A DNA stretch of 64,000 nucleotides, from NCBI RefSeq assembly GCF_029227915.1, contig NC_079885.1:12163001-12227000 (forward strand). The letters run 5' to 3'. Positions 1-64,000 of the stretch are shown here, piece by piece. Origin of the DNA: Hydractinia symbiolongicarpus (lineage: Eukaryota > Cnidaria > Hydrozoa > Anthoathecata > Hydractiniidae). The number at the start of each line of letters is the position of its first letter. Positions within the stretch are counted from its first letter, which is position 1. Position numbers and translations under genes: made by a program. Below the pieces are notes generated by a model. That model did not search any database. It saw nothing but the letters and a program-made list of their open reading frames with translations, and had not been told where the DNA came from.

Positions 1-3000
1 GCCCAGTTTGACGTCATCTCCCGGCAAAAAAGGTTCTTTGAACATACTGCCCATTAAACGAAACTTCCAAGTTCCGAAAAGAAGAAAAGTACGTTGTTGA
101 GCTGTTCCTAGGGCTTGTCTATTATTATACGCTTTTTTTTTATAAGAATATGAAATTCTTAACCAGGCTGATCATTATTCTTATTTAGTATTTAGTTATT
201 ATTCCCTATTATTTTAAACAATAGATCTATTATTGATTTCCGCCGACGGCTACGCGAGGCGGAATCTTTAAAATCTCCTTAAGGGGGATACAGAGACAGT
301 GAGACAGTGCAGCTAGGCTGGACGCACTGGGTTGCGATATTTTGGCTTTAGGCTAAAACATTTGCGCGGACCCTACCATTGTTATTTTATTTCATTTTTG
401 TTGATTTTTTGTTATTAACTGAAAAGCCAATAGGAAAGCTTCGTTTCGTTTACAACTAATAAGAATACAGATTGCAAACTAGAAATTAAAAAAAAGGTTG
501 CGAAGCATTTCGCAAGTTGCAAGCAAAATTAAACTATCCAATACTTTGTCCCTGGCAATTCTTGTTTCTTTGGCGCCAACATCTTTTGAAATACATCAAA
601 ATTGAATATCATAGCGTAGAAGAACCCTGGGGACGAGGTAGGAAAATGAACGCTGTGCAGAACAATTCGTTGCGCAAAAACAGTTTGCTTTTTTTGCGCA
701 TATACTGCGCGAGTATTTGATGTGCGTGGGATATTCTATTCAAAATGTGCAAGAAAATTAGATTACGCGAAACTAACAAAAACGAATAACGCGTATTTAA
801 GTTTTGTACCACCTTTTCCCACAGAATAATAAAAGTAAAGAGCGCAATACAAAATTACACTTTTAGCAGTATTCCGAAAGATATGTAATACACCAAGTTG
901 TACAACCCGCAGAAGTTGGTCCTAACGTTAACGATTTCGTAGATGACCTTACAACAAAATAGTATTTTTTTCACGTAAAAATACCGGCACTAGAAGTCCC
1001 AGAATCTGCTGGAACGAATTTCAAAAATTCACGGAAAACAATAAAAGAAAAACAAACAAATCAAAACAGTTTTTTAACTTTATCAAGACTTATTAAATAG
1101 CTTCAATTTTGGGCAGAAAAAACAATAACGGTTTCACTCACTCCCATTGTACACAATCTAACAGAAAAAGAAAACATTCTCATATAGCGAAGTTTCCAGT
1201 GCCTTTAAGGGATGGCCGAGTGGAATGGAATTGATGGCGCTGTTTTTTATCTCATAAATAATTAAGGGTAATTCGGAAAGTATAATAGAAAAAATTAAAC
1301 AATTTGGCAACTTTACTAATTTTATATGCAAAGTTCCAACCATACCAACAGTTTCCAAATCTGACAAAATCATTTTAAAAGTGTTTATTTTTTCAGGATT
1401 TGATTGATGCAAAGCCAATGAAAATTAAATAAGTTTATTGTCCTAGACACATTCAAAAACACATGCTTCTCATCATTTGTTCTTTTTTTCAACCAACATT
1501 AATGTAATCACCCAGAGGGAATTACAATGTCTCTTGATTGTGTTTTAGAAGCTGAGTACACAAATACAAAATTATTACAAGTGCTGAACTTTGGCAGTCA
1601 TATTTTGCAATCAGACCAAAAACTATGCTGAATCATGTCTATTATTAAATTCATCACTATAGAATAGCACCTTGGATTCTTTGTTGGATGAATAAAATGA
1701 TTGACAATTAGTTTATCGTAAATAAAATGGTAATTTTTACAAAAATAACACACGTGGGAGGTGGACAAGAAACTGTGATGTAATTTTTCCTGGTCTATTA
1801 TTCCTGAGAATTTTCTAAAATAAGAGGGTGTCAATAAGCTGCAAACGCCCACATATATAAGGGCGAGTTCGGGCAACTTTTCGAATTAAATTAGCGGTTG
1901 TCTTCGAAACCGCCCGCACTTTCCCGAACTTGCCTGGAGCATTCCCAAAATTCAATTCCTTGTAACATACCTTGTTGCCGATAGTTGGAAAAAAGTGATT
2001 TAATAGAAAGGAGTTAATAAAGTTATATATAAGTTATTTATCAAGTAAATTTTATCAAAAACCATCAAAAATAGTTCTTTTAGAACTTTGCTACCACATT
2101 GTCAGTTTATTTTGTGGTCTATGCGGGTTTTTCGGGCAAATACTTGAATTTTTTTCAAAACGCCAAACTTGCCCAAAACCGCTCGCACTTTTTACGCCTT
2201 ATGCAGCTTATCAGCACCCTCGTTCTAAAATTACAAGCAGTTTCAAAGATGCCCACGCCTTTTAGAGGACGTGTGCGGCTTGGGCATCCTTGGAGTTCTG
2301 TTTAAATGACAGTTTTAATGTCGTTTTAAACCTTGTTCTCATGGAGCATATACGGACAACTAATTTCTATTAACAATTACATCGCTGTTGGTTTGATAGC
2401 AAAAGTGGATATTTTTTTTAATTACTGAACAGGTTACTTATATAATAAATAAAAAACTGTGATAAAAAACGGTTGGTCGGCTCACTCTAACACCCAGACC
2501 TATTTGTTTTGTCTGCGCCCTAGCTACAGGTTTTCCTATATCTGGCTATCAGTTAGGTAGTAATACAGCTTCTCCATATGTATTCTACAAATTTCTTTCA
2601 ATTCTTTTATACAAAACAGAGCTCTAGCTAGCTACCTTTCGTGTGATTAAGCCTTACCTTGATTTGGATAAAATCAATTAAAATCGATAGTATTGTATTC
2701 TTACATCCTCTTAGAAACAATAAAATAAAACACAGCTCGGCGCGTTTTAATTGTACAAATTACTTCAACAATTCTTTACAAAAGGGTAGCTTACACAGGA
2801 GCTTTCCAACCCAACTCAAATCTCCAGAAAATGCGCACCAACAAAAAAGCTTAAAATACACAAGTAAAATCGATTAGAAACAGGACTAGCAATAAATTAT
2901 TTCAAAGAAGAAAACCGTTTCAATACTATTATTTTTCATTAAAATACAACTATAATAGTATTAGAAGCAAAATTGCAAAATAATTAATTAATTATTTATA

Positions 3001-3440
3001 CATTAATTAGCTATAACACAAAGAAATAAGGCATATCTTAGGACTGTAAAATATACGTGTCTAATATGCCGACTATCGTTCCTTGTTCACAGCACATCCC
3101 TCTGTGTGTGTTCAAGGTCGGCGGACTGTAATCTGGACCAAAAGACAGGGGGGCTGGACTTATACGTTAACCCCTTGGTTCACACTTATTTGTTTTATTA
3201 GCAAAAAAAATACCCTAGCTTTATGTGCAAAAATATCAGTCCTATTTCTTTACGCTGATTTTATAGATTTTTTTTATCAAAATTTTGAGAATCTCAATAA
3301 TTCTCTTGGTATACCTCGCGTAGCAAACGTGCTCCATAATTTCACTCAATTGATCTTCACGACCTTCTAGTATTTTACGTTTCTTGGCAAAGCTTCGGAC
3401 TATGACCAAAAGCATTTTGAATTCTGGTTGTAAGGAGATC
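1..3440. other. Gene-free AT-rich stretch
   Basis: I see no exon set or long conserved reading frame here. The short frames present have no recognisable domain and no splice context. A copy of the dispersed motif CCCTGGGGACGAGG lies near 625-640; it is the end sequence of the hairpin element annotated at 33.9 kb. Two related stretches near 1910-1950 and 4790-4830 share the pattern GCACTTT..CGAACTTGC and look like old copies of one unidentified repeat. Confidence 0.6.
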
Positions 3441-3444
3441 TATA

Positions 3445-4465
3445 TGGCACTCCAAAGTCACATTAATAGAGTTATCTTAAGATAACAAATGTTATCTTAA
3501 GATAAACTCTATTAATGTGACTTTGGAGTGCGTGCATATTCACATTAATCTCCTGATTGTAAGATAACTCGATTAATCTTAAGATAACAAATTATCAGAG
3601 AAATATTGTAAGATTTCTTGATCATGGTAACATTAACGACTTTTCTACCTTTGATGTTAGCGCTATCTTAAGTTAACTAAAGTTATCTTAAGATAACTCT
3701 ATTAATGTGACTTTGGAATGCGTGCATATTCACATTAATGTCCTGATTGTAAGATAACTTGAGTAATTAATGTGATAATTATAACTTTACTTTGTAGATA
3801 TCTTGAGATTAGAGCTGTTATTAATACAATTTGACGATATTTTTGCTAACTTAAGATAACTCGTGTTATCTAAAGATAGCATTATCTAACGCGTTAAATT
3901 ACGCAATAAAAAACAATTATAGCGTTGAAGTGTCAACTTCGTTCCCAGTTAGTTTTACATTTTAAGCGGGAGACTTTACCATGTGCGTTGCGATTTTGCG
4001 TGTAAAAAAGAACATAATTTTAGAAGATACAAGGCATTTCAGTAAGATTTTTTCCGAAATTTTGTAATGTATAAATTTTCAAAATAGTCATTCTATTTGT
4101 GCCTTCAAGTTGGGCAACATACCGTACTTTCCGCGTGTTAAAGTTTAAAACACGTTTTTGTTTCGCATAGTTCTTGAGTAATCTCCAGTTTTCTCGCAAT
4201 CTTAAGATAACTTTAGTTATCTTAAGATAACTTTAGTTAACTTAAGATAGCGCTAATATCAAAGGTAGAAAAGTCGTAATGTTACCATGATCAAGAAATT
4301 TTACAATATTTCTCTGATAATTTGTTATCTTAAGATTACTCGAGTTATCTTACAATCAGGGCATTAATGTGTATATGCACGCATCTTAAAGTCAATTAAT
4401 AAAGTTATCTTAAAATAACATTTGTTATCTTAAGATAACTGTATTAATGTGACTTTGGAGTGCCA
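3445..4465. mobile_element. Foldback/MITE-like element of 1.02 kb
   Basis: The left end TGGCACTCCAAAGTCACATT is repeated in inverted orientation at the right end, and the match continues through repeated palindromes of the type GTTATCTTAAGATAAC. The inner parts are also inverted copies: the segment around 3599-3698 (with TTCTTGATCATGGTAACATT) matches the reverse complement of about 4205-4320. The dinucleotide TA stands directly outside both ends (3443-3444 and 4466-4467), which fits a TA target duplication as in Tc1/mariner-type elements, although the palindromic ends make this boundary ambiguous. No transposase is encoded, so it is a non-autonomous element. Confidence 0.75.
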
Positions 4466-7400
4466 TAGAGATCGTCCTTTGGCTGTGCTTGTTGGGTTTT
4501 TCTTTTAGGGTTGGCTTGCTGGTGGGAATTCCAGAATAGTTTATATTATAGAGGTAAGAATTATTGTATTTCGATTAGCTGGTGTTGTGTCATTTAGCTG
4601 TTTGCACATGACTTTGTCTAGTCACTAAGCTAGCTAAAGAATAGTTAGAGAGTAGAGTTAGCCACCAGAAGAGCAAAGTTTTTAGTTGGGTTAATAGTTG
4701 GCCAACTGAACGTAGATACCCCTTTTTCTTTAGTTTTACAAGAGTTTTAATTATCTATTTCGGTAACTTTCAGATTTTTTATCTGAAAGCTTGGGCACTT
4801 TGTCGAACTTGCTTGGTAAATTCCCTAAAGCATTCACAAAATATTTTTTTCAGTTTTTTCAATCACTTGTCCCTAGCTACAGGTAACCCCATCATATAGT
4901 ATATAGTTAGCTAGCTAGACATGTTTCATTGTGACATGATGGTGTTTATATTTCCAGACCCTAAACGCAAATTGACAGACTAGAAAATGCAGGTGATAAG
5001 CCATAGACTATTTTATTTCAAACTTTATTTCCAAGATTTGTGTATTGCTTACTTATATACTATGTTATAATCATTTTTTACATCTATATTATAACTGGGG
5101 CATATATGTTTTTCCCTAAGCTGATAAAATCCAGACCAGACTTTATAATTCACGCCGGCACTGCAATTGCAGGCCTTTCCAGGAGAAGCAGTGCACACAC
5201 CCAAAAGCACACCTGAAATACTTGAGGCATGCTTTTTGCCACAACCGTATAAAAATTTTCCTGAAAAGGCCTGCAATTGGCCTAGGTGAATACCCAGGTG
5301 TTAACAAAAATTCTTGATTTACGTTGGCATGTATTCGCCGACATGATTTTTATTGCAGTTGGATGTGACTTAATTACATATATAAGTTTTGTTCTCATTT
5401 TCCTATAAATTTTGATTACAATACGATCACAAACAAAACACAAATTGCCAACATTAAACGCAAATTTTCCAACTTAGACCAGACAAATAGTGGTTCAAGT
5501 TGGGATTTTTTGCCAACAAGAAATAAATTGGATTAGAAAGGCTGATTTTTGAATGCCTTCATAGACTATATAATTCAAATAAAGAACGCCTGAGGCTGAA
5601 AAAGCGTAAAAAGTAAGAGCGTAAGCATCTGCTGAAATTTAGACGTTCTTATGAAAAACCTGACCCTATTAAAATAAAAGCAAGCTTAAACTTAAAAGAA
5701 AATATGTTTTTTCGTCTTTCTGGTGATATTTTAGTTAAATTGCGTTTTATCAATGTTGTACAAATTTTTGAATGAGTATATAACTAAAAAAATCAAATAT
5801 TATCACAAGTAGTAATAATTTTTGCATTTTTACATGTGAAATGTGTTGTAAATACTGTGAATAAAATCATGTATATATACTTTACCTATCTTGTATCGTT
5901 TTCTGTCCTGATGGTTTTAAAATTGGATGGATGGATAAATGAGGGATAAATATGATTAAATAGTAACCTTGTGTAACTCGGTTTGTGCTACAATTGTATT
6001 ATTGTTCCTTATTTTTTGAATGTTTTTCTTTTTTAGATCAGCCTTTATTAAAATATCCACTGTCACCAAGGGTAAGAGTAATACCTAAATACTGAAACAT
6101 TAATGAACTTGTTCAGAAGTTCAATTTTACATAAAAAGATTTGTATATATCATGAAATGTCCAAAATTTTCTAGATCAATTTCGAAAACATAGAGTTAAA
6201 GCTTTTATTTATTTAGAGAATACTATATGTAAAATATTTTAATTATTTATTTATATATAGACATTCTTTTTTTAAGAACATGAAAATGGAAGAAAGTCTT
6301 GCAATGTTTTTAACGTTTTTACCCTATAAATATTCTTGGGAAGTTCTTAATTTACCGTAAATGATGAATAAGCGCCGGGGCAGGGACCTTATTTAATTTT
6401 GGCCATTAAAAATGCCGCTTAATTGGCAGGGCGGTCAATTAGAAGTAGTGCTTACTTAGCAGGGTGGGTTATTTTGTAATTTACAGTATTACCGTAATTC
6501 GTTGATAATTGCTACAAAGTGTAGCACTTGGATTTGTTATATTTTTTTAATATTTTTAGTAAAAAAAATTGTAGTCAAGCTTCACAAAACCTTATAATAA
6601 TCTTAACATGTTCTTAAATTTTAAGGTTGCGGTCTTACATACTTTGTTTCGTCCTCAGAACAAAAGATATACGCTGGGCTTACTTTTTTAAAAAAAACTT
6701 GTTAAACTTTGGTTGCAGATAACATGCATCACGTTTTTGTTTTCTGAGAATAGTCTCACACTATATGACATATCTTAATCCCGTACTGTAACCACTTGGT
6801 TAGATATAAAAACCGCTTTGTATATACAAAATCCTGGGACGCAGGCTTAGTCAGCGAAATTACTAACCAAGAGTTGACGTCACAAGCCCTACACCAGGAA
6901 GGAATTTATTTACATTCGGGACACAAGATGGCGGCCGGCATAAAGCTACCTAACGTTTTGCAACATCAACAACGAATATCTTGCAAACATATTAAAACAA
7001 GTATATATAAAATAATATTGTTTTCAAAATTGGTAGAATACTTTGAGTTGATTTTTGATTTTTTTTTTCACTGAGACGTAAGCTTTAAGCTTTTTAATTT
7101 CATATTATATTTCCAGACCTTCATCCAGGGGGGACCCTGTTTTTAAGATGTTTTGAGATGTAAAGGGGGGGGGGGTCAATATGAAATTAGACGCCACTTC
7201 AGCATAAAAATGTATATTACATGTCTTTTTGTGAACACATTTTTATCCTTAACACTCCTGTTTGCATTAAAAACCATGCATAAATTGTGCCACATTTGAC
7301 TTAGCTACACATTTGCAATATGGTATTACGGAAACATTTATACGATGCTAAAAAATATACAGTTGCCTGATTTTACTGTAATTATATTTCAGCCGAGATT

Positions 7401-7785
7401 TTATAAACAAATAAATGGCCCTATGTCAGTGACATTTGCAAGCATCTTAAGAGCCAACGTTTCAGAGACAATTCAGAACATTTCTGTTACCTGAAGAGTA
7501 TTGTTAACTGAACCAAATACGCGACTACCTGGAGCATATCGGCATTGTCATCATCAGGTTACAAGTAGCTGCACTGATCGTTTTCGCAATCTGGCCAGAA
7601 CAGATCCAGCTAGCACATGATGCGCCATTATAGATATTGCGCGCATGGGGGGTGGGTTCTAGCTTACCATGGACGGAGGGGTAATCTCAATCAGTTGTTG
7701 TAAAAACGAAACCGGTAAGTTATAAATCATATTTTTATGTACAGTTATTTTTATATTATACGAACTGTTTTTTTTAAAAAAACAC
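4466..7785. other. Gene-free stretch between repeats
   Basis: No supportable gene is seen. Apart from the short inverted repeat at 5164-5279, the stretch holds AT-rich sequence, a G run near 7166-7176 and several short unsupported reading frames. Around 6355-6490, weakly similar ends (TTACCGTAAAT and its rough complement) may mark an old MITE, but the match is too poor to call. Confidence 0.5.
5164..5279. repeat. Short inverted repeat (116 bp)
   Basis: Arms at 5164-5184 and 5259-5279 match in inverted orientation at 20 of 21 positions; the left arm starts CAATTGCAGGCCTTT. The spacer of about 74 bp has no coding signal. This fits a very small MITE, but I cannot identify a target-site duplication. 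Confidence 0.5.
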
Positions 7786-7789
7786 CGTA

Positions 7790-8880
7790 CGAGCCTAATA
7801 ATTGTTCCGTCAATTGCAAGAATGCTTCAAGAAATTTAAATACCTGGAAGACAATGTTACGTCAATTCATAAAGGAGTGTTGCAGAAGGATTGTTGTTGT
7901 AAGCCACCTTTTTGCTTATATTGCTTTCGAGGAGAGAAAAGATACGCTCAAAAACGAAAAAGATGGATCCACCTAATCAAAAGAAAAAAGCAAGATGGCT
8001 CAATGTGGAAACCAGCAACAACATTAGAGTTTGTGGTGATCATTTTGTAGCAAAATTCTATCAGAAGAAAAATCGTGATCCTGCTGTAAAAAATGAGATA
8101 TTCATCCTGTCTAACTGATATTCCACAAAGAAGAGAGTTCCTGCAAAGAAACGAAAAAATTAAAGAAGCACCTTCCACATCATTTCAGTTCACTCCCCCA
8201 CTGTAACCGATATTACTGGATCGAAGCATAGATGAGTCATCATGAAATGCTTCAAACAACGCTAGAAATATTTTCTCTTCTCCACCACCCTCTGTTGACC
8301 ATAGTCATTGCCTTTCAAATAATTGTAAAGACGTGACTTGTGTCGATTGTGCATGTAGAAAGATTTAACTGTGGCACCAAGCTGTTTGAGCTATCCATCA
8401 AAAACGATAAACTGTCATTCAGAAATGAAGCGCTGAAATCTGATAAATATGATAATAGCAGATTAAAATCACAAAACAAGGAGTTGAGAAGAGAAAAACT
8501 TTTCCACACATCACATATGGCATGGCAAAAAATGAAAACTGACAATAAAATGAACTTTTACACAGGCAATACATCCATCCAAGCTCTACACATACAATAT
8601 TTGAACTAGTAAAAGAATATTGGAAGGACCATAGTATTGCAACCATCCACAACCACTAGATCTTTTTCCAGGTTCAATAAAAGAAAACTCAGTCTTAAAA
8701 ATAAATTTCTTCTCACCATAATGAGACTCAGATTAGGACTTTTAAATCAACATATATACAGCATATCGTTTTAATATATCAGCAACAACAGCTGCAAATA
8801 TTTTCAAGACATGAGTTAGGATAATCACAAGGACATTGGGTAAAGCTGTCATTAATTAAATACCATTTGAAGCTATTAGA
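7790..8880 (+). pseudogene. Decayed THAP-domain plus DDE_4-type transposase
   Basis: Pieces of one transposase are spread over the plus-strand frames. Near 7800-8120 there is a THAP-like zinc-finger remnant: a C-x-x-x-C stretch, a basic segment, W, and finally RVCGDHF. A coiled, charged segment follows at about 8380-8510, then KTDNKMNFYTG near 8530, a pattern seen just before the helix-turn-helix of DDE_4-superfamily transposases. From about 8692 the frame reads LTIMRLRLGLLNQHIY and then, after a frame change, an ISATTAANIFKTW-like segment in which the Trp codon is TGA. Stops and frameshifts are frequent and the catalytic DDE part is not visible, so it is dead. THAP plus DDE_4 fits several eukaryotic cut-and-paste families; which one is not clear. 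Confidence 0.65.
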
Positions 8881-8972
8881 GGGCTTCAAGACTAAGGACT
8901 ACAATAAAGTGAGAGTAATTTTGCACTACATAGAAATGTTTATAGAAAGAGCAAAGAGCCTTTTATTGCTTA

Positions 8973-9540
8973 CTAGTTGATAAGGTCCATGGAAAATCTA
9001 CTTAGGCAGAAGAACAATGAAAAAGGGTTGTTTTAGATATTTTTATGACGCCAGCAGTGCATATACAAAATAAATTACGAAATTTAGCTTATCTGTTGCC
9101 TGTTACGTGTAGAGGTTAAAACGACGATCAAAATAATATATAGGATCATGCGCTTTTGACACTAAAGGTTAAGAAGATATAAAGGTTTAAGAAATTTTCT
9201 GACGCCAGCAAAATCTCTTGAAAAGTACAATTTTTTTAGAAGTTTGTGTACCCGTTGCCGTCGTATAGATCTGGGAACGCTGATCAAGAAAATGTATAGG
9301 ATCGTGTACTTTTGTCGAATGGTTGAAGAGATATTGGGTTTTTAAGGTTTTTTAATAACGTCATCAATCTCGTCCATTCCAAAATGGATTCGGACACCCA
9401 GGTTTGGGAAACTTACCCAATTTAGTCCCTTGTTGTCCTTAGATACCACACGCGGTGAAAAATGACTGACGTCACCACCTCGTTTCTAATTTATTTGACC
9501 TCAAAGTTATAACTGCAATGCAATAGCTTCACCAATCCTA
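8973..9540 (-). mobile_element. Helitron-like non-autonomous copy, family B
   Basis: Read on the minus strand, the element ends in CTAG followed by T (plus 8973-8976), preceded by the segment CCTAAGTAGATTTTCCATGG. The body shares a long stretch with 19440-19830: GAAACGAGGTGGTGACGTC, TTTTTCACCGCG, the TTGGGTAAGTTT block, a GGATTCGGACACCCAGG-like block and GCTGATCAAGAAAATGTATA. Part of the body (about 9050-9230 and 9240-9400) is internally duplicated. The 5' limit near 9540 is set only by where similarity fades. Confidence 0.55.
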
Positions 9541-9629
9541 AAACGTATTGACGTCAGTCTAAATGCATTGACGTCGCGTTTTAACGTTAGAAAGATTAAC
9601 AAATTAGACATAACTTTTTCCGCGACATA

Positions 9630-9725
9630 AAAGATAAGGCCCCTGGAAAAATCCACTTAGGCAGAAGGACGGACAATGGGAAAGATCTATCATATAAATT
9701 TTAATGACGTCAGCAAATATTTTAG
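9630..9725 (-). mobile_element. Fragment of Helitron-like family B
   Basis: This segment repeats the 3' part of the family: AAGGCCCCTGGAAAAATCC, ACTTAGGCAGAAGGAC, then AATGACGTCAGCAAAT. The terminal CTAG is missing, so only an internal fragment remains. Confidence 0.45.
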
Positions 9726-12441
9726 TATATTGCACACTGACCCTTTACCAAAACATAAATTTGAAAATGTCAAAAAAGTACATTTGTGAATTTCTAATTT
9801 AGCAAAAATGTTCTTAAAATCTTACACAAAATGTCGAATGTCAAATCCCATTAAACCCCCCACACAAAACTTACACAAAATATAAAAAAACCTAGCTTGC
9901 AAATTGTAAAATCTAGTTGATAGAAATTTACAACAACGACACTCACACAACCGACAGTAACAACACTTACAGTTACAACACCGACAGCCACAACATCGAT
10001 AATAACAACGTCAGAAATAACGCATCTCAAATATGTCCATCTTTTTAGTGATTACGTTGAAAACCCTTTAATATTTTGAAATGTCAAAACAGCAAGTTTG
10101 CAAAAGTTAGCACAAATCAACAAAAAAATGTCTTTTTCCTGAAAGTTTATGCAAAAATACCAAAAAGCCATAGTTCGGAAAACATCAAATTTAAATCTAG
10201 AGTCATTTCGGTTGCATACTATCCTCTCCCACAAAAATTTACACAAAGAGTCAACGGATTAACAACACAATTTTTTTTTGTATGATGATCCATACTGCGC
10301 TTTACAAGCAAGGAGTAAATTTCAAATCAACAAAGATCCTTATTTTACAGTTTTTTCAGCAAATCCAAAGTCAGTCATTTCAGTATATTGCATACAGTCC
10401 TTAGCCATGAAATTTTATACAAAAGATAAAAAATACAATCTTTTGTATAAAAATTTTTTTTTTTTGTATATATTTTAGAAATAAATGCCCTAAACAGTTG
10501 CACTGGTATACTTATGAGTCATCAGGTGTTTTCTTATTCATTTTGTTGTTCTTTCCTTTTTCAAAAAACAGGTTGTATAGGTACACAGGTACGCATGGCA
10601 AAACTTTCGTTCAGAAATGGTTATTCTAATATAAAAAATACAAAAAACAGAAAAAACTATAAAATTTCAATAAAAATCCTCTCTTTTTCATCTTTTTTTT
10701 CTAAAATGACAGATAATAAGTTATCTTTACTATATATACATACATTTGCATACGCTCCTCTCTTACAAAAGTTGAACATGAGATATAAAGAAAAAACAAA
10801 AACAGTTTCAGTCATAACATTCAGTTAAATTTTATGAGTTCCAAACTTTGACATTGGTGAAAACAGATTTTTGTGGATGTTGAATTTACTCCTTGCCAGT
10901 TGTTCTCCTTTCACATTATAGAATAAAATATTGTAAAATACTCAACAAAAACGTGAAACTGTAGAATTTTCTTTTCAGCAAAACTGACATCACCTGCAGT
11001 TCTTCCCCAACAATACTATTTTTATACACAATATATAAAAAAAATCAGTTTACGCAACAGCTTACAACGAAGTATAGTGTGATTAACATGTTAACAAGAG
11101 TTCTAATAATTTTTATTGTAGTAATTATTCTTTGATGTTTCTAAATATAACTTTTAGACTTGTAAATATTATTATTATTATCAAAACTTTAAAAACTTGT
11201 AACCTGGTGATGACAATTAGAATGTCAAAACATGTCGTTAAAATTAAAAGAATGTGTTTTATTTTTGAAAGTAGTTTTACAATTTGTGCTGCTAGATTAT
11301 TTGGAAACATTTTAATTATTTCCAATGACATTTTAATCGCTTTCTTCTTATTACTTGCAAATACGTCTTTTGAAACCTTCCTAAGTACTGTTTTTTCGGC
11401 CATTTTTAGCCAAAGTTGTTGTCTTTAAAAATTTCAAAACAGCGAAAAAATCTCTCTTTTCCAAGCAAATTTAAGGCCCCTCTTTGAAATTCGTTGTTAT
11501 CAAAAAAATCAGTGACACATGGATGGATATTATTAACACGTATACAATCTTTTTCTTTTTTCAGTCTATTAATCTATTACAATAACTTTTGTCTCTTTCT
11601 GTCTTTTTGTCATGCTGAACATTTCTCTAATATATTTATTTTCTTCAGTACTTGTCGTAGCTTTCTTCTTCTTCATATTTTTGCTGAAACAGGTGGAGTG
11701 TCCACGACTGGGGTTAAAATCATTACAAAATTGAAAAGGTTGTCAACGGCTCTGTCTTCTGCAGGCTCATTATGAGGATCCGTGATCAATTCCATATGTA
11801 GCGAGCAATCAGTCTTCATTGTAGCATTGTTACACACGAAGTAAGCACGACTTCGCACTGAATTTCTAGTCATCCTTGTACTAGGGGTGAACGAAGATAA
11901 CGTCGTGAAGATAACTTACAATGCATAGTAAAACCACGATCCAAAAAGTATTTGGTTATCCTTGAGATCTCCTTAGGTGAATGTCCTACAATTTTGACTT
12001 TTTTATTACTGTTTTGATGGCAAAACAGTCAAACGCATTCTGAGTGGAAAGTTTAAGAAAATTAACTCTATTTTTTACTTTAAACAAAGCAAGAAAAATT
12101 ATAAAAATTAAAAAAAAACTTATTTTTGCTCGATTCGCGAAAGTTTTTTCAAATTTATTTTAAAAAATGCGAGACGCGAAAGTTTTTTCCATAAATTTCG
12201 CTTTTTTTATACGCGAAAGTTTCTGCCCGCAAAAGTAGTTTTTGTATTATTTTATCTTCTCGACGGAAAAAGGTGCTGGGGTCGATCTTCGATCCTTTCC
12301 TGTCATATGAACCCAACTCTCATGGACATTTTGATTCCAAATACTAAAGAAATTTTTATGAATGCAATGTTTAAAACAGTCCCGTTTCCTCACTGTTTCT
12401 CTATTTTAAGTTATTGTTGCTAAAAAAATTATATAAAAAAA

Positions 12442-12500
12442 CTAGCCTTAAGTCTCCGCGGAAAATACACGTAGACAGAACAACAGTTAAAAAGAAAATT
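12442..12500 (-). mobile_element. 3' end of a Helitron-like copy, family B
   Basis: CTAG at 12442-12445 has an A before it on the plus strand (CTAG|T on the minus strand). It is followed by GTCTCCGCGGAAAATACACG and GTAGACAGAACAACAGT, a diverged version of the conserved 3' block. The remainder of the copy cannot be followed. Confidence 0.4.
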
Positions 12501-12639
12501 AATTTAATGAGTAGCTCTGGAAACGATATTGTAGGGGACATGCAGTAGCCGTTTTAATGAATCGCTCCCTTCAGGGCGTTATTTAACAAGATTGAAAGCA
12601 CGATAAGATTTATGAACAGTAGAACCCCACTCCATAACG

Positions 12640-12736
12640 TGTCTTTGTCTTTCTATTACGGAAACACGTGCGATAAACAAATGTGATATGTAAAGGACAG
12701 GCGACCCCGTGGATTTTATCACGGGTTAACGACTAG
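12640..12736 (+). mobile_element. 3' end of a Helitron-like copy, family A
   Basis: The segment contains TTACGGAAACACG, AAAGGACAGGCGACCCCGTGG and the short hairpin CCGTGG/CACGGG, followed by TTAACGACTAG and then T. It matches the end of the copy at 19831-20033. The 5' boundary is not clear. Confidence 0.45.
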
Positions 12737-12976
12737 TTACCTTTATTACTACAAAAATCTGTTTTCGGGTTTTAGGGTATGATAAAATAATCGAAAAATA
12801 TGTACAGAGGTTATAAGAGTTTGACCATTGTTTTATCCGTTGCTAGGAAAAGTGTCTCCTGTAAAGAAGCGTCCGCTGTAAAGGATGTCCACTATAAGAA
12901 GATTTCACAGAATAAGATTGGAATTAACCTTAATTCCAGAATTAACGTTAAAATTCTAATTCCCACCTTTTGTCAT

Positions 12977-15900
12977 TTAGTATAGTATACTACATAGTAC
13001 ACAAAATTCGTTTAAAAGGTAGTTACATGTTGATCCTCTTGAAGTGTTGTACATATTAAAATTTCTTTCTAAATCAACCTGAGATATTGCAATACCATGC
13101 GATTCCTCCGTAAGTGTGACCGTGTCTTTTACGCACTTTGTTACATCCTCACGTGATAAATGCCTTATTATTGGTTGATTAGTATTAGGATTTTCACCAA
13201 TAAACGGGTTCAATAGAGATGATTGGATATAATTTGTACAATCCTCTTTGTGGTGATAGCGCTCAACGTATAAATCTGCCATTTTTTTTACTAACGGGTT
13301 TTGCTTTTCAAACTTCATAAAAGATATCACAGAGGTGTTTATGCCATCCAATGTGTTTTGCTGAATTAGCAGAAATGGCTTTGTAACAATAACGTTTTGC
13401 TCAATGAACACACCGCCTACGTTGTATAAAAGCAGTAATTTTATCAGCGGTAGATGCTGGCATTGCATAATATTTGGACGTTCAATAAATTTCTTTAAAG
13501 AGTCGATATTTGATTGTTCGATTAAATGTTTTAGATTATAAGTTTTGATTCTAATGTTATATCCAACTTCAGAGAGCACATCAAATTCTTTTTGTTCAAG
13601 TTTATTGGTATGGTATATCATTAACTGTGCGGAAGGATGATGATGCAACAGTGATTCGACCACTCGTAAGGAAAAATTATCCAATCTCGTAGTCTGTCCA
13701 GTGCTAGAGTGGTAGACCATGTGAATATCGAGTTTAAATAATTCTGCTTGAATTATTGTTGTTGGAGGAATGAGGCCGAACCTTTTAGCTGAATCGTAAA
13801 AAATTGGATTTCTTCTCAACACATTCCACTGTGTTGCTCTTAATTTCATTAATAATCCATATCCAGGGTTAGGAGGAGGGTTGTTCCAATTAAATTCCTT
13901 GAAGAATATCCTCGCGAAAATCTTCCGTGTTTGATACATATTTAAGGTGTGAAACAACCCTGTAAGTCCTGTTGTACGAGGTGACGCTTGTTTAGCCGAC
14001 CCTCCTGCCCCCGGCATATTCGGGGTGTTGATAAATATAACTGGAGTTCCCAATGCGACGCACGGAAGAGCTGCGTGAATTCGTTGAGTGATGACAAGTT
14101 TAGCTCTAGAGTACATCTCAATGCGCTCATAGGAAATCGAATACAGCGAGATAACATTAAATCTTTTATCTTTATGGTCATGTGTGAGTTTTTTGTATTC
14201 AATATGGCTTGGAATAAGTCGTTGATATTCAGGTTTGACGTCGACAACGTAAATTTCATCACTTCGATCCTTGTCTTCATAGTAGTTTCTTAAAAATAAC
14301 GTCAAACAACCGGAAAAATAAGATGGAACCCCTTGACTCTGCAACCAGTACAAAGTAGAGAAATCACGTGCCCCGATCGGTTTCCGGTCCTTTAGATAGG
14401 AAATATATTGCGAGAACTTTGGCCACACGACCGACTGTAGATGCATTGATATCAACTGAGGTGATACTGAATTTTTCGGTGGCCAATTAAATTCTGGATT
14501 TCCCCACCATGCATTTAAAAACACAACAGTGTCGGATGTTTTTTGCGACGTAGGTACCGTTAAGTTTTTACGATCAATAAAGGTGTCAATGTATGGTAGA
14601 AACTGCATACCAGCATATCCCTGGATCTCATCACCAATGTTACCACCACCCAGGATGCCACGCGATTGAAAAGAAAGAGTGGCGAAATGATTTTGTTTAT
14701 TTACAAAATAGAGCATCTTTTTAACGTTGTGAACTGTAACATCTGTAATGACAGTTTTTTCACAGCTCTGTCTGTCATGATACTTTTGATACATCGTGTT
14801 GATGTGTTCATCTAGTTGGAAGTTTTTTGGGCATTGTTCTAAATTGTGCTTTAAAGTATACTGATCTACTAAAGCTTCTGATAAATACAATAAAAAGTGA
14901 CTACGTTGCGGAAAGTAACAGATATCTAATAAGCTTAATTGCGGATTTCTTGCAATCCAAGCTGTGGTGTTAAAGAAAAAGAGAGGGGAGTCGCTCAACC
15001 GATACTTTAGATTGACGAAGATGCCACCATACTTGTACAGTAAGCTTAAACGGATGACATGTTGTAGTAAATCTTCAAAACGTTCGCCAGCTAGCAATTT
15101 AATCAATGGTAATTTTTTCATCCATTCATGAAACGCTGTGTCTTTAATTAAATCATACAGATAAAGAAATTCAACTTTGACATTGATTGACCGTATTGTT
15201 TCACATGCCTTCATGCATCTAGTAGTTGCACAATATATAAAAATAGTAGAATTATTCTGCTCACGCGCAATCCATTTTACTTCTTCGACGAATTGCGAAG
15301 GTACATCTTTATTATACACCCAAGAAGTAAAAATATTCTTCGGTTTGTTTTCGTTTAAGGCAATGTTTTTATCTGTGCGAATTCCTACGTAAAAGGTTAA
15401 AAGAATTAAAATCAGGACCCATATTTTTTTGGATAACTGGTTCCTGCTTTTGTGGTGACATTCTTCTTCTGCATAACTGACGTAAACAAATAAAGCTAAA
15501 CCACAAAACAACACGACAATACCAATCTTCATTTTCACGGATAAAAAAATTGAAAAATAAATCAAGTGAATTACGATTGCAAAAATGCACTTCATCAAAG
15601 TCAGAGCAGAGTAATTACTTGATGAAGCATGTCGTATTATAACAACTGAAAGTAAATTGTATAGTATATATGAAACTATAGCAATTAGCATCCATATATT
15701 GATGTTAGTGATATTTGCATTGGTTTTAAAATCAAAAGAAAACACTGGCAAGCTGAAAATAAGACTCCACATTGTCATAACAGCAAATTTTTCGTTGCTT
15801 CGTTTGCTTTCATGGAATTGAAGGAATATATTGCGCAGGGCGAATGCAGTATTGGACACGAAAGCAGCTGCCAGCGCATACATGCTAGTTCTTGAAATAG

Positions 15901-17772
15901 GATTGAAGTAAATGAAGTTTCCTTGAACAATTATGAATATCGTTACCAAATGTGCCCAAGTATAGTATTTTCTCTTTGACACAACAGCAATTATGAAAGT
16001 GAAAACAAACTCAGAAGATTTTATGACCAAAACATTTGTGGACGATGGAAATAAGCTAAAAGCTAAATTTAATGTAAAAAGTCCAATTGTATTTGCCAAA
16101 GATGCAAATATTACATTTTTTCTTGCATGTAATCTTGCATCTATAATATATCTTGAACAAACCAGAGCAACGATTCCTGCAACTCCAGCTTGTAGTACGG
16201 ACAAAAACAACCAATCGGTCACATGGAGTCGTCCATTATCACCATTCTTCCCTTTCTTTGGCAATGCATGAACAGTGGAAATCGTTGTGGCGGTGTAACT
16301 TAGCAACCAAAGTAGGGCTGTAGTAGCAACTCTTGTATGCGATTTGTTAATGCCAAGAGATTCTACAATTCCTTTCCTGTTAAGAAAAAATATTCAACGT
16401 CAGCTAATTTTTTATGGTAGTATTTCTTTCGTAAAAACGAAATAAGCTCATGTTTTTTGGAAACAAATTGTTTCTAACGTCACTAGAGATTTGTCAAAAA
16501 ATGTTAATAATTGTCCCGCCAGCAGACTGCTCTGGGAACAAGATTGAGAACTGACACCCTCAGAAATAGTTACCAAACTGTGACATTTTACAAACTGTAT
16601 TACTGACTTTCACTAAGAAAACATATGGTAATTATAAAAAATGTGCGGGTTAAAACCTTATTTGACTGGAATAAACGGGGCAATAGATTTGTTGCTTCGC
16701 TTATTCTAATAGGTGTCTGGCCTAACAGCAAAATGATAAAGTGAAGTAAACAGCCATCATACGAGTGGAGAGTTGAAAAATCTCTGGTAGTAACCTAAAA
16801 CCACTTAACATACGTCTGTAAGCGCTTGGATAGACCGCAAGTCATTTATTGGATCTCAGTTCAAGATTACTCAAAAATTACCATTACCGTCAGTTCTTCC
16901 TACTTTCACCTGTCTCAACGTAAACACCTTTTGTGATATTTTACATTTTCATGGAGGTTGTGATTGTCAGTCCATTGAAAGAACTTTTTTTCTGGTGGGT
17001 AATAAAGCATAGCTCAAGGTAAAAGGAAGGAGAGGCTGCTTTTCACTATTTTTTTTTATACCACTATGCATCGACAGAACTATTTTTATCATATTTGTTA
17101 AGTTGTTAATATTAATTTTTTTCCATGCAAGAGAACACAAAGACTTTCTTGTATGTTCATCTTGACTGATAAACTAATTAATGACAGCGAAATAACTCAT
17201 TTAAATTAATGGTACAATGAGTTTAACAATGAGATTAGAAAATAAAATATCATACATCGTTTCCAAATATAAACAACACGAAAGAACCATAGTAGATCTT
17301 TTTTACGGTTTTAAACCTCGTTTCTAGAATACTGAGAGATCCAAGGTAATAAAAGTGAATACCAAATGATAGGAGGTCGAAAAAACTCTTTTACAGTGCC
17401 TATCTGCCTTCATGGATCTTTATTACTACTTTTCCTGAGTCACTTTGAAAGATTGTACACAAAGGTGAGTCAGAATGACGACCCTGGGAAGTAATTCGTG
17501 AGTGTCAGAATGACGACGTTGAAGTTGAATATAGTTACATTTATAGCAATTTCGTTGTGAGTCTTTTCTAAATTACTAACTTAACGTAGTCCAATGTTCA
17601 TGACTATCTTTTCTACACATAGTTATGAAAATTTAACACGACATTGCTTGAAGTATACACTATCCCCCCCTGAAAAACTACTTTGTGCTAAGATTATTGT
17701 TTAAAAAGAAATATGTATTTATTAGATTAACAAAAAGAGTAAACCAACTTACATTACGTCGTATTTCTTCAT
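12977..17772 (-). CDS. Fusion protein: TPT/SLC35-like transporter, two GT-like modules, polysaccharide pyruvyl transferase
   Basis: The model has two exons, 17753-17772 and 12977-16376, and gives 1139 residues. Donor (AT|gtaagt) and acceptor (aacag|G) agree in phase, and the first exon starts at an ATG that encodes MKKYDV. The long exon has no ATG near its 5' end, which is why the upstream exon is needed. Residues about 25-310 form some ten hydrophobic segments of drug/metabolite-transporter type, closest in feel to triose-phosphate/nucleotide-sugar (SLC35) transporters; one more membrane segment lies near 330. Residues 375-530 resemble a GT32-type sugar transferase (LLYKYGGIFV near 451). Residues 575-850 are a polysaccharide pyruvyl transferase, with GGGNIGDEIQGYAG near 580 and the RIH triad R772-H774. 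A second GT-like module follows at 890-1110. Neither GT module keeps a DxD motif. It probably acts in the Golgi. Joining these four parts is highly unusual, and the specific substrate is not known. Confidence 0.85.
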
Positions 17773-19435
17773 CTCCACAAAATGTTTTCGAATGGGTAAA
17801 ATAAGATTAGTAGCTTAAATATGAGCAATTCTGACTATCTTATCTATCAACCTCGTTACCAACGCTCTTCTAATGTCTTTTATCAACGTTTAAGGACAAA
17901 GTTGTTAGAAAAAAGTAATTAGGAAACTTAACGTTATTGAATTATAACTTCCAAAAATATTTGAAATGCATTAAATACGAAAAAATCCTTGTACAGAAAA
18001 AAACTAAGCTTCATTTACACTAGGGAAAGTCAACAAAACTGCTCTGCAATAGCGAGTTAGCAGCAAGACCCTGGGAACGAGGATGATGATGCTTTCCTAA
18101 AAGAGCCCATTATATAAGGGACCTTGCAAAAAAATTGAGCAATTTGTAAAAATAACTAGAGAAGCATTAGAGAACACCATTTTTGTATGATCTCCTCGGC
18201 CATTTTTGGTTATTCGAACACCTGCCTGATTTTTTAGTTAATTTTTGACTTCTTCAGGATTTCTTATTATTGAGTTTACACATGTTAAAAAACCTTTGAT
18301 GGGTGAATATGTTTTAATTTATTGACAGGAGTAAAATATTTTTAAAATGCAAGTAGTAAAAACGAATCTACACCGTTGCATTGCACGTTAAAGGGACCGA
18401 GGGGGATGTCATTAAAATGCATCCACAAACCATAAACGTTTTTTCTTGAGAGATCCCCGCACACAAAATGTGAATTGGCAAGTTTATTACATTTTCAATT
18501 ACTCGTTTATTCGGTACAATAGAGTCAGTGGATAAAGTTCAACAACATGCAATGTAGAGTCGATGAATTGATTTGAATGTTTACGTTAAAAAAACTACAC
18601 ATTCTTCAAATTTGTCTGTAGTTGAAATCAAGCTTTAGATAGAAGATGATAAAAAGATTTAAGAGGATTACGTTTAATACACATGTTTTTTTGTGAACAA
18701 ATAGTATTACTACTATTGTATATTTCTATACTTATAATTAACGAAGGAAGTAATCTTACAAATTGGAGCAATTAAGACCTCTGCTGTTAATTGATATTAT
18801 TTACACTCTTCTAGTTAATTACACATTCTTTTTTATGAAAAAGATTTTATATCATGGCGATTCAAGTTAGCCCCTAAAAGATCTTTCAAGCGTCCCCTCT
18901 CTCAGGTGTTTGTCTCTGCTGAAAGTTAATAAGCGCCCATATGTTTACAAGCGTCCATATGTTAACAAGCGCCCATATGCTAACATGCGAGGTTAAATTA
19001 TTTTGTGTCAATAAAAACTTGTGGAATAAAGCCCGTTTTTAGTCTGTACGGTCGCGTTCATATTTTGTTGTTCGGGACAAAAACTTTAAACAAGCATTTA
19101 AGGCTGATGTTTGAAAGAATTTGTTAGCACCTGGCACCCTCGTCCCCAGGTTTTTTTGTCTTTTTGATATAACAGAAGACGACGAAAAATATTAGTGATG
19201 TACGAGGACCCATCATGGTTGGAACCGATGCGTCATAGAAATGTTTAAAGAATATACATTTTAGAAAACCAAAAAATGAACTTTTCCGTTTTATGCAACA
19301 CGTGCCTAAATTGTACTTTTGATAAAAAATATGTCAAAACTATGGTATATATTTTTCTTTAAGCAATTTGTTAAAAATATTAATGATAATGTTAACAATA
19401 TATATAATGTAAAATTTCAATCATTTATATTGTTA
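17773..19435. other. Upstream region of the fusion gene, no gene seen
   Basis: This stretch would hold the promoter of the minus-strand fusion gene, but no core promoter element stands out. It includes a pair of related segments at about 17466-17520 (GTCAGAATGACGAC twice), the 18-bp repeats at 18930-18983, and single copies of the CCTCGTCCCCAGG-type motif near 18070 and 19140. No coding exon is supported. Confidence 0.45.
18930..18983. repeat. Three 18-bp tandem units
   Basis: Three consecutive units follow the pattern AAGCGCCCATATGTTTAC with one or two changes each. Each unit contains the palindrome CATATG. The copy number is too low to call it a satellite. Confidence 0.6.
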
Positions 19436-19830
19436 TGTTCTCCCAAGTTAATTAAGATTAGTGAAGCCATTACAATGCACTTAAAACTTTGAGGCCAAGT
19501 AACTTGGAAACGAGGTGGTGACGTCCATGTTTTTTCACCGCGTGGGTAACTAGGGACAACCTGGGACCAATTTGGGTAAGTTTTCCAAACCTGGGTCCCC
19601 GAATCCGTTTCGGAATGGACGGTTTGATGACGTCATCAAAACACCTTTAAACCTTGATATCTCTGCAACCGTTTGTCAAAGATACATGATCATATACATT
19701 TTCTTGATCAGCATTTCAAGATCTATACGATGAAGGCAAACACTGCTGACGTCAGCAAATAAACTAAAACAACCTATTTTTCCATTGTCCTTCTGCCTAA
19801 GTGGATTACTCCACGGGATTTATCGACTAG
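19436..19830 (+). mobile_element. Helitron-like non-autonomous copy, family B
   Basis: The copy ends in CTAG (19827-19830), with the hairpin GTGG/CCAC in the preceding 30 bp. The body aligns with 8973-9540 in opposite orientation: GAAACGAGGTGGTGACGTC, TTTTTTCACCGCGTGG, GGAATGGACGGTTTGATGAC and CCTTCTGCCTAAGTGGATT. The 5' limit is taken from the end of similarity. Confidence 0.55.
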
Positions 19831-20033
19831 TCTCTTTAATAATAGCCGTCGTCTGTCTGTGTGTCCGCGAAAGCGGCGTCCCGTAACGGAAACACGAAAT
19901 TTTTAAAATGCGCATGAATATCAAATGCTATATTTTTGATATATTTTTATCCACTTTCTTGCGACGGGTAAATTTAAAGGACGAGCGAACGCGACGGGCG
20001 ACCCCGTGGATTTTTCCACGGGCTAACGACTAG
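19831..20033 (+). mobile_element. Helitron-like non-autonomous copy, family A (203 bp)
   Basis: The copy starts TCTCTTTAATAATAG directly after the CTAG of the previous element. It ends with the hairpin CCCGTGGATTTTTCCACGGG, then CTAACGACTAG. A TC start, CTAG end and hairpin seven bases before the end are the hallmarks of Helitron termini. No coding capacity is present. Confidence 0.65.
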
Positions 20034-20173
20034 TCTATATTATAATAATCGTATACGTCTGTCCGTCTGTCTGTCACGCAAAATGGTAGCTTAGCTGCGC
20101 AAGTAGCGAGACGCACGCAATGCGGTATAAAAGGACAGGCGAACTTGGGATTTTTCCACGGGCCACTAATTAG
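20034..20173 (+). mobile_element. Helitron-like non-autonomous copy, family A (140 bp)
   Basis: The copy starts TCTATATTATAATAATCGTA, followed by a run of GTCTGTC units, and ends near CCACGGGCCACTAATTAG before T. The 3' terminus is slightly decayed (TTAG rather than CTAG) and the left half of the hairpin is mutated. It matches the well-preserved minus-strand copy at 22827-22974 along its length. Confidence 0.65.
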
Positions 20174-21032
20174 TAAATCAATAATCTGTTAAAAATATCA
20201 AGCTGAATAACAGGATGATTGGATGATTGCAGGATGAATGTCGGAAATGTGCTGGATGAAGCTTTTTGAGCCGGTAAAACGATCTATCATCCAACACGTT
20301 TTACGTCACATATATGTTTATTCATTCTCTCTACATTCTCATCCTTTCTTCAAAATATCAAGATGGCAAGGAACATGCTCTTGCCTGACCGCATCGTGGA
20401 AAGAACAGAAAATGGATAAAAAGGAGCAGAAACTGTTTTTTGTTGTCAATACTGTTGTCATAGAATCTTCTTCTTCTTCCTTTTCTTCTTCTTTCAAATC
20501 AAATTCATTCATCGTTGAAATGCGTTTTCATCCAGTTAAGTCTTATTTTCTTTCTCCAGCTAACATATTTTCAACTCTGATCAAAAATAGTAAGTCTTAT
20601 TTTACTATTTGCTTGCATAGAACACTCGTCTAAGTAAACGCCACTCTTAAATAACCACTGCAGTGAAACATTTTGTTGTTTCAAAAAACGCAGTGGCGGT
20701 AACCCCGTACACGATAAACGGGATAAATCGGGATTCACATAAGGCCTATATAGAAAAAAATTTCTTCCCAATTGAAGCGTTTTTTAAAAATTACTTTACG
20801 CCCAACATGACAGAAACATAAAGTTGTTAAGAATTTTTAGCTAAAAACTCGACGTGGAGCTAAATCAGAAAAACACTGCAAGCGAAGCATGAGCGTTATC
20901 TCCATGTTAATAAAATATATAGATGAAAATGATTTAAAAAAATATAAATGTTTTTTTGTCTCCCTCAAAAGTAATTGTCAAAAAAAAGTAAATATAATCT
21001 AGTTGTGACACGTGATCATTAGTAAAGTTACC
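20174..21032. other. Gene-free upstream region of the C19orf12-like gene
   Basis: This region is AT-rich. A reading frame over 20238-20633 has no recognisable domain and a low-complexity TCTTCT tract, so I do not call it. The stretch just before 21033 should contain the promoter of the plus-strand gene, but no element is distinctive. Confidence 0.4.
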
Positions 21033-21629
21033 ATGACTACCGGGTTTAGTTCTACAACAATGCACCATGTTATATCACGTGTTACGTCAGGTGTTCGTGA
21101 AGATATGGACGAGCAGATCAAAATAAAACACAATATACATAGATGGACAGCGATCGAAACAGATTTTATACTCTTATACAAAATGCCTGTCACACCGGAA
21201 GATTTCGTTGTGTATTTATCCTTACTATCTGAAGAAATGAATTTACGTGTTGTTGTACCGCAAAACATAAAGGGCGGGTTAATTACAGGAACATCGGCTA
21301 CCATTGGTGGTTTATGTGGTGGACCTGTGGGACTTTTATTTGGTGGCGCTTTTGGTGGAACCGTGGCGGCTGTTAGCTGCAAAGATAAATGCGAAGAGGT
21401 AAAGGATTTAATGGTAAAGTTAGATCGACAGAAACGTTTGCAAATATATAACGCATTTGAAAGTTTACTTGAAGAAGAATTCCGTGCCAGAAACTTTACA
21501 GAGTTTAATGCAAGAATTGAAAGAAACTTGGATTTGAAACATGATATTCTCAAAGAGTTGAAATCGTTTATACTCAAAACCTGGAGGCTTCAGTTATACG
21601 ATCCGCGAGTAAAAAGCGATAATCGTTAG
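21033..21629 (+). CDS. C19orf12-like membrane protein
   Basis: A single uninterrupted frame encodes 198 residues from ATG 21033 (A at position -3). Residues about 51-70 (MPVTPEDFVVYLSLLSEE) and the glycine-rich hydrophobic segment at 80-113, with GGLCGGPVGLLFGG, follow the pattern of the C19orf12 family, whose human member acts at mitochondria, endoplasmic reticulum and lipid droplets and is mutated in a form of brain iron accumulation. The C-terminal 80 residues are charged and helical, as in that family. Compared with the human protein there are about 50 extra N-terminal residues; a second ATG at 21183 would give a protein of more usual length. The gene has no intron although its neighbours are intron-rich, so a retrocopy origin is possible. 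Function here is inferred only from the family. Confidence 0.75.
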   Translation: MTTGFSSTTMHHVISRVTSGVREDMDEQIKIKHNIHRWTAIETDFILLYKMPVTPEDFVVYLSLLSEEMNLRVVVPQNIKGGLITGTSATIGGLCGGPVGLLFGGAFGGTVAAVSCKDKCEEVKDLMVKLDRQKRLQIYNAFESLLEEEFRARNFTEFNARIERNLDLKHDILKELKSFILKTWRLQLYDPRVKSDNR

Positions 21630-22826
21630 AATGATATTTTACGCGATTCTTAGTGGCAAAAAAATAGGAGAAATGACGAGGGTTAATGAAGAGCTTTAAA
21701 AAGAAACATACAAAAAAATATACGAAGAAGTATATCTTAAACCTTTTTAATGACATTTGCGATTGAGCAGATATTTAGTTGACTATTTATTTCCTAAAGA
21801 TTTTATTTCTCGTTTTAACTATTAATTTTTTCACCTTTTCCTTTCAATCGTTCTGTTTGAGGTTAAGCTCGTTTTCAGTATGCGTAGCCTCGTTCAGGTA
21901 AACAAAACAATTCTCAAATTTGAAATAACTAAGCCTCACTTGTTCATACTGTTTTGGAGATATAAAATTTACGTGACCATGGAAACGAAGTAAGAGTTCA
22001 AAGTTCAATTCTTCGTATGAAAGCACGTGTATATATTGCATAAAAATTCGTAACCTAGCAACTTGAAAAATTGACTTCACATAATAACGCTTAATCTTGA
22101 CACAGAATAAAAAAATTTGAAGCCTGCTTTACATGAAAGCATTCGTGGCTGTAGTTTCTGACGTCAGAGTTTAATGTGCTCAATTTCCTTTACATTAAAG
22201 ATGGTAGTTTTCAGAATTTTTATTGGTGGAACTTGTTTGTTTTGCGAACGCTTCGAAGTTGTAAGGGTAACGGGGAGTTACCAAAATGTTAGTATCTTCA
22301 GCGAAGAACGCCTCAATGAAAATTTATCGTTTATCGTATATTTTGTTGTCGTACACTGAAGGATATTTTTTTCCGAGATCAGCCTGAATTATATTGTATT
22401 ATTCTTGTGTCATATTTGACGTACTTTTCATATTTATAAACACGAAAGAAATTTTAATCTTGCAGCTAGAAATACGATAAAATAAATAAAGTAAATATAC
22501 ACTAGAATCACTCGCATCGTCACACTAGCCCCAGGGATCGAATTTCCTGGTGTCTAAATTATGTCAAAAAAATATCATATCCTATTATTAGAAAATTAAA
22601 TAAAAGAAATAAAAATAAAATTCGAATTAAGTGATATTAACATCAGATTAAAGCCTGAAGGTTTCTCAATATTCTTATTAAAGCAGAGTTGCACTAATGC
22701 AATTTTACAAAAATATTGAAGTAAAGAATAATTTTGCCCGTGTAACCTATTACCGTATATGATAAAATTATATTTAAACAACAACAACAAAGATTTGAGT
22801 GCTCATTATAAATATTATACATTAAA
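21630..22826. other. Gene-free stretch
   Basis: No exon set or domain is seen on either strand. Short frames exist but are AT-rich and unsupported. The 3' untranslated region of the C19orf12-like gene presumably occupies the first part. Confidence 0.45.
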
Positions 22827-22974
22827 CTAGTCGTTAGCCCGTGGAAAATCCACGGGTTCGCCCGTCCTTTTTATACCGCATTGCGTGCTTCTCGCTATTG
22901 CGCAGCTAAGCTACCATTTTGCGTGACAGACAGACGGACGGACGGACAGACGTATACGGGTATTATAATATAGA
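22827..22974 (-). mobile_element. Complete minimal Helitron-like element (148 bp)
   Basis: On the minus strand the copy runs from TCTATATTATAATACCCGTA to CTAG, flanked by A on the left and T on the right, exactly the A|T insertion site of Helitrons. The 3' end carries the hairpin CCCGTGGATTTTCCACGGG seven bases before the terminal CTAG. The interior holds GTCTGTCCGTC repeats and a conserved AATGGTAGCTTAGCTGCGCA segment. It is by far the best-preserved copy and defines the family. It cannot encode a protein and must depend on a Rep/helicase supplied elsewhere. Confidence 0.75.
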
Positions 22975-23423
22975 TTGAAAAATACAATTTAATTTAAAAA
23001 TCAAATGAATGGTAACGAATTTTTTCTTCATTCTGAAGAATATTTTATTAACACGTAAGTATAATTTCAAAATATATTTTCAACGATAATAAATTTTAGA
23101 AAAATTGATATTTTTATTAATATCGCACGTGTAACTCTGCCTTTAGAATTTTATGAAAAATTGTATCCGTCACATCCAATATATGGCTATGAAATACAAA
23201 ATAAATGTTATTGACAACTAATTTTTAAAAAAAAATGTATACTGCTCCATAAATTGCACTGATTGATTGACTGAAATATTTTAGTAAAATAAATACCAAA
23301 ATGTTTTGATAATTACTCGCTGCATTTCTAAAGACACGACGTAAAAATTTATAAAAGCAAGGCGAGGTTCTTATTGGTTGTAAACCACACGTTTTTGCAG
23401 ATATATTCACATCACTCAAGCTA

Positions 23424-26400
23424 TCACCTTCTCTTCGCTTTTCTGTCGAAATAATGATCACACTGTAGTAAAGGACAATCAATACCTTCATCAAAGACTT
23501 CATAAAACAGTTCCACATGCTCTGGAAGATCCTCGCTTCCACCAGCAAATCCACATTCTTTTAAAGTTTGCCATTTTTTTAGTTCTACCTTTACGTTATC
23601 TGTCACATGGTATATGGTGACATTTACAACAGTATAATCATATAGAGCTTTCACCATTTCTACCACTCCCTCTATCGTGATGTGAGAATGAATGATGGTT
23701 TGAAGATGACACGGTATATTCTTTAGTTTTGCCATCAAGGCGTATTGTACTTCCAAGTTGATAAATCTGAAACGAGAACAGAACTAATAATAAATTTGAA
23801 CGGGCCACTTTGACCACACTAAACTTTTGTTGTTGTTTTTTTTACTCCAAAACGACTTTAGCCAGCTAAAAATCTCTCACTATCTCCAGACCATGACTTG
23901 ACATTTTATATCAGTCAATGATTGTTTCAAATTCTCGTGTTGCTTGGCAAACGGAAAACATATTTATGTCATGACAAAACTACACTTATTTTGATTTTCA
24001 CTGACCGAAAGTTTTAAAATTAATTTCCGCCCATCAGACTTTCTCACATACTCCTCGACTTCATGCAAATAACAAAAAACAACTGGAAGTCAGACAGACC
24101 TTATGTCATCTGGTTGTTTGCTTTCCCAACGACATATATTACAAGAAGGACATTTCTCGAACTTCTCACGACGTATCTTCAAGACAGGCAACCCATCATC
24201 TTTCCATATACGGACTGGTCTTTGATACCGAATACCTTCTGCAAACTCTGTGTAATCAATATGCTGATCGCGATTCTTATCTACAGTTTTGGCTAACACT
24301 AGAAGTTCGAGTGCACTGAACGGTGCTGCTAGGTCTCTCATACCTGCAAAGAATTCTTCGTATGACAATAAACCATCACCATTTTGATCGAACTTGTGAA
24401 AGATATCAATAACTCGGCCGAAATTACTCAACATCCATTTGCCAATTCGCTGGATGAATGTTTTGTGCAATTCATCTTGCTGGATGTACAAATCTGCTTC
24501 TTGTTCCAATTTACTCTATATGTAAGAAATAAAAAATAAAAAATACCCATATTGGGATGAGGATAATTTGCCTGACGATGATGCAGTAGAGGGACCAGCT
24601 ATGTAGATTAATTAATCAATTAATTAATTATCAATTAATTAATTAATTAATTAATTATCAATTAATTAATTAATTAATTATCAATTAATTAACTAATTAT
24701 TAATTAATTAATTAAGTAATTGGCAAGGCTGCAGCAGTGTCGGGTGTTGTTGTAGAGATGGTAAGTGTCTGAATATATTGGAGTTGAGCTTATTACAAGT
24801 CTTTCTAATCAGAAGGATGGCGTTATCCCAAGTGACTGACAGTCAAGTGAAATAGTTAGTTGTTTTAAGGGCATAGGTGATGCCTTAGTGGAAGTTATTA
24901 AAAAAATGATTGATAAGTTACTCAAACACCTTGGTCAGTTGAAAACAGAATTCCATGGGAGTTATTGCATGCTGATGATTTAGTTCTAATAGCAAAATCG
25001 ATGGAAGAATTAGTTGAAAAGTGAAACAATTGGAAGAAAGAACTATAATAGAAAGGTTTGAAAGTGAATGCAACTAAGTCCAAAGTCATGATCAGCAGCA
25101 ATGAAGCTAATTATGTAGTTGGAAAGTGGCCTCGTGGGATTTGGAGAAAAGGTGTTGGTAGTACTACTTCAATCTTTTGACAGACTTGTAAGCATTGGGT
25201 ACATAAGAAGTGGAGTGGTAATGGAGGAAGGTTAAGAGCTGACATTTAGTTTATATGTAAACATTGCAGAGGTGAGATTATAGACAATGAGTATTTTCAG
25301 CTTTAATGATGTACAACAGTGACTTGTTAGAGATAGTTGAGGATTTCTTTTACTTAGGTTATATGTTGGGTAGTGAAGTGTGTGTTGAAAGATGTGTTAC
25401 CTGCAGGATAGGTTCTGCTTGGAACGAAGTCTAGAGAGTGTCTTTTTTTCAAATAGATGGATGTGTAACACCATTGTAAGAGACAGAAAACGTTTGGATG
25501 AGCTAAGAAGCAGGTTAGGTATTCGTAGCATTAGAGATGTTATTCAAATAAGAAGATTGTGTTGTTTGAAAGAAGATAATTGGGTAAGAAAATGTAGACA
25601 CTTCATAGTTCCTGGGACAAAGCCAAGAGCTTGACTGAGAAAGGCTTGGCTGGAGGTAATAAAAAGTGATGCAGAGGAATTTGATTTTAGAACTAGATCA
25701 AATTTGAAGAAGGTTATTATTATATCCCGTCATGCTAGTATGGAAAACGAACGTTAAGCTAAGAATCATGATAATTATGATGAACCCAAAAATTTATTAA
25801 ATAAAATCATGCAATTATTTCCTGAATGTTAACAATAGCCTAAATCTTATGGAAAGTTTGGATCTTATGAGAATCTAATTTGTTGTTGACATATACCTAA
25901 ATATTTATACATATTTCTTTAAGGAACAATTTTCTAATAAACCAATGCCCAGCATTTAAATTTTTTTTTAAGAATTACTAAAAAACTTCAAGGCTAAAAT
26001 TGTAATTACGAGAAAGGCTGCTGTTGTAACTGTAATATGATACTATAGAGGTTTCCCAATATCATCGAATAAAGATTTTGTTTCTTACCTTAGCACTGAT
26101 AGCCTTTCTTTTCTTCTTTTTTCTAAACAAATTAAATGTAATGTATTTAATAGACAGAGAGTTAACTATTTTTATTGCAGTGTCCAACCATTATTTAGTG
26201 TCATGTGTTACCATTCAAACAGAACGGTTTAAATTATGTCAAACTTTTGAGCAGTAAAATCTAGCTACTTAGTGCTATATTTTCCTGCTTCGCATTTATA
26301 CGGCAATACAAGCGACAACCATGGGAATGACGTTGACTAACAAAAATCAAACTTGAAACGGAGGCTAAAAATACAGCTAGCGTACATTTAAAACGAATAA

Positions 26401-26931
26401 CAAAATATGGCTGCGAAATATATATAGTATTTTTGTCATTTTTCGGGAAAATTTTTATCCAACTGACCGACCGACCCACTTTTGTAATTAGAAACGCTAA
26501 CCAAACATATTTTCAACGGTGGCTATAGTTGGGCAGAAATTTCAAATATATTGAGGAAAACCACTTAAAATGTAAAAAGTCACACAGATGCCTATATATT
26601 TAAATGTAAACAAAATGTGCCAATGTAGGTAATAAATCTATCAAAAGAGTCTCTCCTTTTTACCACATGATGTATGCTTCAACACCTAGAACTCCCCCCC
26701 CCCCCACACAATAAGAAAATAAACATAGTATCCTATGGTGTTTTTCAAAATATAAGCTTTATACACAATATATATATATTGTTTACCAATCACAGCACAT
26801 CTACTGATACATAGCAAGTCTTTCAAATAAGTAGTCTCTCAGAACAGAATTGATTGCTAGTTATAGAAATGACACCTTGAAAAAGTAAAAGCATCTTACC
26901 CTTTTTTAGACTTCCCAGATTTAGGAGCCAT
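23424..26931 (-). CDS. EF-hand protein of 274 residues (four exons)
   Basis: Exons are 26900-26931, 26089-26122, 24100-24515 and 23424-23766; all junctions are GT-AG and phases agree. The protein starts MAPKSGKSKKG, and the first 22 residues are lysine-rich. Two EF-hand loops follow: D65-E76 (DQNGDGLLSYEE) and D101-E112 (DKNRDQHIDYTE). Both have acidic residues at positions 1, 5 and 12, so both may bind calcium, although the second lacks the usual central Gly. A Cys cluster CPSCNIC comes next. The last exon encodes about 114 residues of alternating hydrophobic strands and helices, ending in an acidic then basic tail, and I do not recognise it. The gene may be a calcium sensor; a cilium role is possible from the general look of the protein but is not shown. 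Intron 2 holds a dead LINE and a TTAA-rich repeat. Confidence 0.8.
24606..24716. repeat. TTAATTAA simple repeat
   Basis: About 110 bp of TTAA/ATTA units are interrupted regularly by TATCAATTAA. The repeat lies inside intron 2 of the EF-hand gene, just before the LINE relic. Confidence 0.85.
24740..25760 (+). pseudogene. Decayed non-LTR retrotransposon (CR1-like reverse transcriptase)
   Basis: Plus-strand frames show LHADDLVLIAKSMEELVEK at about 24962-25020, the reverse-transcriptase catalytic ADD motif with His in place of the usual Tyr. This is followed by KGLKVNATKSKVM. Further on are a Cys/His segment (CKHWVHKKWSG), a DFFYLGYMLGSE segment near 25345, and a basic C-terminal block ending before about 25740. 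Order and spacing match the C-terminal half of CR1/L2-like LINE reverse transcriptases. Stops and frameshifts are frequent. The 5' part is missing, as usual for LINE insertions. It lies antisense within an intron of the EF-hand gene. Confidence 0.8.
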
Positions 26932-29077
26932 TTGTGAATTTACTTCCCAATGGTTGTAGGCCCAATTACCTGCACAGGTAGCTAGCTATAATATTAACAA
27001 CACAATATACACTTACTTAACAACACTAGCTAGGTAGCAGAAGTCCAAACCCACATAATATTTTGTGCCCCAAAGAGGTTGTCACCCCCCTCTGGGATAA
27101 TAAAAAAATAAAATAATGACGTAAATGAAGCATATCTAAGGTTGAAATTTATGGAAGATGTACGTGATTGCTGTAGCTAGCTAAAAAACCTTAAACATAA
27201 AATGTATAGCTACATCGAAAAGAAACAGAATATAAAGATTGTGAGTTGTGCATCTTAATAAAAAAATACGAACATTTCACTATTTGCCGGAATGTTTCTC
27301 ACAGTATCCCGGTTTTGAAGTGCTCAAATAAGTATCTGCACCTAACACACTTTTGTTTATTTACGCGTCCGTAGCTATGAGGTGGATGTGGGTGTAACAA
27401 GGGGCTTTTTTTAAGCGACCCCTCATCTCAAAGAAATTCCATTGGCAGTGTACCATTGCAAGTGTCCCGGATTTATTGGTCGTTTCCAAATTGGTCTTAT
27501 TTTTTTGCAGCGTAGTTCCTACTTCCACAAAACTGCACGTTATGACATGGTAACCGATGTCAGAAAAAATGCAAGGTGCCAGAATAATTTTAACATTTTT
27601 GCGCGATATAATTAAAAGAGCTGGAAAATAGTCCGAAACCCTTGTAATTTAGGGAGACAGGAGCACTCATAAGACTAAATACAGTAGACTAACTTTTGAC
27701 CAACAGCATTCGACTGCATTACCCGCTATATCGAAAATTCATGAGCGACAAAGTTTGAATTCATTCTATTTTTGACGAGTTTACTTTCTCCCTAGCAGCA
27801 AACAGCCATGATATTTGAGTTATTATACCTATTACGTAATTTCGTCTATCGTCAGCAAAAATTTAAAAAATTAACATGGAATTTAACTATTTGAAGACGG
27901 TGAACAACAAGAGCATTGACTCCGTGGCATGAGGGTGAATCTAAAATCACCCACGTTTTGATGCTTTATCAACAAATTTTTACAAAACAGCACGTTCCAA
28001 CGTAAATTTTTCCTGCTGTTGAACGAACAGCATGAGATATTTTACAAAAGTAAATCGTCTATGTTGAAAGAACTTTCAAATTATATGAATATTCTCTTTT
28101 TCTTGGATACGTACTTTTCTGATAAGAACCAGTTATTTTTCGAGTGTTTTTAGCCTGATTTGTCCCTCTTCTGTTCTTAATAGTAGTTTTCATTTATCGA
28201 ACTTTTTTAAACTTTGTGTGTTCATATAAAATGGGAACTCCATAATTTTGTACATGAACAATCAAGCCAGAAAAAAGAAACAACCACAAGCAGTCGTTAG
28301 CTTAAGACAAGGTTAGAATAATTTTAATTATAACTTTTTACTTTTAATTATTGTTACTGCGCAAGCTTTCTTGAAAGTTACGCATACCTCGCTTCTTCTT
28401 GCACAATCGTACATCCTTCGTGAACACCTGGTATCCATTTTGAACTATTACGTCAAGATTAAAGTATCTGACGTCAAATAATGACTCGTACTTCGCGCAA
28501 ATATTTGTGACGGAAGGAAGCGACATTATTTTCTAGAATGAGGCTCCGAAATAGTAATAAAATATCATTACTATTGTGAGTTCCATTCTAGCAAGTAGTC
28601 TTACTTATAAGGAACATGAAACCCGTGAAAAAGGTGAGGAAATTTTATATAAGTGTAGTGTATTCCGACAATAGACAGAAGTTGTATACCTCTAGGGTCA
28701 TCTCTAAATAATTACGATAATGTACTATGCAAAATACTTACTATACAAACTTTTAACATTAATTATTTTATATTACTCATTGTTTAGGGTGTCAGTTATA
28801 GAGTTCAGTTTTAGGAGGTAATGAATTTGGAACTTTAAAATGATGTTCTCTATAAAGAGTTATCCTCTATTGGGTGTTTCTTGGAGTGGTGTCCGTATAA
28901 AGAGGTTTTGTTATAAGAGTTTGACTGTCATTTCATCCCTTGTAGAGAGAAGACCACTATAAGGTTGTTTCACTATGTACAGCTTCATTTTTAGGGCAAT
29001 TTGATTAGAAAAATCGAAGAAAATACAAACTGTCTGGACGAATGAAAATCCTATTTAAATATAATACTACATGTTTC
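26932..29077. other. Intergenic region with one weak reading frame
   Basis: The sequence is mostly unremarkable. It has a C run near 26694 just outside its left edge and several short AT-rich frames. The only candidate is the minus-strand frame at 28344-28526, listed separately. The promoter of the EF-hand gene should lie close to 26932. Confidence 0.4.
28344..28526 (-). CDS. Possible small gene or first exon, unknown
   Basis: The frame starts at ATG 28526 in a good context (AATAATGT) and encodes MSLPSVTNICAKYESLFDVR and more, up to 60 residues. It is less AT-biased than its surroundings. A good donor site (CGAG|gtatgcg) lies inside at about residue 47, so the frame may be a first exon, but I find no partner exon before the next gene. 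I recognise no family. Confidence 0.2.
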   Translation of the reverse strand: MSLPSVTNICAKYESLFDVRYFNLDVIVQNGYQVFTKDVRLCKKKRGMRNFQESLRSNNN

Positions 29078-32000
29078 TCACGAAACTGTTATTCTGTTTT
29101 TACTAATCTTATTGAAAGGATTGCATGGTTGTGTCAACGTCACAGTTCTTGACAACGGCCCTCTGTGACCGTACAACGGTAAACGATATGATATAGATGG
29201 ATGACGTCTAAATAATGAAGAATAAATTAATGTTGTTCCAGTCGATTTCTCTTATTTTTTATCAATCGGTAAAAAATTAGGTATAATAAAAGAAGACAAA
29301 CAAATATGTAGTTTATTATAACATTGAAATGATTTTTAAGAAATAACTGCTTAAACCATAAAAAAATACCTGTAATAAATTCGTGACGTAGCTTGATATT
29401 CATTTGATAACGAATCTTTGTTTGCATGAGGTAGCCTCGGTTGATAACCACCGTATCCTGGTATATTATCCCGGCTAGCGAGAAACGAAAATAGCAGATT
29501 AAAAAGGTGTTTATTTGCTCCCTATTTTAGTGTTGTCCAGGCCAAACACACATTGGAGAATAGAGTGTTTTATGGAAAAAAAGAGGAGGATAGGAAGTTT
29601 TGCTACAGCTTACAGGCTTGCTTCCATTTGATTGCAAAAGTGCAAAAAGCTCACGAGATTTTTAGTTAGCCCATGCCCATTTTGACAACGTGTCTAATTT
29701 TGTTGCAAACGTTCCATAAGTGGAACTAGTTTTCCACAGGCAACTGGTAAAAATTAGGTGAAAGTGGTTTATCTAACAATGGAGATCTCTCATAACAGAA
29801 CGTAATTGAAATGGTGTTTACAAAACATGAATCATAAAACACTTTCATACAACACCCATCTTCCGTCCCTCGCTGTTAAGCTGTTGACAATGTAACCGAT
29901 CAGTATGTTAAGGTGAATTTCCACTCAAAAACGAAATGGAACGGATTAGAACGGAGAATTCAGATCTGAAATCTGATTGGTTGACAAACTTTTTTCGTTC
30001 TGATCCAAACTGAAAGTTGAAATCATTTCAAAGTTTTTTTGCCCACAGGAATAAAAAGAATTATAAAACAAAGGAATTATCAACAGCCTAAGTAATTTGC
30101 TTGTTCTACCTTCCGTTTTGCTGTTGAGTGGAATCAAGCTTTATTTTATGAAAGAGAAGAAGCAGTTAGACTGACAACTATATTATAAAAACCTGCTGCA
30201 GAACAACAAAAAGTTCCGCTCCACCTTTGTAACATTTGCATTAGAAAAAATAATAACTTACAAATAATGTTTGCCAGATGTAGTGGAGTATCTTTTTGTA
30301 GTAGCTTCTATGGCGCCGTGATGCATTCTGGGTCTTAATAATAATCGAGGCGTTGCGTCTTTCGATAACCTGAAATAATTCAACAAACAAAATAAATATA
30401 TTTTATTCAGCAGAATAAACGTCAGCTGCCAGAAATTGCAGTAGACAAGTTGTTAAACTCTGTGGAGCCTCTGGAAATTTTCAAGCTCTGTCTATATTAA
30501 ATATGGTATTTACACATTTCTATACGTGTACAATTAATTGCAAATTATGTTCAAATTTAGAATTGAAAAAGTGTTACATAATTTTACTATATTTTACACC
30601 ACACACTGCATAAAAGGACTATTTTAATAGTTGGAAATAACGGTCAAAAGGTTGGCGTAAAAACATGTGCTTGCTACAAATAGGGCAGGGTGAGGGAAGT
30701 CAATGAGTTATTATATTGAAATTATTAAACCTATAGTGTCTTTTGTGTTTATCCAAATTTGATATGCGCATGTTCAATATAGCAAAAGTTTTTATAAAAA
30801 AGTCGAAATCGCAAACGGTAAAAGGAAAGAGTTTTGTTCAGCATAGTACGATGCGGTTGGACGAGCTGATGTTTGTGATAAAGCAATATTTAAGAGAGTA
30901 CTTGAGAGATATTGGAGATAGCGCGGCCTTTAAGAAAGCTTGTTGGGAGTTGACGGTTTGCGGTTTTTAAAAAAAATATTTTTAATGATAAATTTTGATA
31001 ATTTCTAAATAAGCCTCTTATTAAAAACTCAGCAGGGGCGCCTATTTAGAAATTCTCAACTCAAAAGTGAACACTAATATAAGTGGCGCTATTACAACCT
31101 GTTAATTTAGATATATAAAGGATGATGAACGACTTATAGCCTACCTGTTGGTAATATTTTCATTTGCTTTCGATATTCCTTTTCTCTCTTGAACTTTATC
31201 CCAAATGCATCCAATTTTCTGCCACTTTTCAGGTTTATCTCGGTAAACCCGGGGTTTATAGCGTACTGAGGTTTCGTTTGTTTTAAAATTTTCCATTAAC
31301 TGGGGTTGTATTTTTTTAGTTTCTGTTGGTGTAAATATTTGTAAATGCGAGGACGGTGTGTAGGTTCCAATTTTCACTAAATCCTCGATCAACACATGTG
31401 GTAGATCATTATAAATCTAAATAGCAAAAAAATACCTCGTACCCAGGCCACATTCAGTAACATTTGTTAATGGGATTCAATTTAGGGTGTTTTGCTAGCA
31501 ACCAACCAACCTTGTCCCAAGTTTATTAGTTATTCATGTTAAGCATACTATTTTGCCTACCATAGATTATTTATCAGATGTCTACAAAAGAAGGTTGCAA
31601 AATTTGGTCAAAAGAGGAATAATTTTTCAGTAGTAAACAACAAAGCTTTTATAAAGAATTCAACAGAAAGGTCATTTCTAAGCATAGCTACCTCCTCAAC
31701 GGGTGTTTGTCTACCAGAAGAACTTGTAGAGCCATCATTCCATTCGTCTTTTAGATTGCCTGCATTTAACCGGTCAACGTAAGTTTCAAAACCAGCTGCA
31801 ATAGGTATTTTACCGTCGCGAGGACGTTTGGGAAAAATTGGCATCGAAATGGGAAAGCATCTTGGATTTAATTCGTCTAAAAACAAATTGATGGAACCAA
31901 TTAAAACAAGAAGCCCTGGGGGCTCTAAGAATTTCCGCTCGCTACCAAAATATTTGATGAAAACCTGCTAATTCGTTGTGTTATTGTGCTAAACATTTGA

Positions 32001-33740
32001 GGAGGTTTGGTGCATGAACCTCTGAAGATAAAGCACACAAGTGACATTATATCTTACAACAAACGCAAACAAAACGAAACGTGTCATAATAAACTCACAT
32101 TTTAAAATAAATTGCTAACAAAAAATACAGCCTAACATTCATGGTAAGTCTTGTGATTGAAACGTTTATGGTCTTAAACGGCATTTAGTTGACAAAAAAT
32201 CAAAATTTTGCTGTGACCATCATTTTCAGCATACTTTTTTTATTAACTGTGCCAATTTTTGTCGAAAATAAAGCAGTTTTAATTTTTGGTTAAATTTTGG
32301 CCTAAAATGACATTTAGGTGACAAAAATCAAACTTTTGTACCATCATCATTTTCAGCATACTTTATTTGTTAACTGTGCCAGATTTAGCCGAAAATAAAA
32401 TGGTTTTAATTTTTGGATCAATTTTGGCCTAAAATGGCATTTAGGTGACAAAAATCAAAATTTCGATGTCACCATTATGTTCACCATACTTTTTTTGTTA
32501 ACTTTGCCAATTTTTGTTGAAAATGAAGTAGTTTTAATTTTTGGACCAATTTTGTCCTAAAATGACATTTAAGGTGGCAAAAAATCAAAATTATTATGTC
32601 ACCATTATGTTCAGCATACTCTTTTTGTTAACTGTGCCAAATTTTGTTGACAACAAATACTAATTTTGTCCTGAAACATCATTTGAGTTCCCAGTAGTTG
32701 GGGAGCTTGGGTGCGAAGTTTACATCTGTGACGGAGGAACGTGTAAACCCAGGGTTGATTTTTTCTCAAAAATGCTCCAAAAGAAAAAAACGACGGTTTT
32801 AAAGAATTTCCTACGCCTTCGGGCGCGGAAATTCAAAAATGTTGGTCTGTGATTGGCTCTTAGTCGATTTTTTTCGTACAGCGGAAAAAGAAGTTTAAAA
32901 GGCCGTGTTATGTGGTTTTCCTACAGAAAAATACTCAAATTTCGCTTAAATTTTCGTAGCTACCCATCGCTACAATTCATTTGAGAACACAGATTAAGAA
33001 TTTTTTTTGGATAAATTTCGGTTTATATGGTAAAAATGTTGTTCTATCTACGAACAAAGCTCGAAATTAACTGCACCAAGTACCATAGCAAGATTTGTTG
33101 CCATTTATAGAACAGCTTTAGCTTCTTAGTGATTTTTTAACGCTTTGCCATCCAACCTCGACAAACCCTGGGGACGAGGTTGTTTGCAATCGCCAAATGT
33201 TACATTGGACCTTTTTTATATGAAACAATAGTACACTCTAAAGCGAACTCGTCAGCCAAATAACACATTAGATCTTTGTAATTATTTTCTTGATCAGCAT
33301 TCCGAACTCATAATAGTGACAACAGGCCAAAAAAAAAATTTTTTTATACCAACAGCTTATCAAAATTGAAAATTAACTAGTTATGTGTATTAATTCACCT
33401 TTCTGATTGGTTGCGAAAAAGTTATGCTGGTGGGTAGCTAAATTTGGAGAAACACATTTGTGAATAGCTTTTGGCAAAAAAATACATTAAAATCTATTGC
33501 TAACAAGCCTGCTGTTAAAAAGGTAAAAGTTAATAAAAAATTAGAAATATTAAAAACCAAGAAACGCACGGGTAAGAGAAAAGGTTTCTTTATGGCCATC
33601 ATATAGCTATAAAACATGTTACCTTCGTGTTGATACAAGCATGGTTCCTGGTAGAACAAGAGAGGGGGCGAGAAAGTCGATGGTTGTCCAAATTCATCTT
33701 GATATGTAGTTGATGTTTTCTGTATATGAAAGGTCGACAT
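29078..33740 (-). CDS. Sperm/axoneme microtubule-type protein, 305 residues (six exons)
   Basis: Exons are 33623-33740, 31692-31876, 31145-31416, 30262-30369, 29370-29474 and 29078-29207. Every junction is GT-AG with matching phase, and the model ends at TGA. The start chosen is the ATG that gives MSTFHIQKTSTTYQDEFGQP. The protein has no membrane segment and no enzyme fold. It is rich in Pro, Tyr, Arg and short ordered motifs: PGYGGYQPRLPHANK near residue 235-250 and YGHRGPLSRTVTLTQPCNPF near the C-terminus. Such motifs are typical of ciliary and sperm microtubule inner proteins, and the last one recalls the TEPP/SPMIP8 group. The exact family is uncertain because I could not search. It probably sits inside axonemal doublet microtubules. 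Confidence 0.75.
32165..32690. repeat. Tandem repeat, about four units of 127-129 bp
   Basis: Units start at about 32181, 32310, 32438 and 32565. Each contains GACATTTAGGTGACAAAAAT, TTCAGCATACTTTTTTTG, TTAACTGTGCCAATTTTTG and GGTTTTAATTTTTGG with moderate divergence. The array lies in the first intron of the six-exon minus-strand gene. Confidence 0.85.
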
Positions 33741-33895
33741 TTCACGGTGTACAGTGTATCGGCATGGTCGAAATGTGATTTTCGTCAAATCAACAAATAT
33801 GACGTCAAATAATTTAAGACGTCAAAAAAGACTCACTTGCCGACCCTATTTTTATTCGCGTCAAAGACCTTAGGAACGAGATTTAGAACTCTTGT

Positions 33896-34012
33896 CAACC
33901 TCGTCCCCAGGGCATCTTGTATCTTTTTTGACCCTGGGACGGCGATACAAACATGGCCTTGGAGGAGGCCCAGGGTCAGAAAAAGATACAAGATGCCCTG
34001 GGGACGAGGTTG
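33896..34012. mobile_element. Hairpin MITE (117 bp)
   Basis: Arms of 43 and 44 bp pair almost perfectly around a loop of about 30 bp. The end sequence is CAACCTCGTCCCCAGGG. Partial copies of that end occur singly at about 625, 18070, 19140, 33165 and 60463, so it is a dispersed family. Confidence 0.75.
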
Positions 34013-34210
34013 GCCATCATAGTTGGCGCTCAGGGGTCAAGAAAATTTTGCGAATTTTAAGTGCCTTAGACCTTTTCTGATAATAAATCAAATGTTTAGG
34101 CGCTGAATAAAGTAGATTTTAAAATAAAGTTTTTAAAAACGAATTACTTTGCAAAAAAGTCGGGGGTAGGGGCTGTCACCCCAGAGTTACAAAATAGCGT
34201 GCGCCCTGTC

Positions 34211-34232
34211 ACTTACTTACTTACTTACTTAC
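34211..34232. repeat. CTTA microsatellite
   Basis: Five to six consecutive ACTT units. Confidence 0.8.
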
Positions 34233-35116
34233 GTAATCTTCTGTGGAGTATTTATTCTCAAAAATGCTGCTGTAAAGTAAAAGTGAACTCGAGAATCTCT
34301 CTTAAACCTAATGCCGAAATTTTTTGAAAACTAAGGCTAAGAGAGGTTTGGGTAGCCACCGTAATTATAACATTAACACAGATTCCCACTTGTTTTCAAA
34401 TCAAAATGGTAGAATCAGCGTGATATATACCAACATGGCAAATATACTAGGACCAATACCATACGGTGTATTGAATATTTATTCTACAGTATTACAAGTT
34501 TATCAAAGCGACCACCTCATGGCATAAACAAAAACAAATCTTAAAAAAATAACTAAATTAATTATAACATACATGGACGAAGAATAAGTAATTCAAAATA
34601 TTAAAATATGTTCTTGTGACGGCAATTCAGATGTAAGAAAGCTTTTCGTAATACTCAACGGTGGAGTGCAAAAAATCTCCAAGAATGGAAATTTATAATT
34701 TACGCTTAAATAGGATGATAGAAAAAAAAACTTTGGCAGGGGAACTATAACCTTGTCCGAAATATAGATAGTCTAGATAGTCACTGTAGAAGAATACTCA
34801 ACGAAAATTTGTTTCCTACTCCCACCATCCCAAAATAAAGCGCAAAAACAGTTTGACAGGTAGAAGGACACATCGTTAACAAACCCCAAATAAAAAGAGG
34901 GGCTCGCTCTGCTCTTAAAAAACCAGTTAGTTTAAAGACTGGGCACTAGTTACTGTCTGCGCAAAATACAAGAGAGTACAATAAATTTACAAACATTCAG
35001 CAAAGCCAAGGCTAGTTGAGCAATGTCAAGGCTAGTTTGGGCAAAACTCTCAGTGGTGACATATTTTCTTCGATAATTTGTTTTTTATATAACCAAAAAA
35101 AATATATCATAATGCA

Positions 35117-46863
<11,747 letters not shown>

Positions 46864-47408
46864 TATTTACAGCCCTAATACTATAACCATCCAATGAGTA
46901 TATTCTACCTCATTTTCATATTGCTATATATATTTCATTTTTTTACTTTCTCTAAATGTTGAATATACATAATAACACATTTTGTTAACATGGTATGGAC
47001 AGATTTGCAGGTTCATTCCAGTCATTAATATGAAAATATTTTATTATCACCCCTACTATAATAAATTTTAAAACTTTTAAAGCTTACCTCCCGAGAAAAA
47101 TCAAATTGACCTAAATCGATTCATAACATCTTCAGAAAAAACAATTTAACGTTTATTTTGTTAAAATCACTACAGTATTCAAAAAACCAGACAATGTTTA
47201 CCTCATGTTTTTAAGCCTTCACCTCACTTGTTCGGCATTTTGCAAGTGAGCATTTAACAGTATATTTATGCACCTGATGTCACTAGTTAGAAGCTCACAT
47301 TCGGACCCCCGGGATGAGAGGCGAAACTTTGCAGATGTGATGTGATTTGTAAAAAAAGTTCCACACGTTTGATGAATAAGGACGAATCTTTTTTTTTTTA
47401 ATAGTAAT
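46864..47408. other. Upstream region of the HECT ligase gene
   Basis: This is the 5' flank of the minus-strand ligase gene. The start codon is at 46863. No TATA element or CpG-rich stretch stands out, and no gene is seen. Confidence 0.4.
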
Positions 47409-47632
47409 ATGGCTTCTTGCCCACTTACCTAGTTGTCTTAACCACCAAAAGAAACAAGGTTTATTTTTTTTTTTAACTTTCCAAAAGATCCAAAACAACG
47501 AACTATATGGATCAAACTGATCAAGAGAGAGGATACACTTCCAAAGAATTTTAGGATCTGCGAAGCTCATTTTACTTCTGAGTTCTTTGATTTTAGAACT
47601 GAGTTTGAAAGAAAAAAACAAAAAGAAGGTTA
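47409..47632 (+). pseudogene. THAP domain remnant
   Basis: One frame starting at ATG 47409 reads MASCPLT, then has two stops, and then continues without interruption through NFPKDPKQRTIWIKLIKRED and FRICEAHFTSEFF. The conserved FPKD, W and C-x-x-H order is that of a THAP zinc finger, but the first zinc Cys pair is broken and the two in-frame stops remove the N-terminus. A donor-like site (GAAG|gttaga) closes the segment, so it may once have been a first exon. It stands upstream of the ligase gene, in opposite orientation. Confidence 0.6.
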
Positions 47633-49770
47633 GAAGATTTTTTCATTTTTATCGTCATTCATCAAACTCATGTGCTATTATCTAATTCGAATACGTTTAC
47701 ATATCAAAACTCACTGATCAAATTAAAAATATTTGCGGATTCTAACTCGCAACAGCAACGACACTCTGCTTCGTTCGTCATTATCTTTCACTTTCCACAC
47801 TTGCACCACGTCCTTACAGCAACAGCAATATGTGAAACGACTTCTTCTTGAATAGTATCCTCATCACAACTCTCCCAACTGAAATCTGAGTCAGTGCTTG
47901 GTCTAGTATTTCGCCTGCTCAAATTGAAATTCTACAACATTTTCCCTGTCGCTCATTTTTTCTTTTTTTTTGCGTCACAGCTTCTCGGTATTGCAATTGA
48001 ATGATGATTTCTCAACCGAAGTTAGTATTCATTTTTAAAGTTTCCTGATATTTTCACGGGGGTAAACATACTCATTACCAATGAATTTCACTAATAAAGT
48101 TTGAGTGAAAAATTCAATGCGGAAGATGATTTACGATCTTCTAACAGGTGATGTCAGAGCACTCAAGGTGAAGAAATTTTTAAAACAACATTGCGGATGT
48201 TTTACCTCGTGTCGGAGACAAATTTTTGAATCTTTGAATAGGCATTATTAACTTATAAGTGCGGATTAAGGAAAATAAACTTTATAATCGTAAATCATGT
48301 ATTAATATAAGCCACTTTAGGTCAACTTAATTTTTCTCAGGAGGTATATAAGCTTTAACGAAAAAAAGAAACTGACAGAATTTTTAAATTAAAAAGACTT
48401 TATTAAGATTTCAGGAACAAAGGATTTGTGTGCACTACATGCATTCATGAATTTTTGTGCACACAATTCATAATTCACGAAGGCCTGATTAATTAAAGAC
48501 GCAGGATAGATTATTTGCGAAAAACATGCTTACTGTACATACTTGAATTAGTGACCCTCCTACTATATACAGTAATAACCCTTTCGAATTAAAGACTTTT
48601 GCATGTGTGATATAACTTTGACACTATAATGACAAGATTGCTTCTTGCTGAGGCCACAGTTTAGAGTTCATTTTAAGATTTATGAAAGCCATGTGGAATG
48701 CGGTATTATTAAATTATTTCAAATAAAATAACGACGTTTTGAATACATCAACGGAGAAGAACTTCTGCATAACATTCTAAAAAGAGGGTTAAATTGAAGA
48801 TCACATGTGCAGCCCTGTGAACTCAGGTCGTCATTCTGTGATTTCTTATATATTAAAGAAGGACCAAGTTTTATTCAAACTGCTTCCGTGGCTTATATAT
48901 ATATATATTGCAGACAATATGTCAAATATGTAGGTGTAAATTCTCTGTGTGTTCGGGGAGGGGATCTGTTAAGAGTATAAAAGGCTGACCTTTGAATGTG
49001 AAATCCCTATTTTAACATTACACAAAAAAAATTATTTCACAGGCCCCATGGATGAAGTACTTGTTTCCAATATGGCTAACTTCATAGCTATGTAGATAGC
49101 TAAATAGCCATAGTATTTCAAATTTCAATATAATTTTCTGTTTACTATATAGCTAGCTAGTTAAAATTAGTAAGTGAAAAAAAACTTATTAGCTAGCTAG
49201 CTAGCTAGCTAGCTAGTATTAAAACAATTTTAAAACAATTTAAAGCAATTTTTACTCTTTTAGCTTCACCTAGATTTTACACAAACAATCATTGTTTTCG
49301 TATTAGCTAAGAAATTATCTCGTTTGAATTTATGTATTGATTTATTTAGAGTTAGCTAGGGTTCTTTTTAACAACACGAAGTAAAGAAAAAAAAGAAGAG
49401 CCTTAGTGTCAGCAACAATTTGATACGCCATTTTGTATCTTCTCATCTCCGTCTTCGAAGAATTTCCACCTTAAAAAGAATGCACTGAAATGTGTTCTCC
49501 TTCGTCGATGTTGAACACCAGATTTACAGTTCCAAATATCCTTTGGGGCACAACCTGCAAACAAGCACGTAACTTTTTCCTAAAAAAACAGGAGCCCTAG
49601 CTAATGCAAGCATACATGTTACAGTTAACTCCCCGGTAACTCCAACCTCTAAGAGACTAAGAGAAATAGTTCGACTTAACGAAAGTTCGAGTTTAAACGA
49701 AGCTCTCGTTAAGTCGGATTCTGTCTAAATTAAGATTATATTTCGAGTTAAAGCGATTTTTTCAAGAGGT
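47633..49770. other. Gene-free stretch
   Basis: I see no supported gene on either strand. There are an AT dinucleotide run at about 48895-48912 and a TAGC microsatellite near 49200. The right end has two related segments with GTTCGAGTTAAACGAA patterns (49675-49760), repeated in looser form near 51900-52020. Confidence 0.4.
49191..49216. repeat. TAGC microsatellite
   Basis: About six consecutive AGCT units, with shorter runs of the same unit nearby at 49150. Confidence 0.85.
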
Positions 49771-49817
49771 GGCGTCGTAGTTTAGTGGTTATAACTGTCA
49801 CACTTTGTGTGGGAGAC
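49771..49817 (+). pseudogene. 5' half of a tRNA-like sequence
   Basis: GGCGTCG is followed by TAGTTTAGTGG, a perfect RNA polymerase III A box with D-arm spacing, and by an anticodon-arm-like CACAC/GTGTG stem. The sequence is then interrupted at 49818 by a 1.78-kb element, and the T arm resumes at 51601. The acceptor stem does not pair well, so a tRNA-derived repeat is as likely as a true tRNA gene. Confidence 0.5.
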
Positions 49818-51600
49818 TGTTCTGTCCGGATAATAAACGCTGCCATGATTATGTACGGCAGCTTACACCGGTTAAGAACAGGGCAGAAAATACATAATCA
49901 GGGCAACATAATCAGGACAGGCCAGCATTATGTACGACAGTTATAAAAGAATACATAATCAGGGCAGGCCGGTTTATAAACAACAGTCTAATATCATTTG
50001 TTGCTTAAAAAACAAACGTGATCGCCAGGTAGAATTATGTACGACAGTCTAATATTTTTATAGAACTAGCAATGACTTCATTTAGCACCGGGCTAACTGG
50101 TCCCGACACACGACGTACAACATAATTAACACCCCTTCATACTTTATCGACACAAAAAAACCTGACAGACGTTCATTCATACTATTCCGACTAAATGGAC
50201 CCGACAAATGAGCCCTCATTGTCCGATATTCTCTCTATCGCTACATAACAAATACATATTTTTACTGTCAATAATCCATAACCAACATAATATCGCATAA
50301 TACTGCATAATACCTTCATAATACTCTCTATCGCTACATAAGAAATACATATTCTTTTCTGTCGTTGGCCATAACAACGTAATATCGCATAATACTGCAT
50401 AATACCTTATTAATCCATAAAAAATACATATTTTTTCTGTCGATGGCCAAACCAACGTAATATTGCGTAATACTGCATAATACGTTCATAATACTATCTA
50501 TCGCTTCGTAACAAATACATATTTTTTCTGTCAATGATCCATAACCAACATAATATCGCATAATACTGCATAATACCTTCATAATACTCTCTGTCGCTAC
50601 ATAAAAAATACATATTTTTTCTGTCAATAATCCATAACCAACGTAACATCGCATAATACTGCATAATACCTTCATAATACTCTCTATCGCTACATTATAA
50701 GGGTAATATGCAATATTATGCGATATTACGTTGGTTATGGCAATCGACAGAAAAAATATGTATTTGTTATGTAGCGATAGAAAGTATTATGAAGGTATTA
50801 TGCAGTATTATGCAATATTACGTTGGTTATGACCATCGACAGAAGAAATATGTATTTGTTATATAGAGAGGATGCCGGATAATGAGGGTGCACACGTCGG
50901 GTCTATTTCGTTGGAGTACCCTGAATAAACGTCTGTCGGACTTCTTATGTCGATAAAGTATGAATGGGGCTAATTATGTTGTACGTTGTGTGTCGGGACC
51001 ACTTAGCCCGGTGCTAAATGGAGTCGTCGCCATAGAACGAACGAATATAATCGGGGCGGGCCGGCTTATGTACAACAATTTTATATTATTTGTCACTTAT
51101 TATAGAGCGAACATAAGCAGGGTCGACCGGCTTTTATATCCGTTCGTGACAAGCAAATAGCCCTGGTGGCAAAGTTGTTGTTGTTCTAAAATGAAATGAA
51201 ATTTCGTGGAAATTAAATTTTGGAATTCGCAAGTTTAATAACTTTTACCAAACTTAATTCCCGCAAAACAAATAATTTAGGTCATTCCCAGAACTCAATT
51301 CCTGCTAAAAATAAATGAACCCACCCCCGCAAAATCTATCATGCAGAGAAAAATGGCATGTGACAATAATTTGTCAATGGGTTATTCACAATAGTTGAAG
51401 AAATTAACAATAACAGCCTGCCTTAGCCAGCCATTATAATACAGCCGGATTATAAACGCTGATATGCGTTTATAATCCGGTCACCACGACATAATCAGGG
51501 CAAAAAGATAATAATCAGGGCAAAAACATAATCCGGCCATGCGAACATAACCTGGCCGTCCTGTTTATAAACAGGCCGTTTTCACAATCTAGGCAGAACA
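49818..51600. mobile_element. Large foldback DNA element inserted in a tRNA-like sequence
   Basis: The ends are TGTTCTG...CAGAACA. Behind them the two halves are inverted copies of each other. The left half has ACCGGGCTAACTGGTCCCGA near 50088 and a CTTCATACTTTATCGACA segment near 50136; the right half has their complements near 50950-51015. The centre of the palindrome lies close to 50695. The arms also hold repeated GATTATGTACGGCAG-like and AATCAGGGCAGGCCGG-like motifs, and a 93-bp tandem repeat. There is no transposase, so mobilisation must come from elsewhere. Confidence 0.65.
50225..50880. repeat. 93-bp tandem repeat with inverted copies
   Basis: About five units, at roughly 50233, 50326, 50496, 50588 and 50682 (with one variant unit near 50410), share CTCTATCGCTACATAACAAA, TACATATTTTTTCTGTC and CCATAACCAACGTAATATCG. 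After 50700 about two units follow in opposite orientation. The array forms the inner part of the foldback element. Confidence 0.8.
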
Positions 51601-51628
51601 AGGGTTCGATTCTCCTTGGCGGCGATTC
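51601..51628 (+). pseudogene. 3' half of the tRNA-like sequence
   Basis: AGGGTTCGATTCTCCTTGGC is a good RNA polymerase III B box and T-arm loop. It directly follows the right end of the foldback element and completes the half that starts at 49771. Confidence 0.5.
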
Positions 51629-52058
51629 AATATTTTTTAGGCTAGCCATGTAAAATATGCAGATCTATCTAGGTGGGGCAACAGTTACCAGAAGAAAGTG
51701 CAATCTTGGGGATGAAAAAGGCAAGCAAGATCCTTGTAAATTAAATTTTATTTGACAGACAGCATTTTCTATTTATATTACATCAGGAGTTAATAAAAAA
51801 AAATTAAAATCTGATATTTATCTAGTCTTTGATTTCCTTTTCTTGAGCAAAAAGTTTGAGTTATCCGAAGAAATTAGCTTCAGAAAGGAAGAAAAATAAG
51901 TCGAATTAAGGAATGTTCGAGATATCCAGGATTCGAGTTAACCAAAGTTTTTTATAAGAAAGTGGCTCAAGAAAATGTTTCGAGAAAATGAAAGTTCGAG
52001 TTATCCGGTGTTCCAGTTTTCAATGGGGGTTCTGTGAAGGAGTGCCTTTTAAAGCTCC
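51629..52058. other. Gene-free stretch
   Basis: No gene is seen. Around 51855-52020 there are repeated GTTCGAGTTATCC-like segments related to those at 49675-49760, so the foldback element is flanked by copies of the same unidentified repeat. Confidence 0.4.
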
Positions 52059-52842
52059 TTTAAGGCTGAAATACACTATTATTTTTCAATGACCATTTTT
52101 TAATGATACATTCCAATGACGTTAAAAATGACAAATTTTGGCGCGAATACACTATCATTAAAAGCATGGAACTTGAGCATGTTTCTTTACAACATGTACT
52201 CTGAAGAAGAAATAGCAGCTGCCGTTGTTGTATGTTATCAAAAAAGATAGTCAAACGTAGAAAAAGAAAGTACAGAAGTGTATGGGTGAAGCCGTGGTTA
52301 AATAGGCGAACTGAACTTGACATCTACAATACTACAATACCAAGAGTATACGCGATTTTTAAGAAGCCGCGGAATATTTTTGATGAGCTCCTTAATCTCA
52401 TAGAAGCTGACAATTAGAAAAAAACAACGCATTAGCGAGACCCAATTCGTGTTAAAGTCAAACTAGCCGCAACTTTGAAGTTTTTATCATGTGGGATATC
52501 CCACAAACTGGGCTGGCTTCTCCAAATCTCAATAAAATTTTCAGTCGCTTCTTGCGTCTTCATTCTCGGGTGAATTACTTGTTCAAATCTTTGTTTTTAA
52601 CTATGTTTACGCCTAAACTACATCGCGTGCAACAAACACGTGTGCGAAAACAATGGATTCGATTTAAAACGATAGAAAAAAATGTCATTGAAAAATTAAA
52701 AGTAGAACATGTTCAACTTTTAATTTTTAAGGATCATTGGAAATGAGAGTGTAAAAAATGACATTTTTTTCTGTATACACTGTCATTTTCCAATGATAAT
52801 TGGAAAATGATCATTGAAAAATGATAGTGTATTTCAGCCTTC
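52059..52842 (+). mobile_element. Deleted PIF/Harbinger-type transposon
   Basis: Terminal inverted repeats begin AAGGCTGAAATACACTAT on the left and match the right end (ATAGTGTATTTCAGCCTT); more degenerate inverted similarity continues inward over about 60 bp. Inside, the plus strand reads RKRKYRSVWVKPWLNRR and then DELLNLIEADN, after which stops and frame changes occur. This is the N-terminal part of a Harbinger-type transposase. The catalytic core is gone: the right-hand coding fragment (about 52600-52745) shows only a short tail. I cannot identify a clear target-site duplication. Confidence 0.65.
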
Positions 52843-53476
52843 AGTTAAGCTTGGAATCAGTCCAAGCACAGCACGACATTGAACCCACGATCTTGATACG
52901 GTGTGAGGGGGGTCTTAACTTTTTTAAGGATCCTAACTGAACTACGGAAGCCTTGTAAGGACATCTGCTCGTCTAGAAAACCACCTAAGTTATATGAACC
53001 ATAGTCATAAGAAAAATGACTATGTAGAAATATTGTATCCTTTGAAGTAAATTGGTCAAACGAGCTTTATTATTGGAGGTGAAAGTTCTTCACAAAGCAA
53101 CAATAAACATAAAGTTTCTTCTCTTCGAGAAATGTCCTTAATAAATTTAAAAATGCAAGACAAAATATCTTTTGAGACCTAAACTGCGAAATAAAACATA
53201 AGAATAATGATTTTCTAGAATATTACTTACAAAGCACACACAATAACATAAGGAACAAACTAGTCCATCATCATGCAAAAAAACTTTGTAGTACATACTT
53301 ATATACAAACAAGTACCTGGAAACATAGTAATGATGTTATTTCAGATAAATTGTTCTACATTCTTTCTAAAAAAATTAATGCACATTTTTTAGTACATAG
53401 CTAAGGTGGTTCTCCTAAAAAAAATTTCTAAATTTTAAGAATTGTCATTTAGCTGTTTTCTGACAGCAAATTCATT
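52843..53476. other. Gene-free stretch
   Basis: Nothing supported is visible. This is the left flank of the Polinton relic, and no inverted repeat matching its right side is seen here. Confidence 0.45.
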
Positions 53477-53759
53477 TTAGAATACCGTACCGCCGGAGGT
53501 TATCAAAGAATGGTAATATGTTTTCACGAGTTCCCCTAGTTCATCTAAATCTATTTCGTCATCATCTTCACCCAAATATATTTCGTCATCCAAGGCATCA
53601 TCTTCATTCGGATCCCTTACATAATCCAAAGAATGTTGGGTATAGAATGGGTATCCATAGACGATGCCTTTGATGACATTTGGTTCATTTTCCAAATCAA
53701 TATCGACTAGACATCTATCTGGTATCGGAGAGTTGAGTATTTTGCTTATTGTTTCTATA
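53477..53759 (-). CDS. Acidic Polinton-associated frame, probably broken
   Basis: The frame is open from about 53759 but has no ATG at its 5' end. It is rich in Asp and Glu (EIYLGEDDDEIDLDELGEL) and overlaps the end of the preceding frame in another phase. It may be a separate small gene that lost its start or the frameshifted tail of its neighbour. No function can be given. Confidence 0.3.
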
Positions 53760-54021
53760 TCGGCCTATTATTGACATGCTTTTCATAATTCTCCCAGGTA
53801 TAACCCTCATTAAATTGGGCTTGAATATGATCCTGTAGGAGAACTATTAATTCATATAAGGGTTGCATATAGATACGGCGTTTGACATTTCCCTTTGGTA
53901 CCCTACTACGATCAAGACAAGGAATGCAGGTTTTTGTCAGCTGCCCTTTACCCTTTGACCTGAACTGGTTTAAGGGTAAGGTTTTTAAACATTTATGGCA
54001 CTCCTTGGACTCCTCTTCCAT
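53755..54021 (-). CDS. Small Cys-rich zinc-ribbon-like protein of the Polinton
   Basis: The ATG at 54021 starts 88 residues. Residues 9-35 carry two CxxC pairs (CHKC and CIPC) spaced as in a small zinc finger, followed by a basic stretch. The frame ends close to the next one. The same layout of small frames downstream of the polymerase is seen in Polinton-like elements; the role of this one is not known. Confidence 0.5.
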   Translation of the reverse strand: MEEESKECHKCLKTLPLNQFRSKGKGQLTKTCIPCLDRSRVPKGNVKRRIYMQPLYELIVLLQDHIQAQFNEGYTWENYEKHVNNRPI

Positions 54022-54066
54022 TATTTCTATTTACCACAGCGGTAAATAGAAATTTCACCGGACGGT

Positions 54067-54318
54067 CTATTTTTGTTTAGGCACGATGCTGGCGGGTAGC
54101 CATCCTTTGGATACTGCCATTTCACGACTTGCTCTCCCTGCTGAAAAATAAGCAACCATCTTGAGGACATCTTCAATGTCCATTTTTGTAGAGGGCCTTG
54201 TTATGCCCAGGAACTTTCTACCTGCCATGGCATACGCAAAGGCGAACCCAAGGTCCACGACCGTTTCATATAGCATATCTAAAATCTCCTTTTCTTTCGA
54301 TGTTACGTTACTTGCCAT
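54067..54318 (-). CDS. Small Polinton-associated protein, unknown
   Basis: The ATG at 54318 starts 83 residues (MASNVTSKEKEILDMLYETV at the N-terminus). The central part is hydrophobic and helical (LGFAFAYAMAGRKFLG), so it may touch membranes or form a helical bundle. It is uninterrupted although the polymerase is broken. I do not recognise a family. Confidence 0.5.
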   Translation of the reverse strand: MASNVTSKEKEILDMLYETVVDLGFAFAYAMAGRKFLGITRPSTKMDIEDVLKMVAYFSAGRASREMAVSKGWLPASIVPKQK

Positions 54319-54433
54319 TTTATTAGGTGTTATTTTTTAGCAAAATTATTGCATCTTAAAGATGTCAATCTGAGGCTTGGTTTTGTCCTGTTTCCCCTGT
54401 TGGGACTCCGGTGCAGTGTTTTGGGGTTTGTTT

Positions 54434-54703
54434 TTACCCCTGCCAAACATACCAAACCCCCACGCTTATGACAAGCACGGCTATCGCTCTAACTCCATAG
54501 ATGTGGACACTGCCTATTGACTGTATAGAACTGGCCTCAAAAGAGACTTTGACTGCTGGCTCTACAGTACCCTCTTGTTGTTTCATTTTTTCCTTCCTCT
54601 TCTTCATGAGTGCCGCCAGCTTGTGTCCCTGTGCAACTCTTCCTGGATGCTTTGGGGGCTTTGTAATGACTCTCTCTTCTTGTTTTTGTTCTTCCTCACT
54701 CAT
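54434..54703 (-). CDS. Small single-membrane-segment protein of the Polinton
   Basis: The ATG at 54703 starts 89 residues. The N-terminal 45 residues are charged and basic (GRVAQGHKLAALMKKRKEKM), and the C-terminus is one hydrophobic segment (AIAVLVISVGVWYVWQG). The layout suggests a tail-anchored protein. It stands between the polymerase relic and the next small frame, in the same direction. Confidence 0.5.
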   Translation of the reverse strand: MSEEEQKQEERVITKPPKHPGRVAQGHKLAALMKKRKEKMKQQEGTVEPAVKVSFEASSIQSIGSVHIYGVRAIAVLVISVGVWYVWQG

Positions 54704-54908
54704 TTATTATTATGGTGACGTGTCCTCCGTCGTATTTCCCTCCTTCTCCGCGTTCTCTTTCTTTTTTTGGTACTGATATGTCTTGCCGTATGCCCCACAA
54801 TGAGAATAGGTGCCAGAAACTTTCCGAAGGTACAATATACCAGTATGCCCAAGTCCGCGAAGGAGTCTTTAATAAACCGGTCATTGTTGATATCATTTTG
54901 CCTCCATT

Positions 54909-57900
54909 TTATCCCCCTGTAGACGCCAGGCGGTAATGGCCTCTTGCAAGCGTCGTAATTTGATCTGGTTGTACAACCCGCTTATCGTCTGCCCTGTTGA
55001 GTGCCAACTTGTTCGCCTCCTGGGTATGTACGTTATGGTCCTTATTTTGCTTCAGGATCTGGCTTTTGTGGATGTCAACACCCTCTTCCAGACATCGTTG
55101 ATAGTCATCGAAGGTTATCGACTTCTTGGTGACACACCTCCTCACGCCCTTTGCTTTCCTGTCACCGCCATCTTTGGTAAGGCTCTTGTACGCATATAGC
55201 TTGTTCCTGAGGGTGATGAACTCTGTCATGATTTTACCACCCAGCTCATCTTTCATCAGACCCACAACCTTCTTGTTTTTCCCTATAGGGAGAGGTCTCC
55301 CATCATCTGCATTATAGCCACTTGTATCAAAACGTGCCTCAAAATCCTGCGCGATATCCTCATAAAAGTCGTAGGTTCATATATGGTACACAAAGCTGTC
55401 CGTACCCATATAGCATATCCGCAGCTTGCTACCGTATTTGGGCTGCATATAATTGCAATGGAATTCATACATCACCATTTTTGACATGTCAAGGATGGCC
55501 TGGCCTATATATACGAGCTTGTTCATCTTCACCTCAGTCTTGCACATCTCTACACCTACCAAATTTTTGCTAAACCTGCTACCACCCTTAAAATTTGGTT
55601 TCATTACAAGCTTTATATATTTATCCTCATTGGTGACTAGCTGGATGTTGCGGTGGTTCCGGATATTTTCCATCGTCTTGCCAAATACACTTAAATTCAT
55701 GAGTTTATAAAAATCTTTTTCGAACTCGTTTTTGGCAACCGTTTTCAACCTTGTGTTGAGATCGATGTACCCTTTCAACCTTGCCTTCTGGTTACACCGG
55801 ATCACTCTGTGCACTTTTTTGATCTCAAGCCCATGTTTTATAGCCTCATGAAGGGCTCTGATATGCACCACATATCTACGCTTATCACGTAGTTTCGGGA
55901 GCAGCTTCTCAACCTTATGGACCATCTTGCGTTCGGGTAGGAAAACGGTAGCTCATTATGTTTATCGTGCAGCTCCCTTGGGTAGTCTATATCTACCTCT
56001 AATATGTACCCCTGCTTATTCCCTTCAACGAGCTTCCCGATCAGCCTTTGGCCTCGACGTTTGCACCCATTTGAACCCGTCCGTGGGCAAGTCTTGATGC
56101 ATCGCCCAGCCATACAGGTTGTTCGCATCCAGATATTGTAGGTAGGAGGACTCTTCATTGGGGTTATACTGACCTCCCATATACTTGTTATTGGCTTTGG
56201 CATACCGGTGTACAGCCTGGGTTATGCCTTCCTTTTATACCCTTCTCGAACATCAGGAGCATATCAGGATCGGTGAGAAGCTATAGCTTTTTACCTGTAA
56301 ATTTCAGGGCTGCCTTCCATGCCAAGCCGGGTGCAGAGTAGAAATGGGCAGGATCAAGGCTGTAGTTGTCCAGTCAGACACCCCGAAATGTCTCGAAGAC
56401 GTCGGCTAATAGCAGGACGTCTATTGTTAAGTAGATATCATGGTAGTCCCCCATAGTGATGCTATCGCCCTCTGGGGTAATGACATTCCATACATTTTTA
56501 GCATAGGTATAATCCCTGTCGCTGATACCTTTCATATTGAGCTGGCTGTAAAAGGCCTCCTTTGGTGGTAGTTCCAACTCCTCAAAAGCTGCCATCCATC
56601 CATGTACTCATAAGGGTACACGCCTTTTCTCAGCATCAGCCTGAAGACATCATCTTTTTCGATGAATTTGGCCATGGATGGTACATTTGGTTTTACCTAG
56701 TCTCTATTAAGCTGATTTTTACACCAAAACTTTGCCATGTATTCGGCGTCTATGCTCATGAATTCCAGGCATGTATCTGCACACTGTTGACATTTCATAC
56801 CTGCGGCGTTTGTTCCAATGAAGTTACTTGCCAATTTGTCAACGCTTGATGCCATAAATCGACAACTATCGATAAACCGTATTTCTATGCTCTTGTACTT
56901 CTCACCATCACCATTTCCCATACCTCCAAGGGGTACCTTGATTTTCACGTTAAAAGAGATGTATTTCTCGGTATTTTCAGCAATACAGCCAATGTCCTGG
57001 GTGTCGTACTTCTCACCTAATTCCCGTATGAAGAGATGGGCATCATACCCCGATAAGTTATGGAATATCACTGGTATGTGGCCAGGTATCTTGTATTTGA
57101 GGTTGCATATTGCGTGCGGTGCGCCTCTATACAGACCTGTATAGTGGCAGTGGTCCCTGACTTTACGGTTATTGTCATAGTTATCAAAGGTTTTCAGGCA
57201 GATATGGCAGTGCGTGGCCTCGTCATGTTCCCTTTTTAGGACCTCCGTTAGTTTGGTCACGGGTTGCTGAGGGTATGTATTATAAAGTCTTTTCACTTCA
57301 TCCTCGAGATGGTTCACGAACTTCGTCACACAGTCCTCACCCCTATAGACTTTTAGTGGATCCGGTACATCTCCATAAGCAAAGGTACTATAGGTGCACC
57401 AGCCGGATGGTACATGCTTGCTTAGCCTTTTCGTCTTGGTATCCCTTGCATCTTTTACCTGGACTAGCAGACTCTCGAAGTCTGCATATATGGCAAAGGA
57501 TACCTTGAATTGCTGTTGGCCATCCCTGTAGCATAGCCATTTTTCAGCATCATTTGGCATTGTGATCTTGACTGCCTCATGATCGATGCAGTATCTATAG
57601 TGCTTGTCCCTCGATTCAGCCGTGGGAAAACCCTGTAGACATGAAAGGTAGAAGTGCATTGGGTTCCTATTCTTTGAAGTCTCCTCGCCCAGGAGCCTCC
57701 ATAGACTTTTGACTGCCGTATAGTGAGTCTTTTTATCATCGATGATAAGCAATAGGGTCACCACCTTGGTACGTCCGTTGTGCACCGATCGACGTAGGAT
57801 GTTGATCCTCTTCAGAACAAAAACAGAACATTCACCGCAATGTCGGGGTTATTCGCCTCGAATTTGTATATGGATATAATACTTGTTGGGAACTCTATAC

Positions 57901-58405
57901 CATCCCAATTTTAAAGGTCTACATGATGCTTCAGCTTGCTTATTCTTTGTGGATCTTTTTCAATCTCATCATGATGCAGGGATGCTATAATGGCCCACTA
58001 GAAACACTCCCCATTCTCATTTTTTTGGTTAATAATTGCCTTTTTAGAAGCTACCTACTTTGGTAGTTCAACATACGATGAACCTCTCGTTAACCGTAGA
58101 GTATGTAAGTCTACATCAAGATATAGGATTTTAGATATTGTAAAGCCACTCCGGGGCAGTGCTGGATTTTCCACACCTGTTTTGATTTGGGCAAACATCC
58201 TATCCAGCACATTGTCCACGTCGCTACCCTGAAATTCCGAGGCCATATTGCTATGAAAAACCTTCTTCACCTCAATGTACTCATCATTAGCCCCCTCTAT
58301 ATTTGAGGGCTTCTTCCACATAATCCACAGGGATAACTGTACCTTTGCCGACCCCATATCTTCTACCTGGTCCCCAACCAAGGTTTTTACGTTTGATCGC
58401 AACAT
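54909..58405 (-). pseudogene. Broken protein-primed type B DNA polymerase (Polinton)
   Basis: Fragments in order from 58405 down: an N-terminal segment ending in GSSYVELPK near 58055; a long fragment at 56697-57785 with the exonuclease motifs YADFES and HNLSGYDAHLFIREL, between which sits an HNH-like zinc region (CHICLKTF and DHCHYTG); GDYHDIYLTIDVLLLADVFE near 56400-56460; then GKTMENIRNHR and GQAILDMSK near 55480-55680; and a C-terminal part with GHYRLAS near 54920. The polymerase motif expected to be DTDS reads GTDS (codon GGT at 55404-55406), so the catalytic Asp is lost. Several frameshifts separate the fragments. The enzyme once copied a linear element from a protein primer. Confidence 0.8.
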
Positions 58406-58534
58406 CCCTATATACCCATCAACATCGGCCCCTCCTATACCATTAATTCGGAAACTTCGGAAGGTCCTGTGGAGAGCATGTTTATGTTTCTTAGGTGTAA
58501 AATCTTGCCCTGGCTGTTCATATAGATAGTCTTC

Positions 58535-58970
58535 CTAAGCATCTTTTTCTACCTCATCACGGAGCGTATGCCTTGTGTTGGCTGACCTGTTATAGAAACC
58601 CATCACCCTGCGTTTGAATACTGCATAGGTACTTTTGACTCCTTCTTTTATAGGCTTTGGAACAGCGTCCACAAGCCAGTTGTACCATTCCCGCATCTTG
58701 GTCTCAACAATCGATCGATTTTTCGACAGCTCCTGTTTCTCGAATACATCCATCTCAGATGGGGGCAATACCCAGTTGTACCATTCCCTGATTTTACCCC
58801 CGATGGTTGGACGGGTCTTGGCCATCTCCTGTCTCTCTAAGACGTCCATATCCTCTGATGTTATAGGCCTGACCGGTTTCTGTGATACATTCTCCAATAA
58901 GGCAACCAATTCAGCTTTACGTAGTCTATAATACCCTGTAAATCCACGGGTTTTTCCATATCACGTAATT
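58535..58970 (-). pseudogene. N-terminal region preceding the Polinton polymerase
   Basis: A frame without a clear start codon (open from about 58970) encodes two imperfect internal repeats of about 33 residues, each ending in REWYNW, followed by a basic helical stretch. This type of repeated segment occurs upstream of or fused to the polymerase of Polinton-like elements. Stops separate it from the polymerase fragment at 58405. Confidence 0.4.
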
Positions 58971-59226
58971 GTTTGACAGTGTATGAATTTATTCTTTTTA
59001 TTATATACGCTTTTTTGTTTCGTCAGAGGATTTCATTCCTCTCGACCTAGCGTGTCTTTACTGCGCATGCGTTGATTTTTGTTAATCCACGGGTTTTTGC
59101 AATACACGTAATTGTTTGACAATGTATGAATTCATTCTCTTTATTATATACGATTTTTTGTTTTGTTAGAGGATTTCATTCTTCTCGACCTAGCGTGTCT
59201 TTACTGCGCATGCGTTGATTTTTTGA
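58941..59226. repeat. Direct duplication, two units of 143 bp
   Basis: Both units start AATCCACGGGTTTTT and run through GAATT(T/C)ATTCT, GAGGATTTCATTC and CTCGACCTAGCGTGTCTTTA to TGCGCATGCGTTGATTTT. They differ at only a few positions, so the duplication is recent. The first unit overlaps the start of the Polinton-derived frame. Confidence 0.85.
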
Positions 59227-60966
59227 TATCATTAGGGAAATTCCCTGTGCTAGAATTTTGCACTCATTTGATGCATTTTATGACGTCATTACTTAGTTGG
59301 GACTTTACCCTGCTAGGCATGGCTAGGTATGGCATGGTAAGGACTTTCCCCACTAAGTTTTGGATGATCGGGGATTTCTTGTGATGTCTTGTGGGCGTGC
59401 GCGTGCGCGTGCGCCTGCGCCAGAAGTAACATTTCTCTATCTCTAGGGTGCCTTGACATCAAAAATTGTCTTCAGTACCTTGCCTCTTTGGATTTAATTG
59501 CTTTTCTCTGATTCTTGGATAGCAGGAAGAAATGTCTTTTTGTACATCATTACAACATTCAGAATGCGATTCATTGAATGGTTGTGACTACCAATGACAT
59601 AACTGCCAAGATGACAATCTAAAACCTGTTGTAGTTTGAACATAGCTTTACCTGCACAAAACTGGGGAACATGTTGAAGTTTCCATTTGTACCTGAAAAC
59701 CAGATTTATACCGTCTTTTTATATCAAACAGGGACAATCCCTAAAAACGAGGGTAATGCTGTTTTTTTTCGTAAAGTTTTTCAAAAATATTTTTCACAAT
59801 AAGCTATGTTCGAAATCGTATCTTTATTAAGACTTCGTGAAGTTGTAAGCAAACGGAGTCTTTTAACAACTTAGTTTCTTTTCTACAGGAGACGAAATTG
59901 GAATTTATCAGAATTTTCGCAATCATTTTCTGTAATGAAGTCATCGAATGTTCCATTCCAGTGTCCGTGTCAACAAAGTATTTATTCAATACAACTCAAT
60001 AGTAATGGTAGATATACCTAATACCACAGAAGCAAGACAATAGAAACACAAGAAAAATAAGAAGATTTATTCTCAGAAAACACAACAACGATTGTCAAGG
60101 AAATCAAAGCAGCAAAATTTGGAAACGATTACTAACAGGAAAAGGAAGTTTAAAGAATCAATGTTGTATTTTTATGAAAATAATAATCTAATAGTAAATT
60201 AGAACAATGTGTTTTGGCAGTTACATGAAAAATTAATTAAATTAAATCGAGGCAATTAAATAAATGTGGTGTATGGCGGCACTTACGAGGTATGACATCA
60301 CGTTGAATCCTCTCGTAAAATTTACAAATAGTATGATGCTTTAAAATGCTGGTATTAAGCCTGGAGGAGCTGACCAGTAGTTAGTGGGTAAATACATTCT
60401 TTACCTACTTCGTTTCCAGCGCCTGTTCATATCGCTTTCCTGATGTCAAAATGATACTAGTGTCTGGGGACGAGGTTGATTCTTTACTTTATGTCACAAA
60501 TGGGAAACAACTAACATTTTTAAATTTACAAAAAAATAGAGAATTTGTGCCCGTATCACATTTTGTTGTGGAAATTAATGCATCAATGGCAACTTTGAAC
60601 CTAGTTTTTACAGTGTTTTTAGATATATTGATATTATAATACTTTAGATCTTGGGTTTGAGGTTGGCAATCGCAGGAAAAAATCGTTCGTAAAACCCCGG
60701 CGCGAGCGGGGTCATTTTGCGTCCGAAAACGGGTTTGTCTCGCTTTTGTAACTATCGAGTTCATTGGGATGTGATCGATGCGCGAAAAATTCTGCGCATG
60801 ATTTGTGATTGAGAGCATTGTTTTTTGAAAAAGTAAAGCCGATGGATAGAATGTTGTGAATCTGCAGCTAGAAAATATATATGCTATTTACATTTCTTAA
60901 ATTATTTTGTTATATACCTTCATGGGTTGTGGTATGTGTACGTAGATCATTTTTCTAAAATACAAG
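59227..60966. other. Upstream region of the SNRK gene
   Basis: No gene is seen in this stretch. It includes the GC-rich alternating tract at 59394-59420, one copy of the CTGGGGACGAGGTTG motif at 60463, and a locally GC-rich part at about 60690-60790 that may belong to the SNRK promoter or 5' untranslated region. Confidence 0.45.
59394..59420. repeat. Alternating purine-pyrimidine GC tract
   Basis: About 27 bp of GCGTGC-type units (GGGCGTGCGCGTGCGCGTGC and on). Such alternating tracts can adopt Z-DNA. It stands out in otherwise AT-rich sequence. Confidence 0.75.
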
Positions 60967-63900
60967 ATGGAGCCACAGTCACATCGGCTGAGAGTAAGTG
61001 GTAAACATGATAAAAGTATTGCTGGTTTATACGACATGGAAACCTCCTCACTTGGTTCGGGTCATTTTGCTGTTGTCAAACTTGCTCGTCATGTTTTTAC
61101 TGGAGAAAAAGTTGCTGTTAAAGTTATAGATAAAAGTAAACTAGATGAAGTTGCTAAAGCTCATCTAAAACAAGAAGTGGATTGTATGAAATTAGTTCAA
61201 CATCCAAATGTTGTTAGGTTGTACGAAGTTATTGATACACAATCAAAATTATACCTTATTCTTGAATTTGGGGATGGGGGTGATATGTACGATCATATAA
61301 TGAATCAAAATGGAATTACTGAGGAAAAGGCTCGACACTATTTTAAGCAAATTGTGTCGGCAATAGATTATTGTCATAAACTTCATGTTGTTCATAGAGA
61401 CTTAAAACCGGAAAATGTTATATTTTTCAAATCACAAGATTTAGCTAAATTGACTGACTTTGGATTTTCTAATAATTTTCTACCTGGAGAAAAGTTATAT
61501 ACTTCATGTGGCTCTTTAGCCTATTCTGCACCTGAAATACTCTTAGGCGATTCTTATGATGCACCAGCTGTAGGCAAGTATTTTAATTTAAAAGTACTGT
61601 ACACTTGATTTGCTTCAAGAAACATTCTGTGGAAAAATCTGCCTATGCAGGACAGTTACAGCTTTAAGTATATGTGATTGTATTTCATTAGCTATCTTTA
61701 TTATCCTTATGCAATCAAACAAAGCTTGAACATTGTAAAAACCACATTATTTGGGCTATTCTTGAGGAAAATAAGACACCCCTTGTGTGTCAGTTCAAAG
61801 ATAGCTGACTCAATGAAATTTTGACTTTTTATGGAATATCTCTCTGGGGGCCGTCAACTAATGATTTTTGTCTTTTTTATCAGCATATGGCTGATTAATA
61901 CTTTACCCCTCCCCCTCTGTAATGTGTCAACAAAATATTAAAAAGTACTAGTCGTTTAATCCTGCGGAAAAATCCAGTTAGGCTGAGAAAAAATAAAAAA
62001 GATGCATCATTTAAATTTAGTATTTATTGTATAGAACCTTAAAGCTTATTAAAATAATGTATAACATAATGTGTTTTTAAAAAAATGGTTAAGGAGACAT
62101 AAGGGTTTAAAAATTTTGTTGATGTGAGCAAAGAACCAATTGACACAAAAATTTTTTTAAAAAAAACTTGTATACCAGTTTGTATTTCTATATTTGAAGA
62201 GGTCTCTTAAAGCTGATCAAGAAATTATATCAGATCGTGGACTTTTGACTAATGGTTACAGAGAATTAAATTCTCATTTTTAGTGCTGTTTTTACTAATT
62301 CCAGTGTTCTGCTTATCCCTTGCATACTTAATGTTTGTCTTGTCACTATGCGCTATTGTGTCTGCCTATGTTTGTGCTGTCTGTAATGTGTTTTTGTATG
62401 CTGTGCATGGTAGTTTTGTGACTTTTGGGTGGCTCCTGTGTCGTTATAAGTATTTTACCTTGTAGTTGTCTCCTGTTTAGTAGCCAGGGAAAAAAAATCT
62501 GAGCTTAGCTATATAATTAATCTCTGTAACTTTTTTAACCTCCTATTGACAAATACAAATTTTTTTCTTACTTGCTTACTTACTAGATATTGGTTAACTT
62601 TTTTTTAAGGGGATCAGGTTTTGAAAACCCAATTTGACCCTAGGGTGTCCCTAAGTTACCTGCATGGTGAAAAATAACTAATGTCACACCTCTTTCGAGT
62701 TATTAATTTAAGTTAAGCTATTGACATTAAATTAATGTTATTGATGTCACAAAGCTTAATTAGGATTTCGGACATGCTTTTTTGTGACTTTAAAAAAAAA
62801 TGAACACATCCAATTAAGCCTGTCACAGACACAGGAACACATCGATGCACACCAGTCATGTAGCTAAGATACCATAAAAGTTGTTTCTGACAACATCTGC
62901 AAGTCATCATTGAAACTCTAAGAATGGATTATTTATAGCTTTTCTAGTCTAATGGATTAACAAACTCAAGTTAAATTCTGATTGATAAATAGCTGTTAAA
63001 CAGATACTGAGAACGCTGCATTGGACCTTCTGCTAGTCACTACTGATTTAAACCATGCAGAACCCTCTTATAACCCTTTATAATTTTTGTTTTGTTTAGA
63101 TGTCTGGTCTCTTGGTGTGATATTATATATGATGGTTGTTGGTAAAGGCCCATTTAGCCATACTAATGACTCTGAGACGTTAACAATGATAATGGATTGC
63201 AAATACCATTTACCTGATACTTTATCTGAAGATTGTAAAAGGTGTGTAAACATTTGACGACAAGTCTAGATGGTCACTTTTTCATTAATGAAAACTTATG
63301 TGTCCAAGTTTTATAGCCCTTACACATTGCAAGATAATATGTTTATGTTATTTTTACATCGATTGATTGTTGATGGCTTGTTGTTGCCGTATGTAAATGT
63401 TTTAATAATAATAATGCCAGCTCACTTCCAAGGACATGTAGGTTTCTTAAGCATACAAAATTTTCAAAAAAGGCATTTTTTGCTTTAAAAAAATAATTTT
63501 CTCATGCAGAGTATAAAATGTCAAATAATATTTTTAGACCAAGGAGAGTTGATCACCTGTTTTTACTGCGGGCTTTAAAAACACATGCATAAATATAAGT
63601 ATTCACATATAAATTATTCACTTCTGAAATGAAATTTGTACTGTTTCTTTCCTTTGGACAGTTTAAAATGTTAAATGTGTCAAAAAAAATTCAAACAAAC
63701 GAATCAAATAAAAATGTTTGATTCGTTTGTTTGAAAACAAATTTAATAACAAAAATGTTATTAATTTTGTTATGCGGAGCTGCATTTAAAATGAGCTAAA
63801 AAAAGTAGATTAGATTGCATAAAATTCTGACCAATTGTATGATAAAGAGAAAAAAGGTGTTTTTTTACATTTTATAAATTAAAATTTGACCTTTATTGCT

Positions 63901-64000
63901 TTTAATTTTTTGCTCCGATGGTAAATTTTTAAATCATTCTTACCATTTTTATTGTTACTATTTTCAGCTTAATTTCAAGAATGCTGGTACGTAAGCCTTC
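60967..64000 (+). CDS. SNRK: SNF-related serine/threonine kinase, 5' part
   Basis: Exons are 60967-61573, 63100-63241 and 63968-64000 (continuing past the window); phases agree. About 260 residues are present and cover most of the kinase domain. Visible parts are the glycine loop [12 protein letters not shown] (29-40), the lysine K52 in VAVKVI, the catalytic loop HRDLKPEN (143-150), DFG (164-166) and [10 protein letters not shown] (181-190). T179 corresponds to the activation-loop threonine phosphorylated by LKB1 in AMPK-related kinases. The sequence DSYDAPAV joined to [11 protein letters not shown] is characteristic of SNRK. The first intron uses a GC donor (GTAG|gcaagt) and contains a Helitron-like copy. 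SNRK acts in energy and growth signalling. The C-terminal half is outside the window. Confidence 0.92.
61948..62720 (-). mobile_element. Diverged Helitron-like copy, family B, in SNRK intron 1
   Basis: CTAG at 61948-61951 with A before it on the plus strand is followed by AATCCTGCGGAAAAATCCAG, a diverged form of the family 3' block. Further on are GCTGATCAAGAAATTATATC and, near 62640-62700, a GGTGAAAAATAACTAATGTC segment, each matching the copies at 9 kb and 19.5 kb in order. The copy is longer than the others and has extra sequence in the middle (about 62280-62600). Confidence 0.5.

Follow-up and report, generated by a model that had tools for sequence, protein, structure and literature searches.

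A gene pair of Hydractinia symbiolongicarpus joining a TPT-family transporter, a pyruvyltransferase-family domain and two glycosyltransferase-like modules in one predicted chain

Gene structure and second copy

The window, i.e. the whole stretch of 64,000 nucleotides that was analysed (contig NC_079885.1, positions 12,163,001 to 12,227,000), carries on its minus strand a gene predicted to encode a single protein of 1139 residues. Its main exon (12977..16376, minus strand), which covers all modules and holds the remaining coding sequence and the stop codon, lies within a stop-free run of 1138 codons (16393-12977); when the window was imitated 60 times by a first-order Markov model, the longest stop-free run reached 226 codons (mean 144). 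Based on splice consensus, a 5' exon with the start codon and the first codons MKKYDV (17753..17772, minus strand) and an intron of 1376 bases (16377..17752, minus strand) are predicted upstream. Joining 17772-17753 with its phase-2 donor AT|GTAAGT to the acceptor TTTCTTAACAG|G before 16376 gives exactly 1139 amino acids. This length resulted from three of the nine joins tried, and GT-AG ends were seen by eye in one only; both splice sites are predictions. The single frame of 1139 residues described in an earlier note is thereby borne out.

A Pfam search with the 1109-residue open frame detected TPT (1.2e-8), PS_pyruv_trans (8.7e-12) and a C-terminal Gly_transf_sug domain (4.7e-6); with separate pieces the values were 6.6e-10 for TPT and 4.2e-13 for PS_pyruv_trans. 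The predicted full-length model is mostly of low confidence (mean pLDDT 56.9). No RNA families or tRNAs were found in the 64-kb window.

A complete second gene (C15, the paralog) with identical module order, again in a single frame, was detected on another contig of the same genome. Near the paralog, a possible upstream exon ATGATGCTTCTTAACAA|GTAAGA, at a distance of about 2.2 kb, and a same-phase acceptor were read by eye. The window gene and the paralog are diverged duplicates, and the frame has been kept open in both. The pyruvyltransferase domain is the best conserved module between them (48% identity, second codon positions 0.72); second codon positions are also conserved in module A (0.66).

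Transporter module

The TPT family takes in sugar-phosphate/PEP (phosphoenolpyruvate) translocators. Residues 24-310 (15467..16327, minus strand) form a putative ten-helix TPT/SLC35-type transporter according to hydropathy and Pfam (TPT 6.6e-10, EamA 2.2e-6), and the predicted model shows, at low confidence, ten main helices before residue 311. The multi-span transporter of the earlier note can thus be assigned to the TPT family. Both copies pass the PF03151 cut-off of 30 bits, the window copy with a weak match (39.3) and the paralog with 98.5. Since both remain far from the cut-off of 317.9 bits of the phosphate/PEP translocator model TIGR00817 (27.9 for the window copy; 77.2, 1.5e-21, for the paralog), neither is classed within that subfamily. 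The paralog transporter aligns with the Galdieria phosphate translocator 5y78 over 250 residues (E 1e-12). The whole frame of the window copy gave a weak match to the same entry (0.061), and its transporter piece alone yielded no useful match in a search of the PDB sequences.

Mapped by alignment and spacing, the six pocket residues H, K, F, Y, K, R correspond to N, K, F, Y, K, R in the paralog and to L, K, F, Y, K, C in the window copy. The sugar-phosphate pocket is therefore largely retained in the paralog, and in the window copy the Lys-Arg pair reads K269-C270 (15587..15592, minus strand). The donor import which the earlier note had ascribed to this gene is not supported for the window copy, because its pocket Arg is Cys and its His is Leu; the paralog fits such a role far better.

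Two further TPT-family loci of the genome (C2 and C4) also carry the Lys-Arg pair, and a third (C6) has Lys-Ser; these motifs were taken directly from the frames because tblastn with both transporter modules gave no match to the other TPT loci at 0.01. Lys-Arg was accordingly rejected as a hallmark of PEP carriers, and the cargo of the paralog could be some other compound. Furthermore, Phe262 is described in PMC6981301 as crucial for PEP exclusion by a plant TPT, and Phe is present at this position in both copies.

An eleventh membrane helix preceded by KK (residues 319-345; 15362..15442, minus strand) was located by hydropathy (320-343) and in the predicted model (318-344). Through it the enzymatic portion presumably reaches the lumen.

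Pyruvyltransferase domain

The polysaccharide pyruvyl transferase domain comprises residues 575-866 (13799..14674, minus strand). Its PF04230 scores, 50.3 bits for the window piece and 49.1 for the paralog, exceed the cut-off of 25.3 bits. Conservation and phylogeny were judged from alignment A4, which contains 45 of the 48 prokaryotic loci, a Sphingobium protein and the two Hydractinia copies (L051, L052 and L053, being short or cut off, were excluded); model A6 was built from 26 of the 48 loci.

The N, G and D of the entry motif N-I-G-D-E (residues 586-590; 14627..14641, minus strand) are identical in all 46 prokaryotic rows and in both copies. R677 of G-A-R-D (14366..14368, minus strand), an Arg in 48/48 rows, is by its motif the likely equivalent of CsaB R148 and Pvg1p R217. 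R772-I773-H774 (14075..14083, minus strand) corresponds to R337-L338-H339 of Pvg1p, as judged by aligning the family profile with 5ax7 in HMMER (E 0.065); the His of this R-x-H motif is found in 48/48 rows and the Arg in 39. The PEP-contact residues of PF04230 (the Arg of G-x-R-D; R-x-H) are hence present in the window domain. Among 18 columns invariant in the 46 prokaryotic rows the window copy fits 16, including R677 and H774, and the paralog differs at three. Of the 46 prokaryotic rows, 41 show a gap at the position of CsaB K328, which is occupied by Lys in the paralog and by Asn in the window copy.

A search of the PDB sequences with the window pyruvyl piece returned one chance match only, and a search with the family profile placed 5ax7 second (0.065), below an unrelated kinase (0.015). 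In the fold comparison that the earlier note had named as a possible refutation, the predicted structure of residues about 565-865 matched Pvg1p best (VIA-align, identity 12%), more than 4 Z units ahead of all other matches except 6x1l. According to structural comparison the fold is GT-B-like and common to other transferases and epimerases. Taken together, the profile scores, the conserved residues and the predicted fold establish the window domain as a member of the pyruvyltransferase family, in agreement with the earlier note.

The further claim that an R-L-H triad is catalytic in the yeast enzyme was overstated. In PMC4872226 and PMC6801904 these residues are modelled PEP contacts of Pvg1p, and PMC10435577 did not recover the contact by Leu. 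Since the R217A and R337A variants could not be expressed, D106A is the only proposed catalytic residue of Pvg1p tested in the experiments described in PMC4872226. For CsaB, R148 and H308 variants are reported as inactive or impaired (PMC10435577).

Glycosyltransferase-like modules

Module A (residues 350-571; 14684..15349, minus strand) shows GGIFVNLK where bacterial Caps_synth domains show GGVWVDA, and module B (residues 886-1139; 12980..13741, minus strand) carries the motif GGVFIEQN. By Pfam alone, module A of the window copy is at chance level: Gly_transf_sug (0.24 and 0.23) and Caps_synth (0.017) stand beside the unrelated HhH-GPD (0.068 and 0.049). It remains below the cut-offs of PF04488 (23 bits; window copy 12.6, paralog 18.1) and Caps_synth (PF05704, 24.5 bits; 14.9). 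The first glycosyltransferase-like module proposed earlier nevertheless draws some support from its BLASTP similarity to module B (5e-4; single pair, filters off) and from the paralog, in which Gly_transf_sug matches two stretches of the whole protein, but with module A alone gives 0.0045.

For the second such module, Gly_transf_sug was found in the whole protein (4.7e-6), but as a piece the match is weak (E 0.0011) and a clear acidic motif is absent. Against the PF04488 cut-off of 23 bits module B scored 27.7 in the whole window protein and 19.9 and 20.1 as a piece, and that of the paralog 27.1 and 17.7, respectively. Its predicted fold is GT-A-like, at low confidence. When the profiles of the two modules were compared with one another and with that of Caps_synth, the probabilities were low (18.6, 4.4 and 13.0%), with alignments falling on the GG motif. 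A genome search with PF04488 gave no match here, and the control genomes were likewise without a match. The outcome was the same for GFP, sought as a cnidarian marker.

In GT32-like glycosyltransferases a D-x-D motif is expected after GG, in line with the Pfam entry. Module B has E-Q-N (window copy) or E-N-D (paralog) in its place, and module A has N-L-K without an acidic residue in the window copy and D-P-F in the paralog, with one Asp as in bacterial GG-V-W-V-D-A. Sugar transfer by the modules of the window copy is doubtful, since neither contains a clear acidic motif.

Proposed function and alternative explanations

On balance, we consider it probable that the two genes are diverged duplicates encoding a membrane-anchored glycan pyruvyltransferase with divided functions. 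The ten helices of the transporter would leave both ends in the cytosol and the eleventh would place the enzymatic portion on the luminal side of the Golgi membrane. The paralog transporter would import PEP and may send released phosphate back. The pyruvyltransferase would attach pyruvate from imported PEP as a ketal to a terminal sugar, for which galactose is the likeliest candidate, and the glycosyltransferase-like modules would hold or lengthen the acceptor chain. The window copy appears to have retained the pyruvyltransferase core, whereas its transporter pocket, with Cys for Arg and Leu for His, and both GT motifs have decayed; it would therefore probably depend on the paralog or some other carrier for PEP, and might act on a different acceptor.

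A more tentative extension is that of a self-supplied machine, whose single chain would both bring PEP into the Golgi and attach pyruvate to a sugar added or presented by its own glycosyltransferase-like modules. Such a machine would be the missing enzyme type responsible for the pyruvylated galactose known in sponges and molluscs, or a novel counterpart of it in animals, and the window copy would have specialised after the loss of import.

Somewhat unlikely, in our view, is that the cargo of the transporter is a different phosphate ester or a nucleotide sugar and that PEP arrives via a separate carrier, the fusion serving the GT modules or merely as an anchor. The Lys-Arg pairs of further TPT-family loci, the retained Phe linked to PEP exclusion and the loss of pocket residues in a window copy whose frame stayed open are consistent with this explanation. 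However, the paralog matches the Galdieria translocator and, far under the cut-off, TIGR00817, and a PEP carrier would be the simplest partner for a PEP-requiring enzyme. It is less likely still that the window copy is a pseudoenzyme acting as structural partner, for instance by forming a heteromer with the C15 protein. The lost pocket Arg and His and the acidic residues lost in both GT modules would agree with such a role, whereas the pyruvyltransferase is the very module best conserved between the copies and keeps 16 of the 18 invariant columns, R677 and H774 included.

We regard as improbable that the enzyme part has kept only the fold and moves a non-pyruvate group or takes another donor: the GT-B-like fold also occurs in other transferases and epimerases and identity to Pvg1p is 12%, but Pvg1p is the best structural match, well ahead of all others except 6x1l, and the Arg and R-x-H motifs are retained. 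A misreading of separate genes, or of an assembly join, as one gene is highly improbable, since every module lies in one exon and the diverged copy on another contig repeats the order in one frame.

The preferred reading of a membrane-anchored glycan pyruvyltransferase would bear on an animal trait, pyruvylated galactose being known from a sponge (Microciona) and the sea hare Aplysia (PMC6801904, PMC6994554). The functionally characterised ketal-pyruvyltransferases underlying the 2019 review, as named there, are CsaB, WcfO and Pvg1p, none of which is from an animal (PMC6801904). Its sequence networks were restricted to 250-600 residues, so that proteins of 1100-1200 residues fell outside. Our literature search of open-licence papers found no animal pyruvyltransferase. 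The gene pair is a concrete candidate for an animal ketal-pyruvyltransferase, and the second complete copy makes the pair a testable candidate for a sugar-pyruvylating enzyme in animals, providing a natural comparison between one protein with most of the phosphate pocket and another without it. If the reading is true, the fusion of a transporter to the enzyme using its substrate would unite the import and the consumption of a donor within a single chain, an unusual arrangement.

Comparison with known systems

The closest sequence relatives found for the pyruvyltransferase domain are prokaryotic PF04230 proteins (48 loci; e.g. Shinella and Methanosarcinales and Caulobacterales MAGs), whose domains are 24-35% identical to that of the window copy (alignment A4). 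Judged by length, they are mostly one-domain proteins, and Pfam scans of 10 of the 49 prokaryotic proteins revealed no TPT transporter.

The Caps_synth profile (from A9) was run on the frames of all 49 loci. Bacterial Caps_synth - PS_pyruv_trans fusions, carried by a Sphingobium plasmid, S. naphthae and Chloroflexi, Eremiobacterota and Hyphomicrobiales MAGs, place a glycosyltransferase-family domain right before the pyruvyltransferase, at the position of module A; unlike the window gene they are without the transporter and the second GT module. Five of these fusions formed a branch (100/99) separate from the Hydractinia pair in the free tree, from which the Hyphomicrobiales one, cut by a contig end, was omitted. 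Descent from such a fusion is therefore absent from the free tree, although a single clade of bacterial fusions and the pair is not rejected by the AU test (p 0.229).

Pattern-based scans of the viral collection with the window protein, the Sphingobium fusion and alignment A3 gave no confirmed relative, and none was found in the phage records; within these scans a viral source is unsupported. The plasmid records contained one match, the Sphingobium fusion.

With Pvg1p of S. pombe (5ax7) the window domain has the predicted fold and the R-x-H motif in common, at 12% identity in the structural alignment. In this yeast PEP is required in the Golgi lumen and delivered by transporters, as described in PMC4872226. 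There Pvg1p is separate from the transporters Pet1p and Pet2p, whereas the window gene would combine transporter, pyruvyltransferase and two glycosyltransferase-like modules in one chain. The plastid phosphate translocators (TPT/PPT; Galdieria 5y78), in turn, are without an enzyme domain; of their six pocket residues the paralog keeps K, F, Y, K and R, and the window copy only K, F, Y and K.

Gene model and domain organisation

On the minus strand of the window, 1138 consecutive codons (16393-12977) are free of stops, a length not attributable to chance since the longest stop-free run in 60 Markov imitations of the window did not exceed 226 codons. The acceptor (TTTCTTAACAG|G) was judged to be good, and the stop upstream of the run is located a few codons before it. 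A short 5' exon on the same strand, which starts translation at 17772 and ends in a strong donor (AT|GTAAGT), is predicted to join this acceptor in phase 2 resulting in 1139 residues, in agreement with the single reading frame proposed in the earlier note. Residue numbers refer to this model, while alignment A6 and its model run one lower.

The membrane transporter and the pyruvyl transferase of that proposal were both recovered by Pfam (TPT, 6.6e-10; PF04230, 4.2e-13). Of the two glycosyltransferase-like modules, the C-terminal module B matched Gly_transf_sug (4.7e-6 with the full protein as query, 0.0011 to 0.0012 with the isolated module), whereas module A, between transporter and pyruvyltransferase, remained at the Pfam chance level in the window copy, an unrelated family scoring equally. 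BLASTP paired modules A and B with each other at an E-value of 5e-4, which carries little weight because it comes from a comparison of just two sequences with filters off.

Three neighbouring frames in the window also matched known families and, together with a spliced gene in a genome of 481 Mb, are in keeping with an animal: a C19orf12-like open frame (21009-21626, plus strand; 6e-16), an exon with an EF-hand pair (24093-24515, minus strand; 1e-18) whose C-terminal stretch is unmatched, and a protein kinase exon (60946-61605, plus strand; Pkinase 1.8e-52), presumably SNF1/AMPK-related. A row of frames of higher GC content (0.40-0.45) at 54909-58960 (minus strand) includes weak matches to viral or organellar type B DNA polymerase and recombination endonuclease VII, and resembles a Polinton/Maverick-type element.

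A diverged second copy

Searching the Hydractinia genome (481 Mb, 76 contigs) with the window protein revealed one match besides the window locus itself, C15:3827618-3831046 on the minus strand, consisting of two pieces within a single 1199-codon frame. This paralog shares 36% protein identity with the window copy, and Pfam assigned to it a TPT domain (6e-28), a pyruvyltransferase domain (9.5e-13) and two stretches of Gly_transf_sug (6.8e-6). No PF04230 locus beyond these two copies was detected in a profile search of the genome. Inspection by eye places a candidate 5' exon with a donor 2.2 kb ahead of the paralog's frame, along with an acceptor of the same phase, which suggests that both copies share an intron ahead of the first membrane helix.

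Fourfold-degenerate sites are identical in 28 of 105 cases, and second codon positions agree at 0.59 in the transporter, 0.66 in module A, 0.72 in the pyruvyltransferase and 0.60 in module B. Similarity at silent sites has thus disappeared, whereas constrained positions remain alike in all four modules, as would be expected from an ancient duplication of a functional gene. An assembly error or chance as the source of the window frame is ruled out by such a diverged copy with conserved constrained positions.

Transporter and predicted topology

Against the Galdieria phosphate translocator 5y78 the paralog gave an E-value of 1e-12, compared with 0.061 at best for the window copy (whole frame). 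The pocket of the Arabidopsis TPT comprises H184, K203, F262, Y338, K359 and R360 (PMC6981301). Mapping through the Galdieria chain, in which the spacing of 19, 59 and 76 residues fits before a single two-residue difference, assigned N113, K132, F194, Y255, K278 and R279 (frame numbering) to the paralog and L106, K126, F185, Y246, K269 and C270 to the window copy. Asn at the first of these positions, as in the paralog, is also known from plant phosphoenolpyruvate (PEP) translocators. On the pocket Phe, PMC6981301 points in both directions: Phe262 is described as crucial for excluding PEP from the plant TPT, but PEP is moved by the diatom TPT2 type, which retains this Phe and has Gln and Asn in place of His and Tyr.

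The donor import suggested in the earlier note is not supported in that form for the window copy, which L106 and C270 make the weaker case. The paralog could credibly carry phosphate esters, its likeliest cargo being PEP because of the attached pyruvyltransferase. Two further TPT-family loci of the genome (contigs C2 and C4) share the Lys-Arg pair. A third (C6:24655190-24656050), a single 310-codon frame, has Lys-Ser instead and is possibly a retroposed SLC35-type gene.

Transporters of the TPT class have ten helices with both termini in the cytosol. A low-confidence model of the window copy places ten main helices before residue 311 and an eleventh, preceded by KK, at about 319-345, connecting to the enzyme part. 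Because this helix would cross the membrane again, everything after it is presumably luminal, the side on which Pvg1p of Schizosaccharomyces pombe acts. Seven of the ten N-x-S/T sites are located after this helix.

Prokaryotic relatives and comparison with known enzymes

Scanning one genome per prokaryote species revealed 48 loci with pyruvyltransferase relatives, or 49 including a Sphingobium plasmid protein. A Caps_synth domain immediately precedes the pyruvyltransferase in five of the 49, one of which (L053) is cut by a contig end with its pyruvyltransferase below the cut-off; a sixth candidate (L046) lacks its start and scores weakly. At another locus (L040) a weakly matching frame is a separate neighbour directly upstream. 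A Saccharibacteria protein (L026:5956-8133) pairs both activities in reversed order, with a GT2 glycosyltransferase domain behind the pyruvyltransferase. In a 48-row tree the two Hydractinia copies form a pair (100/100) whose long branch is placed among prokaryotic proteins that mostly stand alone, outside the fusion branch, but constraining them to join the fusions was not rejected (p 0.229). Glycosyltransferase and pyruvyltransferase have therefore been joined in bacteria too, either through shared ancestry or on separate occasions, and the pyruvyltransferase domain may plausibly stem from a prokaryote.

The Sphingobium fusion (L001:8227-9903) adjoins a dTDP-rhamnose and polysaccharide export cluster, which offers a bacterial setting for finding the product of a glycosyltransferase-pyruvyltransferase fusion.

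Pyruvylated galactose is known to occur in a sponge and in a sea hare (PMC6801904, PMC6994554). The characterised enzymes underlying the review PMC6801904 are CsaB, WcfO and Pvg1p, and its sequence networks are restricted to proteins of 250-600 residues. No paper describing an animal pyruvyltransferase was found among the open-licence papers searched. The earlier note knew of no described animal protein with this domain order, and no description of such a single chain was found in these papers either; the enzyme and transporter families that it combines are known ones.
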